Below are positions 1-64,000 of a stretch of DNA of 64,000 bases, piece after piece (the first letter of the stretch is position 1; each line of letters begins with the position of its first letter). The DNA comes from Halogeometricum sp. S1BR25-6 (GTDB taxonomy: Archaea; Halobacteriota; Halobacteria; Halobacteriales; Haloferacaceae), in NCBI RefSeq assembly GCF_031624495.1, contig NZ_JAMQOP010000003.1:1-64000 (forward strand). Direction: 5' to 3'. Position numbers and translations under genes: made by a program. Under the pieces are notes generated by a model. The model was not told the origin of the DNA. It worked only from the letters and a program-made list of their open reading frames with translations, and searched no databases.

Positions 1-2
1 TC

Positions 3-341
3 GTCGTCGAGGGCGTCGAAGCCGCCCTCGACGTCGCCGAACCGGGCGTCACCTGCGAACGCGTCGAGAAGGCGTGGCGCGACACCATCGCGAAGTACGA
101 CATCGAGAAGGAGGAGCGCATCGGCTACTCGATGGGGCTGGGCTATCCGCCGGACTGGGGGGAGCACACCGCCAGCCTTCGCCCCGGCGACGAGACGGTG
201 TTAGAGGAGGACATGACGTTCCACATGATTCCCGGTCTATGGTTCGACGACTTCGGCGCCGAACTCTCCGAGACGTTCCGCGTCACGTCGAACGGCGCGG
301 AGGTGCTCGCCGACTTCCCGCGAAAGCTGTTCTCGGTCTGA
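3..341 (+). CDS. M24-family hydrolase, ectoine-hydrolase-like (3' part only)
   Basis: The gene runs in from the left edge; only the last 112 residues are present. They show the pita-bread fold C-terminus of M24 metallopeptidases: a YPPDWGEH stretch, a PGDETVLEEDMTFHMIPG core carrying the family His and Glu metal-site surroundings, and a closing FPRKLF. The YPPDWGEH and FPRKL signatures recall ectoine hydrolases (DoeA/EutD), which open the ectoine ring, more than proline aminopeptidases. That assignment is inference from remembered family sequence. The following genes (glutamate dehydrogenase, M20 deacetylase, EutB-like lyase, class III aminotransferase) fit a compatible-solute breakdown island. 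The N-terminal domain cannot be assessed. Confidence 0.75.
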   Translation, partial: VVEGVEAALDVAEPGVTCERVEKAWRDTIAKYDIEKEERIGYSMGLGYPPDWGEHTASLRPGDETVLEEDMTFHMIPGLWFDDFGAELSETFRVTSNGAEVLADFPRKLFSV

Positions 342-485
342 GCGCCGCGACGGACTGACACGTCGTCCGACGCCTCGGTCCGTCGGGGGCTTTCGTTCGG
401 CGCAATACTTCTTCAACTCCGAATTGTATCTCATCGTCTCTCTTCGAGACGAACACAGTCCGAACAGCACGGATTGAGCTATCGA

Positions 486-496
486 TTAATTTAACA
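486..496 (+). promoter_or_regulatory. TATA box of the glutamate dehydrogenase gene
   Basis: The AT-rich element attaatttaac is centred about 30 nt before the ATG at 522 in an otherwise GC-rich gap. This is the usual haloarchaeal spacing for an mRNA with little or no leader. Confidence 0.6.
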
Positions 497-521
497 CGAT
501 GGTTCGTCATCGTCTCCGTAT

Positions 522-1799
522 ATGGCACCAGACGGAGACGACGCGAACGAGGCGGACGCGGACTCGGCGCTCGTCACCGCCCGACGGCAACTCGAACGGG
601 CGGCGGCGCACGTCGACGTGGACTCGAACGTCATCAAACGGCTCCGGCACCCGACGCGCGTCGAACGCGTCTCGGTGCCCCTGAAGCGGGACGACGGCTC
701 GCTCGACGTCTACACGGGCTACCGCGCACAGCACGACGACGTCCGCGGCCCGTACAAGGGCGGCCTCCGCTATCACCCCGAAGTGAGCGCCGAGGAGTGC
801 ATGGGGCTCTCGATGTGGATGACGTGGAAGTGCGCGGTGATGGACCTCCCGTTCGGCGGGGGAAAGGGCGGCGTCGCCGTCAACCCGAAAGAGCTCTCCC
901 ACGAGGAGCGAGAGCGGCTGACTCGGCGGTTCGCCGAGGAACTCCGCGACGTCGTCGGGCCGAAGCAGGACGTCCCCGCGCCGGACATGGGGACGGACGC
1001 CCAGACGATGGCGTGGTTCATGGACGCCTACTCGATGCAGCAGGGCGAGACGACGCCGGGCGTCGTCACCGGCAAACCGCCGGTCATCGGCGGCAGCTAC
1101 GGGCGTGAGGAGGCGCCGGGTCGCTCCGTCGCCATCGTCACGCGAGAGGTCGCCGACTACTACGACTGGGACCTCTCGGAGACGACCGTCGCGGTACAGG
1201 GGTTCGGGAGCGTCGGCGCGAACGCCGCCCGCGCCCTCGACGAGTGGGGGGCGAACGTCGTCTCCGTCTCCGACGTCAACGGGGCCATCTACGACCCCGA
1301 CGGCCTCGACACCGAAGCGGTCGCCACCCACGAGGAGGAACCCGGCGCCGTGATGGGCTACGACGCGCCGGAGACGCTCTCGAACGAGGAGATACTCGAA
1401 CTTGACGTGGACGTGCTGATTCCGGCCGCGGTCGGTAACGTCATCACCGCCGGGAACGCCCACGATATCGACGCCGAGGTGGTCGTCGAAGGGGCGAACG
1501 GCCCGACGACGTTCGCCGGCGACGAGATTCTCGCCGACCGCGAGGTGCCCGTGATTCCGGACATCCTCGCGAACGCCGGCGGCGTCACCGTCTCGTACTT
1601 CGAGTGGTTGCAGGACATCAACCGGCGGCAGTGGACGCTGGACCGCGTCCACGAGGAACTGGAGTCGCAGATGCTCTCGGCGTGGGACGACGTGCGAGCG
1701 CAGTACGAGGACAAGGACGTGACGTGGCGCAACGCCGCGTACGTGGTCGCCCTCGAACGGGTCGCCGAGGCGAAGTCGACGCGGGGCCTGTGGCCCTGA
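522..1799 (+). CDS. gdhB: Glu/Leu/Phe/Val dehydrogenase (glutamate dehydrogenase)
   Basis: A 425-aa protein of normal length for hexameric glutamate dehydrogenases. It interconverts glutamate with 2-oxoglutarate and ammonia using NAD(P). The N-terminal substrate domain has the KGGLRYHP motif and the catalytic-lysine region [16 protein letters not shown] follows. The C-terminal Rossmann domain begins near VQGFGSVG and ends with a conserved [12 protein letters not shown] stretch. The start is supported by a TATA element at a leaderless distance. In this island it probably collects amino nitrogen released by the aminotransferase and lyase downstream. Cofactor preference cannot be read safely from the sequence. 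Confidence 0.95.
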
Positions 1800-1860
1800 G
1801 CTGACTCGCCCGCGCGCTTCCCTCCGTTCTTCTCTTCGCTCTCCCTCCCGTCGCCCTCGA

Positions 1861-2832
1861 TTACTCCCGACCCGGCGCGAGCACCTCGTTCACCAGTTCC
1901 TCGCCCGATTCGAGGTGGTCGAGGTTCTCCGCGACGATGTCGGCGAGGCGGTCCCAGTGCTTCGGCGTGTGGCCGCCGGTGTGCGGCGTGAGCAGGCAGT
2001 TCTCCAGGTCCCAGAGTTCGTGGTCGTTCGGCAGCGGTTCGGGTTCGGTCACGTCGAGGGCCGCGCCGCGTATCTTGTTCGACTGGAGCGCCGAGACGAG
2101 GGCGTCGGTGTCGACGATGCCGCCGCGGGCCGTGTTGACGAGGACGGCCTCCGGCGGCATCGTGGCGAACTCCGCCTCGCCGATGAGGCCGCGCGTGAGG
2201 TCGTTCAGCGGGCAGGCGACGACGACGTACTCCGACCGCGAGAGGGCGTCGTGCACCGCGTCCTCGTCGAATCCGACCACCTCGTCGGTGGGGCCGCCCT
2301 TCTCGGGGGTGTATCGCACGCCTATCGTCTCCACCTCGAACCCCTGTAGCCGCTGGACGACGGCCTGCCCGATGGAGCCGAGACCGACGACGGTGACGGT
2401 GCTGTCGGTGAACTCGCCCGACTGGAAGTGTCGCCACTCGTTGTTCTCCTTCCGCCGCCACCCCTCGTGTAGGCGGCGGGCGAACGTCAGCATGTTCCCG
2501 ATGGCCTGTTCGGCGATGCCGGGCGCGTGGATGCCGCCGGCGTTCGTCACGCCGACGCCGCGCGCGGCGAGTTCGTCCGTCGGAACGTGGTCCGTCCCGG
2601 CGAACGTACAGGCGAACAGTTCGAGGTTCTCGGCCGACTCGACCAGTTCGGGGTCGAGGTCGATGCCGGTGACCACGCGCGCCCCGGCGACGAGTTCGCG
2701 CTCCTGCCGCGGCGTGCGCGCCAGCGCGACGGTTCGGTCGGGCAGACGCTCGCGGAGCGTCTCCGCGTACGACTCCATCGACAGTCCCTCGGTCCCCTCG
2801 CGGAGGACGACGACGTCCGGTGTCTCCGTCAT
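1861..2832 (-). CDS. D-isomer-specific 2-hydroxyacid dehydrogenase
   Basis: A 323-aa cytosolic NAD-dependent oxidoreductase of the phosphoglycerate/glyoxylate reductase family. The nucleotide fold has VVGLGSIGQAVV. Catalytic Arg lies in NTARGGIVD, Glu in DVTEPEPLP and His in LTPHTGGHT. I chose the ATG at 2832 (MTETPDVVV) over an upstream in-frame start at 2892, because the extra 20 residues resemble no family member and run into the promoter region of the divergent M20 gene. It is transcribed towards gdh; the substrate (2-oxoacid or glyoxylate-like) is unknown. A paralogue lies at 59843-60787. Confidence 0.9.
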   Translation of the reverse strand: MTETPDVVVLREGTEGLSMESYAETLRERLPDRTVALARTPRQERELVAGARVVTGIDLDPELVESAENLELFACTFAGTDHVPTDELAARGVGVTNAGGIHAPGIAEQAIGNMLTFARRLHEGWRRKENNEWRHFQSGEFTDSTVTVVGLGSIGQAVVQRLQGFEVETIGVRYTPEKGGPTDEVVGFDEDAVHDALSRSEYVVVACPLNDLTRGLIGEAEFATMPPEAVLVNTARGGIVDTDALVSALQSNKIRGAALDVTEPEPLPNDHELWDLENCLLTPHTGGHTPKHWDRLADIVAENLDHLESGEELVNEVLAPGRE

Positions 2833-2905
2833 AGTGAGTGGTCCTCGTGTCGTCGCTGCCCGACTTAGTCCTTTTGTGTATTCGCCGTCCACGGAATCCG
2901 TTCAC

Positions 2906-2913
2906 AGTTAAGT
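2906..2913 (+). promoter_or_regulatory. TATA-like box of the M20 deacetylase gene
   Basis: agttaagt is centred about 28 nt before the ATG at 2938. It selects that ATG over one at 2923, which would lie too close to the box. Confidence 0.45.
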
Positions 2914-2937
2914 GGGTGGCGCGTGTCAGGGCGTCGT

Positions 2938-4296
2938 ATGGTAGCGACGACCGAGCTAGATCTCAGCCGGTTGCGTCGAGCGTTCCACCGCTATCCGGAA
3001 CCCGCCTGGCGGGAGTTCCACACGACGGCGCGACTCCGCGAGGAAGTCGAGGCCATCGGCGTCGACGAACTCGCGGTCGGTCCCGAGGCGTACGACCCCG
3101 ACGACAGGATGGCCGCCCCGGACCCCGACTCCGAGGAGGTGCGGCGCTGGATGGACCGCGCCGTCGAGCAGGGGGCCGACGAGGAGTTGGTCGAGAAGAT
3201 GGCGGGCGGCAACACCGGCCTCGTCGCCGTACTCGACCGGCGGGGTGAGGAATCCGGCGCGGACGGCGCCGACGCTGCCGACGCCGCCGACGGCCCGCAC
3301 GTCGGCCTCCGCGTCGACATCGACGGTCTGTTCATCGAGGAGTCGGCCGACGAGGAGCACGTTCCGGCCCGCGAGGGGTTCCGCTCGGAGACGGGCGAGA
3401 CGATGCACGCCTGCGGTCACGACGCGCATATGACGTGGGGGTTGGCGGTCCTCGACGCGGTGAAGCGCAGCGACTTCGCGGGGCGGTTCACCGTCTTCTT
3501 CCAACCCGCCGAGGAGGTGTCCGGCGGCGGCCGCCCGATGGCCGAGAGCGAGTACGCGGCCGGGCTGGACGCCCTCTTCGCGGTCCACGTCGGCCTCGAC
3601 CACCCGACGGGCGAAGTCGTCGCGGGCGTCGAGGAGATTCTGGCGATGTGCCACGTCGACGCGACGTTCCACGGCACGTCCGCGCACGCGGGCAAGGCCC
3701 CGAACGAGGGCGACAACGCGATGCAGGCGCTCGGGACGGCCATCCAGAACGCCTACGGCATCCCGCGGCACGCCGACGGGATGACCCGCGTCAACGTCGG
3801 CGTCGCGGAGGCGGGCACCGCGAGCAACATCATCGCCGAGGAGGCGACCATCCACGGCGAGGCCCGCGGCGAGACGACCGAACTGATGGAGTACATGAAA
3901 GAGAAGCTCTCGCGGACGCTCGAATCCGCGGCCGAGATGCACGGCTGTACGGCCGACGTGGAGGTGGTCAGCGAGTCCCCGCGGGTCGACAGCGACCCCG
4001 AACTGGCGGGACTCGTCGCCGACGTTGCCGCGGGCGTCGACGGCGTCGAGACGGTGACCGAGCGCGCGGCGTTCGGCGCCAGCGAGGACGCGACGTTCCT
4101 CATGGACCGCGCCCACCGGGAGGGCGGGCGCGCGACGTTCCTCATCGTCGGGACGGACCACCCGACGAGCCACCACACCGGCACGTTCGACGTGGACGAG
4201 CGCAGTCTCCCGATGGGCGCCGAAGTGCTGACGAAGGCGGTGCTCTCGGCCGGCGAGGGCGGGGGCGCGAGCGAGGGTGAGACCGGTGCCCGGTGA
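2938..4296 (+). CDS. M20-family amidohydrolase (AbgA/DoeB2-like deacetylase)
   Basis: A 452-aa zinc-dependent amidohydrolase. It opens with the HRYPEPAWREF helix and a long inserted segment with VEKMAGGNTG, as in the p-aminobenzoyl-glutamate hydrolase subunit AbgA. Metal-site motifs are present: HACGHDAHM, FFQPAEE, the dimerisation-domain THGTSAHAG-like stretch GTSAHAG, and a C-terminal TSHHTG. An acidic Ala/Asp-rich insert near residue 105 (GADGADAADAADG) is typical haloarchaeal padding. The family cleaves N-acyl amino acids. In this neighbourhood an N-acetyl-diaminobutyrate deacetylase role in ectoine breakdown is plausible but inferred. The stop overlaps the next gene, so the two are translationally coupled. 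Confidence 0.9.
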   Translation: MVATTELDLSRLRRAFHRYPEPAWREFHTTARLREEVEAIGVDELAVGPEAYDPDDRMAAPDPDSEEVRRWMDRAVEQGADEELVEKMAGGNTGLVAVLDRRGEESGADGADAADAADGPHVGLRVDIDGLFIEESADEEHVPAREGFRSETGETMHACGHDAHMTWGLAVLDAVKRSDFAGRFTVFFQPAEEVSGGGRPMAESEYAAGLDALFAVHVGLDHPTGEVVAGVEEILAMCHVDATFHGTSAHAGKAPNEGDNAMQALGTAIQNAYGIPRHADGMTRVNVGVAEAGTASNIIAEEATIHGEARGETTELMEYMKEKLSRTLESAAEMHGCTADVEVVSESPRVDSDPELAGLVADVAAGVDGVETVTERAAFGASEDATFLMDRAHREGGRATFLIVGTDHPTSHHTGTFDVDERSLPMGAEVLTKAVLSAGEGGGASEGETGAR

Positions 4297-5557
4297 CGAG
4301 GAGAGCGACGGCTCGATTCCGGAGAGCGCCGACGCCGTCGTCACCGCCGCGGACGTGGCGGCGGCCCGCGAGCGCATCGCGGACGTGGTCCACGAGACGC
4401 CGCTGGACGTCTCGACGACGTTCGCCGAGATGTCGGGCGCGGCGTCTGTCGGCCTCAAACTGGAGAACATGCAGCGCACGGGGTCGTTCAAGATACGCGG
4501 CGCGTACAACACGATGGCGACGCTCCCCGCGGAGGCGAAGGCGCGCGGCGTCGTCGCCGCAAGCGCGGGCAACCACGCGCAGGGCGTCGCCCTCGCGGGG
4601 CGACTCCTCGACATCGACACCACCGTCGTCGTCCCCGAGGTGACGCCCGCGGCGAAGATAACGGCTACCCGCGGGTACGGCGCGGAGGTGCTCGTCGAGG
4701 GAGATATCTACGAGCGCTCCTACGAACGCGCCCTCGAACTCGCAGACGAGGAGGGCTACGAGTTCGTCCACCCGTTCGACGACGCGGGCGTCATCGCCGG
4801 GCAGGGCACCGTCGGCGCGGAGATACGCGAGCAGTACCCCGAGGTAGACACCGTCCTCGTCTCCATCGGCGGCGGCGGTCTCATCTCGGGCGTCGCCACG
4901 GCGCTGAAGGCGCACGACCCCGATATTCGTGTAATCGGCGTCCAACCGGAGGGGGCGGCGCACGCCAAACCCTCCTTGGAGCGCGACGAGATACACCGGC
5001 TCTCGGACATCGACACCGCCGCCGAGGGAATCGCCGACGCGCGTCTGCTCGGGAAGACGTTCGCCGTCCTCCGCGAACGCGTCGACGACGTGGTGTCGGT
5101 CTCCGACCGCGAGATGGCCGTCGCCGTTACTCTCCTCGCGGAACGGGCGAAGACCGTCGCCGAGGCGGCGGGCGCGGCGCCCGTCGCCGCCCTCCTTTCG
5201 AAAAAAGTGGACGCGGCGGACGAACACGTCGCCTGCGTCGTCTCCGGCGGGAACGTCGACCTGACGGAGCACGCCGACCTGACGCGGACCGGCCTGTTCG
5301 AACTCGACCGCTACGCCGAGGCGCGACTGCACGTCAGGGAGTGGCCGGCGGCCCTCGGCCGGGTCGGCGATATCGTCTCCGGCCGCGGGGCCGGACTCGA
5401 CGCCGTCGAACGCGCCGACCGAACGCCGGACGACCCGCCGAACCGGACGCCCGTCACCGTCGGCGTCGAAGGCACCGGCCGGGACCACCTCGGTGAGGTG
5501 TTCGCGTCGCTGGACGACGCCGACGGAATCGCCGTCTCGTCGCACACGCTCGGGTGA
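4286..5557 (+). CDS. Threonine dehydratase-like PLP lyase (IlvA/TdcB or EutB type)
   Basis: A 423-aa fold-type II PLP enzyme. The cofactor lysine is in GSFKIRGA, the substrate loop in SAGNHAQG and the phosphate-binding loop in SIGGGGLISG. The C-terminal 70 residues look like an ACT-type domain, as in biodegradative threonine dehydratases. The enzyme would deaminate threonine or serine to a 2-oxoacid, or act on hydroxyectoine-derived hydroxy-diaminobutyrate if it is EutB-like. A GTG at 4286 has GGGTGA 5 nt upstream, complementary to the 16S rRNA tail; another GTG at 4277 is possible. It overlaps the M20 stop by 11 nt, which indicates an operon. Confidence 0.88.
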   Translation: MPGDEESDGSIPESADAVVTAADVAAARERIADVVHETPLDVSTTFAEMSGAASVGLKLENMQRTGSFKIRGAYNTMATLPAEAKARGVVAASAGNHAQGVALAGRLLDIDTTVVVPEVTPAAKITATRGYGAEVLVEGDIYERSYERALELADEEGYEFVHPFDDAGVIAGQGTVGAEIREQYPEVDTVLVSIGGGGLISGVATALKAHDPDIRVIGVQPEGAAHAKPSLERDEIHRLSDIDTAAEGIADARLLGKTFAVLRERVDDVVSVSDREMAVAVTLLAERAKTVAEAAGAAPVAALLSKKVDAADEHVACVVSGGNVDLTEHADLTRTGLFELDRYAEARLHVREWPAALGRVGDIVSGRGAGLDAVERADRTPDDPPNRTPVTVGVEGTGRDHLGEVFASLDDADGIAVSSHTLG

Positions 5558-5582
5558 GCGCCCGCCGCCGGTCGGTACTGCA

Positions 5583-5590
5583 CCTTTATT
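5583..5590 (+). promoter_or_regulatory. TATA box before the CocE/NonD hydrolase
   Basis: cctttatt sits about 29 nt before an ATG at 5616, which begins a 15-codon ORF, and 70 nt before the hydrolase ATG. The transcript probably starts near 5613-5616. Confidence 0.5.
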
Positions 5591-5615
5591 TCGCGGCGGC
5601 TTCTTTCCACGACGT

Positions 5616-5663
5616 ATGATAGCAGCACACACGACCCGCGGCGGTGGATTCGGCGATGTCTGA
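5616..5663 (+). CDS. Candidate 15-codon upstream ORF
   Basis: ATG at 5616 starts the peptide MIAAHTTRGGGFGDV. Its TGA (5661-5663) lies inside the hydrolase coding sequence, 3 nt past the hydrolase ATG at 5656. Its own start is placed at a leaderless distance from the TATA box. Ribosomes finishing it would sit on the next start, so it may couple or limit translation. There is no homology to judge by. Confidence 0.35.
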   Translation: MIAAHTTRGGGFGDV

Positions 5664-7623
5664 GGACGAACTGAGCGGGATCCGAAGACACGAGAACGTG
5701 CGCGTTCCCGTCGGAGACGACACCGTCGCCGCGACGCGGTACGAACCGGAGGGAGAGGGACCGTCGCCGGCGCTCCTGACGTACGTCCCCTATCCCCAGC
5801 AGGACAGCATCACGTACGGCGCCTACGACCCGTTGAACCGCTATCTCGCCGCGAGCGGGTACGAGGTGGTCGTCGCCGACATGGTCGGGTCGGGGGCCTC
5901 GACCGGATTCGTCGAGGAACCGTTTACACGCCGCGAGGGAACCGAACCGGCGGCGCTCGTCGAGTGGTTGGCCGCCCGACCGTGGACCACGGGGAAGGTG
6001 GGGATGTTCGGGAAGTCCTACGGCGGCATCACGGCCCTCGACGCCGCCGCGCAGCGACCCGACGGCTTGGAGGCCATCGTCCCCATTCACACGCCGTTCG
6101 AGGGGGTGCGCAACGCCTACACCTACGGCGGCCTGTTCGAGTTCCTCACCATCGGGATGGACTGGCTCACCCTGATGCAGGCGCTGGACGCCAAGCCGCC
6201 GTCGAACCCGGAGGCCGACCCGGCGGCGATGAGGGCGTGGCGGGACCGCCTCGGCCGACTGCCCGACCGCGACCCGTGGCTGTTCCAGTTCCTCGACAAC
6301 GACCCGCACGAGGCGTACTGGGACGACAAGGTCATCCCGGTCGAGCGAATCGACGTGCCCGTTCTCGCCGTCGACGGCTGGCGCGACCCGTACATCGAGG
6401 ACACGGTGCGGTACGTCGACCGCATCGACGCGCCCACCCGCGCGCTCTTCGGCCCGTGGCGCCACCGGATGCCGCATCGGGGGCGCGAGTCGGCCGTCGA
6501 CTTCCGCCGGCAGGTGCGCGCGTGGTTCGACCGGTTCTTGAAAGAAGGAACAACGGACGCGCCGGACGTCCCCCGATTCCGCGTCTGGACGGAACGCGAC
6601 GGCGGCGGGACGACGGCGGGCGAGTGGCGCGGCCTCGACCGCTGGCCGACGCTCGCGACGGCCGGCGACGACGCCCTCGGGTTCGCGTTCACGCCCGAGG
6701 GACTCCTCTCGCCCGCCGAATACGACGGGAGTGCGGTCGAGGAGACGTACGAGTTCGACCCGACGGTCGGCCCCGCCTCCGTCGACCCCTACGGTGCGAC
6801 GGTCGCCCCGCCGGTCACGAACGACGACGACGCGCGCAGTCTGACGTTCGACACGCCGACGCTGGAGACGGCCGTCGAACTCACCGGGACGGGCGCCGTC
6901 TCCCTCTCGCTGGAATCGACCGTCGCCGACCCGACGGTGGCGGTCCGCGTCGTCGACGTGGCCCCCGACGGACGCGGGAGGCTCGTCACCCACGGCGTCG
7001 TCAGGGGAGCGTACCGCGACGGCATCGACGAACGGACCCCGATGACGCCCGGCGACCCGACCGACCTCTCGGTTCCCCTCGCGCCGAAGTCGCACGTCTT
7101 CGAGGCGGGTCACCGAATCCGGGTCGCCGTCGGGTCGTCGCTGTTCCCGGCGGTGCTGCCGACGCCCGAGCGCGGGTCGTTCACGCTCCGGTCTTCCCCC
7201 GACGACCCGGCGCTCCTCCGGTTCCCGGGGCGGCGGCTGGACCGCGTCGCGTTCGACGACGCCGTGCCGATGGCCCCGCCGGACGACCGTCTGCCGACGA
7301 CCCCCGAGCGCGTTTCGGGGTCGTCGTCGTGGGTGACCGCCCGCGAACACGCCGCCGGGGAGGCCCGCGTCGAGAAGACGGACGAACTGCGCGTCGACCT
7401 CCCGCACGGGACGCTGACGCGCGAAGGGGCCTTCGAGGCCTCCGTGCGGCGGGACGACCCGGGGTCGGCGTCAGCGCGGAACGAACTGACGCTGACCATC
7501 GAGAACGACCTCGGAACGTTCGAGGTGCGCGCGACGAGCCGTATCTCCCGGCCGCTCTGCCGGGTGCGGACCGAAGTAACTCACGACGGTGAACCCGTCT
7601 TCGAGCAGACGTGGACGCGGTAG
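5656..7623 (+). CDS. CocE/NonD-family hydrolase (X-Pro dipeptidyl-peptidase-like)
   Basis: A 655-aa alpha/beta hydrolase. The nucleophile elbow is GKSYGG near residue 120, and an acid/His region follows with DGWRDPY and GPWRHRMP. A C-terminal jelly-roll PepX_C domain starts around residue 320 (VPRFRVWTE) and includes HRIRVAVGSSLFP. A further 100 residues after the jelly-roll make it longer than the usual 560-600 aa. The family cleaves acyl or peptide bonds in esters, amides and X-Pro peptides; the substrate is unknown. The ATG at 5656 has GGTGG about 9 nt upstream. An in-frame GTG at 5644 is the alternative start. Confidence 0.88.
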   Translation: MSEDELSGIRRHENVRVPVGDDTVAATRYEPEGEGPSPALLTYVPYPQQDSITYGAYDPLNRYLAASGYEVVVADMVGSGASTGFVEEPFTRREGTEPAALVEWLAARPWTTGKVGMFGKSYGGITALDAAAQRPDGLEAIVPIHTPFEGVRNAYTYGGLFEFLTIGMDWLTLMQALDAKPPSNPEADPAAMRAWRDRLGRLPDRDPWLFQFLDNDPHEAYWDDKVIPVERIDVPVLAVDGWRDPYIEDTVRYVDRIDAPTRALFGPWRHRMPHRGRESAVDFRRQVRAWFDRFLKEGTTDAPDVPRFRVWTERDGGGTTAGEWRGLDRWPTLATAGDDALGFAFTPEGLLSPAEYDGSAVEETYEFDPTVGPASVDPYGATVAPPVTNDDDARSLTFDTPTLETAVELTGTGAVSLSLESTVADPTVAVRVVDVAPDGRGRLVTHGVVRGAYRDGIDERTPMTPGDPTDLSVPLAPKSHVFEAGHRIRVAVGSSLFPAVLPTPERGSFTLRSSPDDPALLRFPGRRLDRVAFDDAVPMAPPDDRLPTTPERVSGSSSWVTAREHAAGEARVEKTDELRVDLPHGTLTREGAFEASVRRDDPGSASARNELTLTIENDLGTFEVRATSRISRPLCRVRTEVTHDGEPVFEQTWTR

Positions 7624-7674
7624 CCGTCGCTCGGGGCCGGTGAGGGCGGCCGAGAGAAGAAAACACGGAGTTCG

Positions 7675-9045
7675 CTACGACGACGGGGCGGAGGCGACTT
7701 CGTTCCCCGCGGCGTCGACGGCGTCGGTGAAGATGCCGATTCCCAGTTCGATTTCGCGCTCGGTCGAATCGAGCGGTGGGAGGAGCCGAATCGTCTTCTT
7801 CCCGCACCCGAGCGTGAGGAGGCCGCGCTTCAGCGACTCCTCGACGACCGCGTTGCGACGGTCGGTGGTGTCGAACTCGACGGCGAGCATCAGCCCCTTC
7901 CCGCGGACGTCGGCCACGTACTCCGGCGCGTCGTCGCGGAGCAGTTCCTTCGCCTGCCGGCCGCGTTCGGTGGCGTTGGCCAGCAGGTCGTGCTCCTCGA
8001 TGGCTTCGAGCGTGAACACGCCCTGCATCGATGAGAGGATGTCGCCGCCGCCGAACGTCGACCCGAGGCGGTTCGATTCGCTTGGGAAGAGCTCGGAGTT
8101 CGAGATGGTCGCGCCGACCCGGAGACCCTTCGCGCTGGCGATGACGTCGGGTTCGATGGGGTAGTGGTCCGCCGCCCACATCTCGCCGGTTCGTCCGACG
8201 CCCGACTGTATCTCGTCGACGACCAGGGGGATGTCGTACTCGTCGGTCACGTCCCCCACCTCCCGCATGAACGCCTCGCTCGGGAAGCGGTAGCCGCCGA
8301 CGCCCTGAATCGGTTCCATCACGACGAACGCCACCTCTTCGGGGTTGACGTGGCCGCCCTCGGGAGATAGCGCCCGCCGCAACTGCGACCCATCGCGGGG
8401 CGAGAACCCGCAGTCGCACTCCCCTTCGGTGCAGTGTCGGTCGGTGCAGAACGGGACGGTCTTGACACCCGAAATCTCGGGGTAGTGGCGGGTGTACACC
8501 TCGTTTGAGCGCGTGACGGAGAGCGTCGCCATCGTCCGGCCGTGGAAGCTTCCCTCGAAGGCGAAGCCGTACTTCGCCGCCGGCGCGTCGTCGTACGTTA
8601 TCTTCAGCGCGTTCTCCACCGCCTCGGCGCCGGAGTTCGAGAGGAACACCGTGTCCATCCCGTACTGGTCGGACACGTCGCAGAGCTTCTTCATCAGGTG
8701 ACTAGCGCCCGGGAACGGCGACTCCTCCGGGTCCGGTCCGGCGCCGTAGTACATGTCCTGTCCCGCTATCTTCATCGGCTCCACGAGGTCGAACTCGCGG
8801 AGTTTCCCGAGCACCTTCTCGTTGTTGTAACCCAGCGGGGCAGCGCCGATGTGGCAGGTGAAATCGAGCAGCACGTTCCCGTCCACGTCGGTGACGAACG
8901 GCCCGTCCGCCTCGGCGGTCACGTCCCAGACGAACTCGTGGGAGTACTCGCTCGGCGCGGCGTGTTCCGAGTGGAACTCGATCCACTCCGCGGCGTTCGG
9001 ACCCGGTAGACCCTCGGCTGTCGGCTCCGCGGTGTGCCTGTCCAT
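7675..9045 (-). CDS. Class III aminotransferase (4-aminobutyrate/diaminobutyrate type)
   Basis: A 456-aa PLP enzyme. Motifs include SNSGAEAVENALK (phosphate site), FEGSFHGRT, VVMEPIQGVGG, VVDEIQSGVGRTG and the cofactor lysine in IASAKGLRVG. A Cys-rich insert around residues 200-215 (CTDRHCTEGECDCG) corresponds to where archaeal relatives carry a CxxC-type loop. It transfers an omega-amino group to 2-oxoglutarate; GABA or 2,4-diaminobutyrate are the likeliest donors from context. It is divergent from the lactonase-alcohol dehydrogenase pair and convergent with the CocE gene. The ATG is 28 nt from a clear TATA box. Confidence 0.92.
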   Translation of the reverse strand: MDRHTAEPTAEGLPGPNAAEWIEFHSEHAAPSEYSHEFVWDVTAEADGPFVTDVDGNVLLDFTCHIGAAPLGYNNEKVLGKLREFDLVEPMKIAGQDMYYGAGPDPEESPFPGASHLMKKLCDVSDQYGMDTVFLSNSGAEAVENALKITYDDAPAAKYGFAFEGSFHGRTMATLSVTRSNEVYTRHYPEISGVKTVPFCTDRHCTEGECDCGFSPRDGSQLRRALSPEGGHVNPEEVAFVVMEPIQGVGGYRFPSEAFMREVGDVTDEYDIPLVVDEIQSGVGRTGEMWAADHYPIEPDVIASAKGLRVGATISNSELFPSESNRLGSTFGGGDILSSMQGVFTLEAIEEHDLLANATERGRQAKELLRDDAPEYVADVRGKGLMLAVEFDTTDRRNAVVEESLKRGLLTLGCGKKTIRLLPPLDSTEREIELGIGIFTDAVDAAGNEVASAPSS

Positions 9046-9067
9046 ACACGGAGAGTGTGTATGCCGT

Positions 9068-9077
9068 CCATTAAAAC
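9068..9077 (-). promoter_or_regulatory. TATA box of the class III aminotransferase
   Basis: On the minus strand gttttaatgg is centred 27-28 nt before the ATG at 9045. This is a textbook leaderless haloarchaeal promoter. Confidence 0.7.
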
Positions 9078-9535
9078 TAATTATTTTTCGAGTACAGCGT
9101 CTGGAAATAAATTGTCTTCGACGGTCAGAGAGCCCGTTTCCGCCGCCGTCGGTCGTTCGAGCCGGCCGAATCGTCCGCGCACGGGCGTTCGTCGACGCGT
9201 CGGCTCCGACGTCGGCCGTGGTCTGTGCGGAACGAGTGGTTCCACCTCGATATCAAAATAGAAATCCATAAATGTGGACTCAGGTGTTTTTATCTCCGAT
9301 TTCACAATTAGACGTACAGTAGTGCATCTTAATTCTCTCACAAAGATTTTCCTAGCCGAAATATGAGTTCGTATCGTGCCATACGATTGCAGATATCTAT
9401 ACAGTCCGCGATCGTCCGCGGCGCGAAGCGGCCGACTCGAACTCCCCTTACCGGCTTCCGACCTATCGGTGCTGAAGGAACGAGCGTTGTCGAGTACCCA
9501 CCAGACTTTTGACATTGTTAATCGCACTAGTTCGC
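9078..9535. other. Intergenic region without a convincing gene
   Basis: Between the divergent aminotransferase and lactonase genes the DNA is unusually AT-rich for this genome (9080-9370). Open frames here are short and lack haloarchaeal codon bias. A weak T-rich element, cttttgac at 9506-9513, lies 27 nt before the lactonase ATG and could be its promoter. Confidence 0.5.
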
Positions 9536-10339
9536 ATGGTAGATGCGACGATAGAAGTCATCGACCGCGGGGGACTGGAGTGCGACCTCAACTACCTCGT
9601 CGAGGGTAACACGCTCGGGACGCACGACGAACCGAACCCGCCGACGGACTACGTCGAGATTCCGGTGTGGAACCTCGTCATCGACCACCCCGAGGCGACC
9701 ATCCTCTGGGACACCGGCAATCACGAGGATGCCCTCGACGGCCACTGGCCCGAGGGGCTGAAGCAGGCGTTCTACCCGCACGACGTGCGCGAGCACACCC
9801 TGGAGGGCGACCTCGGCGACGCGGGCTACTCGCTCGACGACATCGACGCCGTGTTCCAGACCCACCTCCACCTCGACCACGCGGGCGGTCTCCACCACTT
9901 CGACGGAACGGACGTGCCCGTCTACGTCCACGAGGAGGAGGTGAAGTTCGCCTACTACTCCGCGAAGACCGACGAGGGAAGCGGCGCGTATATCTTGGGG
10001 GACTTCGACCACGACCTGAACTGGCAGGTGCTCCACCAGGACCGCGAGACGCATTTCGAGGATATGGAGTTCGTCCGCCTCCCCGGACATACGCCCGGTC
10101 TCACGGGGACGATGATACACCTCGACGACCACGGCACCGTCGTGTTCGCGGGCGACGAAATCTATCAGAGCGACAACTACGAGGAGGAGGTACCGTTGGG
10201 CGCGCAACTGCTCTGGAGCGGTCGCCACTGGTTCGACAGCCTCCAGACGCTGAAGGACCTCGAACGGCGACACGACGCCGAAGTCGTCTACGGCCACGAC
10301 CCCGAGCAGTTCGCCGAAATCGAGTCGGGGTGGTCCTGA
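9536..10339 (+). CDS. MBL-fold lactonase (AHL/gamma-butyrolactone lactonase family)
   Basis: A 267-aa cytosolic metallo-beta-lactamase-fold hydrolase of the AiiA/AttM (BlcC) type. The dinuclear zinc motif is THLHLDHAGG, with later ligands in LPGHTPG and FAGDEIY and a closing YGHDPEQF. These enzymes open N-acyl-homoserine lactones or gamma-butyrolactone. ATG 9536 (MVDATIEVIDRGG) is preferred over an upstream in-frame start at 9509 that would add nine residues. Its TGA overlaps the ATG of the next gene by one base, so the two form an operon. The partner, an iron alcohol dehydrogenase, points to gamma-butyrolactone rather than a signal molecule; that is inference. Confidence 0.88.
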   Translation: MVDATIEVIDRGGLECDLNYLVEGNTLGTHDEPNPPTDYVEIPVWNLVIDHPEATILWDTGNHEDALDGHWPEGLKQAFYPHDVREHTLEGDLGDAGYSLDDIDAVFQTHLHLDHAGGLHHFDGTDVPVYVHEEEVKFAYYSAKTDEGSGAYILGDFDHDLNWQVLHQDRETHFEDMEFVRLPGHTPGLTGTMIHLDDHGTVVFAGDEIYQSDNYEEEVPLGAQLLWSGRHWFDSLQTLKDLERRHDAEVVYGHDPEQFAEIESGWS

Positions 10340-11658
10340 TGAGCTACGAGCGCTCCGTCTCGGCGCCGAACCACGGCCTCGACCCGGAGACAGTGTGGCA
10401 CATCGACATCCCGGAGATACGCTTCGGGCGCGACTCGACCGAGGAACTCGCGTTCCAACTCCGCGATTTAGGCGTCGACGAGGACGCGCGCGGCCTCGTC
10501 GTCACCGACGAGACCCTCGTCGACGTCGGTCACGCCGACCGCGTCGCCGGCGAAATCGAAGACGACGGCCTCTCGGTCGACGTCTACGACGGCTCCGAGC
10601 GCGAACCGTCCGTCGAGGCCGTCACGGACTGCATCGAGTTCGTCCGCGAGGAGGCGGGGGAGGCGGGCTACGATTTCTACGTCGGCCTCGGCGGCGGCAG
10701 TTGCATGGACACCGCGAAGGTGACCCGGGCGGTCATCGCCAACGGCGGCGAACCGCTGGACTACGTGGCCGAACCGACCGGCGAGGGCGAACCCCTGACC
10801 GAGTCGGGCGAACCGCTCGTGTTGATGCCGACGACGGCCGGAACGGGCGCCGAAATCTCGCCCGTCGCCATCCTCTCGGTCCCGGAAAAGGAGATAAAGG
10901 AGGGCATCTCCTCGAACCACGTCCGCGCCGACGCCGCCGTCCTCGACCCGACGCTCACGACGACGCTCCCGCCGGACCTGACGGCGAAGACGGCGATGGA
11001 CGCGCTCGGACACGCCATCGAGGGCTACACGACCCACGAGTACGACTCGCTGCTGCGGCCGAGCGACCCGGCCGAGCGACCGGTGTACGCCGGGCGGACG
11101 CCGCTGACGGAGATGTTCTCGGAGAAGGCCATCGACCTGCTGTCGAACAACGTCCGCACCGCCGTCCACAACGGCGACGACCTGGCGGCCCGCGAGAACA
11201 TGCTTCAAGGGGCGCTCTTCGGCGCCATCGCCGGACTGACCGCGGGCGCGACCCTCTGTCACGCGATGGCGTACCCCGTCGGCAACAAGTACCACACGAC
11301 GCACGGCGAGACCATCGCCGTCCTCACGCCGGCCAGCACCATCGACTACAACTCCGCGAGCGACCCCTCGCGGTTCGCCGACATCGCCGAGATGTTCGGC
11401 GTCGACACCGACGGGATGACCGACCGCGAGGCGACAGACGCGCTGAAAGCGGAGTACGTCCAACTCCAACGCGATCTGAACGTTCTGCCGAGCGGCCTCG
11501 AAGAACTCGCCGGCATCACCGAGGAGGACGTCGATTGGCTGGCCGAACAGACCGTCGAGACGCAGAAGCGCCTCCTGCGAACCAACCCCCGGCCCGTCAC
11601 CGAGGACGACGTTCGCGACGTCTTCCTCGACGCCCTCAACAACTGGGAGGAGCAGTAA
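10339..11658 (+). CDS. Iron-containing alcohol dehydrogenase / hydroxyacid-oxoacid transhydrogenase
   Basis: A 439-aa group III metal-dependent alcohol dehydrogenase. The NAD/metal domain shows GLGGGSCMDTAK and MPTTAGTGAE. Metal ligands lie in GHAIEGYTTHEYD, CHAMAYPVGNKYH and TTHGET. Length and the split HAIEGY...GRTPLTEMFS spacing match the ADHFE1/HOT branch, which oxidises 4-hydroxybutyrate to succinate semialdehyde, with 2-oxoglutarate as acceptor in HOT enzymes. It begins in the stop of the lactonase gene (TGATG). The pair parallels BlcC-BlcB in Agrobacterium; the matching semialdehyde dehydrogenase is not in this window. Confidence 0.88.
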   Translation: MSYERSVSAPNHGLDPETVWHIDIPEIRFGRDSTEELAFQLRDLGVDEDARGLVVTDETLVDVGHADRVAGEIEDDGLSVDVYDGSEREPSVEAVTDCIEFVREEAGEAGYDFYVGLGGGSCMDTAKVTRAVIANGGEPLDYVAEPTGEGEPLTESGEPLVLMPTTAGTGAEISPVAILSVPEKEIKEGISSNHVRADAAVLDPTLTTTLPPDLTAKTAMDALGHAIEGYTTHEYDSLLRPSDPAERPVYAGRTPLTEMFSEKAIDLLSNNVRTAVHNGDDLAARENMLQGALFGAIAGLTAGATLCHAMAYPVGNKYHTTHGETIAVLTPASTIDYNSASDPSRFADIAEMFGVDTDGMTDREATDALKAEYVQLQRDLNVLPSGLEELAGITEEDVDWLAEQTVETQKRLLRTNPRPVTEDDVRDVFLDALNNWEEQ

Positions 11659-11756
11659 CGGGTCGCACGCCGGTCCGACAGACGTCTCTTCCTCGTACAT
11701 TCTCCGCAGCACGATAGACTTATCAGAGTGTATGTGGTGGTGGGAGGTAACGAACT

Positions 11757-12098
11757 ATGCAAGGGACTACCAGTCACCCCGCGAACGGACCGCGACCCGG
11801 CGCCTCCCCCGAGGAGTTCCGACAGTCGCTCCGGGACGCGGCCGCCCTCCTCGACGATTCTGAACCGCCGGAGTCGCTCTTCGTCGCGGTGCAGTATCGC
11901 AACGGCACCGACTACGTCCACGCCCACGCCGACGGCGCGGACGGCAACCTCGACCGGAAGGTGTACGACCTGTTCTCGCCGCTCGCCGTCCACGTCCGAG
12001 CGGTCGCGGCGGCGGCGAACGCCGACCCCGAGACGGTGTTGGAGTGCGCGGCGGAACTCCTCGACAGCGTCGAGGACTCCGACAGAGTCGGCGAGTAG
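11757..12098 (+). CDS. Hypothetical small acidic protein
   Basis: A 113-aa protein with no recognised domain. It has a Pro/Gly-rich start, then an alternating helix-strand pattern ending in an acidic helix (AAELLDSVEDSDRVGE). No membrane segment or cysteine pair is seen; one Cys is present near the end. GGAGGT lies 8 nt before the ATG, one of the clearest Shine-Dalgarno sequences in the window. This suggests the mRNA has a leader, with cttatc at 11719-11724 as possible box A. It is convergent with the UspA gene, with only 6 nt between stops. Confidence 0.65.
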   Translation: MQGTTSHPANGPRPGASPEEFRQSLRDAAALLDDSEPPESLFVAVQYRNGTDYVHAHADGADGNLDRKVYDLFSPLAVHVRAVAAAANADPETVLECAAELLDSVEDSDRVGE

Positions 12099-12104
12099 GG
12101 GATT

Positions 12105-13019
12105 CTACTCCGACTTCGATTTCGACGACTCCGACGTCCGGTTCCGCGCGTTGACCGCCAGCACGGGCGCCTCGGAGCGGCGGACGAGTCCTTCGGTCGT
12201 GCTCCCGAGCAGGTACCGGTCCAGTCCGGTCCGACCCGCCGTCCCCATCACCACGAGGTCGATGTCCTCCCGGTCGACGTAGTCCAACAGCGTCCGCGCG
12301 GCCGACCCGCGCCGAACGTCGGTGACGGCTTCGAGACCTCGCTCGCGCGCCCGCGAAGCCACCTCGTCGGTCGCTTCCTCGCCGTCGGCCTCGATGCGAG
12401 CGATGATGTCCTCGGGGAGTCCGTAGGTAGCGCTCGCCGTCATCCCGCCGAGGTCGACGACGTTCACCGCGTGGACGCGCGCCCCGGCCGCCTCGGCGAC
12501 GGCGAGGCCGTGGTCGACGGCCGCCTCGGCGTACTCGCTCCCGTCCGTCGGGACGAGTACCTCCTCGTAGCCGCCCGCTTCGCCCTCATCGGTCGCTCGC
12601 ACCGTCAGCACGGGAACGTCGGACAGTCTGAGCACGCGTTCCGTCACGCTCCCGGCGACGTAGCGCGTCAGTCCCGTCCGCCCGTGCGTTCCCATCACCA
12701 CGAGGTCGACGTCGTTCTCGTCGGCGTAGTTCAGGATCACCTTGTCGGGTCGGCCGCGGACCACCGCGGTCCGGACCGCGTCGACACCCGCCATCTCGGC
12801 CTCCGCCGCCTCGACGGCGCGTTCGCCCTCGGCCTCCAACCGGTCGGTGAACGCTTTATCCACGCCGCCCGCGTTGAACGCCCCGGCGGCCGCCTGAACG
12901 TCGACGACGCTGAGGAGGTGCACCGTCGCGTCGAACAGTTCCGCGAGGTAGCCGGCCTGCCGGGCGGCACGACCCGCGTGTTCGCTTCCGTCGGTCGGAA
13001 CGAGGATGGCGTCGTACAT
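12105..13019 (-). CDS. Universal stress protein with two UspA domains
   Basis: A 304-aa tandem UspA protein. Each half opens with ILVPTDGSEHA or VLVPTDGSEYA and carries the nucleotide-loop pattern GTHGRTG (first half) or GTAGRTG (second half), followed by GSVTERV or GSTTEGL. ATP-binding UspA proteins respond to stress and often accompany transporters. The ATG at 13019 (MYDAILVP) is preferred; an in-frame GTG at 13028 is possible. A TATA-like atttatgac lies at 13049-13057. The aldo/keto reductase gene ends 104 nt upstream on the same strand. Confidence 0.9.
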   Translation of the reverse strand: MYDAILVPTDGSEHAGRAARQAGYLAELFDATVHLLSVVDVQAAAGAFNAGGVDKAFTDRLEAEGERAVEAAEAEMAGVDAVRTAVVRGRPDKVILNYADENDVDLVVMGTHGRTGLTRYVAGSVTERVLRLSDVPVLTVRATDEGEAGGYEEVLVPTDGSEYAEAAVDHGLAVAEAAGARVHAVNVVDLGGMTASATYGLPEDIIARIEADGEEATDEVASRARERGLEAVTDVRRGSAARTLLDYVDREDIDLVVMGTAGRTGLDRYLLGSTTEGLVRRSEAPVLAVNARNRTSESSKSKSE

Positions 13020-13122
13020 GTCTTTCACGTCGACGTGGGTCGCCGTCGGTCATAAATCGTCGCGGTAGTTTCCACCGCGTGGCAACTCCCGCGGCTCGAA
13101 AATTCTGAACCGTGTGAAATTT

Positions 13123-14007
13123 TTAGTGGTGGAGCTGCTCGGGGACGGGGCTGTCCTCGCCGCGGAGTCGCTCGATGAGCGACCGCTGGGCGGCCTCGTC
13201 CATCCCGTCGTAGCGGGCAGCGGCGTCGAGCACCATCGCGACGAGTTTCGGGTCGCCGGGCGAGACGACGCTCGTCAAACCCTGCGCGGCGGCGAAGTCG
13301 AACCGCTCTCGAATCTCGTCGGGTGCGCCGACCGGTTCGTACCAGTTCGCGTACGGTCGGTCCTCCTCGGGTAACTCCTCCGTCGACGGCCACGACCCCT
13401 TCGCGAACGCCTTGATGCCGAGCGTGCCGATTCCCTCCTCGTCGGCGCGTTCCAACACGGCCTCGTAGTCGTGCTCCTCGCCGTCCTTCCCGGCGACGAC
13501 CGGGTTGAGCGGGAACATCAGCGATTCGAGGTCGTCGATGCGGTCGACGGCGTCCAGAATCAGCCCCGGCGACCCGTGGCTCGTCAGTCCGATGTGGTCT
13601 ATCAACCCCTCGTCTTTCGCGTCGCGGAACGCTCCGAGCGCCCCCCCGTCGCTCGTTATCTCGTCCAGTTCCTCCTCGTACTCCAGTCCGTGGACCTGGT
13701 AGAGGTCTATCTTCTCGACGCCCAGGCGGTCCAGCGAGCGTTCGAGTTTCCGCCGCGCGCCGTCGTAGTCCCGCTCTTGGGTCTTGCAGCCCAGGAATAT
13801 CTCCTCGCGGTGCTGCCGGAGTTTCGGTCCGAGTTTCAGTTCCGCGTCGCCGTACGTCGGCGCCACGTCGAAGTGGTTCACCCCGCGGTCGAGGACGAGT
13901 TCCACCATCTGGTCGGCCCCCTCCTGTTCGAGCCAGTTGAGCGCTATCGCACCGAACGTCGCGACGGTGCTGTCGTGGCCCGTCCGCCCGAATGTGCGCG
14001 TTTGCAT
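13123..14007 (-). CDS. Aldo/keto reductase
   Basis: A 294-aa NAD(P)H-dependent TIM-barrel reductase. The tetrad is visible: Asp and Tyr in HFDVAPTYGD, Lys in LGCKTQ and His in YQVHGLEY. Later motifs include IGLTSHG and GIKAFAKGSW. It would reduce aldehydes or ketones; the substrate is unknown. ATG 14007 (MQTRTFGRTG) is fixed by a TATA box 29 nt upstream and by alignment with the family N-terminus; a longer frame to 14100 is not used. The IclR regulator upstream on the same strand may control it, but the 304-nt gap with its own promoter argues for separate transcripts. Confidence 0.9.
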   Translation of the reverse strand: MQTRTFGRTGHDSTVATFGAIALNWLEQEGADQMVELVLDRGVNHFDVAPTYGDAELKLGPKLRQHREEIFLGCKTQERDYDGARRKLERSLDRLGVEKIDLYQVHGLEYEEELDEITSDGGALGAFRDAKDEGLIDHIGLTSHGSPGLILDAVDRIDDLESLMFPLNPVVAGKDGEEHDYEAVLERADEEGIGTLGIKAFAKGSWPSTEELPEEDRPYANWYEPVGAPDEIRERFDFAAAQGLTSVVSPGDPKLVAMVLDAAARYDGMDEAAQRSLIERLRGEDSPVPEQLHH

Positions 14008-14031
14008 GCGTACCGCTAACGAGCACAACAC

Positions 14032-14040
14032 GAATAAACT
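14032..14040 (-). promoter_or_regulatory. TATA box of the aldo/keto reductase
   Basis: Minus-strand agtttattc is centred 29 nt before the ATG at 14007. Confidence 0.6.
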
Positions 14041-14311
14041 GTGGGCTCCCCCGCACCCGACGGTCGCTCCGTCCCGTCGCCCGACGGCGACCCGAAGCAC
14101 CGGCGGAACCGCTTCGTCGTCCGTCCGCCGCGAGCGAGAACAACGACATACGCGTGGCCGAGGCTCCGAATCACCGTCGGCCTCCCCCGTCGAATAGTTT
14201 CGAGACGGCTCACAACCTCTACAATTTCCAAAATTTGTACGGCTCAGAGCGCCGCAGTCGGACGCGCGTTCCCGTTCGAACAGCGGACACGGTGGTGTCC
14301 GTACCGGTGCT
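14041..14311. other. Regulator-reductase spacer with an AT-rich imperfect palindrome
   Basis: No gene is seen. Within GC-rich DNA, 14218-14238 reads tacaatttccaaaatttgta, an imperfect inverted repeat (one-base slip). It could be an operator for the adjacent IclR regulator, but it lies about 180 nt upstream of the reductase promoter. Weak evidence. Confidence 0.3.
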
Positions 14312-15082
14312 TCACGTCCCCTGCTCGGCGAGTCGCCGTTCGAAGACGGCGGCCTTCTCGTCGAGTGCGTCCACCACGGCGCGCTCTCTCGACTCGTCGT
14401 GGGCGTAGGTCGGCGCGCAGACGTTGATCGAACCGCACACCGTCCCGTCCGGTCCCGTAACGGGGACGCCTATCGCCCACATCCCCTCGATGGCCTCCCC
14501 GAAACTCGTGGCGTGCCCCCGTTCCCTGACGGCTTCGAGTTCCTCCACGAGTTCGTCGGCGTCGGTGATGGTGCGTTCCGTCTGTGCGGGAAGCCCCCAC
14601 CGGTCGAGTATCGCTCGGACTCGCTCCTCTGAGTACTCCGAGAGGATGGACTTGCCCGAGGCGGTGCTGTGGACGTGGAACAGTCGGCTGTCCACGAGCG
14701 AGGAAGCGGTGTCCGAGAACGTCGACACGTCGTACAGCGAGACGATGCGACCGTTCTCCTCGACGGTGAAGTCCGCCTCCAGTTGCGTCTCGTCGGCCAG
14801 TTCCGGCACGACCGCTCTGGCCACCTCGTAGGCTTCGTGCCGCTTTCGCGCGTAGTTCCCAAGGTGGTAGAGTTTCACGCCGACGTGGTAGGTGTCGCCC
14901 TCGCGGTTCAGATAGCCGTACTGTGAGAGAGTCTTCAGGTGGTTGTGGACGGTGCTCTTCGCCAACCCCGTCTCCGCGGTCAGTTCGGCGAGCGTCGCGC
15001 CGTCGAGTTCGGTGACGTGTTCGACGACCCGGAGCGAAATATCGGTCGTCTGGAGCGTATCTCCGGTTCTGCGCGGCTTCAT
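14312..15082 (-). CDS. IclR-family transcriptional regulator
   Basis: A 256-aa cytosolic repressor/activator. Residues 8-70 form the winged helix (TLAELTAETGLAKSTVHNHL as recognition region). The rest is the IclR effector domain with HVHSTASGKS, GLPAQTERT and a ligand-pocket end of GSINVCAPTY. The ATG at 15082 (MKPRRTG) has a TATA element 27 nt upstream; a far longer in-frame extension upstream has no family resemblance. IclR proteins usually sense aromatic or aliphatic acids and control nearby catabolic genes. The target could be the reductase or the lactonase operon; this is not shown by sequence. Confidence 0.92.
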   Translation of the reverse strand: MKPRRTGDTLQTTDISLRVVEHVTELDGATLAELTAETGLAKSTVHNHLKTLSQYGYLNREGDTYHVGVKLYHLGNYARKRHEAYEVARAVVPELADETQLEADFTVEENGRIVSLYDVSTFSDTASSLVDSRLFHVHSTASGKSILSEYSEERVRAILDRWGLPAQTERTITDADELVEELEAVRERGHATSFGEAIEGMWAIGVPVTGPDGTVCGSINVCAPTYAHDESRERAVVDALDEKAAVFERRLAEQGT

Positions 15083-15104
15083 GCCGTAGTCGTCGTCGTG
15101 AGAG

Positions 15105-15114
15105 TACTTATCAG
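15105..15114 (-). promoter_or_regulatory. TATA box of the IclR regulator
   Basis: Minus-strand ctgataagta is centred 27 nt before the ATG at 15082. Confidence 0.65.
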
Positions 15115-15561
15115 TGTGTCTCGCGAGGCGACCGTTTCGGCTCTGTCCTCGGTCGCCGGCCGCTCCAGCGGATTTTGTGTCCACTCGCCGCCTTCGACGA
15201 CCGAGTAACCGGTGTCGCGAAAGCCCGCGACCGACATCACGCGTTCCCTCGAGACGAGTAGCATAGGGACGGATTTCTCTACCACCCGGCGAAAAGACGT
15301 ATACGGTGTCTGAGCCACGTAGACGGCGCCACCGAGCGTCGCTCACGACACGTTACAGCCGTAGCTTTGTCTTGCTCCGCTCCGAAGGCGTTTCCGGGAA
15401 CGAACCCGTCCGAACGACCGTCGGGCCGGATGCCCGTCCGTTCGACTTTCCGAACCGTCCGGTTTCGGCAGCACGAACTCGCGCGTCCACGCTCTGTTTC
15501 TCGGAACCCGGACGGCGGTCGGACGTCTCGACGTAGTTCTACCTGCCGTGTTTTGCGACTA
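15115..15561. other. Long non-coding stretch upstream of the regulator
   Basis: This holds only short open frames on both strands, rich in Arg, Ser and Pro and without haloarchaeal acidic bias. No motif is recognised. Together with 15648-15883 it forms an approximately 800-nt gap around a nested palindrome, as expected of a relic insertion site. Confidence 0.4.
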
Positions 15562-15647
15562 CTATAGTAGCGTCTGCAACTGTGTACTCATCCGACCGCA
15601 CGCAGTCGTGCGGTCGAGTGTGTGATGACTTGCAGACGCTACTATAG
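15562..15647. mobile_element. Nested palindrome, MITE-like
   Basis: Two perfect 18-bp terminal inverted repeats (15562-15579 and 15630-15647; arm ctatagtagcgtctgcaa) bracket a second perfect 10-bp hairpin with a 4-nt loop (15593-15602 and 15607-15616; arm cgaccgcacg, loop cagt). The element is 86 nt long and has no coding capacity. The arrangement suits a miniature inverted-repeat element mobilised in trans. A structured RNA or a strong bidirectional terminator is also possible. I could not define a target duplication. Confidence 0.55.
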
Positions 15648-15883
15648 CTCCCGGTCCGCGGTGGTCCGGTCGTGATACCTTCGTCTCCGCCGCGGACGGC
15701 CGAGTGGCGAGGAAACGACGACCGCTCGTCGCAACCCCGTGCGCTTCGCCGTCCTCCGAACGCGAATGTCTCTCCCATCATACTTCGGTCGGTGCGACGC
15801 GCTCGAAAGCGGACTTCGAGGTCTACTTCATTCCCTCGTCGACGGGGTCGGGGATGGACGTTCCGTAGCCGTCTGCGGCGCCG

Positions 15884-17320
15884 TCAGTCGTCCGTGGGGG
15901 CGTCCCCCCGCGGACGCTCCCCGCCGTCGACGGCCGACCCGGTGAGGTCCGCCTGCCGCCACGTCCCGCGCCGGAACCAGAGGTAGGCGATGGTCGCGCC
16001 GACCGCGTTCGAGACGGCGAACGCGAGCCAGATGCCGGACGAACCGAGGCTTCGGGACGCGAACCACGCGATGGGGATGCGGACGACGCCCTGCGTGAGG
16101 ATGGCGATGGTGGCGGCGATTATCGTCTTACCAGCGCCGCGGAACCCGCCCGCGTACGCGCGCATGATACCGATGAAGCCGAACGTCGGCGCGACGTAGC
16201 GGAGGAACGTCGCCCCCACGTCGACGACCGCGGGGTCGTTCGTGAACACGGCCGTGATCGGTTCGGCGGCGAGGAAGACGACGACGCCCGCGAGCGTCAG
16301 GAGTCCGAACAGCACCTTCGCCGCCAAGTCGTTCGTCCGCGCGGCGCGGTCCTCCTTGCCCGCGCCGATGTTCTGTCCCGTCATCGTCTCGACGCCGCGC
16401 GCGAACGCGATGGCGGGCAGGAAGACGACGGAGAACATCCGCGTCCCGATACCGTAGCCGGCGACCACGGTCGAAGAGAACGTCCCCACGATGACGAGAA
16501 GGGCGTTTATCGACAGCGCCCGCCCCATCCCGCCGACGGAGGCCGGCGCGCCGATTTCGACCAGCCGACGGGCGTAGGTGAAGTCCGGGACCATCTGGTC
16601 GAGGTGGACGGTGACGCCGCGGTCGCCCCGGAGCATGATCGCGATGCCGACGGCCGCCGCCAGTCCGCGGGAGAAGATGGTCGCCACAGCGGCCCCTTCG
16701 ATTCCCATCTCGGGGAACCGCCACCACCCGTTGATGAGGAAGGGGTCGATGACGATGTTGACGACGACAGACCCGAACATGACGAGCATCGGCGTGATGG
16801 TATCGCCGTACCCTCGCATCAGCGAGACGAAGACGAAGAATCCGAACATGAAGGGTATGCCGAGCGAGACGACCTCCATGTACGCCGTCGCCCCGGGGAG
16901 AACGTCGGGCGAGGCGCCGAGCAGTCCGAGCACTCGCTCGACGGAGAGATACCCGATCACTCCGAGGACGGCCGATGTGATGAGCGCGAACACGAGCGTC
17001 TGCGAGGCGGCGTACTCCGCCTGCTCCGGTTCGCCGGACCCCGTGTGCTGGGCGACGAGGACGCTGCCGGCGACGGAGAGTCCCATGCCCAAGGAGATGA
17101 GCAGGAACACCATCGGAAACGCGAAACTGATAGCCGCCAGCGCGTCCGTACTGTACTGACCGAGCCAGAACGTGTCCGCGAGGTTGTACGCCGTCTGGAA
17201 CAGGTTGGTGACGACGATGGGTAACGAGAGGTAGAACAGCGGGCGGGCGATTCCGCCCTCGGTGAGGTCGAACTCCTCGCGCCCCTTGAACAGCGAGCCG
17301 AGGCGGTCCGCGAGTCCCAT
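15884..17320 (-). CDS. MATE-family multidrug/sodium antiporter
   Basis: A 478-aa polytopic exporter with twelve hydrophobic segments in two six-helix halves. Typical elements include the N-terminal IARPLFYLSLPIVVTNLF, NLADTFWLGQ, and the second-half NIGAGKEDRA following ETMTGQN. It would couple cation entry to drug or metabolite export at the cytoplasmic membrane. The ATG overlaps the stop of a 45-codon ORF (TGATG), and the shared promoter contains a 14-bp palindrome. Expression is therefore probably repressed by a TetR-like protein and induced by a ligand; no regulator gene is adjacent. Confidence 0.92.
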   Translation of the reverse strand: MGLADRLGSLFKGREEFDLTEGGIARPLFYLSLPIVVTNLFQTAYNLADTFWLGQYSTDALAAISFAFPMVFLLISLGMGLSVAGSVLVAQHTGSGEPEQAEYAASQTLVFALITSAVLGVIGYLSVERVLGLLGASPDVLPGATAYMEVVSLGIPFMFGFFVFVSLMRGYGDTITPMLVMFGSVVVNIVIDPFLINGWWRFPEMGIEGAAVATIFSRGLAAAVGIAIMLRGDRGVTVHLDQMVPDFTYARRLVEIGAPASVGGMGRALSINALLVIVGTFSSTVVAGYGIGTRMFSVVFLPAIAFARGVETMTGQNIGAGKEDRAARTNDLAAKVLFGLLTLAGVVVFLAAEPITAVFTNDPAVVDVGATFLRYVAPTFGFIGIMRAYAGGFRGAGKTIIAATIAILTQGVVRIPIAWFASRSLGSSGIWLAFAVSNAVGATIAYLWFRRGTWRQADLTGSAVDGGERPRGDAPTDD

Positions 17321-17457
17321 CAGCGCGTCACCTCTCCGCCCGCGTCCGACCCGTTCCGGCCCGATTCGACTGCGACGTCGCGGCGGTCGAGGACCGCGCG
17401 ACCCCGGCGTCGGTCGCGCGTCGGCCTCGAAGTTCCCGTCGGTAGTTCGTCGTTCAT
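17320..17457 (-). CDS. Small 45-aa ORF coupled to the MATE gene
   Basis: ATG at 17457 starts a 45-residue basic/acidic peptide (MNDELPTGTS...GGEVTR). Its TGA overlaps the MATE ATG by one base. It has no membrane segment or known motif. It could be a genuine small protein or a leader that lets ribosomes reach the MATE start, since the MATE ATG is about 145 nt from the likely transcription start. Function unknown. Confidence 0.45.
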   Translation of the reverse strand: MNDELPTGTSRPTRDRRRGRAVLDRRDVAVESGRNGSDAGGEVTR

Positions 17458-17475
17458 CTCGGTGGTATCTGACTT

Positions 17476-17489
17476 ACTGACTAGTCAGT
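17476..17489. promoter_or_regulatory. Perfect 14-bp palindromic operator
   Basis: actgactagtcagt is its own reverse complement. It lies between a box-A-like tcttttg (minus strand, 17490-17496) and the ATG at 17457, where a bound dimer would block initiation. TGACTAGTCA-type palindromes are common TetR/AcrR-family operators; the cognate regulator is not in the window. Confidence 0.6.
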
Positions 17490-17499
17490 CAAAAGAGTT

Positions 17500-18144
17500 C
17501 GGATGAGCGAACACTATCGATACGACGCCAGCACTCGGACAGCGCGCGATGGGCGGACGCTCACCCAGTCGACTCGCTTCTCGCTGTCGCCGTCGCCCTC
17601 GAACGTCTCGGGCGTCGCCCTCCGCTTGCACTTTTTCTCACAATCGCGCGAGTGGCGGCAGCCCCGGAGGCGACGGGTTTGACCGTCGTCCGTCCGCGAA
17701 TCGAACGTTCGAAATCGTGGGATGAACGTTTTGGTAAAAAGACCGCCGCGACTCAACGTGTATCTTTATCTGCCAGGACGGTATCACGGACCGTGGGTCG
17801 AACAATCGTGACCAATGGTAGCACGATTGGATGTGTGTCACCGGTCGTTTACGCACGCGACCGGTTGGGGTGGCCCAATCTGATATAACGCTGGGACACG
17901 ATGCATGAATTCACAGGGTACCAACGGCAGACACGGTAACCGAACCGGTTCGAGTCGAGGGGAATCCGCCTCGTTCGTCGCCGCCTCGGCGCCGTTTTCC
18001 GGGTCGGCCCGGCCGCGGTTCGTCCACACGACTCGACCGCTGGCCCATCGACGTCGACCATCGAGCGATAACCGCCTCGAAACGACGGAAACTAGAACAT
18101 GAACGCACGCGAATACGGACGATACCGAACGGAGAGAGTACCGC
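17500..18144. other. Long upstream region of the BCCT gene with inverted repeats
   Basis: There is no gene with coding bias. A possible box A (atctttatc, 17762-17770) is followed by the inverted repeat cacgg-a-ccgtg (17785-17795). A second inverted repeat, caatcgtg...cacgattg (17803-17810 and 17822-17829, 11-nt loop), follows. A second AT-rich spot, gatataac, is at 17881-17888. If transcription starts near 17795, the carrier mRNA has a leader of roughly 350 nt that could be structured. Confidence 0.35.
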
Positions 18145-19941
<1,797 letters not shown>

Positions 19942-20213
19942 GTTCGACCCCGACGCTGTCAGTCCCCGTTCCGGTCTCTCCCGTCGGTCCTCGTCCTCCC
20001 TCCGTTCTCACCCTCGTTCGGCGCGCGGCCGTCCTATCCACCGACGCCTCGGTCTCGACGGATGCGTCGCTCGTGAGCTAGCTACGTACTGGAAGCTACC
20101 TACTGGACGCTCCTCACGTCTACGCATGGGTCGACCGCGACCGACTCGACACGGCCGAACACCGCCGCGAGGAGTCCCCCGTCTACAAGTGACGGGGCGA
20201 CGAGTTCGAGACG

Positions 20214-20375
20214 ATGCCGGAACTCCTGCCGACGGCCGCGGCCGCGCTCGTCGTCCTCCTGTTCGCCGCCGCACTGGCGTTGATGGCGAGCGGCGACCTG
20301 CGAGCGGCGGCGTTCTGCTTTCTCGGCGCGAGTCTGATAATCTACTTCCGGGAGACGTACCTCCTCGACGACTGA
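20214..20375 (+). CDS. 53-aa small membrane protein
   Basis: ATG 20214 opens a 53-codon gene with strong haloarchaeal codon bias. The product has two hydrophobic stretches: residues 4-24 (LLPTAAAALVVLLFAAALAL) and 31-45. An ASGDLRAA turn lies between them and the tail is charged (YFRETYLLDD). It is predicted to be a two-helix hairpin in the cytoplasmic membrane. It lies 272 nt after the BCCT stop on the same strand. Function unknown; a carrier accessory role is a guess from position. Confidence 0.65.
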   Translation: MPELLPTAAAALVVLLFAAALALMASGDLRAAAFCFLGASLIIYFRETYLLDD

Positions 20376-20413
20376 GTCGCCCCGTTCGGACGCCCCGCCC
20401 GGCGGCGCTCCGG

Positions 20414-20857
20414 TTAGAGGTTGTCGGCTTTCATCCGCTCGGTGATGACCGGAACGGTCGCGGTTCGCACCACCTTGTCCGTCGTTCCGCCGAGGAGCGT
20501 ACCGATTCTCCCGCGGTAGGCCGACCCCATCACGATGGCGTCCATCCTCTCCTCGTCGGCGAAGTCGACGATGCGCTCGCTGACCGATCCGCTCCGCATC
20601 GCTGTCTCGCAGTCCACGCCGTACTCGGCGGCGATGCCGCACAGTTCGTCGAGCACTTTCTCGCCGTACTCTTTGTACTCGGATCGAAGTTCCTCCTCGT
20701 CGTCCCGCAGCGAGAGCGCTCGGGGGACACCGGGGAGGTCGATGACGTAGAGACCGTGGACCGTCGCCCCTAGTTCCGCCGCGAGTTCGATACCGTGTCT
20801 CGCGGCCATCTCGGCCTCTGCACTTCCGTCGTATGGGATAAGTATGTCTTCGTACAT
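20414..20857 (-). CDS. Universal stress protein, single UspA domain
   Basis: A 147-aa UspA domain: start ILIPYDGSAEA, middle YGVDCETAMRSG, nucleotide-loop equivalent MGSAYRGRIG followed by GGTTDKVVR. The usual Gx2Gx9G(S/T) loop is altered (AYRG instead of GRTG), so ATP binding is uncertain. It is convergent with the 53-aa membrane protein and near the BCCT carrier, an arrangement often seen in haloarchaea. No clear TATA box was found in the GC-rich upstream DNA. Confidence 0.85.
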   Translation of the reverse strand: MYEDILIPYDGSAEAEMAARHGIELAAELGATVHGLYVIDLPGVPRALSLRDDEEELRSEYKEYGEKVLDELCGIAAEYGVDCETAMRSGSVSERIVDFADEERMDAIVMGSAYRGRIGTLLGGTTDKVVRTATVPVITERMKADNL

Positions 20858-21255
20858 GGTAGTCGCGGACGTCGTCGCACCGGCGGCCGGTCACGCGAGT
20901 CGGCGTTCGACGTCGAACACCCTGTAGCTTTCGACCGTTACCGTACTCACGCGTCTCCCGCCTGATTTCATTTCACCACGGTGGTCGCCCGTCTCGGCGG
21001 CGAACCCGATGCGCGTGCGGCGCTTACCGTCTAGTCGACCAATCACGCTAATTGTTCACGGTTAACTAGAAATTGACCGGGGGAGACGGTTCAGCGCCGA
21101 CGCGGTATCGACTCCATACCGGTGAGTAACCGGTCGATGCGCGCGAACGCCGCCTGATTCGGTGGTACGCTATCCGAACTGGTTTGGCGTCCTCTCACCT
21201 CTGAAGGTCCCGTTAAGAGCCGTCGCGTCGGGATACGCTGATCAAAACTATACTG
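20858..21255. other. Intergenic region
   Basis: No supported gene. It has an AT-rich patch around 21046-21075 containing gttcacggttaac and scattered TTAA elements (21063, 21212). Any promoter for the rightward genes should lie here, but I cannot choose one confidently. Confidence 0.4.
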
Positions 21256-21366
21256 ATGGACGAGCAACAGGACCACGAAGATGCGGCGCGACGCCGGGAC
21301 GGGGTGCCGGGGTCCGCGTCGAAAGGGACAATCAGCGGGTTGTGGGAAGCCCGCTATTGGGAGTGA
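21256..21366 (+). CDS. Possible 36-aa small ORF
   Basis: ATG 21256 to TGA 21366 encodes a charged peptide (MDEQQDHEDAARRR...ARYWE) ending 6 nt before the next gene. No motif. Its placement suggests a leader or a small protein in the same transcript. Codon composition is compatible with coding but the length makes this weak. Confidence 0.3.
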   Translation: MDEQQDHEDAARRRDGVPGSASKGTISGLWEARYWE

Positions 21367-21372
21367 AACTCG

Positions 21373-22824
21373 ATGCACGTGTTCACGCGACAGACGGTGG
21401 TAGAGTTCGGTGGGAACGAAGAACGTAAGACCGACGGCGACTCCGTTTCGGTACAGAAATCGGTCTCGCGGACGGACGAAGAGGTGGTCGTCGAGTACGA
21501 ACTCGCGGTCGAACGGGAGACACCCGTCGCCGTGCGCGTGGTCGACGCGATTCCGGCGGACGAGCGCGTCGCTCGGTTCCGCGGCGACGTACACTACTAC
21601 GAATTCTCCGAGCGGGGTTTAGAGCTGTACGCCGAAGTCGGGCACGACCCGGTGACCCGAATCTCGCTCTCGTTTCACGCTCCGGTGGCTGACGTCGACC
21701 GGTTCGACTCGACCCCGGACGTGAATCTGATACGGACGCTATCGGCCGTTCACGGGGACGGTGACGACCGCTCGACGGTCGATGAGGAGGTCGGCGACGA
21801 CCGGCCGGCCGTCGGCATCGTCGCAACGGCGTCGAACGGCGACGCGCTCGTCCGTACCGCGCTTCGGGCGCTGACGCGCGGCTTCGTCGTCCTCCTCGGT
21901 GACCGAGGCGACGCCGACGTGGAAGCGCTCCGCCTCTGTGAGCGGTTCGGCGCGACGCGCGTTTCGCTGCCGAGTACGGAGGACGACGGCGACCTCCGGC
22001 GCGCCCTCTCGGCGGCGGCGCAAGCGCGGTCGCTCCCCGGTCTCGTCTTTCAGGGGTCGCCCGACCGTCGGATCGACTTCGACCGCTCGCTCGCGGACTT
22101 CCGACGAGCGGGCGAGTGCTCGGTCGAGGCGCGCTACGAGGACGACGCCGACGCGCGAGACGACCCGACGTCGCTGGCCGTCGCTCTCCTGACTCGCGGC
22201 GAGGGCGACCGCATCGGCGACGCCGTCGCCGCCGCGCGACTGTTCGCCGACGAGGTCATCGTCGTCGCTACAGGAAACATCGACGGAACGGCTAACAAAG
22301 CCGCCGCGACCGGGGCGACGGTTCGGTGGGACGACGGCGACCGGGGGCCCGGCGCGACGTTCCGCTCGCTGTTCCGGACGGCCGTCGAACGCGGCGCCGA
22401 CGCCCTCGCCGTCGTCGAGGTGGGCGAGCGGTACGACGTCGGCGACCTCCCGCGACTCCTCGAAGACCACAGACGGGCCGACGCCGAGATTACGGTCGGA
22501 CGCCAGTCCGACGGAGACGCCCGATCCGGCGTCAACCCGCTCGGTTCGACCCGAAAGTGGATAGCGAACCGCCGCACGCTCGCCCGCCTCGGCGCCGTTC
22601 GACTCCACCCGCTCGTCGGGCGGTTTCGGAGCGGTCTTCACGTCTACGACCGTCGGGCGTTGGAGACCCTGGCGGCGGACGAGTCCGTCGACGAGGCGTC
22701 CGACGTCGGTCTCGCAATCCTCTCTCACGCCGCGAGGCGCGGCTACCGCGTCCGGGAGGTCGACGGACGGGACGTTTCGACCCCGAGCGAGCACCGTTCG
22801 ACGCCCGGTCCGCGGTCGGAGTGA
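21373..22824 (+). CDS. Conserved-type protein with N-terminal beta domain and glycosyltransferase-like C-terminus
   Basis: A 483-aa cytosolic protein. Residues 1-105 are rich in beta-strands (SVSRTDEEVVVEYELAVER, VVDAIPADERV), like haloarchaeal surface-regulator beta domains. After an acidic linker, residues 140-270 look like a nucleotide-sugar-type Rossmann repeat (VGIVATASNGDALVRTALRA). Residues 275-440 resemble a family-2 glycosyltransferase core (VALLTRGEGDRIGDAV, EVIVVATGNIDGTANKAAA, DALAVVEVGERY). The usual catalytic DxD is not obvious. Possibly an inactive or unusual transferase in glycosylation; confidence in function is low, in the gene high. Confidence 0.75.
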   Translation: MHVFTRQTVVEFGGNEERKTDGDSVSVQKSVSRTDEEVVVEYELAVERETPVAVRVVDAIPADERVARFRGDVHYYEFSERGLELYAEVGHDPVTRISLSFHAPVADVDRFDSTPDVNLIRTLSAVHGDGDDRSTVDEEVGDDRPAVGIVATASNGDALVRTALRALTRGFVVLLGDRGDADVEALRLCERFGATRVSLPSTEDDGDLRRALSAAAQARSLPGLVFQGSPDRRIDFDRSLADFRRAGECSVEARYEDDADARDDPTSLAVALLTRGEGDRIGDAVAAARLFADEVIVVATGNIDGTANKAAATGATVRWDDGDRGPGATFRSLFRTAVERGADALAVVEVGERYDVGDLPRLLEDHRRADAEITVGRQSDGDARSGVNPLGSTRKWIANRRTLARLGAVRLHPLVGRFRSGLHVYDRRALETLAADESVDEASDVGLAILSHAARRGYRVREVDGRDVSTPSEHRSTPGPRSE

Positions 22825-22905
22825 TGGTGGCGGCGTCGCGTCTCGGTTCGCGGGTGTCATCGCTCACGTTCGCCCGCGTCACCGCTGTCGCCCGCGTCCC
22901 GCGTC

Positions 22906-24159
22906 TCAGACGTCGCCGTTGATGGCGTCCGCGACCCGCCGGCGGTCGAACAGTCGCTCGTCCTCGGGGAGTTCGGGATACGGTCCCTCGGCGTACGTCG
23001 GCCACTCGCCGAATCGGTCGGGGTATAGCTGTTTGGCCGTCATCTCCAGTTGGAAGAGGTTGAGAATCGGTCCCTGGTAGCGCGCGGCCTGCGCGTACAC
23101 GCGACCGTTCCGCACCGCCGAGAGCTGACTCGCGACGGGGTCGTCTTCGAGGGTCCGCCGTACTTGCGCCATGTCGGTACCGGGGGCCATCCCGCCGTTG
23201 CCGAGGATGACGTCCGGGTCGGCCTCCAACAGCCCCTCGATGTCGATGGCGTCGCCGGAGGAGACGTCGTCGCTGAGCGCCTCCACGGGCTTCAGCGGCC
23301 GCGTGTGCGCCGTGAGGGTTCCCGGATTCGTCACCTTGTACACGTATATCTGTTCGAAGTCGTTCGGCATGGCCATCACGACCGACGGCCGCTCGCCCTC
23401 GGGGGGGAGGTCCGACTCGATGGTATCCAGAAGACCCGAGTGTACGTCCGCCAGCGCGTCGTACTGTGCCTTCGCGTCGAACACCTGCGCCACCTTCTCG
23501 AACATCTCCCAGAGGCCGTAGTACTCGTAGCGGTCGGCCCACTCCTTCGGCGGTTCCTGACGTCTCGCGCTGTAGGCGTTACCGAACCACGGGGCGACGT
23601 TCCCGGCTATCTCCTCGATGTCGTCCATCCCCCAGTTGTCCTCGGCGAAGACGCTCGCCGGGTCCGCGAGGTGGACGTCCGAATCGAGTTCGTAGAGTTT
23701 CTCCTTGCTCGGCGTCCACGAGGAGTACAGCCCGCTCCAGTCGAGTTCGACGCTGTCGAGCCGCGGCGTGAACTGGTTCCACACGCCGTCGTAGTAATCG
23801 GGTGCGTGCATCGCGTTCACGTCGTTCCCGCGGCCGAGCGCGAACGCCATCCCGGCTAAGTGCGTCAGGCGCGTGAAGACGGTCTCGGGGACGGCGTCGA
23901 ACGCGACTTCGCCCATCGGCGCCATCGTCACCGAGTACGAGTCGCCCACCGCGGTCGATTCGGATTCGCTCTCGCTCGCGTTCGAATCGGTTTCGGTTCC
24001 CGGGGCCGTCGTCGCGGTGTCCGTCGCCGACTCCGCTGTCGACCCCGCGTCGCTCCCGCCCGTACATCCTGCCAATAGTGACCCGGCGACGACCGCACCG
24101 CCGAGGCGGAGGTACCGCCGCCTCGTCGGGCCGTCTTGACCAGTCCGCTCTTCGTGCAT
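22906..24159 (-). CDS. ABC transporter substrate-binding lipoprotein, iron-siderophore/cobalamin type
   Basis: A 417-aa secreted binding protein. A Tat motif RRRYLRLGG and the lipobox LLAGC give a lipid-anchored protein, followed by a Ser/Thr/Glu-rich linker (residues 38-70). The rest matches class III periplasmic-binding folds (FecB/BtuF): VPETVFTRL near the start, DPDVILGNG and a long connecting helix. No permease or ATPase is adjacent, so it must work with a distant system. A DtxR-type palindrome covers the start region, predicting repression by iron or manganese. Leaderless ATG at 24159. Confidence 0.88.
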   Translation of the reverse strand: MHEERTGQDGPTRRRYLRLGGAVVAGSLLAGCTGGSDAGSTAESATDTATTAPGTETDSNASESESESTAVGDSYSVTMAPMGEVAFDAVPETVFTRLTHLAGMAFALGRGNDVNAMHAPDYYDGVWNQFTPRLDSVELDWSGLYSSWTPSKEKLYELDSDVHLADPASVFAEDNWGMDDIEEIAGNVAPWFGNAYSARRQEPPKEWADRYEYYGLWEMFEKVAQVFDAKAQYDALADVHSGLLDTIESDLPPEGERPSVVMAMPNDFEQIYVYKVTNPGTLTAHTRPLKPVEALSDDVSSGDAIDIEGLLEADPDVILGNGGMAPGTDMAQVRRTLEDDPVASQLSAVRNGRVYAQAARYQGPILNLFQLEMTAKQLYPDRFGEWPTYAEGPYPELPEDERLFDRRRVADAINGDV

Positions 24160-24162
24160 ATT

Positions 24163-24180
24163 ATTTAGGCCTGCCTAAAT
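24163..24180. promoter_or_regulatory. DtxR/SirR-type metal-repressor box
   Basis: atttaggc-ct-gcctaaat is a perfect 8+2+8 inverted repeat matching the TTAGGC...GCCTAA pattern bound by DtxR-family iron-dependent repressors. It sits between the TATA box and the start codon of the binding-protein gene, covering the predicted transcription start. Confidence 0.75.
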
Positions 24181-24181
24181 T

Positions 24182-24190
24182 AGTATAACT
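24182..24190 (-). promoter_or_regulatory. TATA box of the metal-uptake binding protein
   Basis: Minus-strand agttatact is centred 27 nt before the ATG at 24159, with the metal box just downstream. Confidence 0.65.
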
Positions 24191-24317
24191 ACTTCGATGT
24201 AGGCGAGCCGAGATACTATCGGCGCAGAGGTCGGTATCGAGCGCGGCCGTCGAAAAGAAAGGGAGAAGGGAGGCCGGAGAGGGAAAGCGCTCTATCGCCG
24301 TCGCGACTGACGGCGCG

Positions 24318-24419
24318 TCAGCCGACCAGAAGGGTCACAGCCGCGAACGTGACGAGGAACCCGAATTCGGGCTTGGTCCCGCCAGTCGCGGTGGCGCCGT
24401 CCTCGGTGAGCGTTTCCGT
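24318..24419 (-). pseudogene. In-frame C-terminal tail cut off by two amber codons
   Basis: Directly after the cohesin-gene stop (TAG, 24426-24428) the same frame reads CCG, a second TAG (24420-24422), then 33 sense codons to a TGA at 24318-24320. The tail has an acidic/Thr/Gly linker followed by PEFGFLVTFAAVTLLVG, a hydrophobic C-terminal segment like the membrane anchors or PGF-type sorting tails of haloarchaeal surface proteins. Codon use looks coding. It is either a decayed anchor or evidence of readthrough. Confidence 0.55.
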
Positions 24420-24425
24420 CTACGG

Positions 24426-24947
24426 CTACTCGACGCTCAGGGTTACGTTGCCGTACGTCTCCGGAGTGAACGCTTGCCCGCCGTCGGTGACGAACTTCGT
24501 CTCCGACCGGTCGAACGAGAGCGCGGTGCTCTCGCCTGCTTCTCCGACCACCGTCAGCGTGATTTCGACTAAGACGGGATCGTCCATCTCCGAAGGGCGG
24601 GCCTGATTGAACACGACGCTACCGCTCTCGTTGTCCACATTCGAGACCGGGGCGGCGAAGTCGTCGCTCCCCGCTACCTCGTCGACCCGCACGACGTCGG
24701 GGTCGAAGCCGAGCCTCGTCTGGTAGCCGGTCACCGCCGACGCGTTCGCCCATACGGTCACCGTAATGGTCTCGCCGGGTTCCGCGGTGAGAGCGTCGTC
24801 CGGCGACGTCGCCGTTTCCTCTCCGACGCTGATCGCTGTCGTCGTCGCCGAGGCTGTCGATTCTGTCACCATGACCGCCCCGACGGAGACGGTTGCGATC
24901 GCCATCAGCAGGGCGCAGACGGCCAACACGTTGGTTCGGTCGCTCAC
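24426..24947 (-). CDS. Secreted cohesin-domain protein
   Basis: A 173-aa protein. Residues 1-28 form an N-terminal hydrophobic signal (LAVCALLMAIATVSVGAVMV). The remaining ~140 residues resemble a type I cohesin: an opening GETITVTVWANASAVTGYQ strand pair, LGFDPDVVRV, a central SGSVVFNQA strand, VLVEITLTVVGEAG, and a final YGNVTLSVE. Cohesins bind dockerins on partner proteins. The gene overlaps by ATGA with the upstream gene, whose product ends in a dockerin, so the two products probably bind each other outside the cell. The expected C-terminal anchor lies beyond two stop codons. Confidence 0.78.
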   Translation of the reverse strand: MSDRTNVLAVCALLMAIATVSVGAVMVTESTASATTTAISVGEETATSPDDALTAEPGETITVTVWANASAVTGYQTRLGFDPDVVRVDEVAGSDDFAAPVSNVDNESGSVVFNQARPSEMDDPVLVEITLTVVGEAGESTALSFDRSETKFVTDGGQAFTPETYGNVTLSVE

Positions 24948-26764
24948 TGCTGGCCCTCGCTGATGTTTCTCGCACCGATCGCATCGGCGATATCCACGTC
25001 GCCGTCGCCGTCCACGTCCGCCGCGTCGGCGTCGATGTCGACGTCCTTCCCGGCCACCGAGCGCTGGATTGCATCGACGTCGTCACCGTCCACGTCGCCG
25101 TCGCCGTCGGCGTCGCCCGTTACGGTGCCACCGTCGTCGCCCCCGTTGGACGGGGTGTACCGGACGGTGAGACGGGGTGGAGTGTCGCTCTCCGCCGTTG
25201 CGAGGTCGAAGCCGTCCTTTCCGGTGGGAGAGAACACCCACCCGAGGTTCCGTTCGCCGTCGACCCACGCCTGCACGCTCGCGGTCACGTCGACGGTGAA
25301 CGTCCCCACTGCGACAGCGCTGGTCCCGACGACGGGGTCGGACGCCGCGTCGGAGTCGTTCGTTTGGATACCGCCGCCGACCGAGGTCCACGTGTCGCCG
25401 CCGTCCCAACCGGTGCGCATCTGGTGAAGCGTCGCTCCGTCGCCGTCGTTCACGCATTCGAGAGCCAGCGTGGCGGTGTCGACGGTCGATCCCGGCGGTA
25501 TCTGTCGCTCGCCGTCGCCGACGATACCGTCGAACCGGAGGAGTGCCTGCGCGGCCTCTCCGGAGTCGGACGGTTCGTCGCTATCCACCGCCATCGTCTC
25601 CTCGTCTCCGTACGTCGTCGTCGGGTCGGACTCGTAGAGGGTGGTGTCGACCGTACCGCCGTAGCCGTCGACGCCCTGTTGGAACGCGGTGCTCGTCGGC
25701 TCCTTGGGTTCGGCGAAGCGAGCGTCGAAGTCGAGGTCGAAATCGAACTCGCTGTTAGCGTCCGTTTCGGCTCCGGTGACCGGCGAGTACGTCCGAACGT
25801 GGATTCGGTCGGGGGCGTCGTCGCTGCCGCCCTCGTCGGGTCGGAACTGGATCTGACGGAAGAGTCCGTGTCCCCCCTCGTCTCTCTGCTGATAGTTCGC
25901 GAGCATCTGGTAGACCTCCTCGCTGGCGTCGTTCATCGACACCTTTCGGGCCTCGCCGCCGCCTCTGTACCAGTGGCCGCAGAGGACCATGAACACCTGC
26001 GCGTTCGGTTTGATGAGCTCTTTCCAGACGGTCCGACCCGTGTTTCCGTCCTCCTCTTCCTCCTGGACGGATCGGAGTCGGACGACGGGGTCGGTCCGGA
26101 GGTACGAGTGCGTGGTGACGATGGTCGGCCGGTCGGAGTACTCTTCCAGCACTTCCTGCGCCCATCCGAGGGGCGTGGAGGGGTCGTCCACGTCCCCCCG
26201 CGGTTCCCACTCCAAGGCGAGATGGAGGAAGTCGTAGCCGCCCGCGGAGAACAGTTGGTAGCTGTTGAGTTCGTTGTCCCCAGGGCCCGCGCCGCCGAAG
26301 TAGTCCCGTCCCTCGTGACGCGAGGGTCCGAAGTACCGGACGTAGTTGTCGACCGATGAACTCCGCTTTCCGACGGTCTCCCAGTCGTGGTTGCCGGGGA
26401 CGGTCGAGTAGGGGACGACGCCGTCGAGCGTCGACATGGCTCCGTCCATGTGCTCCCACTCTTCGATTTCGCTTGCGTTCTCGACCACGTCGCCGACGTG
26501 GCTCACGAAGGCGATGTTCTCGCTCTCGCGATTGTCGGCGATCCACTGCGTCATCTCGGCAGGATATTCCGACGTGTCCTCGGCGTAAAACTGCGTGTCG
26601 GGCAGGGCGACGATCGACCACGACTCCTCGCTCTGGGCCACCCCGGTCGATGTGCCGAATCCCGCCAGTCCCGCGCTGACTCCGAGGGCCTTCAGCACGG
26701 TACGTCGGGTGGCAGTCGGTCCCGCGGGGTCCCCCTCGACGTCGGTCGCTCGTAATCGTCTCAT
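24944..26764 (-). CDS. Tat-exported metallophosphoesterase with DNRLRE-like and dockerin domains
   Basis: A 606-aa secreted protein. A Tat signal is at residues 18-45 (TRRTVLKALG). A calcineurin-like phosphoesterase occupies 48-330, with LPDTQFY, HVGDVVEN, VPGNHDW, VTTHSYL and CGHWYRGG providing the metal ligands. A beta domain at 365-540 resembles DNRLRE/CBM96-type modules (DTTLYESDPTTTYGDEE, LLRFDGI, VQAWVDGERNLGW). A type I dockerin at 546-606 has two calcium loops (DADGDGDVDGDD and DVDGDGDVDIAD). It hydrolyses phosphoesters, perhaps of extracellular nucleic acids or lipids. It is the first gene of a two-gene operon with the cohesin protein. Confidence 0.85.
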   Translation of the reverse strand: MRRLRATDVEGDPAGPTATRRTVLKALGVSAGLAGFGTSTGVAQSEESWSIVALPDTQFYAEDTSEYPAEMTQWIADNRESENIAFVSHVGDVVENASEIEEWEHMDGAMSTLDGVVPYSTVPGNHDWETVGKRSSSVDNYVRYFGPSRHEGRDYFGGAGPGDNELNSYQLFSAGGYDFLHLALEWEPRGDVDDPSTPLGWAQEVLEEYSDRPTIVTTHSYLRTDPVVRLRSVQEEEEDGNTGRTVWKELIKPNAQVFMVLCGHWYRGGGEARKVSMNDASEEVYQMLANYQQRDEGGHGLFRQIQFRPDEGGSDDAPDRIHVRTYSPVTGAETDANSEFDFDLDFDARFAEPKEPTSTAFQQGVDGYGGTVDTTLYESDPTTTYGDEETMAVDSDEPSDSGEAAQALLRFDGIVGDGERQIPPGSTVDTATLALECVNDGDGATLHQMRTGWDGGDTWTSVGGGIQTNDSDAASDPVVGTSAVAVGTFTVDVTASVQAWVDGERNLGWVFSPTGKDGFDLATAESDTPPRLTVRYTPSNGGDDGGTVTGDADGDGDVDGDDVDAIQRSVAGKDVDIDADAADVDGDGDVDIADAIGARNISEGQQ

Positions 26765-27326
26765 AGATTAGTTCTTACTCAGCATATTCATTACTTTTGA
26801 AGGATAGTTATACGTCAGTTAGGTGGCTTCTCGCGGCGTCTAACGGACGATTGAGTCGCCGGAAGCGATTCCCTGACCCTGCAGCGGTTCGATAGGATTC
26901 GACTGATGGGGACGAAATCGGTCGCTAACATCTCCGCTGTTCGCGCCCTTGACCGTCTCGCGACGCCGATTCGTGGTTATCGGTGCGGTATCTGCCTCGG
27001 TCACATCCGCCGTCGGAAACCCCGGTGACGGCCTCGATAGGCGGATAATAACGGAGGATTCGACGACAAGTATTATTACGGTAACATCTGCTCTGTTGAC
27101 TTCTAATTGTCCGTCGATTCGACGAGCACTCGCATCAGCGACGCAACGCCGGGTCACCCCGTCCGCACCGATGTCGCTTTCTCTTCGAGCGAGAGCGGAA
27201 TCGTTAGGAGAAAGACCGGCCGGGACGGCGGATTTCGGTTCGCGACTCGCTCCGATGCGGCGGACCCACTGCGGCCGACCCTGTCTCACCCCGCGTTCGT
27301 CTCCTTCGCTTCTCCGAGACCCGACG
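26765..27326. other. Intergenic region with a possible Tat-signal relic
   Basis: There is no intact gene. On the plus strand a TTG-started frame at 26949 reads MTVSRRRFVVIGAVSASV, a twin-arginine plus hydrophobic pattern. It then degenerates into sequence of no recognisable family and runs antisense into the ABC ATPase gene. It may be the dead 5' end of a lost exported protein. AT-rich spots occur at 27048-27110. Confidence 0.3.
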
Positions 27327-28451
27327 CTACGATGTGACCCGGGTCTCGTTCCGCGATTTGAGGTCGGCGTCGTGCGTCAGCAGCGTCCCGTCCTCTCGGT
27401 CGAAGAGGTACGTTCGATTGACGTCGATACTGACCGCATCGCCCTCTCTGACCGGCTTTTCCTCGATTTCGACCACGCTGCGGAGCTCTCCGACTTCGCT
27501 GTCGACGTAGACGATTCCCTCGTCGCCGACCGACTCGACGAGGGATATCTCCCCGTCGAGTTCTCCGGAACCGTCCCGGTGGACGGTCGTGTGACGCGGG
27601 CGGAACCCGACCATCACCTTCTCGGGGACTTCTTCGTCGATACCGGTTCCGATTCTCCATCCGCTCTCCTCTACTTCCACGGTCCGGCCGTCCCCGTTCG
27701 GACAGGTCGCCGGCAGGAGATTGATCTCGGGCGACCCGATGAACTGCGCGACGAACGTGTTGTTTGGTTCGTGATACACCGCGTGGGGGGAGCCGTACTG
27801 CTGTATCTCGCCCTCGTCCATGACGAGCATTCGGTCCGAGAGCGTCATCGCCTCCTCTTGGTCGTGGGTGACGTACGTCATCGTCCCGCCGACCTCTCGC
27901 TGAATCTGCTGCAGTTCGACGCGCATCTCCTTTTTTAGCTTCGCGTCGAGGTCGCTCATCGGTTCGTCCAAGAGGTACGCCCTCGGAGAGCGGATGATGG
28001 ACCGCCCGATTGCGACTCGCTGCTGTTGGCCCCCGGAGAGGTCTCCCGGATACTTGTCCAGAAGCTCACCGATCTGAATCGTCTCGGCTACCTCCTGTGC
28101 CTCCTCGTACCGTTCTTCCTTCGAGTGGCCGCTCAGTTTGAGCGGGTACGAGATGTTCTGCCACACCTTCATGTGCGGGTAGAGGGTGATATCCTGAAAC
28201 ACGAACGCGAGGTTCCGGTGCTGCGGCGGGACGTCGGCGACCTCTTCGCCGCCCAGTTGGATACTCCCGCTGGTCGGCGTCTCCAACCCCGCGATACAGC
28301 GGAGCAGCGTCGTCTTCCCGCACCCGGACGGACCGACGATGCAGACGAACTCGCCGTCCTCGACCGTGAACGACACGTCGTCGACCGCTGTGATTGTGCC
28401 CGATTCGCCGCTGAACTCCTTCCGGAGTTCTTCTACTTGTATGTTTGTCAT
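27327..28451 (-). CDS. Sugar ABC transporter ATPase (MalK/UgpC type)
   Basis: A 374-aa ABC ATPase: Walker A GPSGCGKTT, Q-loop VFQDITLYPHM, signature LSGGQQQRVAIGRS, Walker B AYLLDEPMSDLD, switch His in VTHDQEEA. The C-terminal 130 residues are the MalK-type OB/TOBE regulatory domain (VGFRPRHTTV, GDAVSIDVNRTYLFD). It energises import by the two permeases upstream. It is the last gene of a four-gene operon (binding protein, two permeases, ATPase), 24 nt after the second permease. Confidence 0.95.
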   Translation of the reverse strand: MTNIQVEELRKEFSGESGTITAVDDVSFTVEDGEFVCIVGPSGCGKTTLLRCIAGLETPTSGSIQLGGEEVADVPPQHRNLAFVFQDITLYPHMKVWQNISYPLKLSGHSKEERYEEAQEVAETIQIGELLDKYPGDLSGGQQQRVAIGRSIIRSPRAYLLDEPMSDLDAKLKKEMRVELQQIQREVGGTMTYVTHDQEEAMTLSDRMLVMDEGEIQQYGSPHAVYHEPNNTFVAQFIGSPEINLLPATCPNGDGRTVEVEESGWRIGTGIDEEVPEKVMVGFRPRHTTVHRDGSGELDGEISLVESVGDEGIVYVDSEVGELRSVVEIEEKPVREGDAVSIDVNRTYLFDREDGTLLTHDADLKSRNETRVTS

Positions 28452-28475
28452 TTTGGATCAGTCTGTCTCGTCGCG

Positions 28476-29330
28476 TTACGCGGTCGCTTTGTACCCTTCG
28501 AGCAGGTACTTCTGAAGGAAGTACACCATGAGGAACGCCGGGATGACGATCGTGAACGCGATAGCCATCACCTGATTCCAGAACACGTAGTTCTGCACGG
28601 CGTACTGCGTGATACCGGTGGTGAGCGGTCGGAGCGCATCCTCGGAGATGAGCACCTTCGGGTAGGTGTAGTTGTTCCAGGCGGACTGGAACGCGAAGAT
28701 ACCGACCGCAATCATCCCCGGCGCCGCCTGCGGAAGCGCGACGTCCTTGAACGAGTGCCAGCGCGACCCGCCGGCCATCCAGACCGACTCCTCGTAGTCG
28801 AGGGGGACGGTCTGGAAGAACAGCCACATCGTCCAGATGCCGAAGGGGAGCGGCACGGACGCCTCGGCGATGACGAGGCCGAACAGGGAGTTGAGCAGCC
28901 CCAGTTCCCGCCAGATCTGGTACATGGGGAGCGACAGCAGCAGCGGCGGGAACATGTACCCGAAGAGGATGAGCCGCGCGAGCCACTTCTTCCCCCGGAA
29001 CTGCACGCGAGTCAGTCCGTACCCGGCGAGCGTCGACGCGACGACGGTGAAGACGACGACGCCGGCGGCGACGACCAGGCTGTTCCGGTAGTAGGTGAAG
29101 AAGTTCGACGCGAAGAACACCTGCCGGATCGGCTCTAAGGTGATACTGGAGAAGATACGCGAGATGTTCCCGGACAGCAGCGCCTCCAGACCGCTGAAGG
29201 CGCCGATGACCAGCCAGATGATGGGCACCATCAGCGTGAGCAGCGTCGCCCAGACGACGATCTGATAGGATATCGATTTGATTCGAGCCGCCTGCCGGTA
29301 ACTGAGGTAGGTGCCGACGATCTGCGTCAT
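28476..29330 (-). CDS. Sugar ABC transporter permease (MalG type)
   Basis: A 284-aa membrane protein with six helices. The EAA loop that contacts the ATPase reads ESVWMAGGSRWHSFKDVALP and TYYRNSLVVA lies before helix 2. It is the inner-membrane partner of the MalF-type permease, with which it overlaps by 4 nt (ATGA). It ends in the common tail YLLEGYKATA. Confidence 0.93.
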   Translation of the reverse strand: MTQIVGTYLSYRQAARIKSISYQIVVWATLLTLMVPIIWLVIGAFSGLEALLSGNISRIFSSITLEPIRQVFFASNFFTYYRNSLVVAAGVVVFTVVASTLAGYGLTRVQFRGKKWLARLILFGYMFPPLLLSLPMYQIWRELGLLNSLFGLVIAEASVPLPFGIWTMWLFFQTVPLDYEESVWMAGGSRWHSFKDVALPQAAPGMIAVGIFAFQSAWNNYTYPKVLISEDALRPLTTGITQYAVQNYVFWNQVMAIAFTIVIPAFLMVYFLQKYLLEGYKATA

Positions 29331-30289
29331 GCGACGCGCACCTCCTCTTCCGGCCGCGCCACTCGGAAGTACAGCACCGACCAGAGGGCGAGGAACACGA
29401 ACATCAGCGCCGCGATGGCCGCCGCCTGACCGAGTTCGTACTGGTTGAACGCGATCTCGTACGCGAGCAGCGGTATCGTCGTGGTGGTCTGTCCGGGCCC
29501 GCCGCGGGTCATGATGTAGATGATGTCGAACTTGTTGAACATCCACAGCGTCCGGAGCAGCGCAGCGATGAGGATGACGTTCTGGATGCGCGGCAGCGTC
29601 ACGTCGCGGAACTTCTGCCACGCGTTCGCCCCGCACATGGTCGCGCCCTCGTAGAAGTGGTCCGGGATGGACTGCAGGCGCGCGAGCGTCAGCAGCGTGA
29701 CGAACACAGCGAACTTCCAGGAGGCGACGACCATGATGGTCGCCATCGCCGTCTCCGGGAGGCCGAGGAACGCGACCGGTTGGTCGAGGAGGCCGACCCG
29801 GAGGAGCGCGAGGTTGACGATGCCGTACTGCGCGTTGAGCATGAACTGTCCGACCATCCCGATGACGACGGCGGGCACCATGTACGGTAAGAGCGCGAGC
29901 GCTCGCGCGAGCACGTCCCCTCGGAAGTCCTTGTTGACGAGGAGCGCCAACCCGACGCCGAGGACGAGTTGGATGGCGACGGAGCCGAAGCCGAAGACGA
30001 GGCTCCTGACGAACGCGTTCTGGAACCCGCTGGAGGTCAGGATATCGACGAACCGGCCGGGACCGACCCAGGTCCAGACGGGGTTCAGCGTCGACACCTC
30101 GTAGAGGCTGAGGTTGAACGCCCACGCCATCGGGAGGATGGCGACCAGGAAGAACAGCGCGAGCGCCGGCCCCAGACAGACGACGAGCAGGGCGTACTCG
30201 TTCTCGAAGAGGTCGCCGAGGTAGCTGTTCGTCGTACGCGTCCACCTGCGCGGAACGAGCGAGCTGACGTAGTCAGTTGCCGAAGACAT
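29327..30289 (-). CDS. Sugar ABC transporter permease (MalF type)
   Basis: A 320-aa membrane protein with six to seven helices. The EAA loop is GATMCGANAWQKFRDVTLP, followed by LPRIQNV and TRGGPGQTT, a conserved MalF-type stretch. The ATG at 30289 lies 9 nt after the binding-protein stop, with gaggg just before it. An in-frame GTG at 30301 that overlaps the stop is the alternative. It sits in the middle of the sugar importer operon. Confidence 0.92.
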   Translation of the reverse strand: MSSATDYVSSLVPRRWTRTTNSYLGDLFENEYALLVVCLGPALALFFLVAILPMAWAFNLSLYEVSTLNPVWTWVGPGRFVDILTSSGFQNAFVRSLVFGFGSVAIQLVLGVGLALLVNKDFRGDVLARALALLPYMVPAVVIGMVGQFMLNAQYGIVNLALLRVGLLDQPVAFLGLPETAMATIMVVASWKFAVFVTLLTLARLQSIPDHFYEGATMCGANAWQKFRDVTLPRIQNVILIAALLRTLWMFNKFDIIYIMTRGGPGQTTTTIPLLAYEIAFNQYELGQAAAIAALMFVFLALWSVLYFRVARPEEEVRVA

Positions 30290-30297
30290 CCCTCGTC

Positions 30298-31716
30298 TCA
30301 CTCCATCCCGGTGCTGCTGCGGAGTTCTTCGGCCGCGTTGTCTATCGCCTGTTCGACGGATGTGTTCCCCTGCGTGACGTCGTAGAACATCTGTCCGAGT
30401 TGGAACGACGTGAACGCGGGCGCGGCGTACGGGTTCGGCGGGTCCGTCTCGGCCGTGAACGGCTGTGAGTTGCCTCCGAAGAGGGCGTCACGTTCGCCCT
30501 GAATCGTCTCCTCGGAGAAGTTCTCGTTGAGGTAGTCCCACCCTTCTCGGTACCGCGACCCCGGTTCGTACCAACTTTCGTAGATCGGGATGTTGTGGAA
30601 CCGAAGCGCGCGCGCGTACTCGACGAGTCGTTCGCCGGTCACCATGTACTGGACGAACTCCTTCGCCCCCTCGGGATTGGCGGAGCCCTGAACCAAGGCG
30701 TAACCGGTCGCCGCGGAGTTGCCCATCGGCGCGTCCCGGTTCGAGGCGTTGTAGGGGTTCGAGACCCGCTTGGTCGACTCCGCCCACGGCCGGTCCTGCG
30801 CGATGGACTGCGTCTTCGGGCGGCCGCCCGAGTAGACTGCCGTCGCCGTCGTCCCGCCGGTGTAGGACTCGTATATCTCACCCCAGTCCCAGTTCGTGGC
30901 GGTGGGGGAGTACTCGGTCATCTCCTTCGTGTACTCCAAGACCTCCCGCACTCGCTCGCGGTTGCTCCCCGAGTCGAGTGCGACCTGCACGGTGCCGTCC
31001 GACCGCCGCGCCACCTGGGCGTCGTTGCCCCAGAGGCGACACCAGGCGTGATACGACCCGTACACCGTCGCCGACGTCGTGTAGCCGAGTCCGAGGAGGT
31101 CGTTGTCGGCCTCGGTGATCATCCGCGCGGCCTCGCGCTCTTTTTCCCACGTGGTCGGCGCCGGCGCGCCGAGTTCGTCGTAGACGTCCGAACGGTACCA
31201 GTTGTTCGTCACCGACGCCACCGCCGGGACGAGTCGCGGTTCGCCCTCGTAGCTGAACTTGAAGTTGTCCGGTATCTCCTCCTCTTGCTCTTCGACCGCG
31301 CTGATCACGTCTCCGACCGGACGGAGGATACCTTGCACCGCGTACGCGCCGATGCGGAACTGCTCGGCGTTGATGATATCCGGCGGATTCCCGCCCTGAA
31401 TCAACTGCGCGACGCGGCGGCCGTAGTCGCCGCCGATTTCGGTGAACTCGATGTCGACCGGGATGCCCCGCTCCTCTTCGAACTGGTCGGCGAACCCGTT
31501 CAGCATCTCCTTGAACTTGGGGGAGTTGTTGTTCGAGACGAACTTCACCGGTTCCGAGTTCGCCGTTCCCCCGCCGCCCGTCGTCGCACCGCTGCCGCCG
31601 CTTCCGCCCGAACAGCCCGCCATCCCCATCGCGACGCCGGTCGCGCCGGCGGTAGTCAGAAATCGCCGCCGTGATACTCGTTCGGTCCCGCCCTCGGTCC
31701 TGCCTTTTCGATCCAT
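30298..31716 (-). CDS. Sugar ABC transporter substrate-binding lipoprotein
   Basis: A 472-aa cluster B binding protein. Tat motif SRRRFLTTAG and lipobox MAGC precede a Gly/Ser/Thr linker. The mature domain starts near VKFVSNNNSP and contains GIPVDIEFTEIG and AYAVQGILRPVGD. Likely ligands are oligosaccharides or glycosides, given glycosidase genes at both ends of this region. I use ATG 31716 (MDRKGRTEGG). The in-frame ATG at 31743 lies inside the TATA box and cannot be on the mRNA if that box is used. First gene of the operon. Confidence 0.93.
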   Translation of the reverse strand: MDRKGRTEGGTERVSRRRFLTTAGATGVAMGMAGCSGGSGGSGATTGGGGTANSEPVKFVSNNNSPKFKEMLNGFADQFEEERGIPVDIEFTEIGGDYGRRVAQLIQGGNPPDIINAEQFRIGAYAVQGILRPVGDVISAVEEQEEEIPDNFKFSYEGEPRLVPAVASVTNNWYRSDVYDELGAPAPTTWEKEREAARMITEADNDLLGLGYTTSATVYGSYHAWCRLWGNDAQVARRSDGTVQVALDSGSNRERVREVLEYTKEMTEYSPTATNWDWGEIYESYTGGTTATAVYSGGRPKTQSIAQDRPWAESTKRVSNPYNASNRDAPMGNSAATGYALVQGSANPEGAKEFVQYMVTGERLVEYARALRFHNIPIYESWYEPGSRYREGWDYLNENFSEETIQGERDALFGGNSQPFTAETDPPNPYAAPAFTSFQLGQMFYDVTQGNTSVEQAIDNAAEELRSSTGME

Positions 31717-31742
31717 ACCGGGCGAGAAGCTCGTATCATACA

Positions 31743-31750
31743 CGTTTAAA
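31743..31750 (-). promoter_or_regulatory. TATA box of the sugar importer operon
   Basis: Minus-strand tttaaacg lies about 30 nt before ATG 31716, in an AT-rich patch (31741-31795) containing ataattaatcac. A TrmB-type sugar regulator could bind here; the window ends with such a gene. Confidence 0.6.
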
Positions 31751-31923
31751 TGTTATTGATAATTGAGCGCATAAACCAATAATTAATCACACATACGTCC
31801 GAAGAGAAGTCTCGATTCGGGGTGTTTCGGCGGGAGGGTCGGTGCTGACCGACGCGTGGGTCACCGCCGTAACGCCCGCGTGCACGACCGCCGGTTATGT
31901 TCTCCGGCGTCGCCTCTCCGGTT

Positions 31924-32766
31924 CTACCGCTCTCTCGACGAGACGAACGCTCGCGTCAGCGCGGCGATTTCCGACCGGAACGCCGCCACGTCCACGTCGC
32001 TCTCGCGGTGCGCGAGTCGCCGGTGCTCCTCCCGCATCACGTCCTCGTACACGCGGTCGTACAGCACGTCCGCCGTCACGGTCCACCCCATCGCCTCGAT
32101 TCGGTCCGCGACGCGTTCGAACCGCTGTTGCGTCGCACACTCCTGTGCGAACTCTTCGGCCGAGACGTTGACCGGGTTCGGGTCTCGCTCGCGGAACTCG
32201 GCGTGCAGCAGTCGAGCGCGCCCGCCGCGTTTGTTCCGAATCAGCACGCCCTTGGCCGGTCCGTCGTACCACGCCGACCGCGGGACGACGTACGACTCGG
32301 GGTCGAAGTCGCGGGTGTTCCGCTCTCGTTCGACGGCGTTCACCGGCCGGAGGCCGAGGCGCTCGAATATCTTCTCGGCGGTGTCGGGCGGCCGGAACCC
32401 GTCGGCCGACGCCGACCAGACGTCGACGCCGAGAAACGAGGGGATGCGCTCCCAGTCGTACTCGGTCGACCGTCGCTGGGTCGACCATCCGAAGAAGACC
32501 ACGCTCTTCGGGTCGGCGACGGCGTTCCGGAGCGACTCGCGGTCGAGGTTCTCGCGAACGTGCCGGACGGCGTGCTGGTACGGCGCGGGGACGTCGTCGG
32601 GGCCGTCGTAGACGCGCGTCTCGTCACCGAAGCGGAGGACTCCGCCGTCGCCGAGTCGGAACCGAAGTCCAGCGCCGTCGACGAGTTCGAGCAACCAGAG
32701 ATGCCCGCGCTCGAACATCTCGGCGGGCGCGTCCGCGGCGGTCGGTGTCGTCGGAAAATCCTTCAT
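31924..32766 (-). CDS. RNA/DNA-ligase-fold protein with degenerate catalytic motifs
   Basis: A 280-aa protein with the layout of small haloarchaeal ATP-dependent RNA-ligase-like proteins: LWLLELVDGAG (27-33) in the motif I position, SVVFFGWST (88-96) for motif III, GPAKGVLIRN (169-178) for motif IV and GGRARLLHAEF for motif V. The nucleotidyl-accepting lysine of KxDG is Leu28, the motif III Glu is Trp94 and the motif IV Glu is Lys172. The motif V lysines are Arg. The fold seems kept but ligation chemistry should be lost. It may bind RNA or nucleotide. It is a single gene between the importer operon and a lipoprotein. Confidence 0.7.
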   Translation of the reverse strand: MKDFPTTPTAADAPAEMFERGHLWLLELVDGAGLRFRLGDGGVLRFGDETRVYDGPDDVPAPYQHAVRHVRENLDRESLRNAVADPKSVVFFGWSTQRRSTEYDWERIPSFLGVDVWSASADGFRPPDTAEKIFERLGLRPVNAVERERNTRDFDPESYVVPRSAWYDGPAKGVLIRNKRGGRARLLHAEFRERDPNPVNVSAEEFAQECATQQRFERVADRIEAMGWTVTADVLYDRVYEDVMREEHRRLAHRESDVDVAAFRSEIAALTRAFVSSRER

Positions 32767-33227
32767 GGGAGATGTCTACGGTCGTCGAGTCGTCCGTTCG
32801 GCACCGCGGATGAAAAGCTATCCCTGCTCGGAGGGTGGGTCGAGCGGGTGCGCGGACGCTCGGATACGGCTACGCCCGCCCGCGACTCCGACGGCCCGCA
32901 CTCGACCGAACCCCGTTCGGCGTCTCTTCGGGCGTCGGTCGCGAACGGATTGTGTTCTACTTCTATTTATCCCTGGGTTCGGTCGGAAAGAGACTCGATT
33001 ACCGCTTTTATTCGGCTACCGGGTGCTCTCGGTCTCGTTATCCACGAGTACGTTAGTGTACAGGGAAGATTTGAGACCGAATACACAACTCAAGCTTTGC
33101 GTGCGGCGCTAACACGACCCAGTTTCCCCAATCTCTGCGAGTACTTCCGAATCGAGCGTTCTCCTCGTCGCGAAACGACCCCCTTCGCGGAGAAAAGCTA
33201 TACGGCTGCCTGTCACTACTGCGACAC
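32767..33227. other. Intergenic region between divergent genes
   Basis: No gene with coding bias. It includes a GC-rich half and an AT-richer half (32950-33110). The rightward promoter (33197-33205) is at the end. Nothing else is recognised. Confidence 0.4.
33197..33205 (+). promoter_or_regulatory. TATA box of the Tat lipoprotein gene
   Basis: gctatacgg is centred 27 nt before the GTG at 33228, supporting a leaderless GTG start. Confidence 0.55.
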
Positions 33228-33965
33228 GTGTCCTCCAGACGGAACTTCATCCGACGGGCCGGCGCGACGGCCGCGGTCGGAGTGGTGGCGGCGACGGCCG
33301 GTTGCCTGAACGGCGGGGTCGTCCGCACGAAACTCGGCGGCGGTTCGACCGATACGGTCGACCTCTCCTCGCCCGACGACGACGTCTTCATCCATCCGGA
33401 CCAGTTCGACGCGTACCGCAACCGGATGCGAGCGGAGTACGGTGCGGCGGCGATTCCGTGGTCGGACCCCCATTCGTCCCCCGGTCGATTTTTCGGCGCC
33501 CACGCGCGCCGGATGGAGATCGTTCGGAGCCGACGGTTCGCGCTTCAGGACGCGGCCTTGCTCGTCCACCGTCTCGCGGACGACCGGTACCGCCTGCGCC
33601 TGTGGTCCGCCGGTCGACTCCTCGGGAAGCGCTACGAGGTCGACCCGTGGGGCTACTACACCGAGGAACCGGCGTTCACGTGGCTCGAACAGGAGATCGA
33701 AGCTGATTCCGGCGACCGCCTCTCCGCGGCCCGTTCTCTCTCGACCGACGGCGGTCGAGTCGGCGTCGCGGGCGGCGCGGTGACGGTGCCCGACGGCTCC
33801 TACGAGTCGGGTATCGGAGGCGAGACGTACCGGTCGCGCTGGGAGGGGTTCCACACCGGCGTCGTCCCGCTTCTCGGCGCGTGCGAACTGTCGGTCGCCG
33901 ACCCGTCGGAGCGCCGGTTCACCTGGCGTCTCTCCAACGGCGTCGGCATCCGAACGCCGTACTGA
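33228..33965 (+). CDS. Tat-exported lipoprotein of unknown function
   Basis: A 245-aa protein. The GTG start is followed by SSRRNFIRRAG (Tat motif), a short hydrophobic core and the lipobox ATAGC, then a charged mature domain with several Trp and Tyr residues (WGYYTEEPAFTWLEQE). No known domain is recognised. It is convergent with the DUF2264 gene (69 nt between stops). A role in carbohydrate binding or surface stability is possible from context only. Confidence 0.75.
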   Translation: MSSRRNFIRRAGATAAVGVVAATAGCLNGGVVRTKLGGGSTDTVDLSSPDDDVFIHPDQFDAYRNRMRAEYGAAAIPWSDPHSSPGRFFGAHARRMEIVRSRRFALQDAALLVHRLADDRYRLRLWSAGRLLGKRYEVDPWGYYTEEPAFTWLEQEIEADSGDRLSAARSLSTDGGRVGVAGGAVTVPDGSYESGIGGETYRSRWEGFHTGVVPLLGACELSVADPSERRFTWRLSNGVGIRTPY

Positions 33966-34034
33966 TACCCGACTGCGACCGACGTCGGTAGGCACGCCGC
34001 ACGTCCTCCGCTCGGCGAACCTCCCGCACGCGAA

Positions 34035-35900
34035 TCACCGTTCCTCCGACGAACAGCGGAGCAGCGTTTCGCCGTCGGCCGTCTCGACGACGACGCCGCG
34101 GTCGGTCGCCTCGAATGACACATTCGGGTCGGCGTCCCACGCGCCGTCCGCGCGGGGGCTGGCGGCGACCGTGGACCCGAGCCAGTGCGTGCCCGACTCG
34201 TGCGTCGACCGGAGCGTCGGGACCACCGTTCGCGGGTGATAGAGGTTGGTGTTGGGTTCTTCGTCGACCACCGCGGCCGTCCGGCCGCCGAACCCGTCGG
34301 CAATACCGCTCACGCCGTTCGGGTACCGCGCGACGGCGGTCCCGCCTCGCGTGCGGTGGACGACCCCGTTTCCGTCCCCGTCGTCACCCGTCTTGTCGAG
34401 CGCGAATCCGCCCTCCTCGGCGTGGACGGTCCGGTCGGTCTCGATTCGGTGGACCCGCACGTGCCACGGGAGCGCGGGGGCGAGCCACGTTCGGACTCCG
34501 ACCCCATCCCACGGCTCCCACCGGACGGAGAGGGTCGTCCCGTCCATCTCGGTCGCCGTCGCCTCCCGAAGCGTGACGTACCTCGAGCCGTCGAGGCTGA
34601 GCGCGAGCGCGCTGTCGTGACCCGCCCGCCCCGCGCCCGGACGCCGGCTCGCGACCGAGAAGCCGAACCGTGCGGAGTAGGCGAACTTGGCGTACTTCTC
34701 GTGACCGTGCGGGCTCGTCTGGGGGAGCGACAGCGCGAACAGGTGGTCTCCCCCTTCGCTCCGGCAGACCAGCTTCCCGGCCTCGGGTTGGGTGGTAAGC
34801 GCCGGCAAATCGGGCAGTGGTTCCGCTTCGGCCCGCCAGAACGGGTGGTCGGCGGCAAGCGCGAGCGGGAAGAACGCCTTGAGCGCCCAGTAGGGGGAGT
34901 TTGGCGAGTTGTAACTCTCGGATATCTTCAGGGTGGGATAGCGGTAGCCCACTGACAGGAGTCCGCCGTCGGTGAATATCGGCTGGTCGAGCCACCAGCG
35001 GACGTTGCGCGCCCACAACCCTCTGATGGCCCCCCACGAGAGCGCGTCGGGTTTCGCGTCCGCGAACGCGAGGCCGCCCCAGAACGCGGCCTGCGCGAAC
35101 CGGTAGGTCAGACTCCGACCGTAGGGTATCGCGCGACCCGCCTCGTCGAACCAGTGGACGTACTCCGTCGCGAACGCCTTCGCGCGGGCGCGGAACCGCT
35201 CGGCCCGCTCGTCGCCGTCCTCGGCCATCGCGGCGTCGAGGAGGCCGTAGAACTGCATCGCCCACGGGAGGTAGTAGTCGACGGGACTCCCGCTCGCCCG
35301 CTCGGCCGGCCCGTCGGTGTACCAGCCGCCGCCGCGGGAGAACGACTCGAGTCGGTCGAGCGACGATTCTGTCCGGTCGGCGTCGTGCGGCGCCCCGACC
35401 GCTCGGAGGCCCCGGTTCACCATCACCCGGAAGAACAGCCAGTTGCAGTCGTGCAGTTCGGCGTCGTTTATCTGGTCGAGCCACGTCGCCAGCCGCTCGC
35501 GCTCAGTGTCCGAGAGCGGCTCCCACAGGTGTTCGGGAACGAGCGCGAGTCCGACGCCGATGGCCGCCATCTCGACGTGCTTCTGCGAGTAGTCTCCCGC
35601 GGCGCCCCAGTACTCCTCGTGTTCGGGGTTCGTGCCGTTGACGAGTCCCTCGCGAATCTGCGGCCAGCGCCCGACCTCGGCGTGAACGCCGAGCGGAACC
35701 AGCCCCCACAGCAGGCGCGAGAATCCTTCGAGTTCGGCCGCGGTGTCGGAGAAGTGTGCGCCCGTCGCCGTGGGTCGAATCCGCGCGTTGCCCGGACTGA
35801 CGTGTGCGAACAGCGGCTCGACCAGTTGCGCGGCGGCGCGCTGGAACTCCCCGCGCGTCCGGGGAGCGACGTCCACCGGGTTCGACCCTCTGGGATTCAT
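34035..35900 (-). CDS. DUF2264 (GH154-like) protein
   Basis: A 621-aa protein without a signal peptide. The N-terminal 360 residues form an alpha/alpha-barrel-like region with the DUF2264 hallmarks GFSRLLWGLVPLG, DCNWLFFRVMVN, GWYTDG and AIPYGRSLTYRFAQAAFW. The C-terminal 250 residues are beta-rich and close it. DUF2264 proteins are linked to polysaccharide (glucuronide) breakdown and some are classed GH154; the exact substrate is unknown. ATG 35900 lies about 28 nt from a TATA box (cacttatgt). This fits the sugar importer operon and the GH43 gene as a polysaccharide-use set. Confidence 0.83.
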   Translation of the reverse strand: MNPRGSNPVDVAPRTRGEFQRAAAQLVEPLFAHVSPGNARIRPTATGAHFSDTAAELEGFSRLLWGLVPLGVHAEVGRWPQIREGLVNGTNPEHEEYWGAAGDYSQKHVEMAAIGVGLALVPEHLWEPLSDTERERLATWLDQINDAELHDCNWLFFRVMVNRGLRAVGAPHDADRTESSLDRLESFSRGGGWYTDGPAERASGSPVDYYLPWAMQFYGLLDAAMAEDGDERAERFRARAKAFATEYVHWFDEAGRAIPYGRSLTYRFAQAAFWGGLAFADAKPDALSWGAIRGLWARNVRWWLDQPIFTDGGLLSVGYRYPTLKISESYNSPNSPYWALKAFFPLALAADHPFWRAEAEPLPDLPALTTQPEAGKLVCRSEGGDHLFALSLPQTSPHGHEKYAKFAYSARFGFSVASRRPGAGRAGHDSALALSLDGSRYVTLREATATEMDGTTLSVRWEPWDGVGVRTWLAPALPWHVRVHRIETDRTVHAEEGGFALDKTGDDGDGNGVVHRTRGGTAVARYPNGVSGIADGFGGRTAAVVDEEPNTNLYHPRTVVPTLRSTHESGTHWLGSTVAASPRADGAWDADPNVSFEATDRGVVVETADGETLLRCSSEER

Positions 35901-35960
35901 ACTCGCACGTACACGATTTGTCACATAAGTGTACTGCCGCGTTCCGGCGGGTAGCGGGGG

Positions 35961-36758
35961 TCACTCGCCGCGCCGCAGGCGCCGCCGCGCCGACTCGACG
36001 GTCAGCGGAAGGTCGTCCCGCTCGACGATTCCCTCGAACAGTCGAACCGCGGCGGGCGGCCGCAGACCGTGGTTTTCCAGCAGCGACCGGTCGGTGAGTA
36101 TCTCCCGAACGGGGCCGTCGGCGGCGACCGAGCCGTCCCGACTCACGAGTACGACCCGTTCTGCCACCTTAGGGACGACGTCGACCGAGGGGGTGAACCA
36201 TAGGAGGGTCCCCTCGCGGTCGGTCACCAGTTCGCGGATTCGCTCCCGGTACCGGGCGTCGACGGCGCCGAACGGTTCGTCCAAGAGGAGCACCTCGGGG
36301 TCGAACGCGAGAACGCTCGCCACCGCGGCCCGCTGTTTCTCGCCGCCGGAGAGGCGGAACGGCGGGCGGTCGAGCAGCGCCTCCAACCCGAGTTCTGCGG
36401 CGAGTTCGCCCACGCGCCGCCGCGCCGCCTCCCGCGAGTGTCCGAGTTGGGCGGGACCGTACTCGACGTCCTCGCGGACGGTCGTGTTGAACAGGTAGTC
36501 GTCCGGGTCCTGCAGCAGCACGCCGAGGCGGTCCCGGACCGCCTCCGCGTCGTCCGTTTCCCCGAAGTACGTCACCGTCCCCGCGGTCGGTTCGACGAGG
36601 CCCCCGAGGGCGAGTTGGAGCGTGCTCTTGCCCGACCCGTTCGCCCCGACGACGGCGACGCGTTCTCCCGGTTCGACGGTGAGGTCGACGCCTCGAACCG
36701 CGGCCGTGCCGTCGGCGTACTCGTAGGTCAGCCCGCGGGCTTCGATTACGGGAGCCAT
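35961..36758 (-). CDS. cbiO: ECF metal transporter ATPase (CbiO/NikO)
   Basis: A 265-aa ABC ATPase: Walker A GANGSGKST, Q-loop LLQDPDDYLFN (typical of ECF ATPases), signature LSGGEKQRAAVAS, Walker B VLLLDEPFGAVD. The switch-loop His expected after Walker B is missing: LLWFTPSVDVV stands where relatives have THD. Gene order CbiM-CbiN-CbiQ-CbiO with overlaps marks one operon for nickel or cobalt uptake. It overlaps cbiQ by 13 nt. A divergent NikR gene favours nickel. Confidence 0.9.
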   Translation of the reverse strand: MAPVIEARGLTYEYADGTAAVRGVDLTVEPGERVAVVGANGSGKSTLQLALGGLVEPTAGTVTYFGETDDAEAVRDRLGVLLQDPDDYLFNTTVREDVEYGPAQLGHSREAARRRVGELAAELGLEALLDRPPFRLSGGEKQRAAVASVLAFDPEVLLLDEPFGAVDARYRERIRELVTDREGTLLWFTPSVDVVPKVAERVVLVSRDGSVAADGPVREILTDRSLLENHGLRPPAAVRLFEGIVERDDLPLTVESARRRLRRGE

Positions 36759-37570
36759 CGGACCACCCCCGCCCCGACGACGGCGGCGACGGCGCACGCG
36801 CTCAGGGCGTAGTCGTACCCGTCGACGGCGCGGGAGCGACCGTACGGCGACGGCGGCCGAGCGCCGCCCCGCGCTCGCATCCCGCGACCGACGCGCTCCC
36901 CGCGGTCCAGCGTCCGCAGCAGGAACGTCCCCGCCAGTCGCTTCGCGTCGCGCCACTCGCTCCGAGCGCCCGCCGACCCCGTCGTTCGGCTGTTCCGCGC
37001 CAGCACCAGCCGCTGCAGTTCGTCGAAGAACAAGAAGAGATACCGGTACGTCACCGCCAGCACCCACACGAGCGCCACCGGAACCCGGAGTTCGCGCATC
37101 GCGGCGACGAGCGCCGAGAACGGCGTCGTCATCGTGAGCAGTGAGAGGAGCGCCACGCCGACCCAGACGCGCGCGGTGAACCGAACGACGTAGGCGACGC
37201 CGGCGTCGGTGAGTTCGACGGCGACGCCGAGCAGACTCGCGCCCACCAGCGCGTCGCCGGGTAGCAGGACGGCCTGCGGGAGGACGACTGTGGCGGCCGC
37301 CGCCGGAACGACCGCCGACCGCCCCAGTAGCTCCCGGAGGGGGACCGCCGACAGCAGCGCCAGTCCGACGGTCGCGGCGCCGAGACAGAGCGTCACTGCC
37401 GGCGTCCGCGCGAGCATCACGGCCAGCGCGAACCCGCCCAGCGACAGGAGCGTCACGCGGGGGTCCCGGCCCTGCAGGAACCCGTCCTCGGCGGCGACCC
37501 GTTCGGCCGCGAAGACGGCGCGGAGCGCACCCGAGACGGACTCGACCGTGCGGGCGAGGACGCCGGTCAC
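36746..37570 (-). CDS. cbiQ: ECF transporter transmembrane protein (CbiQ/NikQ)
   Basis: A 274-aa T-component with about five to six helices. It has the EAAMRAR-like coupling region GRGMRARGG near residue 225 and DPRVTLLSLGGFAL at the start of helix 1. It links the substrate-binding CbiM-CbiN to the ATPase. A GTG start at 37570 overlaps the cbiN stop (GTGA). Confidence 0.87.
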   Translation of the reverse strand: MTGVLARTVESVSGALRAVFAAERVAAEDGFLQGRDPRVTLLSLGGFALAVMLARTPAVTLCLGAATVGLALLSAVPLRELLGRSAVVPAAAATVVLPQAVLLPGDALVGASLLGVAVELTDAGVAYVVRFTARVWVGVALLSLLTMTTPFSALVAAMRELRVPVALVWVLAVTYRYLFLFFDELQRLVLARNSRTTGSAGARSEWRDAKRLAGTFLLRTLDRGERVGRGMRARGGARPPSPYGRSRAVDGYDYALSACAVAAVVGAGVVRWLP

Positions 37571-37866
37571 CGTTCGAGAAGCCGGCCCGCGCCGACGCCG
37601 ACGGCGAGCGTGAGCGCCGTCCCGACGACGGCGGAGACGAGCGTTCCGAGCGACGACCCGAGGCCGGGCACCGAGTAATCCGGGAAGAGTGCGGGAACGG
37701 TCGAAGCGGCGGCGTCGGCCGCACCCGTCTCCTCGGCGGCGTTTTCGAGCGGTTCGGCGTAGCCGACCGCGCCCGAGGCCCACCCGAACACCGGCGCGAG
37801 GGCGACGAGGACGAGGAGCGCGACCACCGCCCGGCGGACCCACGGCTTCCCGAGGACGGCGTTCAC
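37567..37866 (-). CDS. cbiN: ECF transporter small subunit CbiN
   Basis: A 99-aa protein with two membrane segments (residues 13-33 and 74-94) and an extracytoplasmic loop containing FPDYSVPGLGS, the conserved CbiN loop. It assists metal loading into CbiM. The GTG start overlaps the cbiM stop; the frame ends in the cbiQ start. Confidence 0.85.
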   Translation of the reverse strand: MNAVLGKPWVRRAVVALLVLVALAPVFGWASGAVGYAEPLENAAEETGAADAAASTVPALFPDYSVPGLGSSLGTLVSAVVGTALTLAVGVGAGRLLER

Positions 37867-38516
37867 AGGCCGACCCCCGAGGCGCATCCGTCGTCTCCGT
37901 GACCGAGCACGAGGTCCGGTCGGGCGTCGGCGACGTAGCCGTAGACGGCCGCCGTGATGGCCCCCTCGACGACGCCCAACAGCGCGTGGCCGACGACCAT
38001 GATGGTGACCGTCGTCCCGAGTTCGTACGCGAACGCCGAGGACGCCCCGACGCCGACGCCGACGGCGAGAGCCGAGAGCGTGATCGCCCCCCACCCGGCC
38101 GCGAAGGCGGCGCCGGTCTCGTGAACGCTCCTGCAGGCGCGGAACAGCGCGTAGCCGACGAGCACGTCGACGACGGCCATCGCGAACAGGTTCGCGCCGA
38201 GCGCGACGATGCCGCCGTCGCCGAACACGAGCGCCTGAATCGAGACCACGGCGGTCATCGCGAGGACGCCGAGCGACGGACCCAGAAGGATACCGGCGAA
38301 CGCACCGCCGACGAAGTGAGCGCTCGTTCCCCCCGGTATCGGCCAGTTGAGCATCTGCGCGGCGAAGATGCCGGCGGCGACGACGCCGAGCAGCGGCGTC
38401 CGCTCGTCGCCGAGTTCGTCCCGCGCCCGCCGCACCGCGACGCCGATGGCGATACCCGCCCCGAGCCAGAACAGCCCCGCGACCCACGGGTCGAGAAATC
38501 CGTCCGGAATGTGCAT
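37863..38516 (-). CDS. cbiM: ECF metal-binding S component CbiM/NikM
   Basis: A 217-aa membrane protein starting MHIPDGFLDP. The free N-terminus with His2 is the metal ligand set of Ni/Co S components. NWPIPGGTSAHFVGG supplies further ligands and fits the family exactly. Seven helices are expected. First gene of the operon. The start must be this ATG because metal binding needs the exposed Met-His. The promoter has two TAATAC direct repeats, one over box A. Confidence 0.95.
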   Translation of the reverse strand: MHIPDGFLDPWVAGLFWLGAGIAIGVAVRRARDELGDERTPLLGVVAAGIFAAQMLNWPIPGGTSAHFVGGAFAGILLGPSLGVLAMTAVVSIQALVFGDGGIVALGANLFAMAVVDVLVGYALFRACRSVHETGAAFAAGWGAITLSALAVGVGVGASSAFAYELGTTVTIMVVGHALLGVVEGAITAAVYGYVADARPDLVLGHGDDGCASGVGL

Positions 38517-38544
38517 TCGTCACGCCCGTCGCGCAGCACCGGAA

Positions 38545-38571
38545 TAATACTTTTGCTCCGAATCGTAATAC
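38545..38571. promoter_or_regulatory. Direct repeats over the metal-transporter promoter
   Basis: TAATAC occurs at 38545-38550 and 38566-38571, start-to-start 21 bp (two helical turns). The first overlaps the box A (minus-strand gtattatt) about 29 nt upstream of the cbiM ATG. This is a candidate site for the divergently encoded NikR. Confidence 0.45.
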
Positions 38572-38650
38572 TCGTTCGCGGAACGCGCGGCGCCGCCGCG
38601 ACGCCGGCGTGCGCCGTCCGCACGGGTCGCCCGCGGCGCTCGCTATCAAC

Positions 38651-38658
38651 TGTTAACC
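38651..38658 (+). promoter_or_regulatory. TATA-like box of nikR
   Basis: tgttaacc is centred about 27 nt before the ATG at 38682. Confidence 0.5.
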
Positions 38659-38681
38659 GTTCGCTGCCGGAATGGGGAATC

Positions 38682-39092
38682 ATGAGCGGAGCCAGCGACC
38701 GGATGAGCGTCACCCTTCCGCCGGAGTTGCTCGCGGAACTGGACGCGGTGGTCGAGACGGGCGAGTACGGCAGTCGTTCGGAGGCGACGAGGGACGCGCT
38801 CCGCGCGTTCGTCACGGAGTTCAACCGACAGACCGGGCTCTCCGGGTCGCTCAGCGGAACGGTGGTCGTCCTCTACGAACACGACCACAGCGGGGTGACC
38901 GAACGGCTGACCGACCTGCAACACGACTTCTCGGATACCATCATCGCCGTCCACCACGTCCACCTCAGCGACCACCTCTGTCTCGAGTCCATCGCGGTCG
39001 ACGGCACCGGCGAGCGAATCGAGGCGTTGCTGTCGGAGATTCGGCCGCTCAAGGGCGTCAAGCGGGTCAAACTCGCCGTCGTCGACGCCTGA
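38682..39092 (+). CDS. nikR: Nickel-responsive regulator NikR
   Basis: A 136-aa protein. Residues 5-50 form a ribbon-helix-helix DNA-binding domain (MSVTLPPELLAELD, SRSEATRDALR). Residues 60-136 form the ACT-like nickel domain with ligands in HHVHLSDHLCLES (His, His, Cys). It represses nickel uptake when nickel is bound. It is divergent from cbiMNQO, so it probably controls that operon and makes it a nickel importer. Leaderless ATG. Confidence 0.93.
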   Translation: MSGASDRMSVTLPPELLAELDAVVETGEYGSRSEATRDALRAFVTEFNRQTGLSGSLSGTVVVLYEHDHSGVTERLTDLQHDFSDTIIAVHHVHLSDHLCLESIAVDGTGERIEALLSEIRPLKGVKRVKLAVVDA

Positions 39093-39142
39093 CGTTCGCC
39101 CACGGTCGGACGGGTCGAAGTGGGTCGGACCGAACGCAGCGA

Positions 39143-40639
39143 CTACGACCGCCAGTACGACGGCGTCAACAGCACGAGCACCGGGATAATCTCGATTCGC
39201 CCGATCCACATGAGGAAGGTCAAGACGAGTTTCGTCGACTGGGAAAACGGCTCGTAGCTTTCGAGGGGGCCGGCGATACCGAACGCCGGCCCGACGTTGA
39301 AGAACGTCGCCGCGGCCGCGCTCATCGCCTCGAACTCGCCCACGCCCAACTGCACCCGCGAGGCGTCGACGACCACGAATATCGTCGCGAGCATGAATAT
39401 GACGAGGCTCACGAGGGTGTAGGCGTAGATGTCTCGAATCGTCTTCTCCTCGACGACGCTGCCGCTCAGCCGGACCGGCCGAACCGCGCTCGGGGTGGTC
39501 GCGACGAACAGGTCCCGACGGAACGCCTTCAGGACGACCAGCCAGCGCAGCGTCTTGATCGAACACGTCGTGCTCCCGGCCATCCCGCCGACGAACATGC
39601 AGGCGAACAGGAGGTGCTTGGCCCCGGACGACCAGAGGTTGAAGTCCGTGCTCGCGTAGCCGGTCGTCGTCACGATGGAGACCACCTGGAACACCGAGTG
39701 ACGGACGACCGCCTCGGGGCTCTCGTACAGCGCCGTGTCGACGAAGAGGACGGTGGCGACCCCGGCCGAGAAGAACGCGAGGACGCCGACGTAAAAGCGG
39801 AACTCGTCGCTGTTGCGAAGCCGCTCGACGTCGCCCCGAAGCAGGAAGTACAGCAGGACGAAACTCGTCGCCCCCGTCGCCATGAAGGGGACGACCGCCC
39901 ACTGGACGGCGGGCGAGAAGGCGGCGATGCTTTCGGGTCGCGGGGAGAACCCGCTCGTCGACACCGTGGTGAACGCGTGGGCCACGGCGTCGTACAGCGT
40001 CATCTCGGGTGCGAGACCGGCGAGGTGCAACCCGTAGAGGACGGCTATCTGCAGTCCGGTCAGCCCGATGTATATCTTCCAGAGGAGGGCCGCGGTCTGA
40101 GAGATGCGGGGCGTGAGTCTGTTCACATCCCGCGTCTGCGTCTCGGTCTCCATCAGTTGGGCGCCCCCGACGGAGAGTTGCGACAGCACCGCCGTCGCGA
40201 GCACGAGGATGCCGAGTCCGCCGAGCCACTGGATGATCGACCGCCACATGTGAATCGCCCGTGAGTGACGCTCGAAGTCGACGATGACCGTCGCGCCCGT
40301 CGTCGTGAACCCGCTCATGCTCTCGAAGAGCGCGTTGACGGGGGAGGCGAGCGCCCCGTTGCCGGCGAGGACGAAGGGAGCCGCGCCGACGAGAGCGATG
40401 CTCAGCCAGGTCAACGAGACCATCAGAAACGCCTCGCGCACGCCCAGGTCGCGCTCGTCGGTCAGCCGTTCGAGCCCGATTCCGATGCCGACGGTCGCGA
40501 GCATCGACAGTACAAACGGGGCGAGGGGGGTGCCGTCGTAGACGGCGATGCCGAGTGGGAGCAGCATCGGCAGCCAGAGCCACTTGAGAATCATCCCCAC
40601 GAGCGCGAGGGCCACCCGCCACTCGACGCGGCCGATCAT
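39143..40639 (-). CDS. trkH: TrkH-type potassium uptake channel subunit
   Basis: A 498-aa membrane protein with four M1-P-M2 repeats. Pore loops are visible as SGFTTTGAT, TVSTSGFSP, VVSIVTTTGYAS and FFNVGPAFG. Potassium uptake through TrkH-TrkA is central to salt-in osmoadaptation. No TrkA gene is adjacent. ATG 40639 starts MIGRVEWRVALALV. The nearest box A (ggtttttagt, 40758-40767) implies a leader of about 95 nt. It is convergent with nikR. Confidence 0.92.
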   Translation of the reverse strand: MIGRVEWRVALALVGMILKWLWLPMLLPLGIAVYDGTPLAPFVLSMLATVGIGIGLERLTDERDLGVREAFLMVSLTWLSIALVGAAPFVLAGNGALASPVNALFESMSGFTTTGATVIVDFERHSRAIHMWRSIIQWLGGLGILVLATAVLSQLSVGGAQLMETETQTRDVNRLTPRISQTAALLWKIYIGLTGLQIAVLYGLHLAGLAPEMTLYDAVAHAFTTVSTSGFSPRPESIAAFSPAVQWAVVPFMATGATSFVLLYFLLRGDVERLRNSDEFRFYVGVLAFFSAGVATVLFVDTALYESPEAVVRHSVFQVVSIVTTTGYASTDFNLWSSGAKHLLFACMFVGGMAGSTTCSIKTLRWLVVLKAFRRDLFVATTPSAVRPVRLSGSVVEEKTIRDIYAYTLVSLVIFMLATIFVVVDASRVQLGVGEFEAMSAAAATFFNVGPAFGIAGPLESYEPFSQSTKLVLTFLMWIGRIEIIPVLVLLTPSYWRS

Positions 40640-40977
40640 GCGACGACCGTGCCGCCGCGGGAGTGCCCCGGTCCGCCCCGACGCGTCATCGAACTCGCGG
40701 CGGTCACTCGCACCCGCTCTCCCGAACCATTGTGTGTTCGACGTACGCCCGTGACGCACTAAAAACCGTCTAGTGGTCCCCGCACGTTCCGGCCGGCGAT
40801 TCGGACTCCGCCCTGCACGATGACTCCGCGGGTGGGAATCCGGTGCCGAACGGGCACGAAGAACGACGGAAACGGTGGTGTCTGCCTCCGAGAGAGACCG
40901 ACCCGTCCGACCGCGACCCCTCGATTCGGACACCACACACATATTTGGTCGCCGACGCGAAGATTCCGACAGACTAG
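40640..40977. other. Intergenic region with two divergent promoters
   Basis: No gene. Minus-strand box A ggtttttagt at 40758-40767 serves trkH; acatatttgg at 40938-40947 is a candidate for the rightward FtsX permease. Nothing else is recognised. Confidence 0.45.
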
Positions 40978-43917
40978 ATGGGATATCGACGAGTACTCTC
41001 CTTCGGATGGGCGCGGCGCGACACGCTGGCGGTCGTCGTCATCGCGCTCACCGTCTCCTTTCTCGTCGGCGCGGCCGTATTGGGCGTCGCGCTCGGGTCC
41101 CAGACCACGGCCATCGCGGCGCAGTTCGAGACGCCGTACGGCATCGACGACACCGGACGGGGAGACGGCGCGGCGGTCGTCGAACTCACCGTCGCCGAGA
41201 CGACGCTCGACGGCGAACAGGTGACCGTCGTCGGCGTCCCCGACGGAGCGCCGAGCATCACCGTCAGGGGGCGGACGGTCGAGTTCCCGCCGCCCGACCC
41301 CGGCGTCCTCGCGAGCGCCGACTATGAGGGCGCAGCGAGACAGGTCTCTGTCGGTGAGCGAACCGTCCGCGTCCAACCGCGGGAGTCGCGGTCGGTTCTC
41401 CCCGACTCGTGGTACGTGACCGACCCCGAGACGGCCGCCGCGTTCGAGGGCGCCTCCGCGGTGACCATCCGCGAGACGGAGACGCGCCCGGCGACGCCGC
41501 TTCTGTCCGCGCTGGAGTTTTTCGTCCGCGGGGCTGCCGAACTCGTCCGCCTCCTGCAACTGGCCACCGTCGCGGCGGGCGTGCTCGTCGCTGTGACCAT
41601 CTACAGCGTCGTTCAGATTACGGTTCGAGAGCGCCGGCCGGATATCGCCGTCCTCCGCTCGACCGGGGCGACGCCGTTCCAGATCTTCCGGCTGTTCACC
41701 GTTCGAGCGCTCGCGCTCACCGCCGTCGGCACTGCGGCGGGGTACGGGTTCGGTCTCATCCTCGTCCGCGCCGTCGTCAACGCCGCCGTCTACCGCGGCC
41801 TCCCGACGACGCTGAGCGCGCGGGTGACCGAACCGGTTCTCGCCGTCCTCCTGCCGGCCGTCGTCTTCTTCCTCCTCGTCGGCGGACTGGCGGGCCTCCT
41901 CGCCGCCTACCGCGGCGCGACCGAGGACCCGGCGTCGCTCACCGGGCAGGGACGACCCGACCGCGGGCGTCTCCGCGAGCGACTCGGTCGCCTCGTCGGG
42001 ACGCGACTCGTCGACTGGGACGCCCTCGTCCCGACGGCGGCGACGCTGTCGGTGTTCATGGCCGCGCTGCTCCTCCTCACCGCGGTGGCGGGCGCGGTCG
42101 GTCCGCTGGCGGACACCGGCGAGACCATCACGCAACCGGACGCGCCACACCCCATCGCCAGCAGCGTCCCCGCCGCGTACGCGGACGCGCTCAGAGCGCA
42201 GGGGGCGACGGCGAGCCCCGAGATACTCCTGTTCGAGGTGTACGACGGAAACCCCATCGTGGCTAGGGGGGTGAACTTCACCGCCTACCGGGCGCTCTCC
42301 GGCGTCGACGTGGCGCGCGGCGAGGCGCCCGACGCGGAGAACGAGGCGCTTGTGGGCGCCGACCTCGCGCGGTCGACCGGACTGTCGCCCGGCGACACCA
42401 TCGTCCTCGGCGGCAGCACCGACGCCAGCGTGATGCGCCTCGAACTCACGGGTACGTTCTCCGGCGAGGGCATCCAGGACGACCAACTGCTCGTCTCGCT
42501 GTCGGCCGCCCGCGAGATGTCCACCACCGGCGACGACGCCGTCCAGTTCGTCCGGACCGACGGACTCGACGTCGACGCCGCCGGCACCTCCACCGTCGTC
42601 GTCACGAGCGCTCGCGTCGTCACCGAGAACGGGACGCCCGGCGTCGCCGTCGACGTGACGAACCTCGGACTGCGCGAGGCGACCCGGGAGGTCGAGGTGC
42701 GTCTCGGCGAGCGGACGCGCACGGCCGAGGTGACGGTCGACAGCGGACGCTCCGCGCGGGCGTTCGTCGCCTTCGAGGACCTCTCGGACGGGACGTACCC
42801 CCTCGTCGTCGGCGACGTCCGGAAGAACGTCACCGTCGACGGCGACTCGCTGGTCGCACTCGATGCGGACGGCGCCGGTTTCGTCGTCGAGGCGCCCGCC
42901 CGCGCCCCCGTCGGCGGGACGCCGACCGTCCGAGTGCTCCGGAACGGCCGACCGGTCGGCGGAGCGACGGTCAGCGTCGACGGACGGACGGCGACGACGA
43001 ACGAAAACGGAGACGCGCGGATTTCGCTCGAAACGGCCGGCAACGTCTCCGTCGTCGCCGAGTCCGAGGGCCGCCGTGCGCGGACGACCGTCACCGTCGC
43101 GCCGGACGCGACGCGGGCGCCGATGCTGGACGTGAGCGTCTCGCCGGACGCGCCGAGCATCTTCACGCGACCGGAAGCGACCGTGACGGCGCGGAATCCG
43201 TGGGAGGAATCCGTCGAAGCGAACCTGAGCGTGACCGGGCCGGGCGTTGAGCGGACGGAGACGCTGGCGCTCGACCCCGGCGAGACGGCGCGGTTCGCCG
43301 TCGAGATTCCCCAGCGACCGGCCGGAGCGTACGACGTGACGGCGTCGGCCGGGACGGAAACGGAGGCGAGCACGACCTATACGGTCAGCGGCGACGCCCG
43401 CCTCGGGGCGGCGCTCGCACAGAGCGGGCAGTTTTCCGGCGGCGGCGGCATCACGCAGGCGATACAGGTGGCGTTCGGCAACATCGAGGTGCTCGTCCTC
43501 GCCGTCGTCTCGCTGCTCGGCGTGATGACCGTCGGCAGCACCACCGCGGCGTTCACCCGCGCGGTCCATACCGCCACGCGCGAAATCGGCATCCGGCGGG
43601 CGACGGGCGCGGACCCTTGCTCGGTCTTCCTCGACGTCTTCGTCGACGCGCTCAAAATCGGGACCACCGCGGCCGTGCTCTCGATGGTGCTGGCGTATCT
43701 GGCGGTCCGGGCGCTGCTCGCCGTCGGCGAACTTCGGGTGTTCGGTCTCGTGTTGGAACCTGCCCTCTCGCCGACAATCGTCCTCGGAGCGCTGGCCTGC
43801 GGCGTCGCGCTCTCGCTCGTCAGCGCGACGCTGGCCGCCGTCGCCGTCCTCCGGCGCGACCCGGCGGCGCTCTTAGTAGATAGACATATACCGACGCCGT
43901 CGGGAAGTGATGAGTAA
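40978..43917 (+). CDS. Giant FtsX-like ABC permease with Ig-like ectodomains (A)
   Basis: A 979-aa membrane protein. TM1 is near residues 15-40, then a first ectodomain to about 175. A first FtsX core with three helices follows (residues 190-330; ERRPDIAVLRSTGATPFQI is the cytosolic coupling loop). A new TM lies near 360-380, then a MacB-like core (TASPEILLFEV, VNFTAYRALSGVDVARGE). Three beta-sandwich domains (about 545-800) include a carboxypeptidase-regulatory-like one (GRPVGGATVSVDGRTATT). A second FtsX core (830-970; TREIGIRRATGADP) closes it. Such permeases move lipids, lipoproteins or peptides with a LolD/MacB ATPase. The next gene starts one base after its stop. Confidence 0.85.
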   Translation: MGYRRVLSFGWARRDTLAVVVIALTVSFLVGAAVLGVALGSQTTAIAAQFETPYGIDDTGRGDGAAVVELTVAETTLDGEQVTVVGVPDGAPSITVRGRTVEFPPPDPGVLASADYEGAARQVSVGERTVRVQPRESRSVLPDSWYVTDPETAAAFEGASAVTIRETETRPATPLLSALEFFVRGAAELVRLLQLATVAAGVLVAVTIYSVVQITVRERRPDIAVLRSTGATPFQIFRLFTVRALALTAVGTAAGYGFGLILVRAVVNAAVYRGLPTTLSARVTEPVLAVLLPAVVFFLLVGGLAGLLAAYRGATEDPASLTGQGRPDRGRLRERLGRLVGTRLVDWDALVPTAATLSVFMAALLLLTAVAGAVGPLADTGETITQPDAPHPIASSVPAAYADALRAQGATASPEILLFEVYDGNPIVARGVNFTAYRALSGVDVARGEAPDAENEALVGADLARSTGLSPGDTIVLGGSTDASVMRLELTGTFSGEGIQDDQLLVSLSAAREMSTTGDDAVQFVRTDGLDVDAAGTSTVVVTSARVVTENGTPGVAVDVTNLGLREATREVEVRLGERTRTAEVTVDSGRSARAFVAFEDLSDGTYPLVVGDVRKNVTVDGDSLVALDADGAGFVVEAPARAPVGGTPTVRVLRNGRPVGGATVSVDGRTATTNENGDARISLETAGNVSVVAESEGRRARTTVTVAPDATRAPMLDVSVSPDAPSIFTRPEATVTARNPWEESVEANLSVTGPGVERTETLALDPGETARFAVEIPQRPAGAYDVTASAGTETEASTTYTVSGDARLGAALAQSGQFSGGGGITQAIQVAFGNIEVLVLAVVSLLGVMTVGSTTAAFTRAVHTATREIGIRRATGADPCSVFLDVFVDALKIGTTAAVLSMVLAYLAVRALLAVGELRVFGLVLEPALSPTIVLGALACGVALSLVSATLAAVAVLRRDPAALLVDRHIPTPSGSDE

Positions 43918-45564
43918 ATGAGTCGCCGCCGGGTCGGCCTCCTCCTCGCCGCCGTCGTGTCCGTGGCGCTCGCCTTTCGCGCCGCCCCCCTCTACTGGAG
44001 TCCCTTCCCCTCGACGCTGGACGGCTTCAACTACGCCGCCCTCGCCCGTACGGTCGTCGACACCGGGGCGTTCCCCTTCACCGACCGGGCCGACAGCCTC
44101 CTGTTCACGACGCTCTTTGCGACCGCCGGTCTCGTCTTCGACGCCGACCCTCTCTACGTCGCCCAACCGCTCGCGACGGTCGTCGGAACGCTCGTCGTCT
44201 TCGTCGGCGCCGTCCTCGCTCGCCGCGTCGTCCGCGACTCGGCGCGCCTGTCGGTCTCCCCGTCGTCGGTGGCCGTCGTCACCGCCGGCCTCCTCGCCGT
44301 CGAGGGACTGTTCCTCCGCCGGACGCTGGTACCCGACGAGGAAATCGTCGGCATCCTGTTGACCCTCACCGTAGCCTTCGCACTTCACTACGCCTACCGA
44401 ACCGGCGAGACCCGCTGGTACGGCCTCGTCGCCCTCGTTCTCGGCATCTTCCCGCTCTTGCACACGTTCACGTCGTTCGTCGTGGGACTGGTCGTCACCG
44501 CGTTGACCGCCCGGCACGTCTCGGAGACGCTCTCCGTGCGCTCGCTCGTCGGCGGCGTCGCCGTTGCGGGCGGCTTCTGGGCGTACATCGCCCTCTACTA
44601 CGGCGCCGTTGCGACGCGCCTGTCGCTCACCGTCCCGTACGTCGACCGCGTCACCGCCTACCCCGGCCTGTTCGTCGCGTGGGTCATCGTCCTCGCCATC
44701 GGCGTCGTCTGGTTCCAGCACACCGGCCTCCGTATCCGACAGGCGGTCTACCTCGCCGTCGTCGGGACGTTCTTCGCCGTCGTGCTGCTGAACGCCTTCG
44801 CCCCCGTCTTCCCGGGGACGGTGAGCACGCCCCGTCTCATCCTCGCCCTCGTCGGTCTTCTCGTCGTCGTCGCCGTCGCCGCGGCGCCCTCGCTGGACGT
44901 CCTTGACGAATACCGCGGCGCGACGCTGCTCGTCGCCCTCTTCGCCGCGCCCGCGGTCATCATCGGCTTCAGCCTCACCGCCTCGCTCACGCCGGAGTAC
45001 TTCGCGACGGCGATGCGCGCGCAGACGTTCCTGCACTTCCCGGTGCTCGCCGTCGCGGCGGTGACGCTGGTGCGCGTGCTCGACTCCGACCGTCTCTCCG
45101 CGGGCGGGGGAAAGCGGGCGCTCTCAGTCGTTCTCGCGGTACTCGTCGTCCTCACCGTCGTCGCCTCCGCGCCGCTGGCGTATCTCAACATGGACACCGC
45201 CTCGGCGCCGAGTACGACGCTCGACTCGGAGTATCGGGGCGTCGCGTTCCTCGGCGCGCACACCGACCGCGCGTGGACCGGCGGCCACACGCTCACCCGC
45301 GTCGGCACCTTCATCTTCGGCAGCGACGCCTCCGTGGGGCCCGCGGCGAGTTGGCTCACCGGCGGGCCGAGTCCGACCTGCCCGGTCGTCTCTCAGCGGT
45401 CGTGGACGACGACGGGCGCGCACCTGTTCCCCTCCGCACCCCAGACGGTCACGCAATCGACGTACGAGGGGTGGTTGGACTCGCGGAACGTCGTGTACAC
45501 CGCGAACGGGTTGGACCCGGTCGTGGTTTCGACGCCGACCGAGGCCGGCGGCGAGGGCTGTTAA
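43918..45564 (+). CDS. Polytopic membrane protein, oligosaccharyl/mannosyl-transferase-like
   Basis: A 548-aa protein with about twelve hydrophobic segments and a C-terminal extracytoplasmic domain of about 120 residues. The first loop YWSPFPSTLDGFNYAALAR and LVPDEEIVGILLTL place acidic residues where GT-C transferases keep catalytic Asp/Glu. The resemblance to GT39/PMT proteins is partial. Two Cys (CPVV and the terminal GEGC) could form an external disulfide. The ATG follows the permease A stop directly, so co-expression is expected. Function unproven. Confidence 0.7.
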   Translation: MSRRRVGLLLAAVVSVALAFRAAPLYWSPFPSTLDGFNYAALARTVVDTGAFPFTDRADSLLFTTLFATAGLVFDADPLYVAQPLATVVGTLVVFVGAVLARRVVRDSARLSVSPSSVAVVTAGLLAVEGLFLRRTLVPDEEIVGILLTLTVAFALHYAYRTGETRWYGLVALVLGIFPLLHTFTSFVVGLVVTALTARHVSETLSVRSLVGGVAVAGGFWAYIALYYGAVATRLSLTVPYVDRVTAYPGLFVAWVIVLAIGVVWFQHTGLRIRQAVYLAVVGTFFAVVLLNAFAPVFPGTVSTPRLILALVGLLVVVAVAAAPSLDVLDEYRGATLLVALFAAPAVIIGFSLTASLTPEYFATAMRAQTFLHFPVLAVAAVTLVRVLDSDRLSAGGGKRALSVVLAVLVVLTVVASAPLAYLNMDTASAPSTTLDSEYRGVAFLGAHTDRAWTGGHTLTRVGTFIFGSDASVGPAASWLTGGPSPTCPVVSQRSWTTTGAHLFPSAPQTVTQSTYEGWLDSRNVVYTANGLDPVVVSTPTEAGGEGC

Positions 45565-45876
45565 TACGACCCGTGGAGAACCGCCGAGAGCGAAGGTTCG
45601 ACCCGACGGTATCCGTCGAAAGACGAAGTCAGTGCGACGCCTACAATCCACCTCGCGTCCGGTTTGACGACGCATCCGAGAGTACCTCGTCGTCGGATTC
45701 CTCGTCGGGTGCCGTATCATTCTTACACGTCCGGGCCCTAGCGCCAACACTGCACTCATGAACGCGAAACCCGCGGCTGTACGCGATGGGCGGGACTTTC
45801 CGAACCGGTCGACGTTCGCGCGCCGCGGCGAGATGGTCGGTCCGAGGCCGGCCGAGAGCTTCGGAGGGTAACAGCC
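45565..45876. other. Intergenic region
   Basis: No supported gene. Open frames here are Arg-rich. A short ATG frame at 45758 (MNAKPAAVRD) has no family resemblance. Confidence 0.4.
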
Positions 45877-46881
45877 ATGCTCGAAGGAAGCCAACTCAGA
45901 CAGTCCGACGGACGCTATCAGAAGATCGGAGTGGGAATCGCCGCCGTGGCCGCCGCCTGTTTCGTCGTGCTCGCGTTCGTCCTGAGCACCGTCCCCGGCC
46001 GGAGTTTCGGCCTCTTCGAGGTCGCCTCGGCGAACCTCGGACTCGTGCTGACCGTCGCCGGGGTCGTCACGCAGTTCGGCGACCCGTGGTTCCTGCTGCT
46101 CGTGGCCAGCCTTGTGTACATGCTCGGAACCGACCGCGAGTTCGTCGAGCAGCCGCGCGACGGGGTATTCGTCCTCGCGGTGACGCTGGCGGCGTTCTCC
46201 TTCACCGACCTGCTCAAGAATCTCTTTCGCGCGCCGCGACCGCCGGCCGCCGACGTGGTGACGGCTCCGGGCTGGCTTCCCGCAGGTCTCGGAGGGGCGT
46301 TCCAGTCGATAACCACCGCGACCGGATTCGCGTTCCCGAGCGGACACGCACTCGGGACGGCGGCCGTCTTCGCTGCGTTGGCCTCCCGACTCAGCATCGG
46401 GTCGGCGACGACTCGGTGGGCGGTGGCCGCCGCGGGATTCCTCCTCGTGGCGTCCTCGCGGGTGATACTCGGCGTTCACTACGGTGTCGACGTCGTCGGC
46501 GGGTTCCTGGCGGGCGTCTTCCTGTTCGCCGTCGCGGCGACCATCGAGGACGGCGAACCGCTCCGCGTCCTCCTGCTCGGCATCGTCATCGGCGTCTTCG
46601 CGGTCGTTCTGAGCGCCCTCGCCCCGGCCGGCGAGGTCTGGAACGCCGGGCAGTGGCTCGGCGGGTCGGTCGGCGCCGCGGTCGCGTGGTACGCCGTGCG
46701 TCCGTCCCGACGCCTCGGTCTCGGCGGGACGCTGGCCGCCGGCATCCCCGCCGCGGTCCTGTGGGTCGCCATCTACCTCACGAGTCCGCCTCTCGTCGTG
46801 ACCGTCGTCGGCACCGCCGTCGCGGCGAGCGTCACGATTCTGGCGCCCACGATAGCGGACCGCGCGGGCGTGGGAACGTGA
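45877..46881 (+). CDS. PAP2-superfamily membrane phosphatase
   Basis: A 334-aa membrane protein with all three type 2 phosphatidic acid phosphatase motifs: KNLFRAPRP, FPSGHALG and SRVILGVHYGVD, which face the outside. It probably dephosphorylates polyprenyl or glycerolipid diphosphates or phosphates. A GGAGGG element lies 6-12 nt before the ATG. It sits in the same-strand module with FtsX permeases and an ATPase, which suggests a lipid or lipid-linked substrate for the module. Confidence 0.9.
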   Translation: MLEGSQLRQSDGRYQKIGVGIAAVAAACFVVLAFVLSTVPGRSFGLFEVASANLGLVLTVAGVVTQFGDPWFLLLVASLVYMLGTDREFVEQPRDGVFVLAVTLAAFSFTDLLKNLFRAPRPPAADVVTAPGWLPAGLGGAFQSITTATGFAFPSGHALGTAAVFAALASRLSIGSATTRWAVAAAGFLLVASSRVILGVHYGVDVVGGFLAGVFLFAVAATIEDGEPLRVLLLGIVIGVFAVVLSALAPAGEVWNAGQWLGGSVGAAVAWYAVRPSRRLGLGGTLAAGIPAAVLWVAIYLTSPPLVVTVVGTAVAASVTILAPTIADRAGVGT

Positions 46882-46978
46882 CGGGTCGCGTCCGACCGGA
46901 TGGTCGCCGACCCGGGGGCCGTCCTGACACCCTCCGGAACAAATAACCTACATAGGAGAAGTGTGAACGCTGCGGCAT

Positions 46979-47677
46979 ATGACTGGTCCCGTCCTTCGCG
47001 GCGACCGACTCACCGTCGAGCGCGGGGGGAGCGCGATACTCGAAGACGTCTCCCTCTCGGTCGCCCCCGACGCCTCCCTCCTCGTCCGCGGAGCGAGCGG
47101 CGCCGGGAAATCCACCCTGTTCAACGTTCTCGGTCTCCTGAGCACGCCGACCAGCGGGACGCTCTACGTCAACGGCGAGGACGCGAGTTCCCTCCCCGAG
47201 CGCAAGCGCGCCGCCATCCGCCGCGACACCATCGGCTTCGTCTTTCAGGACTTCCAGCTCATCCCCGACCTCTCGGCGTGGGACAACGCCGCCCTCCCGC
47301 AGGACCACACCGGGAGCCGCGACGAGGAGTGGCTGGGCGAACTGTTCGACGCGCTCGACATTACGGATCTGAAATCCCAGTACCCCGCGACGCTGAGCGG
47401 CGGGGAGAAACAGCGCGTCGCCATCGCCCGGTCGCTTGCGAACCGACCAGACGTCGTCCTCGCCGACGAACCGACGGGACAACTCGACCCGCGGACGGCC
47501 GAGAAGGTGCTCGACCTGCTGTTCGGCGTCAAGGAACGGACCGACACCGCCTTGGTGCTCATCAGCCACGACCGGGGGTTGGAACCCCGGTTCGCGGAGA
47601 CCGTTCTCCTCCGGGACGGCCGACTGACCGTCGACGCCGACGCCGACGACGAGATAGACTACTCACTCCCGCGATGA
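46979..47677 (+). CDS. LolD/MacB-type ABC ATPase
   Basis: A 232-aa ABC ATPase: Walker A GASGAGKST, Q-loop VFQDFQLIPDLSAWDN (LolD type), signature LSGGEKQRVAIARS, Walker B VVLADEPTGQLD, switch His in LISHDRG. It has no TOBE domain, as expected for FtsX/MacB partners. It lies 42 nt before permease B and is the only such ATPase in the cluster, so it may serve both giant permeases. An aaataacc element at 46941-46948 is its likely promoter. Confidence 0.93.
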   Translation: MTGPVLRGDRLTVERGGSAILEDVSLSVAPDASLLVRGASGAGKSTLFNVLGLLSTPTSGTLYVNGEDASSLPERKRAAIRRDTIGFVFQDFQLIPDLSAWDNAALPQDHTGSRDEEWLGELFDALDITDLKSQYPATLSGGEKQRVAIARSLANRPDVVLADEPTGQLDPRTAEKVLDLLFGVKERTDTALVLISHDRGLEPRFAETVLLRDGRLTVDADADDEIDYSLPR

Positions 47678-47719
47678 GCGACGACCGACACCGATACCCG
47701 CACCGCGCCCGCGACGCCG

Positions 47720-50700
47720 ATGCGGTTTGAGTCGACGCTCGTCTCGTCGTGGTCGCGCCGGGAGTGGCTGAGCGTCGCCGTCGTCGCCGTCACGACGGCC
47801 TTCCTCATCGGTTCGGTCGTTCTGCTGCTCACCGTCGGCTCCTACGTCTCCACGCTGGAAGGCGACTTGGGGAGTTCGGCGACGGTGAGCTACGACGACT
47901 CGTACGACGACGCAGTCGCGGCCGCCGACGCGAGCGACGCCGAGGAGATAGTCTTCCCGGTCACGACGGTTCGGACGGGCGACGGCGGTGACGGGGAGAG
48001 TCAGGTGGTCGTCGGCGTACCCCCGGACGCGCCGCCGCGAATCGAGAGCGCCTCCGTGGCGTGGAACCCGGCGAGCGTACCCGCGGCGCCCGAGAGCGGG
48101 TTCACCGGCCCCGTCGAAGGTCCGACCGAGCGGCGTCTCGGCGACACCGCCGTCCAACTGACGCCCCATCCCGACGAGCGCACCATCTTCCCGGCCGAGT
48201 GGTACGTCGGGTCGGCCGAGGCGGTGACGTCGCTCGACGACGCGGGGGCACTCGTCATCGATACGGGCGAGTCGGCGTCGGCATCGGCGTCGACGGCGGA
48301 CCGGCAGGCGGCCTGGCGGTACGAGGGCGCGCCGCTCATCGCGGCGCTGCCGTTCCTCGTCGGCGGCCTCGGACAGGTAGTCCGGACGCTCTCCGTCGCG
48401 GCCGTCGGCGGCGGTCTGCTCGTCGTCGTCGTCGTCTACAGCGTCACGCGAATGTCCATCCGGGACCGCCACCCAGAACTCCGCGTGGCCCGCGCGACGG
48501 GCATCTCGCCGACCCGCCTGTTCGCCGTGCTTCTCCTCCGCGTGCTCGGGTTGACGGGGACGGGCGTCCTCCTCGGGTTCGCGCTCGGTCTCATCGCGGT
48601 GAAGGCGGTCATCAACGCCGCGACGTACGCCGGCTTCGTCGTCTCCATTCAGGCCGTCGTCACGGCGTCCATCCTGCAGGCGATTCTGCTCGTCGGCGGC
48701 TTCCTCGTCGGAATGGGGTTGCTCGCGGGCGTTCTGGCTACGCTCCCGGTCGTCCGCGGCGACCCGATGGCTATCGGCCGCGACGCGCGCGGCGGTCGGT
48801 ACAGCGGACACGGTGGTGTGGGCGACGAACCGAACTCGCTCGTCGGACGCCTCCGAGCGTTCGTCGCGGACGCGGGTCCGACGTTCGTCGACTGGCGCGC
48901 GGCGGTGCCGACGACGACGACGCTGACGGTGTTCATGCTCGTTCTTCTCCTCGTTACGGCCATCGGCGGCGCCATCGCGCCGCTAGCGACGACGGAGAGC
49001 GGAACCGTCACCGAGGCGGGGTCGGTCCACCCGCTGAACAGTCGAATCAGCGAGGAGTACGCGACCGTCCTCCGCGACGAAGGTATCGCGGCCAGCCCGG
49101 AGGTGCTGTACGCCCAAACCACCGACGGCGACCCCTACCTCGTCCGGGGGGCGAACTTCACCGCCTTCGGGCAGGTGACCGACGCTCGACTCGTCGCCGG
49201 GCACGCCCCACGAGCGTACGACCAGGCGGTCGTCGGCGCGAGTCTCGCGAAGACGCTCGACGTCGAGGTGGGTGAGACGCTCACACTCGGCGGGAGCGTC
49301 ACGCCGGGCGTCCGTCGAGTGACCGTCGTCGGCCGATTCTCGGGGTCCGGCATCACCGACGACCAACTGGTGCTCCCCTTGGATACCGCGCAGACGCTGG
49401 CGACGGGGGACGGGCAGGTCCACCTCATCCGGACGAACGGCACCGCCGAGGAGTTCGAGCGACTCTCGCAGCGACCTGGCGGCCTCGCCGTGACCAGTCT
49501 CGCCGGGAACGACTCCGTGCAGGTCGGCGACCCGTACGCGGTCACCGTCGCGGTCCGGAACTACGGCGAGGAAGCGACGACGCGGAACGTGACGGTCAGC
49601 GCCGGCGACCGGAGTCGGAGGGAGTCGTTCTCGCTCGCCCCGGACGAGGCGGCGAGCGCCGACGTGACGTTCACCTTCTCCGAGTCGGGGACGTACACGA
49701 TTCGAGCCGACGGGACGACGAAGCGCGTCGAGGTGTACGACCCGCGGACGCTGCAACTCCCCGACGGCTACCCGACCCGCGCCCCGCCGGGATCGACGCT
49801 GGTCGTGCCGGCGACGACGCCGAACGGGACGCTGGTGTCGGGAGCGACGGTGACGCTCGGCGACCGAACGCGACAGACCCGAGCGAGCGGCGGCGCCATC
49901 GTGCCCGTCCCCGACGAACCCGGCGAGTACACGCTGACCGTCGAGAAGGAGGGGTACGCGAGCGAACGGCACGCGCTCGTCGTCGAGGAAGGGGCGCCGC
50001 AGCGACTGAGCGGTCGCGTCGACGTCTCCCCGGAGTCGGGGACGCAACTCACCAGACCGACCGTCACCGTGCAGGTGGGCAACCCGTGGGGGCGGCTTCT
50101 CGTCCGGAACGTCTCGCTCGTGACACCCGGCGGAACCGAGCGACGAACGGTCAGGCTGGGGGGCGGAGAGGTCCAACAGATAACCGTCCCGGCGTCGGAC
50201 GCGGGACTGAACGGGACGCTCGCGCCGGGGACGTACGACCTGCGCGTCGTCTCCGACGGCGCCGTCCTCGCCACGACGACGTACGAGGTGACGGGGGACG
50301 AGCGGGTGAGTTCGACCGTCGACTTCGAGGGCGAGTACTCGCAGGGAAGCGGCATCGGACGCGCCGTCGAGGGCGTGTTCGGCAACGTGCGCGTGCTGTT
50401 TCTCGTCATGCTCGTCCTCGCCGGCGCCAGCACGGTCGGCGGGACGGCCGCCACGTTCGCACACGCCGTCCACGCCAACCGCCGCCGCATCGGCATCTAC
50501 CGCGCGACGGGCGCGAGTCGGCGGCAACTGCTCGCCGCCTTGGTGCGCGACGCGGTCACGCTCGCGCTTCCGGCGACGGTTATCGCCTTCGCGGCGGCGT
50601 TCGCCTGCCTCCGGGCGCTCTCGTGGGCCGACGTGCTCGTCGTCTTCGGGATTCGACTCGACGTTCCCCTGTCGGCGTGGCTCTTCGTCGGGTCGGGACT

Positions 50701-50794
50701 CGGAGCCATGCTCCTCGCGGTGGGGAGCGCACTCGGCGTCGGCTACGTCTTCCTCGTCGCCGACCCGGACCGACTCCTCCGCGCGGAGATGTAA
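47720..50794 (+). CDS. Giant FtsX-like ABC permease with Ig-like ectodomains (B)
   Basis: A 1024-aa paralogue of permease A with the same order: TM1 (15-40), ectodomain, FtsX core 1 (RHPELRVARATGISPTRLF coupling loop), MacB-like core (AASPEVLYAQT, RGANFTAFGQVTDARL), CARDB-like (VQVGDPYAVTVAVRNYG) and carboxypeptidase-regulatory-like (SGATVTLGDRTRQT) beta domains, and FtsX core 2 (RRIGIYRATGASRRQLL). The ectodomains are about 300 residues between the cores. It is presumably fed by the ATPase immediately upstream. Substrate unknown: lipids, lipoproteins or surface glycoconjugates. Confidence 0.87.
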   Translation: MRFESTLVSSWSRREWLSVAVVAVTTAFLIGSVVLLLTVGSYVSTLEGDLGSSATVSYDDSYDDAVAAADASDAEEIVFPVTTVRTGDGGDGESQVVVGVPPDAPPRIESASVAWNPASVPAAPESGFTGPVEGPTERRLGDTAVQLTPHPDERTIFPAEWYVGSAEAVTSLDDAGALVIDTGESASASASTADRQAAWRYEGAPLIAALPFLVGGLGQVVRTLSVAAVGGGLLVVVVVYSVTRMSIRDRHPELRVARATGISPTRLFAVLLLRVLGLTGTGVLLGFALGLIAVKAVINAATYAGFVVSIQAVVTASILQAILLVGGFLVGMGLLAGVLATLPVVRGDPMAIGRDARGGRYSGHGGVGDEPNSLVGRLRAFVADAGPTFVDWRAAVPTTTTLTVFMLVLLLVTAIGGAIAPLATTESGTVTEAGSVHPLNSRISEEYATVLRDEGIAASPEVLYAQTTDGDPYLVRGANFTAFGQVTDARLVAGHAPRAYDQAVVGASLAKTLDVEVGETLTLGGSVTPGVRRVTVVGRFSGSGITDDQLVLPLDTAQTLATGDGQVHLIRTNGTAEEFERLSQRPGGLAVTSLAGNDSVQVGDPYAVTVAVRNYGEEATTRNVTVSAGDRSRRESFSLAPDEAASADVTFTFSESGTYTIRADGTTKRVEVYDPRTLQLPDGYPTRAPPGSTLVVPATTPNGTLVSGATVTLGDRTRQTRASGGAIVPVPDEPGEYTLTVEKEGYASERHALVVEEGAPQRLSGRVDVSPESGTQLTRPTVTVQVGNPWGRLLVRNVSLVTPGGTERRTVRLGGGEVQQITVPASDAGLNGTLAPGTYDLRVVSDGAVLATTTYEVTGDERVSSTVDFEGEYSQGSGIGRAVEGVFGNVRVLFLVMLVLAGASTVGGTAATFAHAVHANRRRIGIYRATGASRRQLLAALVRDAVTLALPATVIAFAAAFACLRALSWADVLVVFGIRLDVPLSAWLFVGSGLGAMLLAVGSALGVGYVFLVADPDRLLRAEM

Positions 50795-50919
50795 CTGTGC
50801 TGACACGTGCCACACCACCGTGTCCGCAGTAGTCGGCGGAGTACTCGCTTAACCCTCGTCAGAACGGCACGTCCGCCGCTCGAATCGAGCTATGTAGAAC
50901 CGTTACAGTACTATCCGCG
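50795..50919. other. Spacer after permease B
   Basis: No gene. It contains the interrupted inverted repeat tgacacgtgccacaccaccgtgtc (50806-50829), which may act in termination. Weak evidence. Confidence 0.25.
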
Positions 50920-51162
50920 TCAGAACCCGATTCCGACGATATCGAGACAGTGAGCGACTGAAACATCTATCGTCGACCTCAAAAAAAGTATCCCCGCCGT
51001 CGCGTTTAGTCCTCTCTCCAAAGAGCGGTTCCGCATCCGACTCGCGTCGGCGGATTCGGTCATCCCGGCACCGCCGCGTCCCGGATTCGGGAGAACGTAC
51101 CACAATCCGAACATTATCGATTCGGCCCGGTCGAGTCGTTCGAGACAGGTGTGATAGTCCAT
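50920..51162 (-). CDS. Doubtful 80-aa ORF
   Basis: The first 50 residues (MDYHTCLERLDRAESIMFGL...) have plausible haloarchaeal codon use. The end is hydrophobic and AT-biased (GILFLRSTIDVSV). No family is recognised, and a TATA-like gtttatta lies almost on the start. Possibly a truncated gene. Confidence 0.25.
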   Translation of the reverse strand: MDYHTCLERLDRAESIMFGLWYVLPNPGRGGAGMTESADASRMRNRSLERGLNATAGILFLRSTIDVSVAHCLDIVGIGF

Positions 51163-51200
51163 AATAAACCATATGTCCGTCTCCGTAGATACTCTCCGCT

Positions 51201-51329
51201 ATGGGGCGAAAAGTTCGGAAGACGCTCAGCATCGACTTGGAACTCGTTGAGCGACTCGAATCGGAGAGCGACCAGTCGGAAGTCGTCGAACGGGCGCTGG
51301 CGGAGTACTGGGAGGTGGACACCGAGTAG
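51201..51329 (+). CDS. 42-aa ribbon-helix-helix protein
   Basis: ATG 51201 to TAG 51329 encodes a minimal RHH fold: a beta strand KVRKTLSIDLELV, a first helix RLESE and a second helix QSEVVERALAEYW. As a dimer it would bind DNA through the strand, like CopG/Arc proteins. No toxin gene is next to it; the nearest gene is the convergent surface protein. It could regulate the neighbouring surface-protein genes. Codon bias is good. Confidence 0.65.
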   Translation: MGRKVRKTLSIDLELVERLESESDQSEVVERALAEYWEVDTE

Positions 51330-51461
51330 CGCTTGTCCAGACGGTTCGATTTCTCGACCAAATAAACGCATCAGCACAGACAGCCCCTCGCGTCCTCCGA
51401 CCTTCGCAAAAAAATCCCGCAATCCGGCGGTCCGGCGCTCGGACCGACCGATTCGCTCCCG

Positions 51462-52880
51462 CTAGTTTTCGCTGTCGTTCTCGACGGTCGCGTTACCGAG
51501 TTCGACGGTTCCGGTCGTCGTCGAGACGTTGTTCCCTCCCTTCGCCTGCCCGATGTAGATGTAGCGGTAGGTGCCCTCTTCCCAGTCCTCGCCCGTCTGG
51601 ACGTCGACGGTGCCCGTCCCGTTCGTGGAGGCGACGAGGGTGGCGGAGGCGTCGAGGTACGTCTGCTCGCCCATCATCGGCGCGCCGCCCGAGTTACCGG
51701 GGTTGTCGGGACGACCGGCGTCACCGGAGTTGCCGGGGTTATCGGGACGTCCAGCATCGCCCGAGTTGCCGGGATTACCCGATTTGCCCGGCGCGGCGGC
51801 GTTGCCGTTCATCCGATCGCTCGCGTTCGCGCCTTCGACGATCCAGTCGGCGAGGCCGCGGAACGTCGTGTGACCGCGGACCGTCTCGTTGTCGGCGCTC
51901 ACACCGGCAACGGAGGCGTTGTCGACGACTCTCCTCGTGCCGCTCACGCCGGCCAGTGTGCTCTGCACCGTTATCTGGTCCGAAGAGACGTTAGCGGTCA
52001 GCGGACCGTCGACGGCCAGTCGCGTGCGAGCGCTCGTGTACTGTGATTCGTTGTACAGCACGACGGCGTGGCTCACGTTCGAGTGCGTGAACGTCGAGTT
52101 GACGTCGAACGTCACCTCGTCGCCGGGCGCTGCGTCCTCCGTCGTCACGGACGCGGAGGCCTCGGCGGCCTGCACGAAGGCGACGTCCATCCCGAGGACG
52201 CGCGCCTTCCCGTCGACGGCGAGCGATCCGTTCTCGACGGTGAAGCCCTCACCCTCGGTGTCCTGAACCACGAAGAACGTGTACTGCCCCGGACCGCGGG
52301 CCTCCCCGTCCGCCGAGAGGTCGTACGACGCCTCGATGGCGCCCTTCTCCAGTTCGCCGAGGTCGACGAGTTCGTACGAGACGTCGTCGGAGGCGTTCTT
52401 CTCCATCAGCGAGTCCAGCGCGTCGCCTACGGACGTCCGCGGCGTGTTCTGCAGCGTCGTCGACGCGTTCGGTCCGGCCTTCGCGACGAGCAGTTGGACC
52501 TCCTCGTTTTGGAAGGCGCGCGTCGTGATGGGGTACCGCGACTGGAAGCTCATCTGAATCTCCTCGTCGGGGTTGAACGCGGCCAACTGCTGTTTGTTGA
52601 GACGCACTTCCGCGCCCTGTCCTCTGACCGTGAGCATCTGATTTTCGACGACCGTTCCGTTACTCGCGGAGGCGTTCACCCGGAGCGGAAACGGCGCGTT
52701 CTTCCACACCGACACCGAGTCCGTCGCCTCCACGAACTGCGTGTCCGGGACCCGTTCGGCGGTACCCGTGTCCTGCGCTGAAACGTCCGTTACTCCGGCG
52801 ACCGGTGAAACACAGAGGACGACGACGAAGAGCAACGCTCCGAGCGCTCTCGCCGCTCCGCCTGCGAACAGCCTAACCAT
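51462..52880 (-). CDS. Secreted surface protein with collagen-like 12-residue repeats
   Basis: A 472-aa exported protein. A Sec signal (residues 8-36, LGALLFVVVLCVSPVAGV) is followed by a beta-rich region of about 320 residues paralogous to the protein at 57502-59562 (DTQFVEATDSVSVWKNAPFP against DSQFVDASDSVSVWQKAAFP; VRLNKQQLAAFNPDEEI; VDGKARVLG). A repeat tract DNPGNSGDAGRP follows, and then a short beta tail. Unlike the paralogue it has no C-terminal anchor, so it is probably released or held by other proteins. Several NxS/T sites allow N-glycosylation. Resembles BGTF-type surface domains. Confidence 0.85.
   Translation of the reverse strand: MVRLFAGGAARALGALLFVVVLCVSPVAGVTDVSAQDTGTAERVPDTQFVEATDSVSVWKNAPFPLRVNASASNGTVVENQMLTVRGQGAEVRLNKQQLAAFNPDEEIQMSFQSRYPITTRAFQNEEVQLLVAKAGPNASTTLQNTPRTSVGDALDSLMEKNASDDVSYELVDLGELEKGAIEASYDLSADGEARGPGQYTFFVVQDTEGEGFTVENGSLAVDGKARVLGMDVAFVQAAEASASVTTEDAAPGDEVTFDVNSTFTHSNVSHAVVLYNESQYTSARTRLAVDGPLTANVSSDQITVQSTLAGVSGTRRVVDNASVAGVSADNETVRGHTTFRGLADWIVEGANASDRMNGNAAAPGKSGNPGNSGDAGRPDNPGNSGDAGRPDNPGNSGGAPMMGEQTYLDASATLVASTNGTGTVDVQTGEDWEEGTYRYIYIGQAKGGNNVSTTTGTVELGNATVENDSEN
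51688..51791 (-). repeat. 36-bp in-frame tandem repeat (about 2.9 copies)
   Basis: Copies at 51688-51723, 51724-51759 and 51760-51791 (partial) encode DNPGNSGDAGRP-type units in the surface protein. Copies differ at silent or near-silent positions, so the tract is not very recent. Its Gly-X-X character resembles flexible collagen-like stalks. Confidence 0.8.
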
Positions 52881-52899
52881 ACTCGGGACTCTCGGGCGA

Positions 52900-52922
52900 C
52901 TGTGATAGTATTTTCGTCACAG
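52900..52922. promoter_or_regulatory. Inverted repeat enclosing the surface-protein TATA box
   Basis: CTGTGA (52900-52905) and TCACAG (52917-52922) flank the minus-strand box aaatactat (52905-52913), which is centred 29 nt before ATG 52880. The paralogue at 59562 has the same nine-base box at the same distance. Confidence 0.55.
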
Positions 52923-53205
52923 TTACACGTTTTGCCACGGAAAATACCCAAATCGTGTTAGAATGTTTATTTTCAGAGTACTTCAATCTAAGAAACCAGT
53001 AAAATAATTACACTCTTTAATAGATACTGATCCGGCGAATCGGCCTCGAAAACCTCTCAGCACCGGACTCCGTGGCGGTACGCTCGACCGGCGCCGGCCG
53101 CCGCCCTCTGGTGATGTTCTCTCCGCCTCCGATTATCGACTACGGACTATCGACGTTCGACGGAGACGGTGACTGTCGCTCCGTTCGAACGGTATCGAAC
53201 GCCGT
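52923..53205. other. AT-rich intergenic region
   Basis: 52921-53030 is strongly AT-rich for this genome (many A/T runs). No gene. It may hold additional regulator sites for the surface protein. Confidence 0.4.
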
Positions 53206-53397
53206 CTAGACCTCCGGGCTGCGGCGTCGGTGGAACCCGACGGCGAAGTTCCGGCCGCACCGGCCGCAGTCGGCGTCGACGACGCCGTCCGGGTTGTAGT
53301 CGGCCCGTTCGACGCGCGAGGTCATCTCCACGGAGAACTCGCCGTCGCAGTCGGGGCAGGTCACGGTGAGGGCCTCGTCCGCGTTCGTGGTCGTCAT
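53206..53397 (-). CDS. Small zinc-ribbon protein
   Basis: A 63-aa protein with two Cys pairs, CPDCDGEF and CGRCGRNF, spaced 28 residues apart: a classic zinc ribbon. An acidic segment lies between them and the tail is basic (HRRRSPEV). It may bind nucleic acid or a protein partner. ATG 53397 (MTTTNADEAL) is preferred over 53412, because an inverted repeat and box A lie just upstream. Single-gene unit. Confidence 0.72.
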   Translation of the reverse strand: MTTTNADEALTVTCPDCDGEFSVEMTSRVERADYNPDGVVDADCGRCGRNFAVGFHRRRSPEV

Positions 53398-53407
53398 CGT
53401 GTAACAG

Positions 53408-53422
53408 ACCAAGGACCTTGGT
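53408..53422. promoter_or_regulatory. 15-bp inverted repeat before the zinc-ribbon gene
   Basis: accaagg-a-ccttggt has perfect 7-bp arms around one base. It lies 11-25 nt upstream of ATG 53397, next to a minus-strand cttaccc that could be box A. A candidate operator, perhaps autoregulatory. Confidence 0.45.
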
Positions 53423-53631
53423 GGGGTAAGCAGAACACCTCAGTGGATAGGCGACCGTCGTCGGTCGGGGCCGCGGGGAAGCGAGACGAAACGAGGCGAA
53501 CGTCGGCGACTCGACCACCCGACCCGCCGCCGCACCGCTCGCTATCCGCATCTGTTTCTTCTATTTAATTCGGACATACCAGCTCATCGCACCGGTACAC
53601 CTTTGTCACCGACTCATTATTTCATAGCCGA

Positions 53632-54546
53632 ATGCAGAACAAGCGAATTCTCGTGACGGGTGGTGCGGGGTTCATCGGCTCTAATCTCGCCAACTACCTC
53701 GCCGAAGACAACGACGTGGTCGCCGTCGACGATCTCTATCTCGGCACGCCCGAGAATCTCTCCTCGGACGTGGAGTTCGTCGACGCGAGCGTTCTCGACG
53801 ACGACCTGCCGACCGAAGACGTGGACGTGCTCTATCACCTCGCCGCGCTCTCCTCGTACAAGATGCACGAGGAGGACCCGACGACGGGCGCCCGCGTGAA
53901 CATCGAGGGCTTCGTCAACGCCGTCGAACAGGCGCGAAACGACGGCTGTGACACCGTGGTCTACGCGACGACGTCCTCAATCTACGGCTCCCGCACCGAA
54001 CCCTCCTCCGAGAGCATGGACGTGATGGCCCGGACGGGCTACGAGGCGTCGAAACTCGCCCGCGAGCGCTACGCCGAGTACTTCCACCACCACTACGACA
54101 TGCACCTCGCCGGCATGCGCTTTTTCTCGGTGTACCAGGGCTTCGGCGGCGCCGAAGAGCACAAAGGCGAGTACGCCAACACCGTCGCGCAGTTCGCCCA
54201 CAAAATCGCCAACGGCGAGCGGCCCGAACTGTTCGGCGATGGGTCGCAGACCCGCGACTTCACGCACGTCGACGACATCGTTCGCGGCCTCGTCTTAGCC
54301 GCCGAACACCGGTTGCAGGGCATCTACAACCTGGGAACGAGCGAGAGCTACTCGTTCAACGAGATGGTCTCGATGATCAACGACGCACTGGGGACGGACG
54401 TCGAACCCGCGTACGTCGAGAACCCCTTCGAGGTGTACGTCCACGACACGATGGCCGACTACACGAAGATGCACGAGGCGACCGGGTGGGAACCCGAGGT
54501 GTCGTTCGAGGAGGGCGTCGAGCGGGTGTGCGAGCCGTATCTGTAG
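53632..54546 (+). CDS. NAD-dependent sugar epimerase/dehydratase
   Basis: A 304-aa extended short-chain dehydrogenase: GGAGFIGSNLA for NAD, DLYLG, HLAALSS, and the catalytic TGYEASK (YxxxK), then RFFSVYQGF and GDGSQTRDFTHVDD. UDP-glucose 4-epimerase-like; it would make a nucleotide sugar for glycans. It lies between the zinc-ribbon gene and a histidine kinase and among surface-protein genes, so supply of sugars for S-layer or surface glycosylation is plausible. Confidence 0.92.
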   Translation: MQNKRILVTGGAGFIGSNLANYLAEDNDVVAVDDLYLGTPENLSSDVEFVDASVLDDDLPTEDVDVLYHLAALSSYKMHEEDPTTGARVNIEGFVNAVEQARNDGCDTVVYATTSSIYGSRTEPSSESMDVMARTGYEASKLARERYAEYFHHHYDMHLAGMRFFSVYQGFGGAEEHKGEYANTVAQFAHKIANGERPELFGDGSQTRDFTHVDDIVRGLVLAAEHRLQGIYNLGTSESYSFNEMVSMINDALGTDVEPAYVENPFEVYVHDTMADYTKMHEATGWEPEVSFEEGVERVCEPYL

Positions 54547-54711
54547 CATATCTAGTATTCTATGTATTCCGACAATCAGCCGCTTCTCCCGTCGCGACCG
54601 ACCGGCCGGTGACGCACATCTCTGCCCGTTCTCGCCTTCATACTCCCTGAAATCCGGAAGACGAAGAACGGACTCCCGAACAGACTATCTCATATATGGA
54701 CTGGTAAGAAG

Positions 54712-54719
54712 ATTAATAC
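54712..54719 (+). promoter_or_regulatory. TATA box of the histidine kinase
   Basis: attaatac is centred about 28 nt before ATG 54744. An ATG at 54722 is out of frame and is ignored. Confidence 0.6.
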
Positions 54720-54743
54720 GTATGGTCGGCGAACTCCCCGACA

Positions 54744-56159
54744 ATGGATCTCGACGTCCTCCTGGATTACACCCAAGACAAAATCATGGTCGTCGACGAC
54801 GAGGCGACCATCCTCTACGCGAACGATGCCGTCACTCGCATCTTGGGCTGGGAGACGAACGAGTTACTCGGGACGAACGCGCTCACGTACATCCACCCGG
54901 CCGATCTCGACACCGTTCGGGACGTCTTTCGGCGAACGATCGCTAGCGAGTCGTTCTCCGAGGCGACGGTGGAGTATCGGTACCGAACCGCGGACGACTC
55001 GTGGGTCTGGTTCGAGAGCCGGATGTCGAACGCGACCAGCGAGCAACTCGACGGCTACGTCGTGAGTTCGCGCGACGTCAGCGACCGGGTGGAGGCCGAA
55101 CGCCAACACGAGGAACTCACCGCCCGGTTGCAGGAGATCTCGTCGGTGACCGACGAGGTGCTGTGGATGTTCGACGGGGAGTTCTCCGAACTCCTGTTCG
55201 TCAACCCGGCCTACGAGACGGTGTACGGGCGACCGGTCGCCGAACTCGAAGCGGACGCGAGCGCGTTTCTGGAGGCGATCCACCCCGACGACGCTCCGGC
55301 GGTTCGGTGTGCGATGGACCGCCTCGTCGGCGGCGAGTCCACCGACATGGAGTACCGCGTGAACCCGCGGAAGAACTACAACGTCTGGGTGTGGGCGCAA
55401 GCGCAGCCGATACTCGAAGACGGGGAGGTCGTCCGTATCAGCGGCTTCACCCGAGAAATCACCGACCGACACCGCCGGGATCGACAGCTCTCGGTGATGG
55501 ACAACCTGCTCCGACACAACCTCCGGAACGCGCTCAACGTTATTCTGGGTAACGCCGACCTCATCGACGAGACGACGTGCGATACCACGCAGTTGACCGA
55601 CAAAATCCGAACCGCCGGCGAGCAACTGCTCGAGAGCGCGGAGAAAGAACGCGAGGTCGTCGACATCCTGAACCACAAGACTACCACTGACTTGGTCGAC
55701 CTGACGGCCGTCACGAGCGATGAAGTCGAACGGGCGAGGCGACGGTTCCCCGACGCCGACATCGATTCGTCGCTCCCCGACAGCGCGACGGTCTACGCGC
55801 TGAGTAACGTCCGACTCGCGGTCGCGGAACTCCTCGAAAACGCGATCGTACACAGCGACCGCGACCGACCGTCGGTCTCCGTGTCGGTCCGACTGCGCCG
55901 CGACGCCGTGGAACTCCGCGTCGAGGATGACGCGCCGCCGATTCCCGACATCGAAGCGCACGTGCTCAGAGACCCGCACGCGATGACGAACGTGTTCCAC
56001 AGCACCGGACTCGGGCTCTGGCTCGTCTACTGGGTCGTCGAACTCTCCGACGGGGACATCTCGCTCGATTCGACCGCGGACGGGAACCTGATTCGGATTC
56101 GATTCCCCCGCGCTCGCGTGCTCGCCGACGCGGAACCGGTATCGATGCGTCGGTCGTGA
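54744..56159 (+). CDS. PAS-domain sensor histidine kinase
   Basis: A 471-aa soluble kinase with no membrane segment. PAS1 spans about 5-115 (IMVVDDEATILYAN), PAS2 about 130-242 (ISGFTREITDR). The phosphoacceptor is His258 in NLLRHNLRNAL and the ATP N-box is ELLENAIVHS (Asn366). The G1 box reads VEDDAPPIP, so the usual DxGxG glycines are Ala and Pro. The G2 box GLGLWLVYW is intact. It likely senses redox, light or a small molecule. No response regulator gene is adjacent, as often in haloarchaea. Confidence 0.9.
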   Translation: MDLDVLLDYTQDKIMVVDDEATILYANDAVTRILGWETNELLGTNALTYIHPADLDTVRDVFRRTIASESFSEATVEYRYRTADDSWVWFESRMSNATSEQLDGYVVSSRDVSDRVEAERQHEELTARLQEISSVTDEVLWMFDGEFSELLFVNPAYETVYGRPVAELEADASAFLEAIHPDDAPAVRCAMDRLVGGESTDMEYRVNPRKNYNVWVWAQAQPILEDGEVVRISGFTREITDRHRRDRQLSVMDNLLRHNLRNALNVILGNADLIDETTCDTTQLTDKIRTAGEQLLESAEKEREVVDILNHKTTTDLVDLTAVTSDEVERARRRFPDADIDSSLPDSATVYALSNVRLAVAELLENAIVHSDRDRPSVSVSVRLRRDAVELRVEDDAPPIPDIEAHVLRDPHAMTNVFHSTGLGLWLVYWVVELSDGDISLDSTADGNLIRIRFPRARVLADAEPVSMRRS

Positions 56160-56239
56160 CCGAATTCGTTCGGGCCGCTCCCGGCGCCGGGTGCCGACCG
56201 TCGCGCAGCAGCGAGTCCGGGAGCACTGCGCTACCCTGC

Positions 56240-57139
56240 TCAGTCGAACTCGGCTTCGAGCACGCGGAACACGACGTACGGAACGATGTACCCGAACGAG
56301 TAGCCGAGGAAGTGAAGAAAGACGTTCGTGATCACGCGCCCCCCGTAGCCGCCGGACGGAAAGCCGGCGGCGATCACGAGCACGAACAGCACGCTCCCGA
56401 ACGGAACCAGCGGCGGCATCGTCTCGACGAGCGAACGCGTTCGCACCCTCGGACGCCGAACGACCGGCTGAACGCAGGTCCCGACCGCCAGAACGCTGCC
56501 CGCGCCGACCGCCGCGAGCCATCCGCCTGCGCGGGGTGTCACTCCCAGCGGAGTCGACATCCGAAGCACGACGACCGCCGCACCGACGAAGAACACGGCG
56601 GGTAGAAACGCCCTCGCGGTCCGCGTCGGCGCCGGTCGGTCCGCCTCGAAGCGGTCGGCGAGGGCGTGCGGGAGGTAGCCGACGAAGGCGAAGTTGATAC
56701 CGGAAAAGCCCATTCCGACCCGAGGTCGGGGAAACAGCATGTTCAACACCGATAGCACGAACGGGAACACCACGAGCACGGTGAACGCGACGACGTAGAA
56801 CCGCCGTCGCCGACCGCTTCGGACGCTCGCCAACAACGCCGGCGGGACGACGAGGAAGAAAACCAGCAGGTTCGACAGCAGGGACGACGCCCGCACGTGG
56901 ACGAAGTGCGACGCGTACATCGCGAGCGCCGTCGGGCGTTCGTACGAGAGTACGAGTCCCCCTCGAATCGACTCCGGAAGCAGAAAGGCCGCGACGAGAA
57001 GGCACGGCACGGCGAGGACGAACGCGACGTCCCTCAGCCGAACGAATTCTGTCCGATGAGAATCGGAGTTCGTCGCCACGCCGGTCGCGCGGTTCACCCC
57101 TCGGACGCTCCCCGTCTGGCGACGTATCAATACTTTCAC
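56240..57139 (-). CDS. Rhomboid-family intramembrane protease
   Basis: A 299-aa membrane protein with about six to seven helices. Rhomboid features are HFVHVRASSLLSNLLVFFL (helix 2 with the conserved Asn), the nucleophile in GMGFSGINFAF (GxS) and the catalytic His in NVFLHFLGYSFGY. It cleaves membrane proteins within or near the bilayer. The GTG start at 57139 is supported by a minus-strand box gaatacaag centred 27 nt upstream. Next to it lies a surface protein with a single C-terminal membrane anchor, a candidate substrate. Confidence 0.8.
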   Translation of the reverse strand: MKVLIRRQTGSVRGVNRATGVATNSDSHRTEFVRLRDVAFVLAVPCLLVAAFLLPESIRGGLVLSYERPTALAMYASHFVHVRASSLLSNLLVFFLVVPPALLASVRSGRRRRFYVVAFTVLVVFPFVLSVLNMLFPRPRVGMGFSGINFAFVGYLPHALADRFEADRPAPTRTARAFLPAVFFVGAAVVVLRMSTPLGVTPRAGGWLAAVGAGSVLAVGTCVQPVVRRPRVRTRSLVETMPPLVPFGSVLFVLVIAAGFPSGGYGGRVITNVFLHFLGYSFGYIVPYVVFRVLEAEFD

Positions 57140-57501
57140 GGTCGCACCTCGAATCGAGCTCTCTTGTATTCCTCGCCTCAGATATCATAATTGATATCTA
57201 TACGTGGAGTAGAACCTCTTCTTGTCTTTAATCGAGCTGAAAATGGATTCTAAGAGGAATTAGGGCACCGCTGCCGAAGACAGCTCGAATCTCTACTATG
57301 GTATTTGAGACGTAGAGAACGGCAACGCCGCCACACAACCACACAAACAGCTCACGCTCCGTATCTAAACCTCGGAAAAGACGTCACGCAAAAGTCGAAT
57401 CGTCCGTGCTCGGTCACGGAGAACCGTTCCCGAAGCCGACGCGGTCGGCGGGCCGAACGTTCTCGGCGGCCGACCGCTCGTCCGAATTGGTTTCTCGGGG
57501 G
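57140..57501. other. Upstream region of the rhomboid gene
   Basis: No gene. It holds the rhomboid box A (57162-57170, minus strand) and a perfect 8-4-8 inverted repeat at 57180-57199. The rest (57200-57500) is AT-richer than average and without coding bias. Confidence 0.4.
57180..57199. promoter_or_regulatory. Perfect inverted repeat upstream of the rhomboid promoter
   Basis: agatatca-taat-tgatatct lies just upstream of the rhomboid box A, in the position where haloarchaeal activators bind. A candidate activator site. Confidence 0.45.
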
Positions 57502-59562
57502 TTACTCGGCGCCCCGGTAGACGTAGAAGCCCGCCAAGACCGCGAACAGGGCGATGGCGCCGATGAGGATGATGTCGAATCCACCCTCCTCCTGTGCCGG
57601 ACCCTCGCCCTCGACTCCGCCTTCCGGCGTCTCGGCGTCCGCCGGTTCGTTTTCGGTGTCGGGTGCGGATTCCCCGTCGTCGCCGGAGTCCGCATCGCCC
57701 GAGTCCGCTCCGTCTCCGCTGCCGTCTTCGACCGAATCGGACGACTCGTCCGCGACGCCGACCGCGAACAGCGAGAAGCCGGGCGTCGTCGCTTCGAGCG
57801 TGACGACCGTCTCCTCCGAGGAGACGACGGTCGTCTCCAAGGCCGACCACTCGCCGTCGTGGTAGTGGTAGACGACGAGTTGGTCCGGCGAGACGCCGTC
57901 CAACATCGCGGTGTCGACGTCGAACTGGAGGGTCGCCTCGTCTTCGGTCCGGTCCTCGGGGACCGTTATGTCGACGAACCTGAGCTCTCTCGCGTTCGGA
58001 ATCGCCGGGACCGTGTCGGGGCGAGCGTTCAGTTCCTGCGCTACGACGGAGCCGCCGGTGCCGCCGGCGCGGAAGCCGACGCGGAGTTCCGTGATTCCGG
58101 TGCCGACCTTGACGTCGGCCCGCCCGTCGCTGATGTCTCCCCTGTTGGGTTCTGCGGGTCCCGGGTTGGCGGGGGGTGCGCCTGCGCCTCCGCCGCCACC
58201 GCCACCGCCGCTGCGACCGTTGCTGCCGTCGTTACCGTTGTCGTCGCCGCCGTCACCGCTTCCTCCGTCCGACTCGTCCTCTCGGTTCTCGTCCGCCCCG
58301 AGTTCGATGGTTCCGGTCGTCGTCGAGAGGTTGTTCTGTCCGTTCGCCTGCGCGAGGTAGACGTACCGGTACGTCCCGTCGGCCCAACTCTCCTCCGACT
58401 GGACGCTGATGGTGGCCGTCCCGTCCGTAGAGGAGACCGCGGTCACCGAGGCATCGAGCCACGACCCGGTCGTCTGTCCGGGCGTCTCGGCGTCCGTCGA
58501 CGCTCCGCTCGGCTGGTCTGCGAGCCAGTCGGCGACGCTGCCGACGCGCGTCTCGCCCTGCACCACGCCGTCGCCGATGGTCACGCCGCCGATTCTCGTC
58601 GTTCCCGTCACGTTCCGCGTTCCGTTGACGCCGATGATCGTGCTCGTGACGGAGACTTGATCGGCCGAGAGCTTCTCGTTCATCGGACCGCTCACGGTGA
58701 AGCGGGTCCAGCTATTGGCGTACTGCGACTCGTTGTACAGCATGATCGCGTGACTCACGTTCGAGTGCGTGAACGTCGAGTCGACGTCGAACGTCACCTC
58801 GTCGCCGGGCGCCGGGTCCTCCGTCATCACGGACGCGGAGGCCTCGGCGGCCTGCACGACGGCGATATCCGCTCCGAGGACGCGCGCCTTCCCGTCGACG
58901 GCGAGCGAGCCGTCGTTGACGGTGAAGCCGTCACCCTCCGTCGTCTGAACGATGAAGAACGCGTACTGCCCGGGTCCGCGAGCGGCTCCCGATTCGGAGA
59001 CGTCGTACGAGGCCGAGGTCGTTCCGTCCTGAAGCCGGCCGAGGTCTTGCAGTTCGAAGGCGACGTTCCCGGACTGCTCGGCGTTCGTCAGCGTGTCGAG
59101 GAGGCCGTTCGTCGAGAGGTTCGACCCCGACAGCAGGGCCGACGAGTTCGGCCCGGCCTTGGCGACGAGCAGTTGCACCTCGGCGTCCTCGAACGCCTGC
59201 GTCGAGACCGGCGAGCGAGACTTGAAGCTCATCTCGATCTCGTCGTCGGGGTTGAACACGGCCAACTGCTGTTTGTTGAGCCGTATCTCCGCGCTCTGTT
59301 CTTCGGCGAGAACCGTCATTCGCTGGTTCTCGACGACCGTCCCGCTACTCGACGCCGCGTTCACGCGCAACGGAAACGCCGCCTTCTGCCAGACCGACAC
59401 CGAATCCGATGCGTCGACGAACTGCGAGTCCGAGACGTCGCCGAACGTCACCGGAGACAGCCCCGTCGACGTTATCGCCGCGCCCGGCGACACGCACAGC
59501 ATCGCGACTACTGTGATCGTGATCGCCGTCCGAAACCCCCTCCGAACTGAAAGGTCATCCAT
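57502..59562 (-). CDS. Membrane-anchored surface protein with PGF-pre-PGF domain
   Basis: A 686-aa exported protein. A Sec signal (residues 11-30) is followed by a beta-rich region to about 390 that is paralogous to 51462-52880, and then a Gly-rich linker with nine Gly in a row. A PGF-pre-PGF domain (about 455-590) has LVVYHYHDGEWSAL and TPGFSLFAVG. A long Asp/Glu/Ser-rich stalk and one membrane helix (residues 663-682, IILIGAIALFAVLAGFYVY) end it. It is anchored at its C-terminus and projects through the S-layer. Many Asn-X-Ser/Thr sites. The rhomboid protease next door could cleave the anchor. Confidence 0.88.
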   Translation of the reverse strand: MDDLSVRRGFRTAITITVVAMLCVSPGAAITSTGLSPVTFGDVSDSQFVDASDSVSVWQKAAFPLRVNAASSSGTVVENQRMTVLAEEQSAEIRLNKQQLAVFNPDDEIEMSFKSRSPVSTQAFEDAEVQLLVAKAGPNSSALLSGSNLSTNGLLDTLTNAEQSGNVAFELQDLGRLQDGTTSASYDVSESGAARGPGQYAFFIVQTTEGDGFTVNDGSLAVDGKARVLGADIAVVQAAEASASVMTEDPAPGDEVTFDVDSTFTHSNVSHAIMLYNESQYANSWTRFTVSGPMNEKLSADQVSVTSTIIGVNGTRNVTGTTRIGGVTIGDGVVQGETRVGSVADWLADQPSGASTDAETPGQTTGSWLDASVTAVSSTDGTATISVQSEESWADGTYRYVYLAQANGQNNLSTTTGTIELGADENREDESDGGSGDGGDDNGNDGSNGRSGGGGGGGGAGAPPANPGPAEPNRGDISDGRADVKVGTGITELRVGFRAGGTGGSVVAQELNARPDTVPAIPNARELRFVDITVPEDRTEDEATLQFDVDTAMLDGVSPDQLVVYHYHDGEWSALETTVVSSEETVVTLEATTPGFSLFAVGVADESSDSVEDGSGDGADSGDADSGDDGESAPDTENEPADAETPEGGVEGEGPAQEEGGFDIILIGAIALFAVLAGFYVYRGAE

Positions 59563-59586
59563 AGTATATTCTTATAGAGTAGTATC

Positions 59587-59595
59587 ATAGTATTT
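59587..59595 (-). promoter_or_regulatory. TATA box of the anchored surface protein
   Basis: Minus-strand aaatactat is centred 29 nt before ATG 59562, identical in sequence and spacing to the box of its paralogue at 52905-52913. Confidence 0.55.
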
Positions 59596-59842
59596 GGAAC
59601 TGTCGCAGCAGTTTCACAAATTAACACGGTTATAAATATACTAATATAAAGAAATTCAGCTACGCGTGTGTTTTGACGACGCCTGTGGGCGGAGCTAGTA
59701 GCACTTGAGCGGTCGGAAGCGGGGTGCTTCGACCGACAGCGCTCAGCACCCCCGGATTCCGACGACATCCTCGCGCGCGCGTCATGGTCGGGCGCGAGAG
59801 GGATACGTTCACCACGTACGCTGCCGAAGGCTCGCCTATCAG

Positions 59843-60787
59843 ATGCCGAACGCGGTTATCTACCACGACACGCCGATTGCGAGCGCCGTCGCGGAGGCGA
59901 CCGACGACCTGACGGTCGTCGCAGCGGAGTCGGACGCGGACGTCCGCGACCACCTCGCCGACGCCGACGTCTTCGTGACGAACCCGCAGAACTGGACGGA
60001 CGACTTTCTGGCGTTCCTGTCGACGGGCACGTGGATTCAGTCGACGAGCATCGGCTACGACGCCTTTCCGCTGGAGGCGTTCGCCGACCGCGACGTGGCG
60101 TTCACCAACGCCGAGACGCTCCACGACACGACCGTGAGCGAACACGCTTTCGCCCTCGCGTTCGCGCTCTCGCGGCGACTCGGTCCGCTCTTCGACAACC
60201 AGCGCCGAGGCGACTGGGACCGACGCGTCGGCGACGAGATGTGGCTCTGGGAGGGGAGACGGATGACCGTCTTCGGACTCGGAAACATCGGCGAGTCCGT
60301 CGCTCGGCGAGCGCGCGCCTTCGGCTTCGAGGTGTACGGCGTCAAGCGAACGCCGGCGATATACTCCGGCGTACTCCCGCCGGACCGCGTCGTCGCCACC
60401 GAGCGGTTCCACGACCTGTTGCCCGAGACGGAACTGCTCGTGTTGACGGTGCCGCTCACCGACGAAACGCACCACGCCGTCGACACGAGCGTCTTCGACG
60501 CGCTTCCCGACTCGGCCGCCCTCATCAACGTCGCCCGAGGTCCGGTTGTCGACCAGGACGCCCTCGTCGACGCTCTCGAAACGGGAGAGATACGCGGCGC
60601 CGGACTGGACGTGTTCGAGGCGGAACCTCTGCCGGAGGATTCGCCGCTTTGGGGGCGCGACGACACCGTCGTAACGCCGCACGTCGGCGGTCGGTCGGAC
60701 GACTTCGCGACGCGGTTCACGCGGCTGTTCTTGGATAACTACCGGCGGTGGCGGGCCGGCGAATCGCTGGCCAATCGCATCATCTAA
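59843..60787 (+). CDS. D-isomer-specific 2-hydroxyacid dehydrogenase
   Basis: A 314-aa NAD-dependent enzyme: nucleotide motif FGLGNIGESVA, catalytic Arg in NVARGPVVD, Glu in DVFEAEPLP and His in VTPHVGG. It uses ATG 59843 (MPNAVIYHDTPI). The frame is open upstream to 59705 but that extension has no family resemblance and contains a hairpin. Substrate is unknown; it might act on sugar-acid products of the neighbouring glycosidases. Its stop overlaps that of the convergent GH43 gene. Confidence 0.9.
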   Translation: MPNAVIYHDTPIASAVAEATDDLTVVAAESDADVRDHLADADVFVTNPQNWTDDFLAFLSTGTWIQSTSIGYDAFPLEAFADRDVAFTNAETLHDTTVSEHAFALAFALSRRLGPLFDNQRRGDWDRRVGDEMWLWEGRRMTVFGLGNIGESVARRARAFGFEVYGVKRTPAIYSGVLPPDRVVATERFHDLLPETELLVLTVPLTDETHHAVDTSVFDALPDSAALINVARGPVVDQDALVDALETGEIRGAGLDVFEAEPLPEDSPLWGRDDTVVTPHVGGRSDDFATRFTRLFLDNYRRWRAGESLANRII

Positions 60788-62361
60788 GCTCCGTCCGGTC
60801 CCTCGACCCGGAAGTACTCGACGTCGAGATATCCACGTTCTGCCGGCGCGTCTATATCTACCGATTGCACGGCGAACAAGCCGATTTTCGCTCCGATCCA
60901 GCGTCCCTGTTGCGCCTGAAACGGCGCTCCGATGGACTCGAACTCGGATTCGGACTCGTCCGTCGCGTACGCGAACTCGACTCGTCCGCCCGCTTCGACC
61001 GACGCCCGTAGCCGCACCGACGACTGTTGGATAGACACTCGTTCGAGCACCGTGTCGGTATCTCCGTCCGCCGGCGCGGTGTTCCGACGCTGCGTCACCT
61101 CGATGCCGTCGGACGTCCGACGAACGTCGAGGGACGCGTACTCGGTCCCCATGACGAGCAGTCCCCCGTATCCACCTTCGTCTCCGAGTTCGCAGTCGAC
61201 GGCCGTCGTCACCGTGAACGAGGGGGCGGGGAACTTCTGGAGGAGCAGGTTCGGCACGGACCACAGGTTCTCCGCATCGTCGGCGGCCCGGGGGAACAGA
61301 CGGAGCGCGTCGGGGCGATGAGTAAGCGAGTGCCACCCGAACTGGGGGTTTCCGTGCCACTGCCACTGGAGTCCCAACCGAGCCGACTCGAAGTCGTCGC
61401 TGGTCTGCGGCGTCATCGTCGGGAGTTCGCCCGCGGAGACGTCGGGTTTCTCGTGGATTCCGACCGGTTCGCCGGTCCCGTCGCCGTCCTCGTCGCGGCC
61501 GATGACGGGCCAGCCGTCGTCCCACCGAAGGGGCTGGAGATGGACGATGCGACCGTACGGGTCGAGTTCTTGGAAGTGCAGGAACCAGTCCCCGCCGCTC
61601 TCCGTGTCGACCCACGCTCCCTGATGCGGGCCGTTGACGTCCGTCTCCCCCTGTGCGAGGACGATCCGGTCGTCGTACGGCCCGTAGACGTCCTCCGAGC
61701 GCAGGACAGTCTGCCAGCCGTCGCTCACCCCGCCGGCGGGCGCGAAGACGTAGTACCGTCCGTCTCGCTCGTAGAGCTTCGGTCCCTCGATGGTGGGGTG
61801 GTCGCCGTGCCCGTCGAACACCTCGCGGCTCTCCCCGACGAGACGTGTTCCGTCCGGTGCCATCGGCGCGACGTGGAGGACGCTGTTGACCCCGGCGCGA
61901 CTCTTCGCGAACGCGTGGACGAGGTAGGCGTTTCCGTCGTCGTCCCAGAGCGGTGCCGTGTCGATCCATCCCTCGGCTTCGTGGACGAGCGTCAGGTCCG
62001 TCCACCGACCGCGAGGGTCCTCGGTCGACGTCATGTAGACGCCGCGGTCGGGGTCGCCGTAGTAGATGTAGAAGGTCCCGTCGTGGTAGTTGATCGACGG
62101 CGCCCAGACGCCGTTACCGTGCTGCGGGCGGTCGAACGCGGGTGGCAACTCCTGGATGGCGTGGTTGATGAGCCGCCAGTTCACGAGGTCGCGCGAGTGA
62201 AGAATCGGCAGCCCCGGCACGGCGTTGAAACTCGACGCGGTCATGAAGAACTCGTCTCCCACGCGGACCACGTCCGGGTCGGAGTAGTCCGCGTGGATAA
62301 TCGGGTTTCGGTATCGGTCCTCGTCGACGTTCGGGTCCCACACGGCGTGCGTATGATTCAC
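60784..62361 (-). CDS. GH43-family glycoside hydrolase (beta-xylosidase/arabinofuranosidase type)
   Basis: A 525-aa protein without signal peptide, so cytosolic. The five-bladed propeller (about 15-320) has the base Asp in HADYSDPDV, the modulating Asp in GWIDTAPLW and the acid Glu in HPTIEGPKLY. A C-terminal concanavalin-like GH43_C2 domain (335-525) starts at SDDFESARLGLQWQW. It trims xylose or arabinose from short oligosaccharides after import. A GTG start at 62361 (MNHTHAVWDP) lies 29 nt from box A; the longer TTG frame to 62400 would run through that box. Confidence 0.92.
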   Translation of the reverse strand: MNHTHAVWDPNVDEDRYRNPIIHADYSDPDVVRVGDEFFMTASSFNAVPGLPILHSRDLVNWRLINHAIQELPPAFDRPQHGNGVWAPSINYHDGTFYIYYGDPDRGVYMTSTEDPRGRWTDLTLVHEAEGWIDTAPLWDDDGNAYLVHAFAKSRAGVNSVLHVAPMAPDGTRLVGESREVFDGHGDHPTIEGPKLYERDGRYYVFAPAGGVSDGWQTVLRSEDVYGPYDDRIVLAQGETDVNGPHQGAWVDTESGGDWFLHFQELDPYGRIVHLQPLRWDDGWPVIGRDEDGDGTGEPVGIHEKPDVSAGELPTMTPQTSDDFESARLGLQWQWHGNPQFGWHSLTHRPDALRLFPRAADDAENLWSVPNLLLQKFPAPSFTVTTAVDCELGDEGGYGGLLVMGTEYASLDVRRTSDGIEVTQRRNTAPADGDTDTVLERVSIQQSSVRLRASVEAGGRVEFAYATDESESEFESIGAPFQAQQGRWIGAKIGLFAVQSVDIDAPAERGYLDVEYFRVEGPDGA

Positions 62362-62385
62362 GCCCGCGGTGTTACCTACCGCGTA

Positions 62386-62393
62386 GATAAACG
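62386..62393 (-). promoter_or_regulatory. TATA box of the GH43 gene
   Basis: Minus-strand cgtttatc is centred about 29 nt before the GTG at 62361. Confidence 0.6.
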
Positions 62394-62501
62394 TTAACAA
62401 TCGTTTGACGACCGTCGATGCCGACGCGTCGGGTGTTCACCGCGCGCGCCTGTGGGCCGCAGAACACGAGCGAGAGCATCTCGGAGTCCGTCTTCGAGTC
62501 C

Positions 62502-62780
62502 TCACCCGAGGTTCGTCGTCGATTCGTTCACCTCGGCGTCGGCCCGGTCCTTCCAGACGATAGTACGCTGGCTGTTTGTGAAGTACCGGTATGCGGCGTA
62601 CAGCAGGTTCGGGACGCCCATCGCCCACCAAATCGTCAGGATGGCGATGACGAGGTGGACGCCCGGATTGCCGAACTCGCGCTGTACGAGCGTCACGCGG
62701 TCCTGCGTTTCCTCTTCGATCTTCCAGCCGGATTCGACCTTCGCGGTGACCTCTCGTCGATAGGAGGGGGAACGGTCCAT
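62502..62780 (-). CDS. Small membrane protein of unknown function
   Basis: A 92-aa protein: a charged N-terminal third (MDRSPSYRREVTAKVESGWK) and one long membrane hairpin (residues 42-66: HLVIAILTIWWAMGVPNLLY), then a polar tail. This layout is common in haloarchaeal conserved hypotheticals. ATG 62780 is chosen because a box-like gcttttcg lies about 26 nt upstream; the frame continues to 62927 without resemblance to a protein. Function unknown. Confidence 0.68.
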   Translation of the reverse strand: MDRSPSYRREVTAKVESGWKIEEETQDRVTLVQREFGNPGVHLVIAILTIWWAMGVPNLLYAAYRYFTNSQRTIVWKDRADAEVNESTTNLG

Positions 62781-63005
62781 ACGGTCTCGTACGGCGCCGC
62801 ACCGAAAAGCGGTTGCGCCGCTCGCGGACGTCACCCGTCGCTCCGCGGAGAAGGACTTCGAGGACGACGGAGAATGTGTGGAAGGGGACGACTCCCCTCG
62901 GCAGGCAGCTACCCCGTCGGTTACCACCCCAAACGAGGTAACTGTATGTTGTCTGTGATTTTATAAATGTATTTTGGTCGCTGGCGAGTCGGGTTCGGGA
63001 GCGAC

Positions 63006-64000
63006 TCAGGGTTCCGACCGGAGCGCGACCATCTCCGCGCGGTGATCTTCGATGAACGCGCCGGGACCGCCGCAACTCACCGTCCCGGTGTCGGTTTCGA
63101 GGTGGATACTCGTCTCCAGCGTGTAGTCGTTCGTCGACGGTTCGACGAACGCCTGTCGCACGTCTACGACTCGCCCGGAGAGTTGCGTGCCGTCGTCGGT
63201 CACGACGTCGGCCCAGAGGTTGGTGCCCTGCTGACGGTGGAGGAACGCGTGGAAGACCGCCTGCCGGAACCAGTCGAACGTCGCGGGAAGCGGTTCGGGT
63301 TCGGCCACGTACTGTATCGTCGAGGCGGGCCAGTAGGCGCTGAGGTACATGCCGAGTACCGACCCCGAGAGGTGCCCCTGCGAGACGGTGACGGCATCCT
63401 TGTCGTTGTGCGTGAGCGAGAGCACGTCGGAGTTGCCGATCATCGCGGACTCGTCGTCGACGGCGTAGAGGAACGGGAGGCTCTGGTGCCAGTACCGAAC
63501 GACGTCCGCGACGCCGGCGAACTCGCGTTCGACGTCGTCGGCCTCGTCTCGTTCGCCGAGGAGCAGGAAGGTGAACACCCCTCGGTCGACGGCCGCTCTG
63601 AGTTCGTCTTCGATCTCGGGATAGACGTGGTCGGGGATGGCGACGAGCGCCTCGTGTTCGGCCTCCGAGAGACCGGACCGTAACCGCTTGAGCGCGGTGT
63701 TGCGGGACTTCACCATCCGAATCTCGGGGGTCTGCGACGTCGACTGGTCGAACCGCTCTTCGAGCGACGGGGTGATAGATTCGAGGCGTTCTTTCAGCGA
63801 CTCCATCGCCTCCTCCGGGGGGAGTGCGCTGATCGTCGTCGGCGACGCGTGGTCTTTCACCCGGACGAGTCCGCGCTCTTCGAGTCGCTCGGCGATGCCG
63901 TACACCGCCCGCTGTGTCACGTCGGCGTTCTCCGCGACTGTTCGCGTCGTCGCCTCCCCTCGCGAGAGGAGGGTGAGGTACGTATCGATCTCCGTGTCGG
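63006..64000 (-). CDS. TrmB-family sugar-sensing regulator (5' end beyond the window)
   Basis: About 331 residues are visible and the frame is open to the right edge. It shows the winged helix (DTEIDTYLTLLSRGEATTRT, VTQRAVYGIAERLEERGL), a coiled segment (LKERLESITPSLEERF), then the TrmB effector domain and a C-terminal beta domain (VDVRQAFVEPSTNDYTLE). TrmB proteins repress or activate sugar transporters and catabolic genes in response to sugars. Its place beside GH43 suggests control of this gene and perhaps the sugar importer operon. The true start is missing. Confidence 0.9.
   Translation of the reverse strand, partial: DTEIDTYLTLLSRGEATTRTVAENADVTQRAVYGIAERLEERGLVRVKDHASPTTISALPPEEAMESLKERLESITPSLEERFDQSTSQTPEIRMVKSRNTALKRLRSGLSEAEHEALVAIPDHVYPEIEDELRAAVDRGVFTFLLLGERDEADDVEREFAGVADVVRYWHQSLPFLYAVDDESAMIGNSDVLSLTHNDKDAVTVSQGHLSGSVLGMYLSAYWPASTIQYVAEPEPLPATFDWFRQAVFHAFLHRQQGTNLWADVVTDDGTQLSGRVVDVRQAFVEPSTNDYTLETSIHLETDTGTVSCGGPGAFIEDHRAEMVALRSEP

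Follow-up and report, generated by a model that had tools for sequence, protein, structure and literature searches.

Specific binding between archaeal cohesins and dockerins has been reported, in studies cited in PMC9012536. In two papers on haloarchaeal polysaccharide degraders, the type I dockerin is given a substrate-binding role with no cohesin (PMC10963439, PMC13260240), and no description of a pair made of one enzyme and one anchored cohesin was found in the open-access literature; the survey of archaeal cohesins by Peer et al. (2009) lay outside that search. For haloarchaea carrying a cohesin together with a dockerin, only a general biotechnology review was found. The two-gene unit considered here lies in a 64,000-nucleotide stretch of Halogeometricum sp. 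S1BR25-6 (the window; G000:C3:1-64000), whose genome of 4.5 Mb is assembled in nine contigs. A preliminary description of this DNA had proposed that a dockerin gene and a cohesin gene form a pair here, the dockerin being borne by a phosphoesterase; both genes are present, with the following features:

24944..26764, minus strand: metallophosphoesterase gene with dockerin, 606 aa (open reading frame; Pfam matches; orthologues in two congeners)
26639..26716, minus strand: Tat signal region (TATRRTVLKALGV...) (NCBIfam TAT_signal_seq 15.5 against a cut-off of 16.7 bits; RR motif)
25715..26632, minus strand: metallophosphoesterase catalytic domain (DTQ, GDVVEN, GNHD, TTHSYL and GHWY motifs; fold alignment)
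25160..25648, minus strand: DNRLRE / CBM96 module (NCBIfam DNRLRE_dom 55.4 bits; Pfam CBM96 34.8 bits)
24959..25117, minus strand: C-terminal dockerin, loop 1 at 25079-25114 and loop 2 at 24983-25018 (phmmer, profile, conserved loops)
24426..24947, minus strand: exported cohesin gene, truncated, 173 aa (Pfam Cohesin; AF2; Foldseek)
24429..24845, minus strand: cohesin domain, residues 35-173 (alignment of 27 family members)
24288..24425, minus strand: decayed linker and PGF-CTERM anchor remnant, P*TETLTEDGATATGGTKPEFGFLVTFAAVTLLVG*RAVSRDGDRA (blastn to the G004 orthologue; translation)

The upstream product begins with a Tat-like signal (RRTVLKALG); the RR motif is kept in 27/27 relatives and, with an NCBIfam score just under the cut-off, supports the Tat export predicted earlier. 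Pfam Metallophos matches the enzyme at 30 bits against a cut-off of 21.5. A fold comparison with the PDB, covering residues 43-350 and leaving out the DNRLRE and dockerin parts, aligned the catalytic model with Lmo2642, purple acid phosphatase and the glycerophosphodiesterase GpdQ (Z 20-21); the match establishes the fold and says nothing about the substrate. Four metal motifs are kept in the window enzyme (DTQ, GDxxEN, GNHD and THSY), the first in its DTQ form. The GHxH motif of canonical metallophosphoesterases is present in most relatives and is replaced by GHWY in the window enzyme and its two orthologues, which belong to orthologous pairs in two congeners (G001 and G004); this replacement suggests that catalysis in the subfamily may be altered. 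The "DNRLRE-like module" of the preliminary description was rightly named, on the NCBIfam and CBM96 scores listed above.

The assignment of two calcium-loop dockerin repeats to the C-terminus also stood. Both 12-residue loops are intact (residues 551-562 and 583-594), 27 relatives show no variation at most of the acidic and glycine positions in them, and in the model they are followed by helices at 560-570 and 592-602. Pfam Dockerin_1 (PF00404) scores the window protein at 15.1-19.0 bits, below its cut-off of 22.9, which is passed by the G001 orthologue (27.5), the G004 orthologue (26.4) and the paralogue described below (23.6 bits). However, phmmer matches the window dockerin to the solved dockerin 6kge (E 3.9e-5), and the family profile finds the solved dockerin 1daq in the PDB (E 1.7e-6). 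A scan of genome contigs with dockerin-loop patterns hit rumen dockerins for the most part.

The end of the dockerin gene lies at 24944 and the GTG start of the cohesin gene at 24947, a 4-bp overlap on the minus strand, as expected from the claim that the overlapping next gene encodes an exported cohesin. Its 173-residue product consists of a signal peptide and one cohesin domain, and matches Pfam Cohesin (PF00963) at 36.6 bits (E 6e-9; gathering cut-off 24.1). Searched with phmmer against the PDB, the single window cohesin gave only chance matches to antibodies, and a profile was needed; the credible PDB matches of the family profile were cohesins only. A non-cohesin fold, which would have counted against the pair, was not seen: an AlphaFold2 model (pLDDT 94.7, with the 27 relatives as input) is predicted to have the cohesin fold, and all 38 top-ranking Foldseek hits to the PDB were cohesins (TM about 0.8), many of them from dockerin complexes and with the Archaeoglobus cohesin 2xdh among them (TM 0.76, E 7e-8).

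Evidence that the two genes belong together came from their distribution. A homologue search of 118 relatives, and then of 391 genomes of the class, collected 39 phosphoesterase homologues. Each dockerin-bearing enzyme (27/27) has a cohesin gene directly next to it on the same strand, with 23 of the 27 pairs overlapping by 4 bp and the remainder lying -1 to +6 bases apart, whereas none of the 12 dockerin-less enzymes has a cohesin in the examined stretch (five of these 12 were read in loci of about 4 kb only). A maximum-likelihood tree built from the catalytic domain shows four state changes, three of them with good branch support. In every case dockerin and cohesin change state jointly; one such joint change separates the sister copies L069 and L131 inside a single genome. 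A sign test on the three independent changes gave p 0.25, these being too few for significance, and the evidence for partnership is therefore strong but not conclusive. A mirror-tree comparison of dockerin and cohesin distances (partial r 0.33) was given no weight because the permutation removes the association with the catalytic domain as well. From the strict co-occurrence and the joint changes on the tree, a physical docking partnership is probably the best explanation of the pair.

The cohesins of the other pairs bear a membrane or archaeosortase-type anchor. The intact G004 orthologue (L042) is 517 residues long and includes an extended Glu/Thr/Pro linker, a CARDB domain and the tail STPGFGFVVTLVAMTLLVGWRAVGRDER. 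In the window the reading frame ends directly after the cohesin domain, and the C-terminal PGF-CTERM/membrane anchor, present in the paralogue and the other pairs, is absent from the protein; the in-frame remains of a PGF-CTERM anchor lie beyond the stop. Neither the truncation nor the remnant appears in the preliminary description. This remnant is 76% identical over 139 bp to the DNA of the intact G004 anchor (blastn, E 2e-23). Some 0.9 kb that would encode the linker and CARDB domain has been deleted, and there are three nonsense changes: two in-frame TAG codons and then a TGA in place of Trp. Downstream of the two TAG codons, the PGF of the anchor remnant has become PEF. Readthrough of TAG as pyrrolysine was rejected, with PylS scoring 23 bits against a cut-off of 178, the same as in ordinary control genomes; the third stop and the downstream change of PGF to PEF make decay the simpler explanation. 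This is the sole anchor loss among the 27 pairs. In the congener G001 the cohesin frame is interrupted where the assembly has an N, with the anchor encoded in a different frame; because the break coincides with that N, it was not counted as a loss. Archaeosortase A processes PGF-CTERM tails, and the source genome encodes it (349 bits), so the pathway exists and the window cohesin no longer feeds it. The surface tethering of the preliminary description thus fails at the window locus, where the cohesin has lost its anchor, and fits the paralogue and other species. Judged from sequence comparison, the window copy is an eroding, anchor-less duplicate.

A second, intact pair is present on another contig (C2) of the same genome, at L036:7170-8441 and 8438-9826, again with a 4-bp overlap. 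Its phosphoesterase lacks the DNRLRE module and has GHWH as its last metal motif, and its cohesin protein (462 residues) has the linker, the CARDB domain and a PGF-CTERM-like tail. The dockerins of the two pairs are closely similar. A third phosphoesterase paralogue on C2 (L132:4613-6247) carries a DNRLRE module, lacks the dockerin and has no cohesin gene next to it; it provides a useful internal control.

Three-species estimates of dN/dS, made per branch, separate the two pairs. On the window branch, dN is 0.118 for the enzyme and 0.125 for the cohesin, with dN/dS of 0.46 (95% 0.33-0.62) and 0.47 (95% 0.27-0.84), respectively. On the source-genome branch of the C2 pair, dN is 0.012 for the enzyme and 0.014 for the cohesin, with dN/dS of 0.09 and 0.13. 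Amino-acid change in both window genes is therefore about ten times that of the intact paralogous pair, and the flanking gene for an iron-binding protein is normal (dN/dS 0.15). These estimates indicate that both window genes are under relaxed, not absent, constraint, a pattern that would follow from a shift of the function to the anchored paralogue or from a lesser importance of the soluble form; the window copy could be of little function. Elsewhere in the window, 21373-22824 encodes a protein of 483 aa that Pfam does not match; it shares only 73.5% of its amino acids with the G001 counterpart and changes as fast as the window pair.

The genes around the conserved pairs bear on the likely role of the enzyme. 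Among 80 neighboring proteins there are 7 family-2 glycosyltransferases, 6 Gfo/Idh/MocA oxidoreductases, 5 UDP-glucose/GDP-mannose dehydrogenases, 4 sulfatases and 3 UDP-GlcNAc 2-epimerases; these glycan families are not among the multi-member families of an 80-protein control, in which single-member families may be unlisted. Most pairs, though not the one in the window, also have an HprK-related kinase-like gene next to them. The glycan context is not found at every pair locus, and the window locus is without it, having instead a sugar-type ABC transporter and an iron-siderophore-type binding protein nearby. The glycan genes and HprK-related neighbors point to surface-glycan loci rather than to the phosphate or DNA scavenging proposed earlier, which is further weakened by GHWY in place of GHxH. 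A link to the adjacent ABC transporter, as in glycerol-phosphate uptake, was considered and rejected: its proteins fall below the specific-family cut-offs, and G001 has no transporter at the locus. The HprK-like protein itself is about 380 aa, with a P-loop WRGAGKTNT and the motif SDDRLW (L036:5700-6836 on C2 of the source genome; also L046:8937-10115, L113:2558-3721, L125:6360-7487 and others), and the gene also adjoins one dockerin-less phosphoesterase (L121). It matches no Pfam family at cut-off, and NCBIfam HprK_rel_B only weakly (E 2.6e-7).

Together, these observations suggest a two-gene docking unit. The first gene would direct Tat export of a metallophosphoesterase that ends in a dockerin, presumably calcium-dependent, and the second, translationally overlapping gene would export a single cohesin. 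In intact copies the cohesin, carried on a long acidic Thr/Glu linker and a CARDB domain, would be held at the surface by its PGF-CTERM or membrane anchor; through its dockerin the enzyme would attach non-covalently to the cognate cohesin and so stay at the envelope, with the phosphoester groups of surface or extracellular glycans as its probable targets. At the window locus the deletion of about 0.9 kb and the three nonsense changes have removed the anchor, for which reason the window cohesin should be soluble, and its enzyme would either be released with it or dock onto the intact paralogous cohesin encoded on C2. This explanation as a whole, including the anchor loss in the window, is considered likely, well ahead of an even chance.

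Other explanations were weighed against it. The dockerin might be a substrate-binding module and the adjacent cohesin-like protein an unrelated surface protein, as the role assigned to type I dockerins in PMC10963439 and PMC13260240, with no cohesin mentioned, would imply; strict co-occurrence and joint change with the adjacent gene, and a partner fold that is that of cohesins solved in dockerin complexes, make this improbable. Less easily set aside, though still rather unlikely, is the view that the window pair is a non-functional relic, its truncated cohesin irrelevant and its enzyme decaying. The lost anchor, the roughly tenfold excess of amino-acid change over the paralogous pair and the GHWY motif all agree with it, but the frames are open over 606 and 173 codons, both upper 95% bounds of dN/dS (0.62 and 0.84) are below 1, and the calcium loops and cohesin core are intact.

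That the signal peptide and cohesin domain are kept, with only the anchor gone, might also mean that truncation produced an adaptive soluble form, serving to release the enzyme into the medium or acting as a decoy or competitor for the anchored paralogous cohesin; the similar dockerins of the two pairs make such cross-docking plausible. A second, independent anchor loss does not occur among the 27 pairs, however, and constraint is relaxed rather than maintained, so that an adaptive origin seems quite doubtful. Finally, the window copy may have been replaced by recombination with a diverged relative, in which case the difference in rate would not reflect relaxed selection. The somewhat high dS on the window branch (0.26, against 0.16 in the flanking gene) makes partial replacement possible, and the tree order of the window copy differs from that of the other copies. 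Yet the dS excess is modest, while dN is about five times that of the flank and ten times that of the paralogue, and the stop codons of the anchor remnant need decay in any case; recombination is thus an unlikely account of the rates.

The preliminary description had called archaeal cohesin-dockerin modules sporadic, which proved an understatement, since many haloarchaeal dockerin genes precede a gene for an anchored cohesin or cohesin-like protein. Many dockerin genes unrelated to phosphoesterases are directly followed by a gene for an exported protein, often ending in a membrane segment, whose N-terminal domain scores below Pfam Cohesin. Ten such domains, aligned and compared by profile with the cohesin alignment, matched with probability 93 and E 3e-7 over 119 columns. 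These divergent cohesin-like exported proteins, invisible to Pfam, follow dockerin genes at:

L037:7752-8603 and 8628-10592: source genome, C4
L155, L157, L158, L160, L162, L169, L173, L174 and L179: other loci

Two dockerin-tailed proteins on contig C5 of the source genome (L038:4324-6261 and 13591-15204) have no adjacent cohesin or cohesin-like gene and may be clients of existing cohesins or be read by another partner. A different arrangement is seen in a 2.7 Mb haloarchaeal genome (G074:C1; L185-L204, L045) with 56 dockerin matches: in a sample of 28 of its dockerin proteins, exported GH5/GH10/GH9/GH43 enzymes are numerous, and the only two recognizable cohesins lie side by side, one of the proteins also ending in a dockerin. 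This set is a possible archaeal cellulosome-like system. A general haloarchaeal "one enzyme, one socket" display, in which a dockerin-enzyme gene is followed by its own anchored single-cohesin receptor, many of the cohesins being missed by Pfam, can be put forward tentatively, at slightly less than even chances. If it holds, the dockerins at present assigned to substrate binding would serve as attachment tags, and a receptor that lost its anchor, as in the window, would leave its enzyme soluble or cross-docked instead of tethered.

The pairs give a directly testable answer to the role of haloarchaeal dockerins. If they bind, they would represent modular, non-covalent enzyme display on the haloarchaeal surface in near-saturating salt, joined to the archaeosortase pathway, and salt-stable cognate pairs would be useful tools for protein attachment. 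With the window locus and the C2 pair, a single genome provides both a natural mutant that has lost the anchor and an intact paralogue.

In summary, the haloarchaeal unit resembles several described systems and differs from each. The dockerin-tagged glycoside hydrolases of Natronoglomus mannanivorans (PMC10963439) are likewise exported haloarchaeal enzymes with type I dockerins, but there the dockerin is read as substrate-binding and no cohesin partner is described. The dockerin and cohesin proteins of ANME archaea (PMC9012536) share the non-cellulosomal archaeal use, with dockerins on diverse exported proteins, but include scaffoldin-like proteins with up to 5 cohesins, in contrast to the single-cohesin cognate pairs found here. 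With bacterial cellulosomes and anchoring scaffoldins the unit shares a type I-like dockerin with two calcium loops, the cohesin fold and an anchored cohesin that would hold an enzyme. It differs in having one cohesin per anchor and one adjacent cognate enzyme gene, for a phosphoesterase, and no scaffoldin or cellulose-binding module; where a cellulosome has a multi-cohesin scaffoldin and plant-wall enzymes, the source genome has two single-cohesin genes whose partners are phosphoesterases. The cohesin-dockerin system of Archaeoglobus fulgidus (2xdh) is also archaeal and non-cellulosomal, and the window model matches its cohesin. Unlike in A. fulgidus, the haloarchaeal single-cohesin gene overlaps the dockerin-phosphoesterase gene, intact copies carry an archaeosortase-type anchor, and the unit is repeated across haloarchaeal genera. 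Archaeal cohesin-dockerin binding is known; what appears new, judged by the open-access literature searched, is a putative cognate single-cohesin receptor encoded together with its enzyme.
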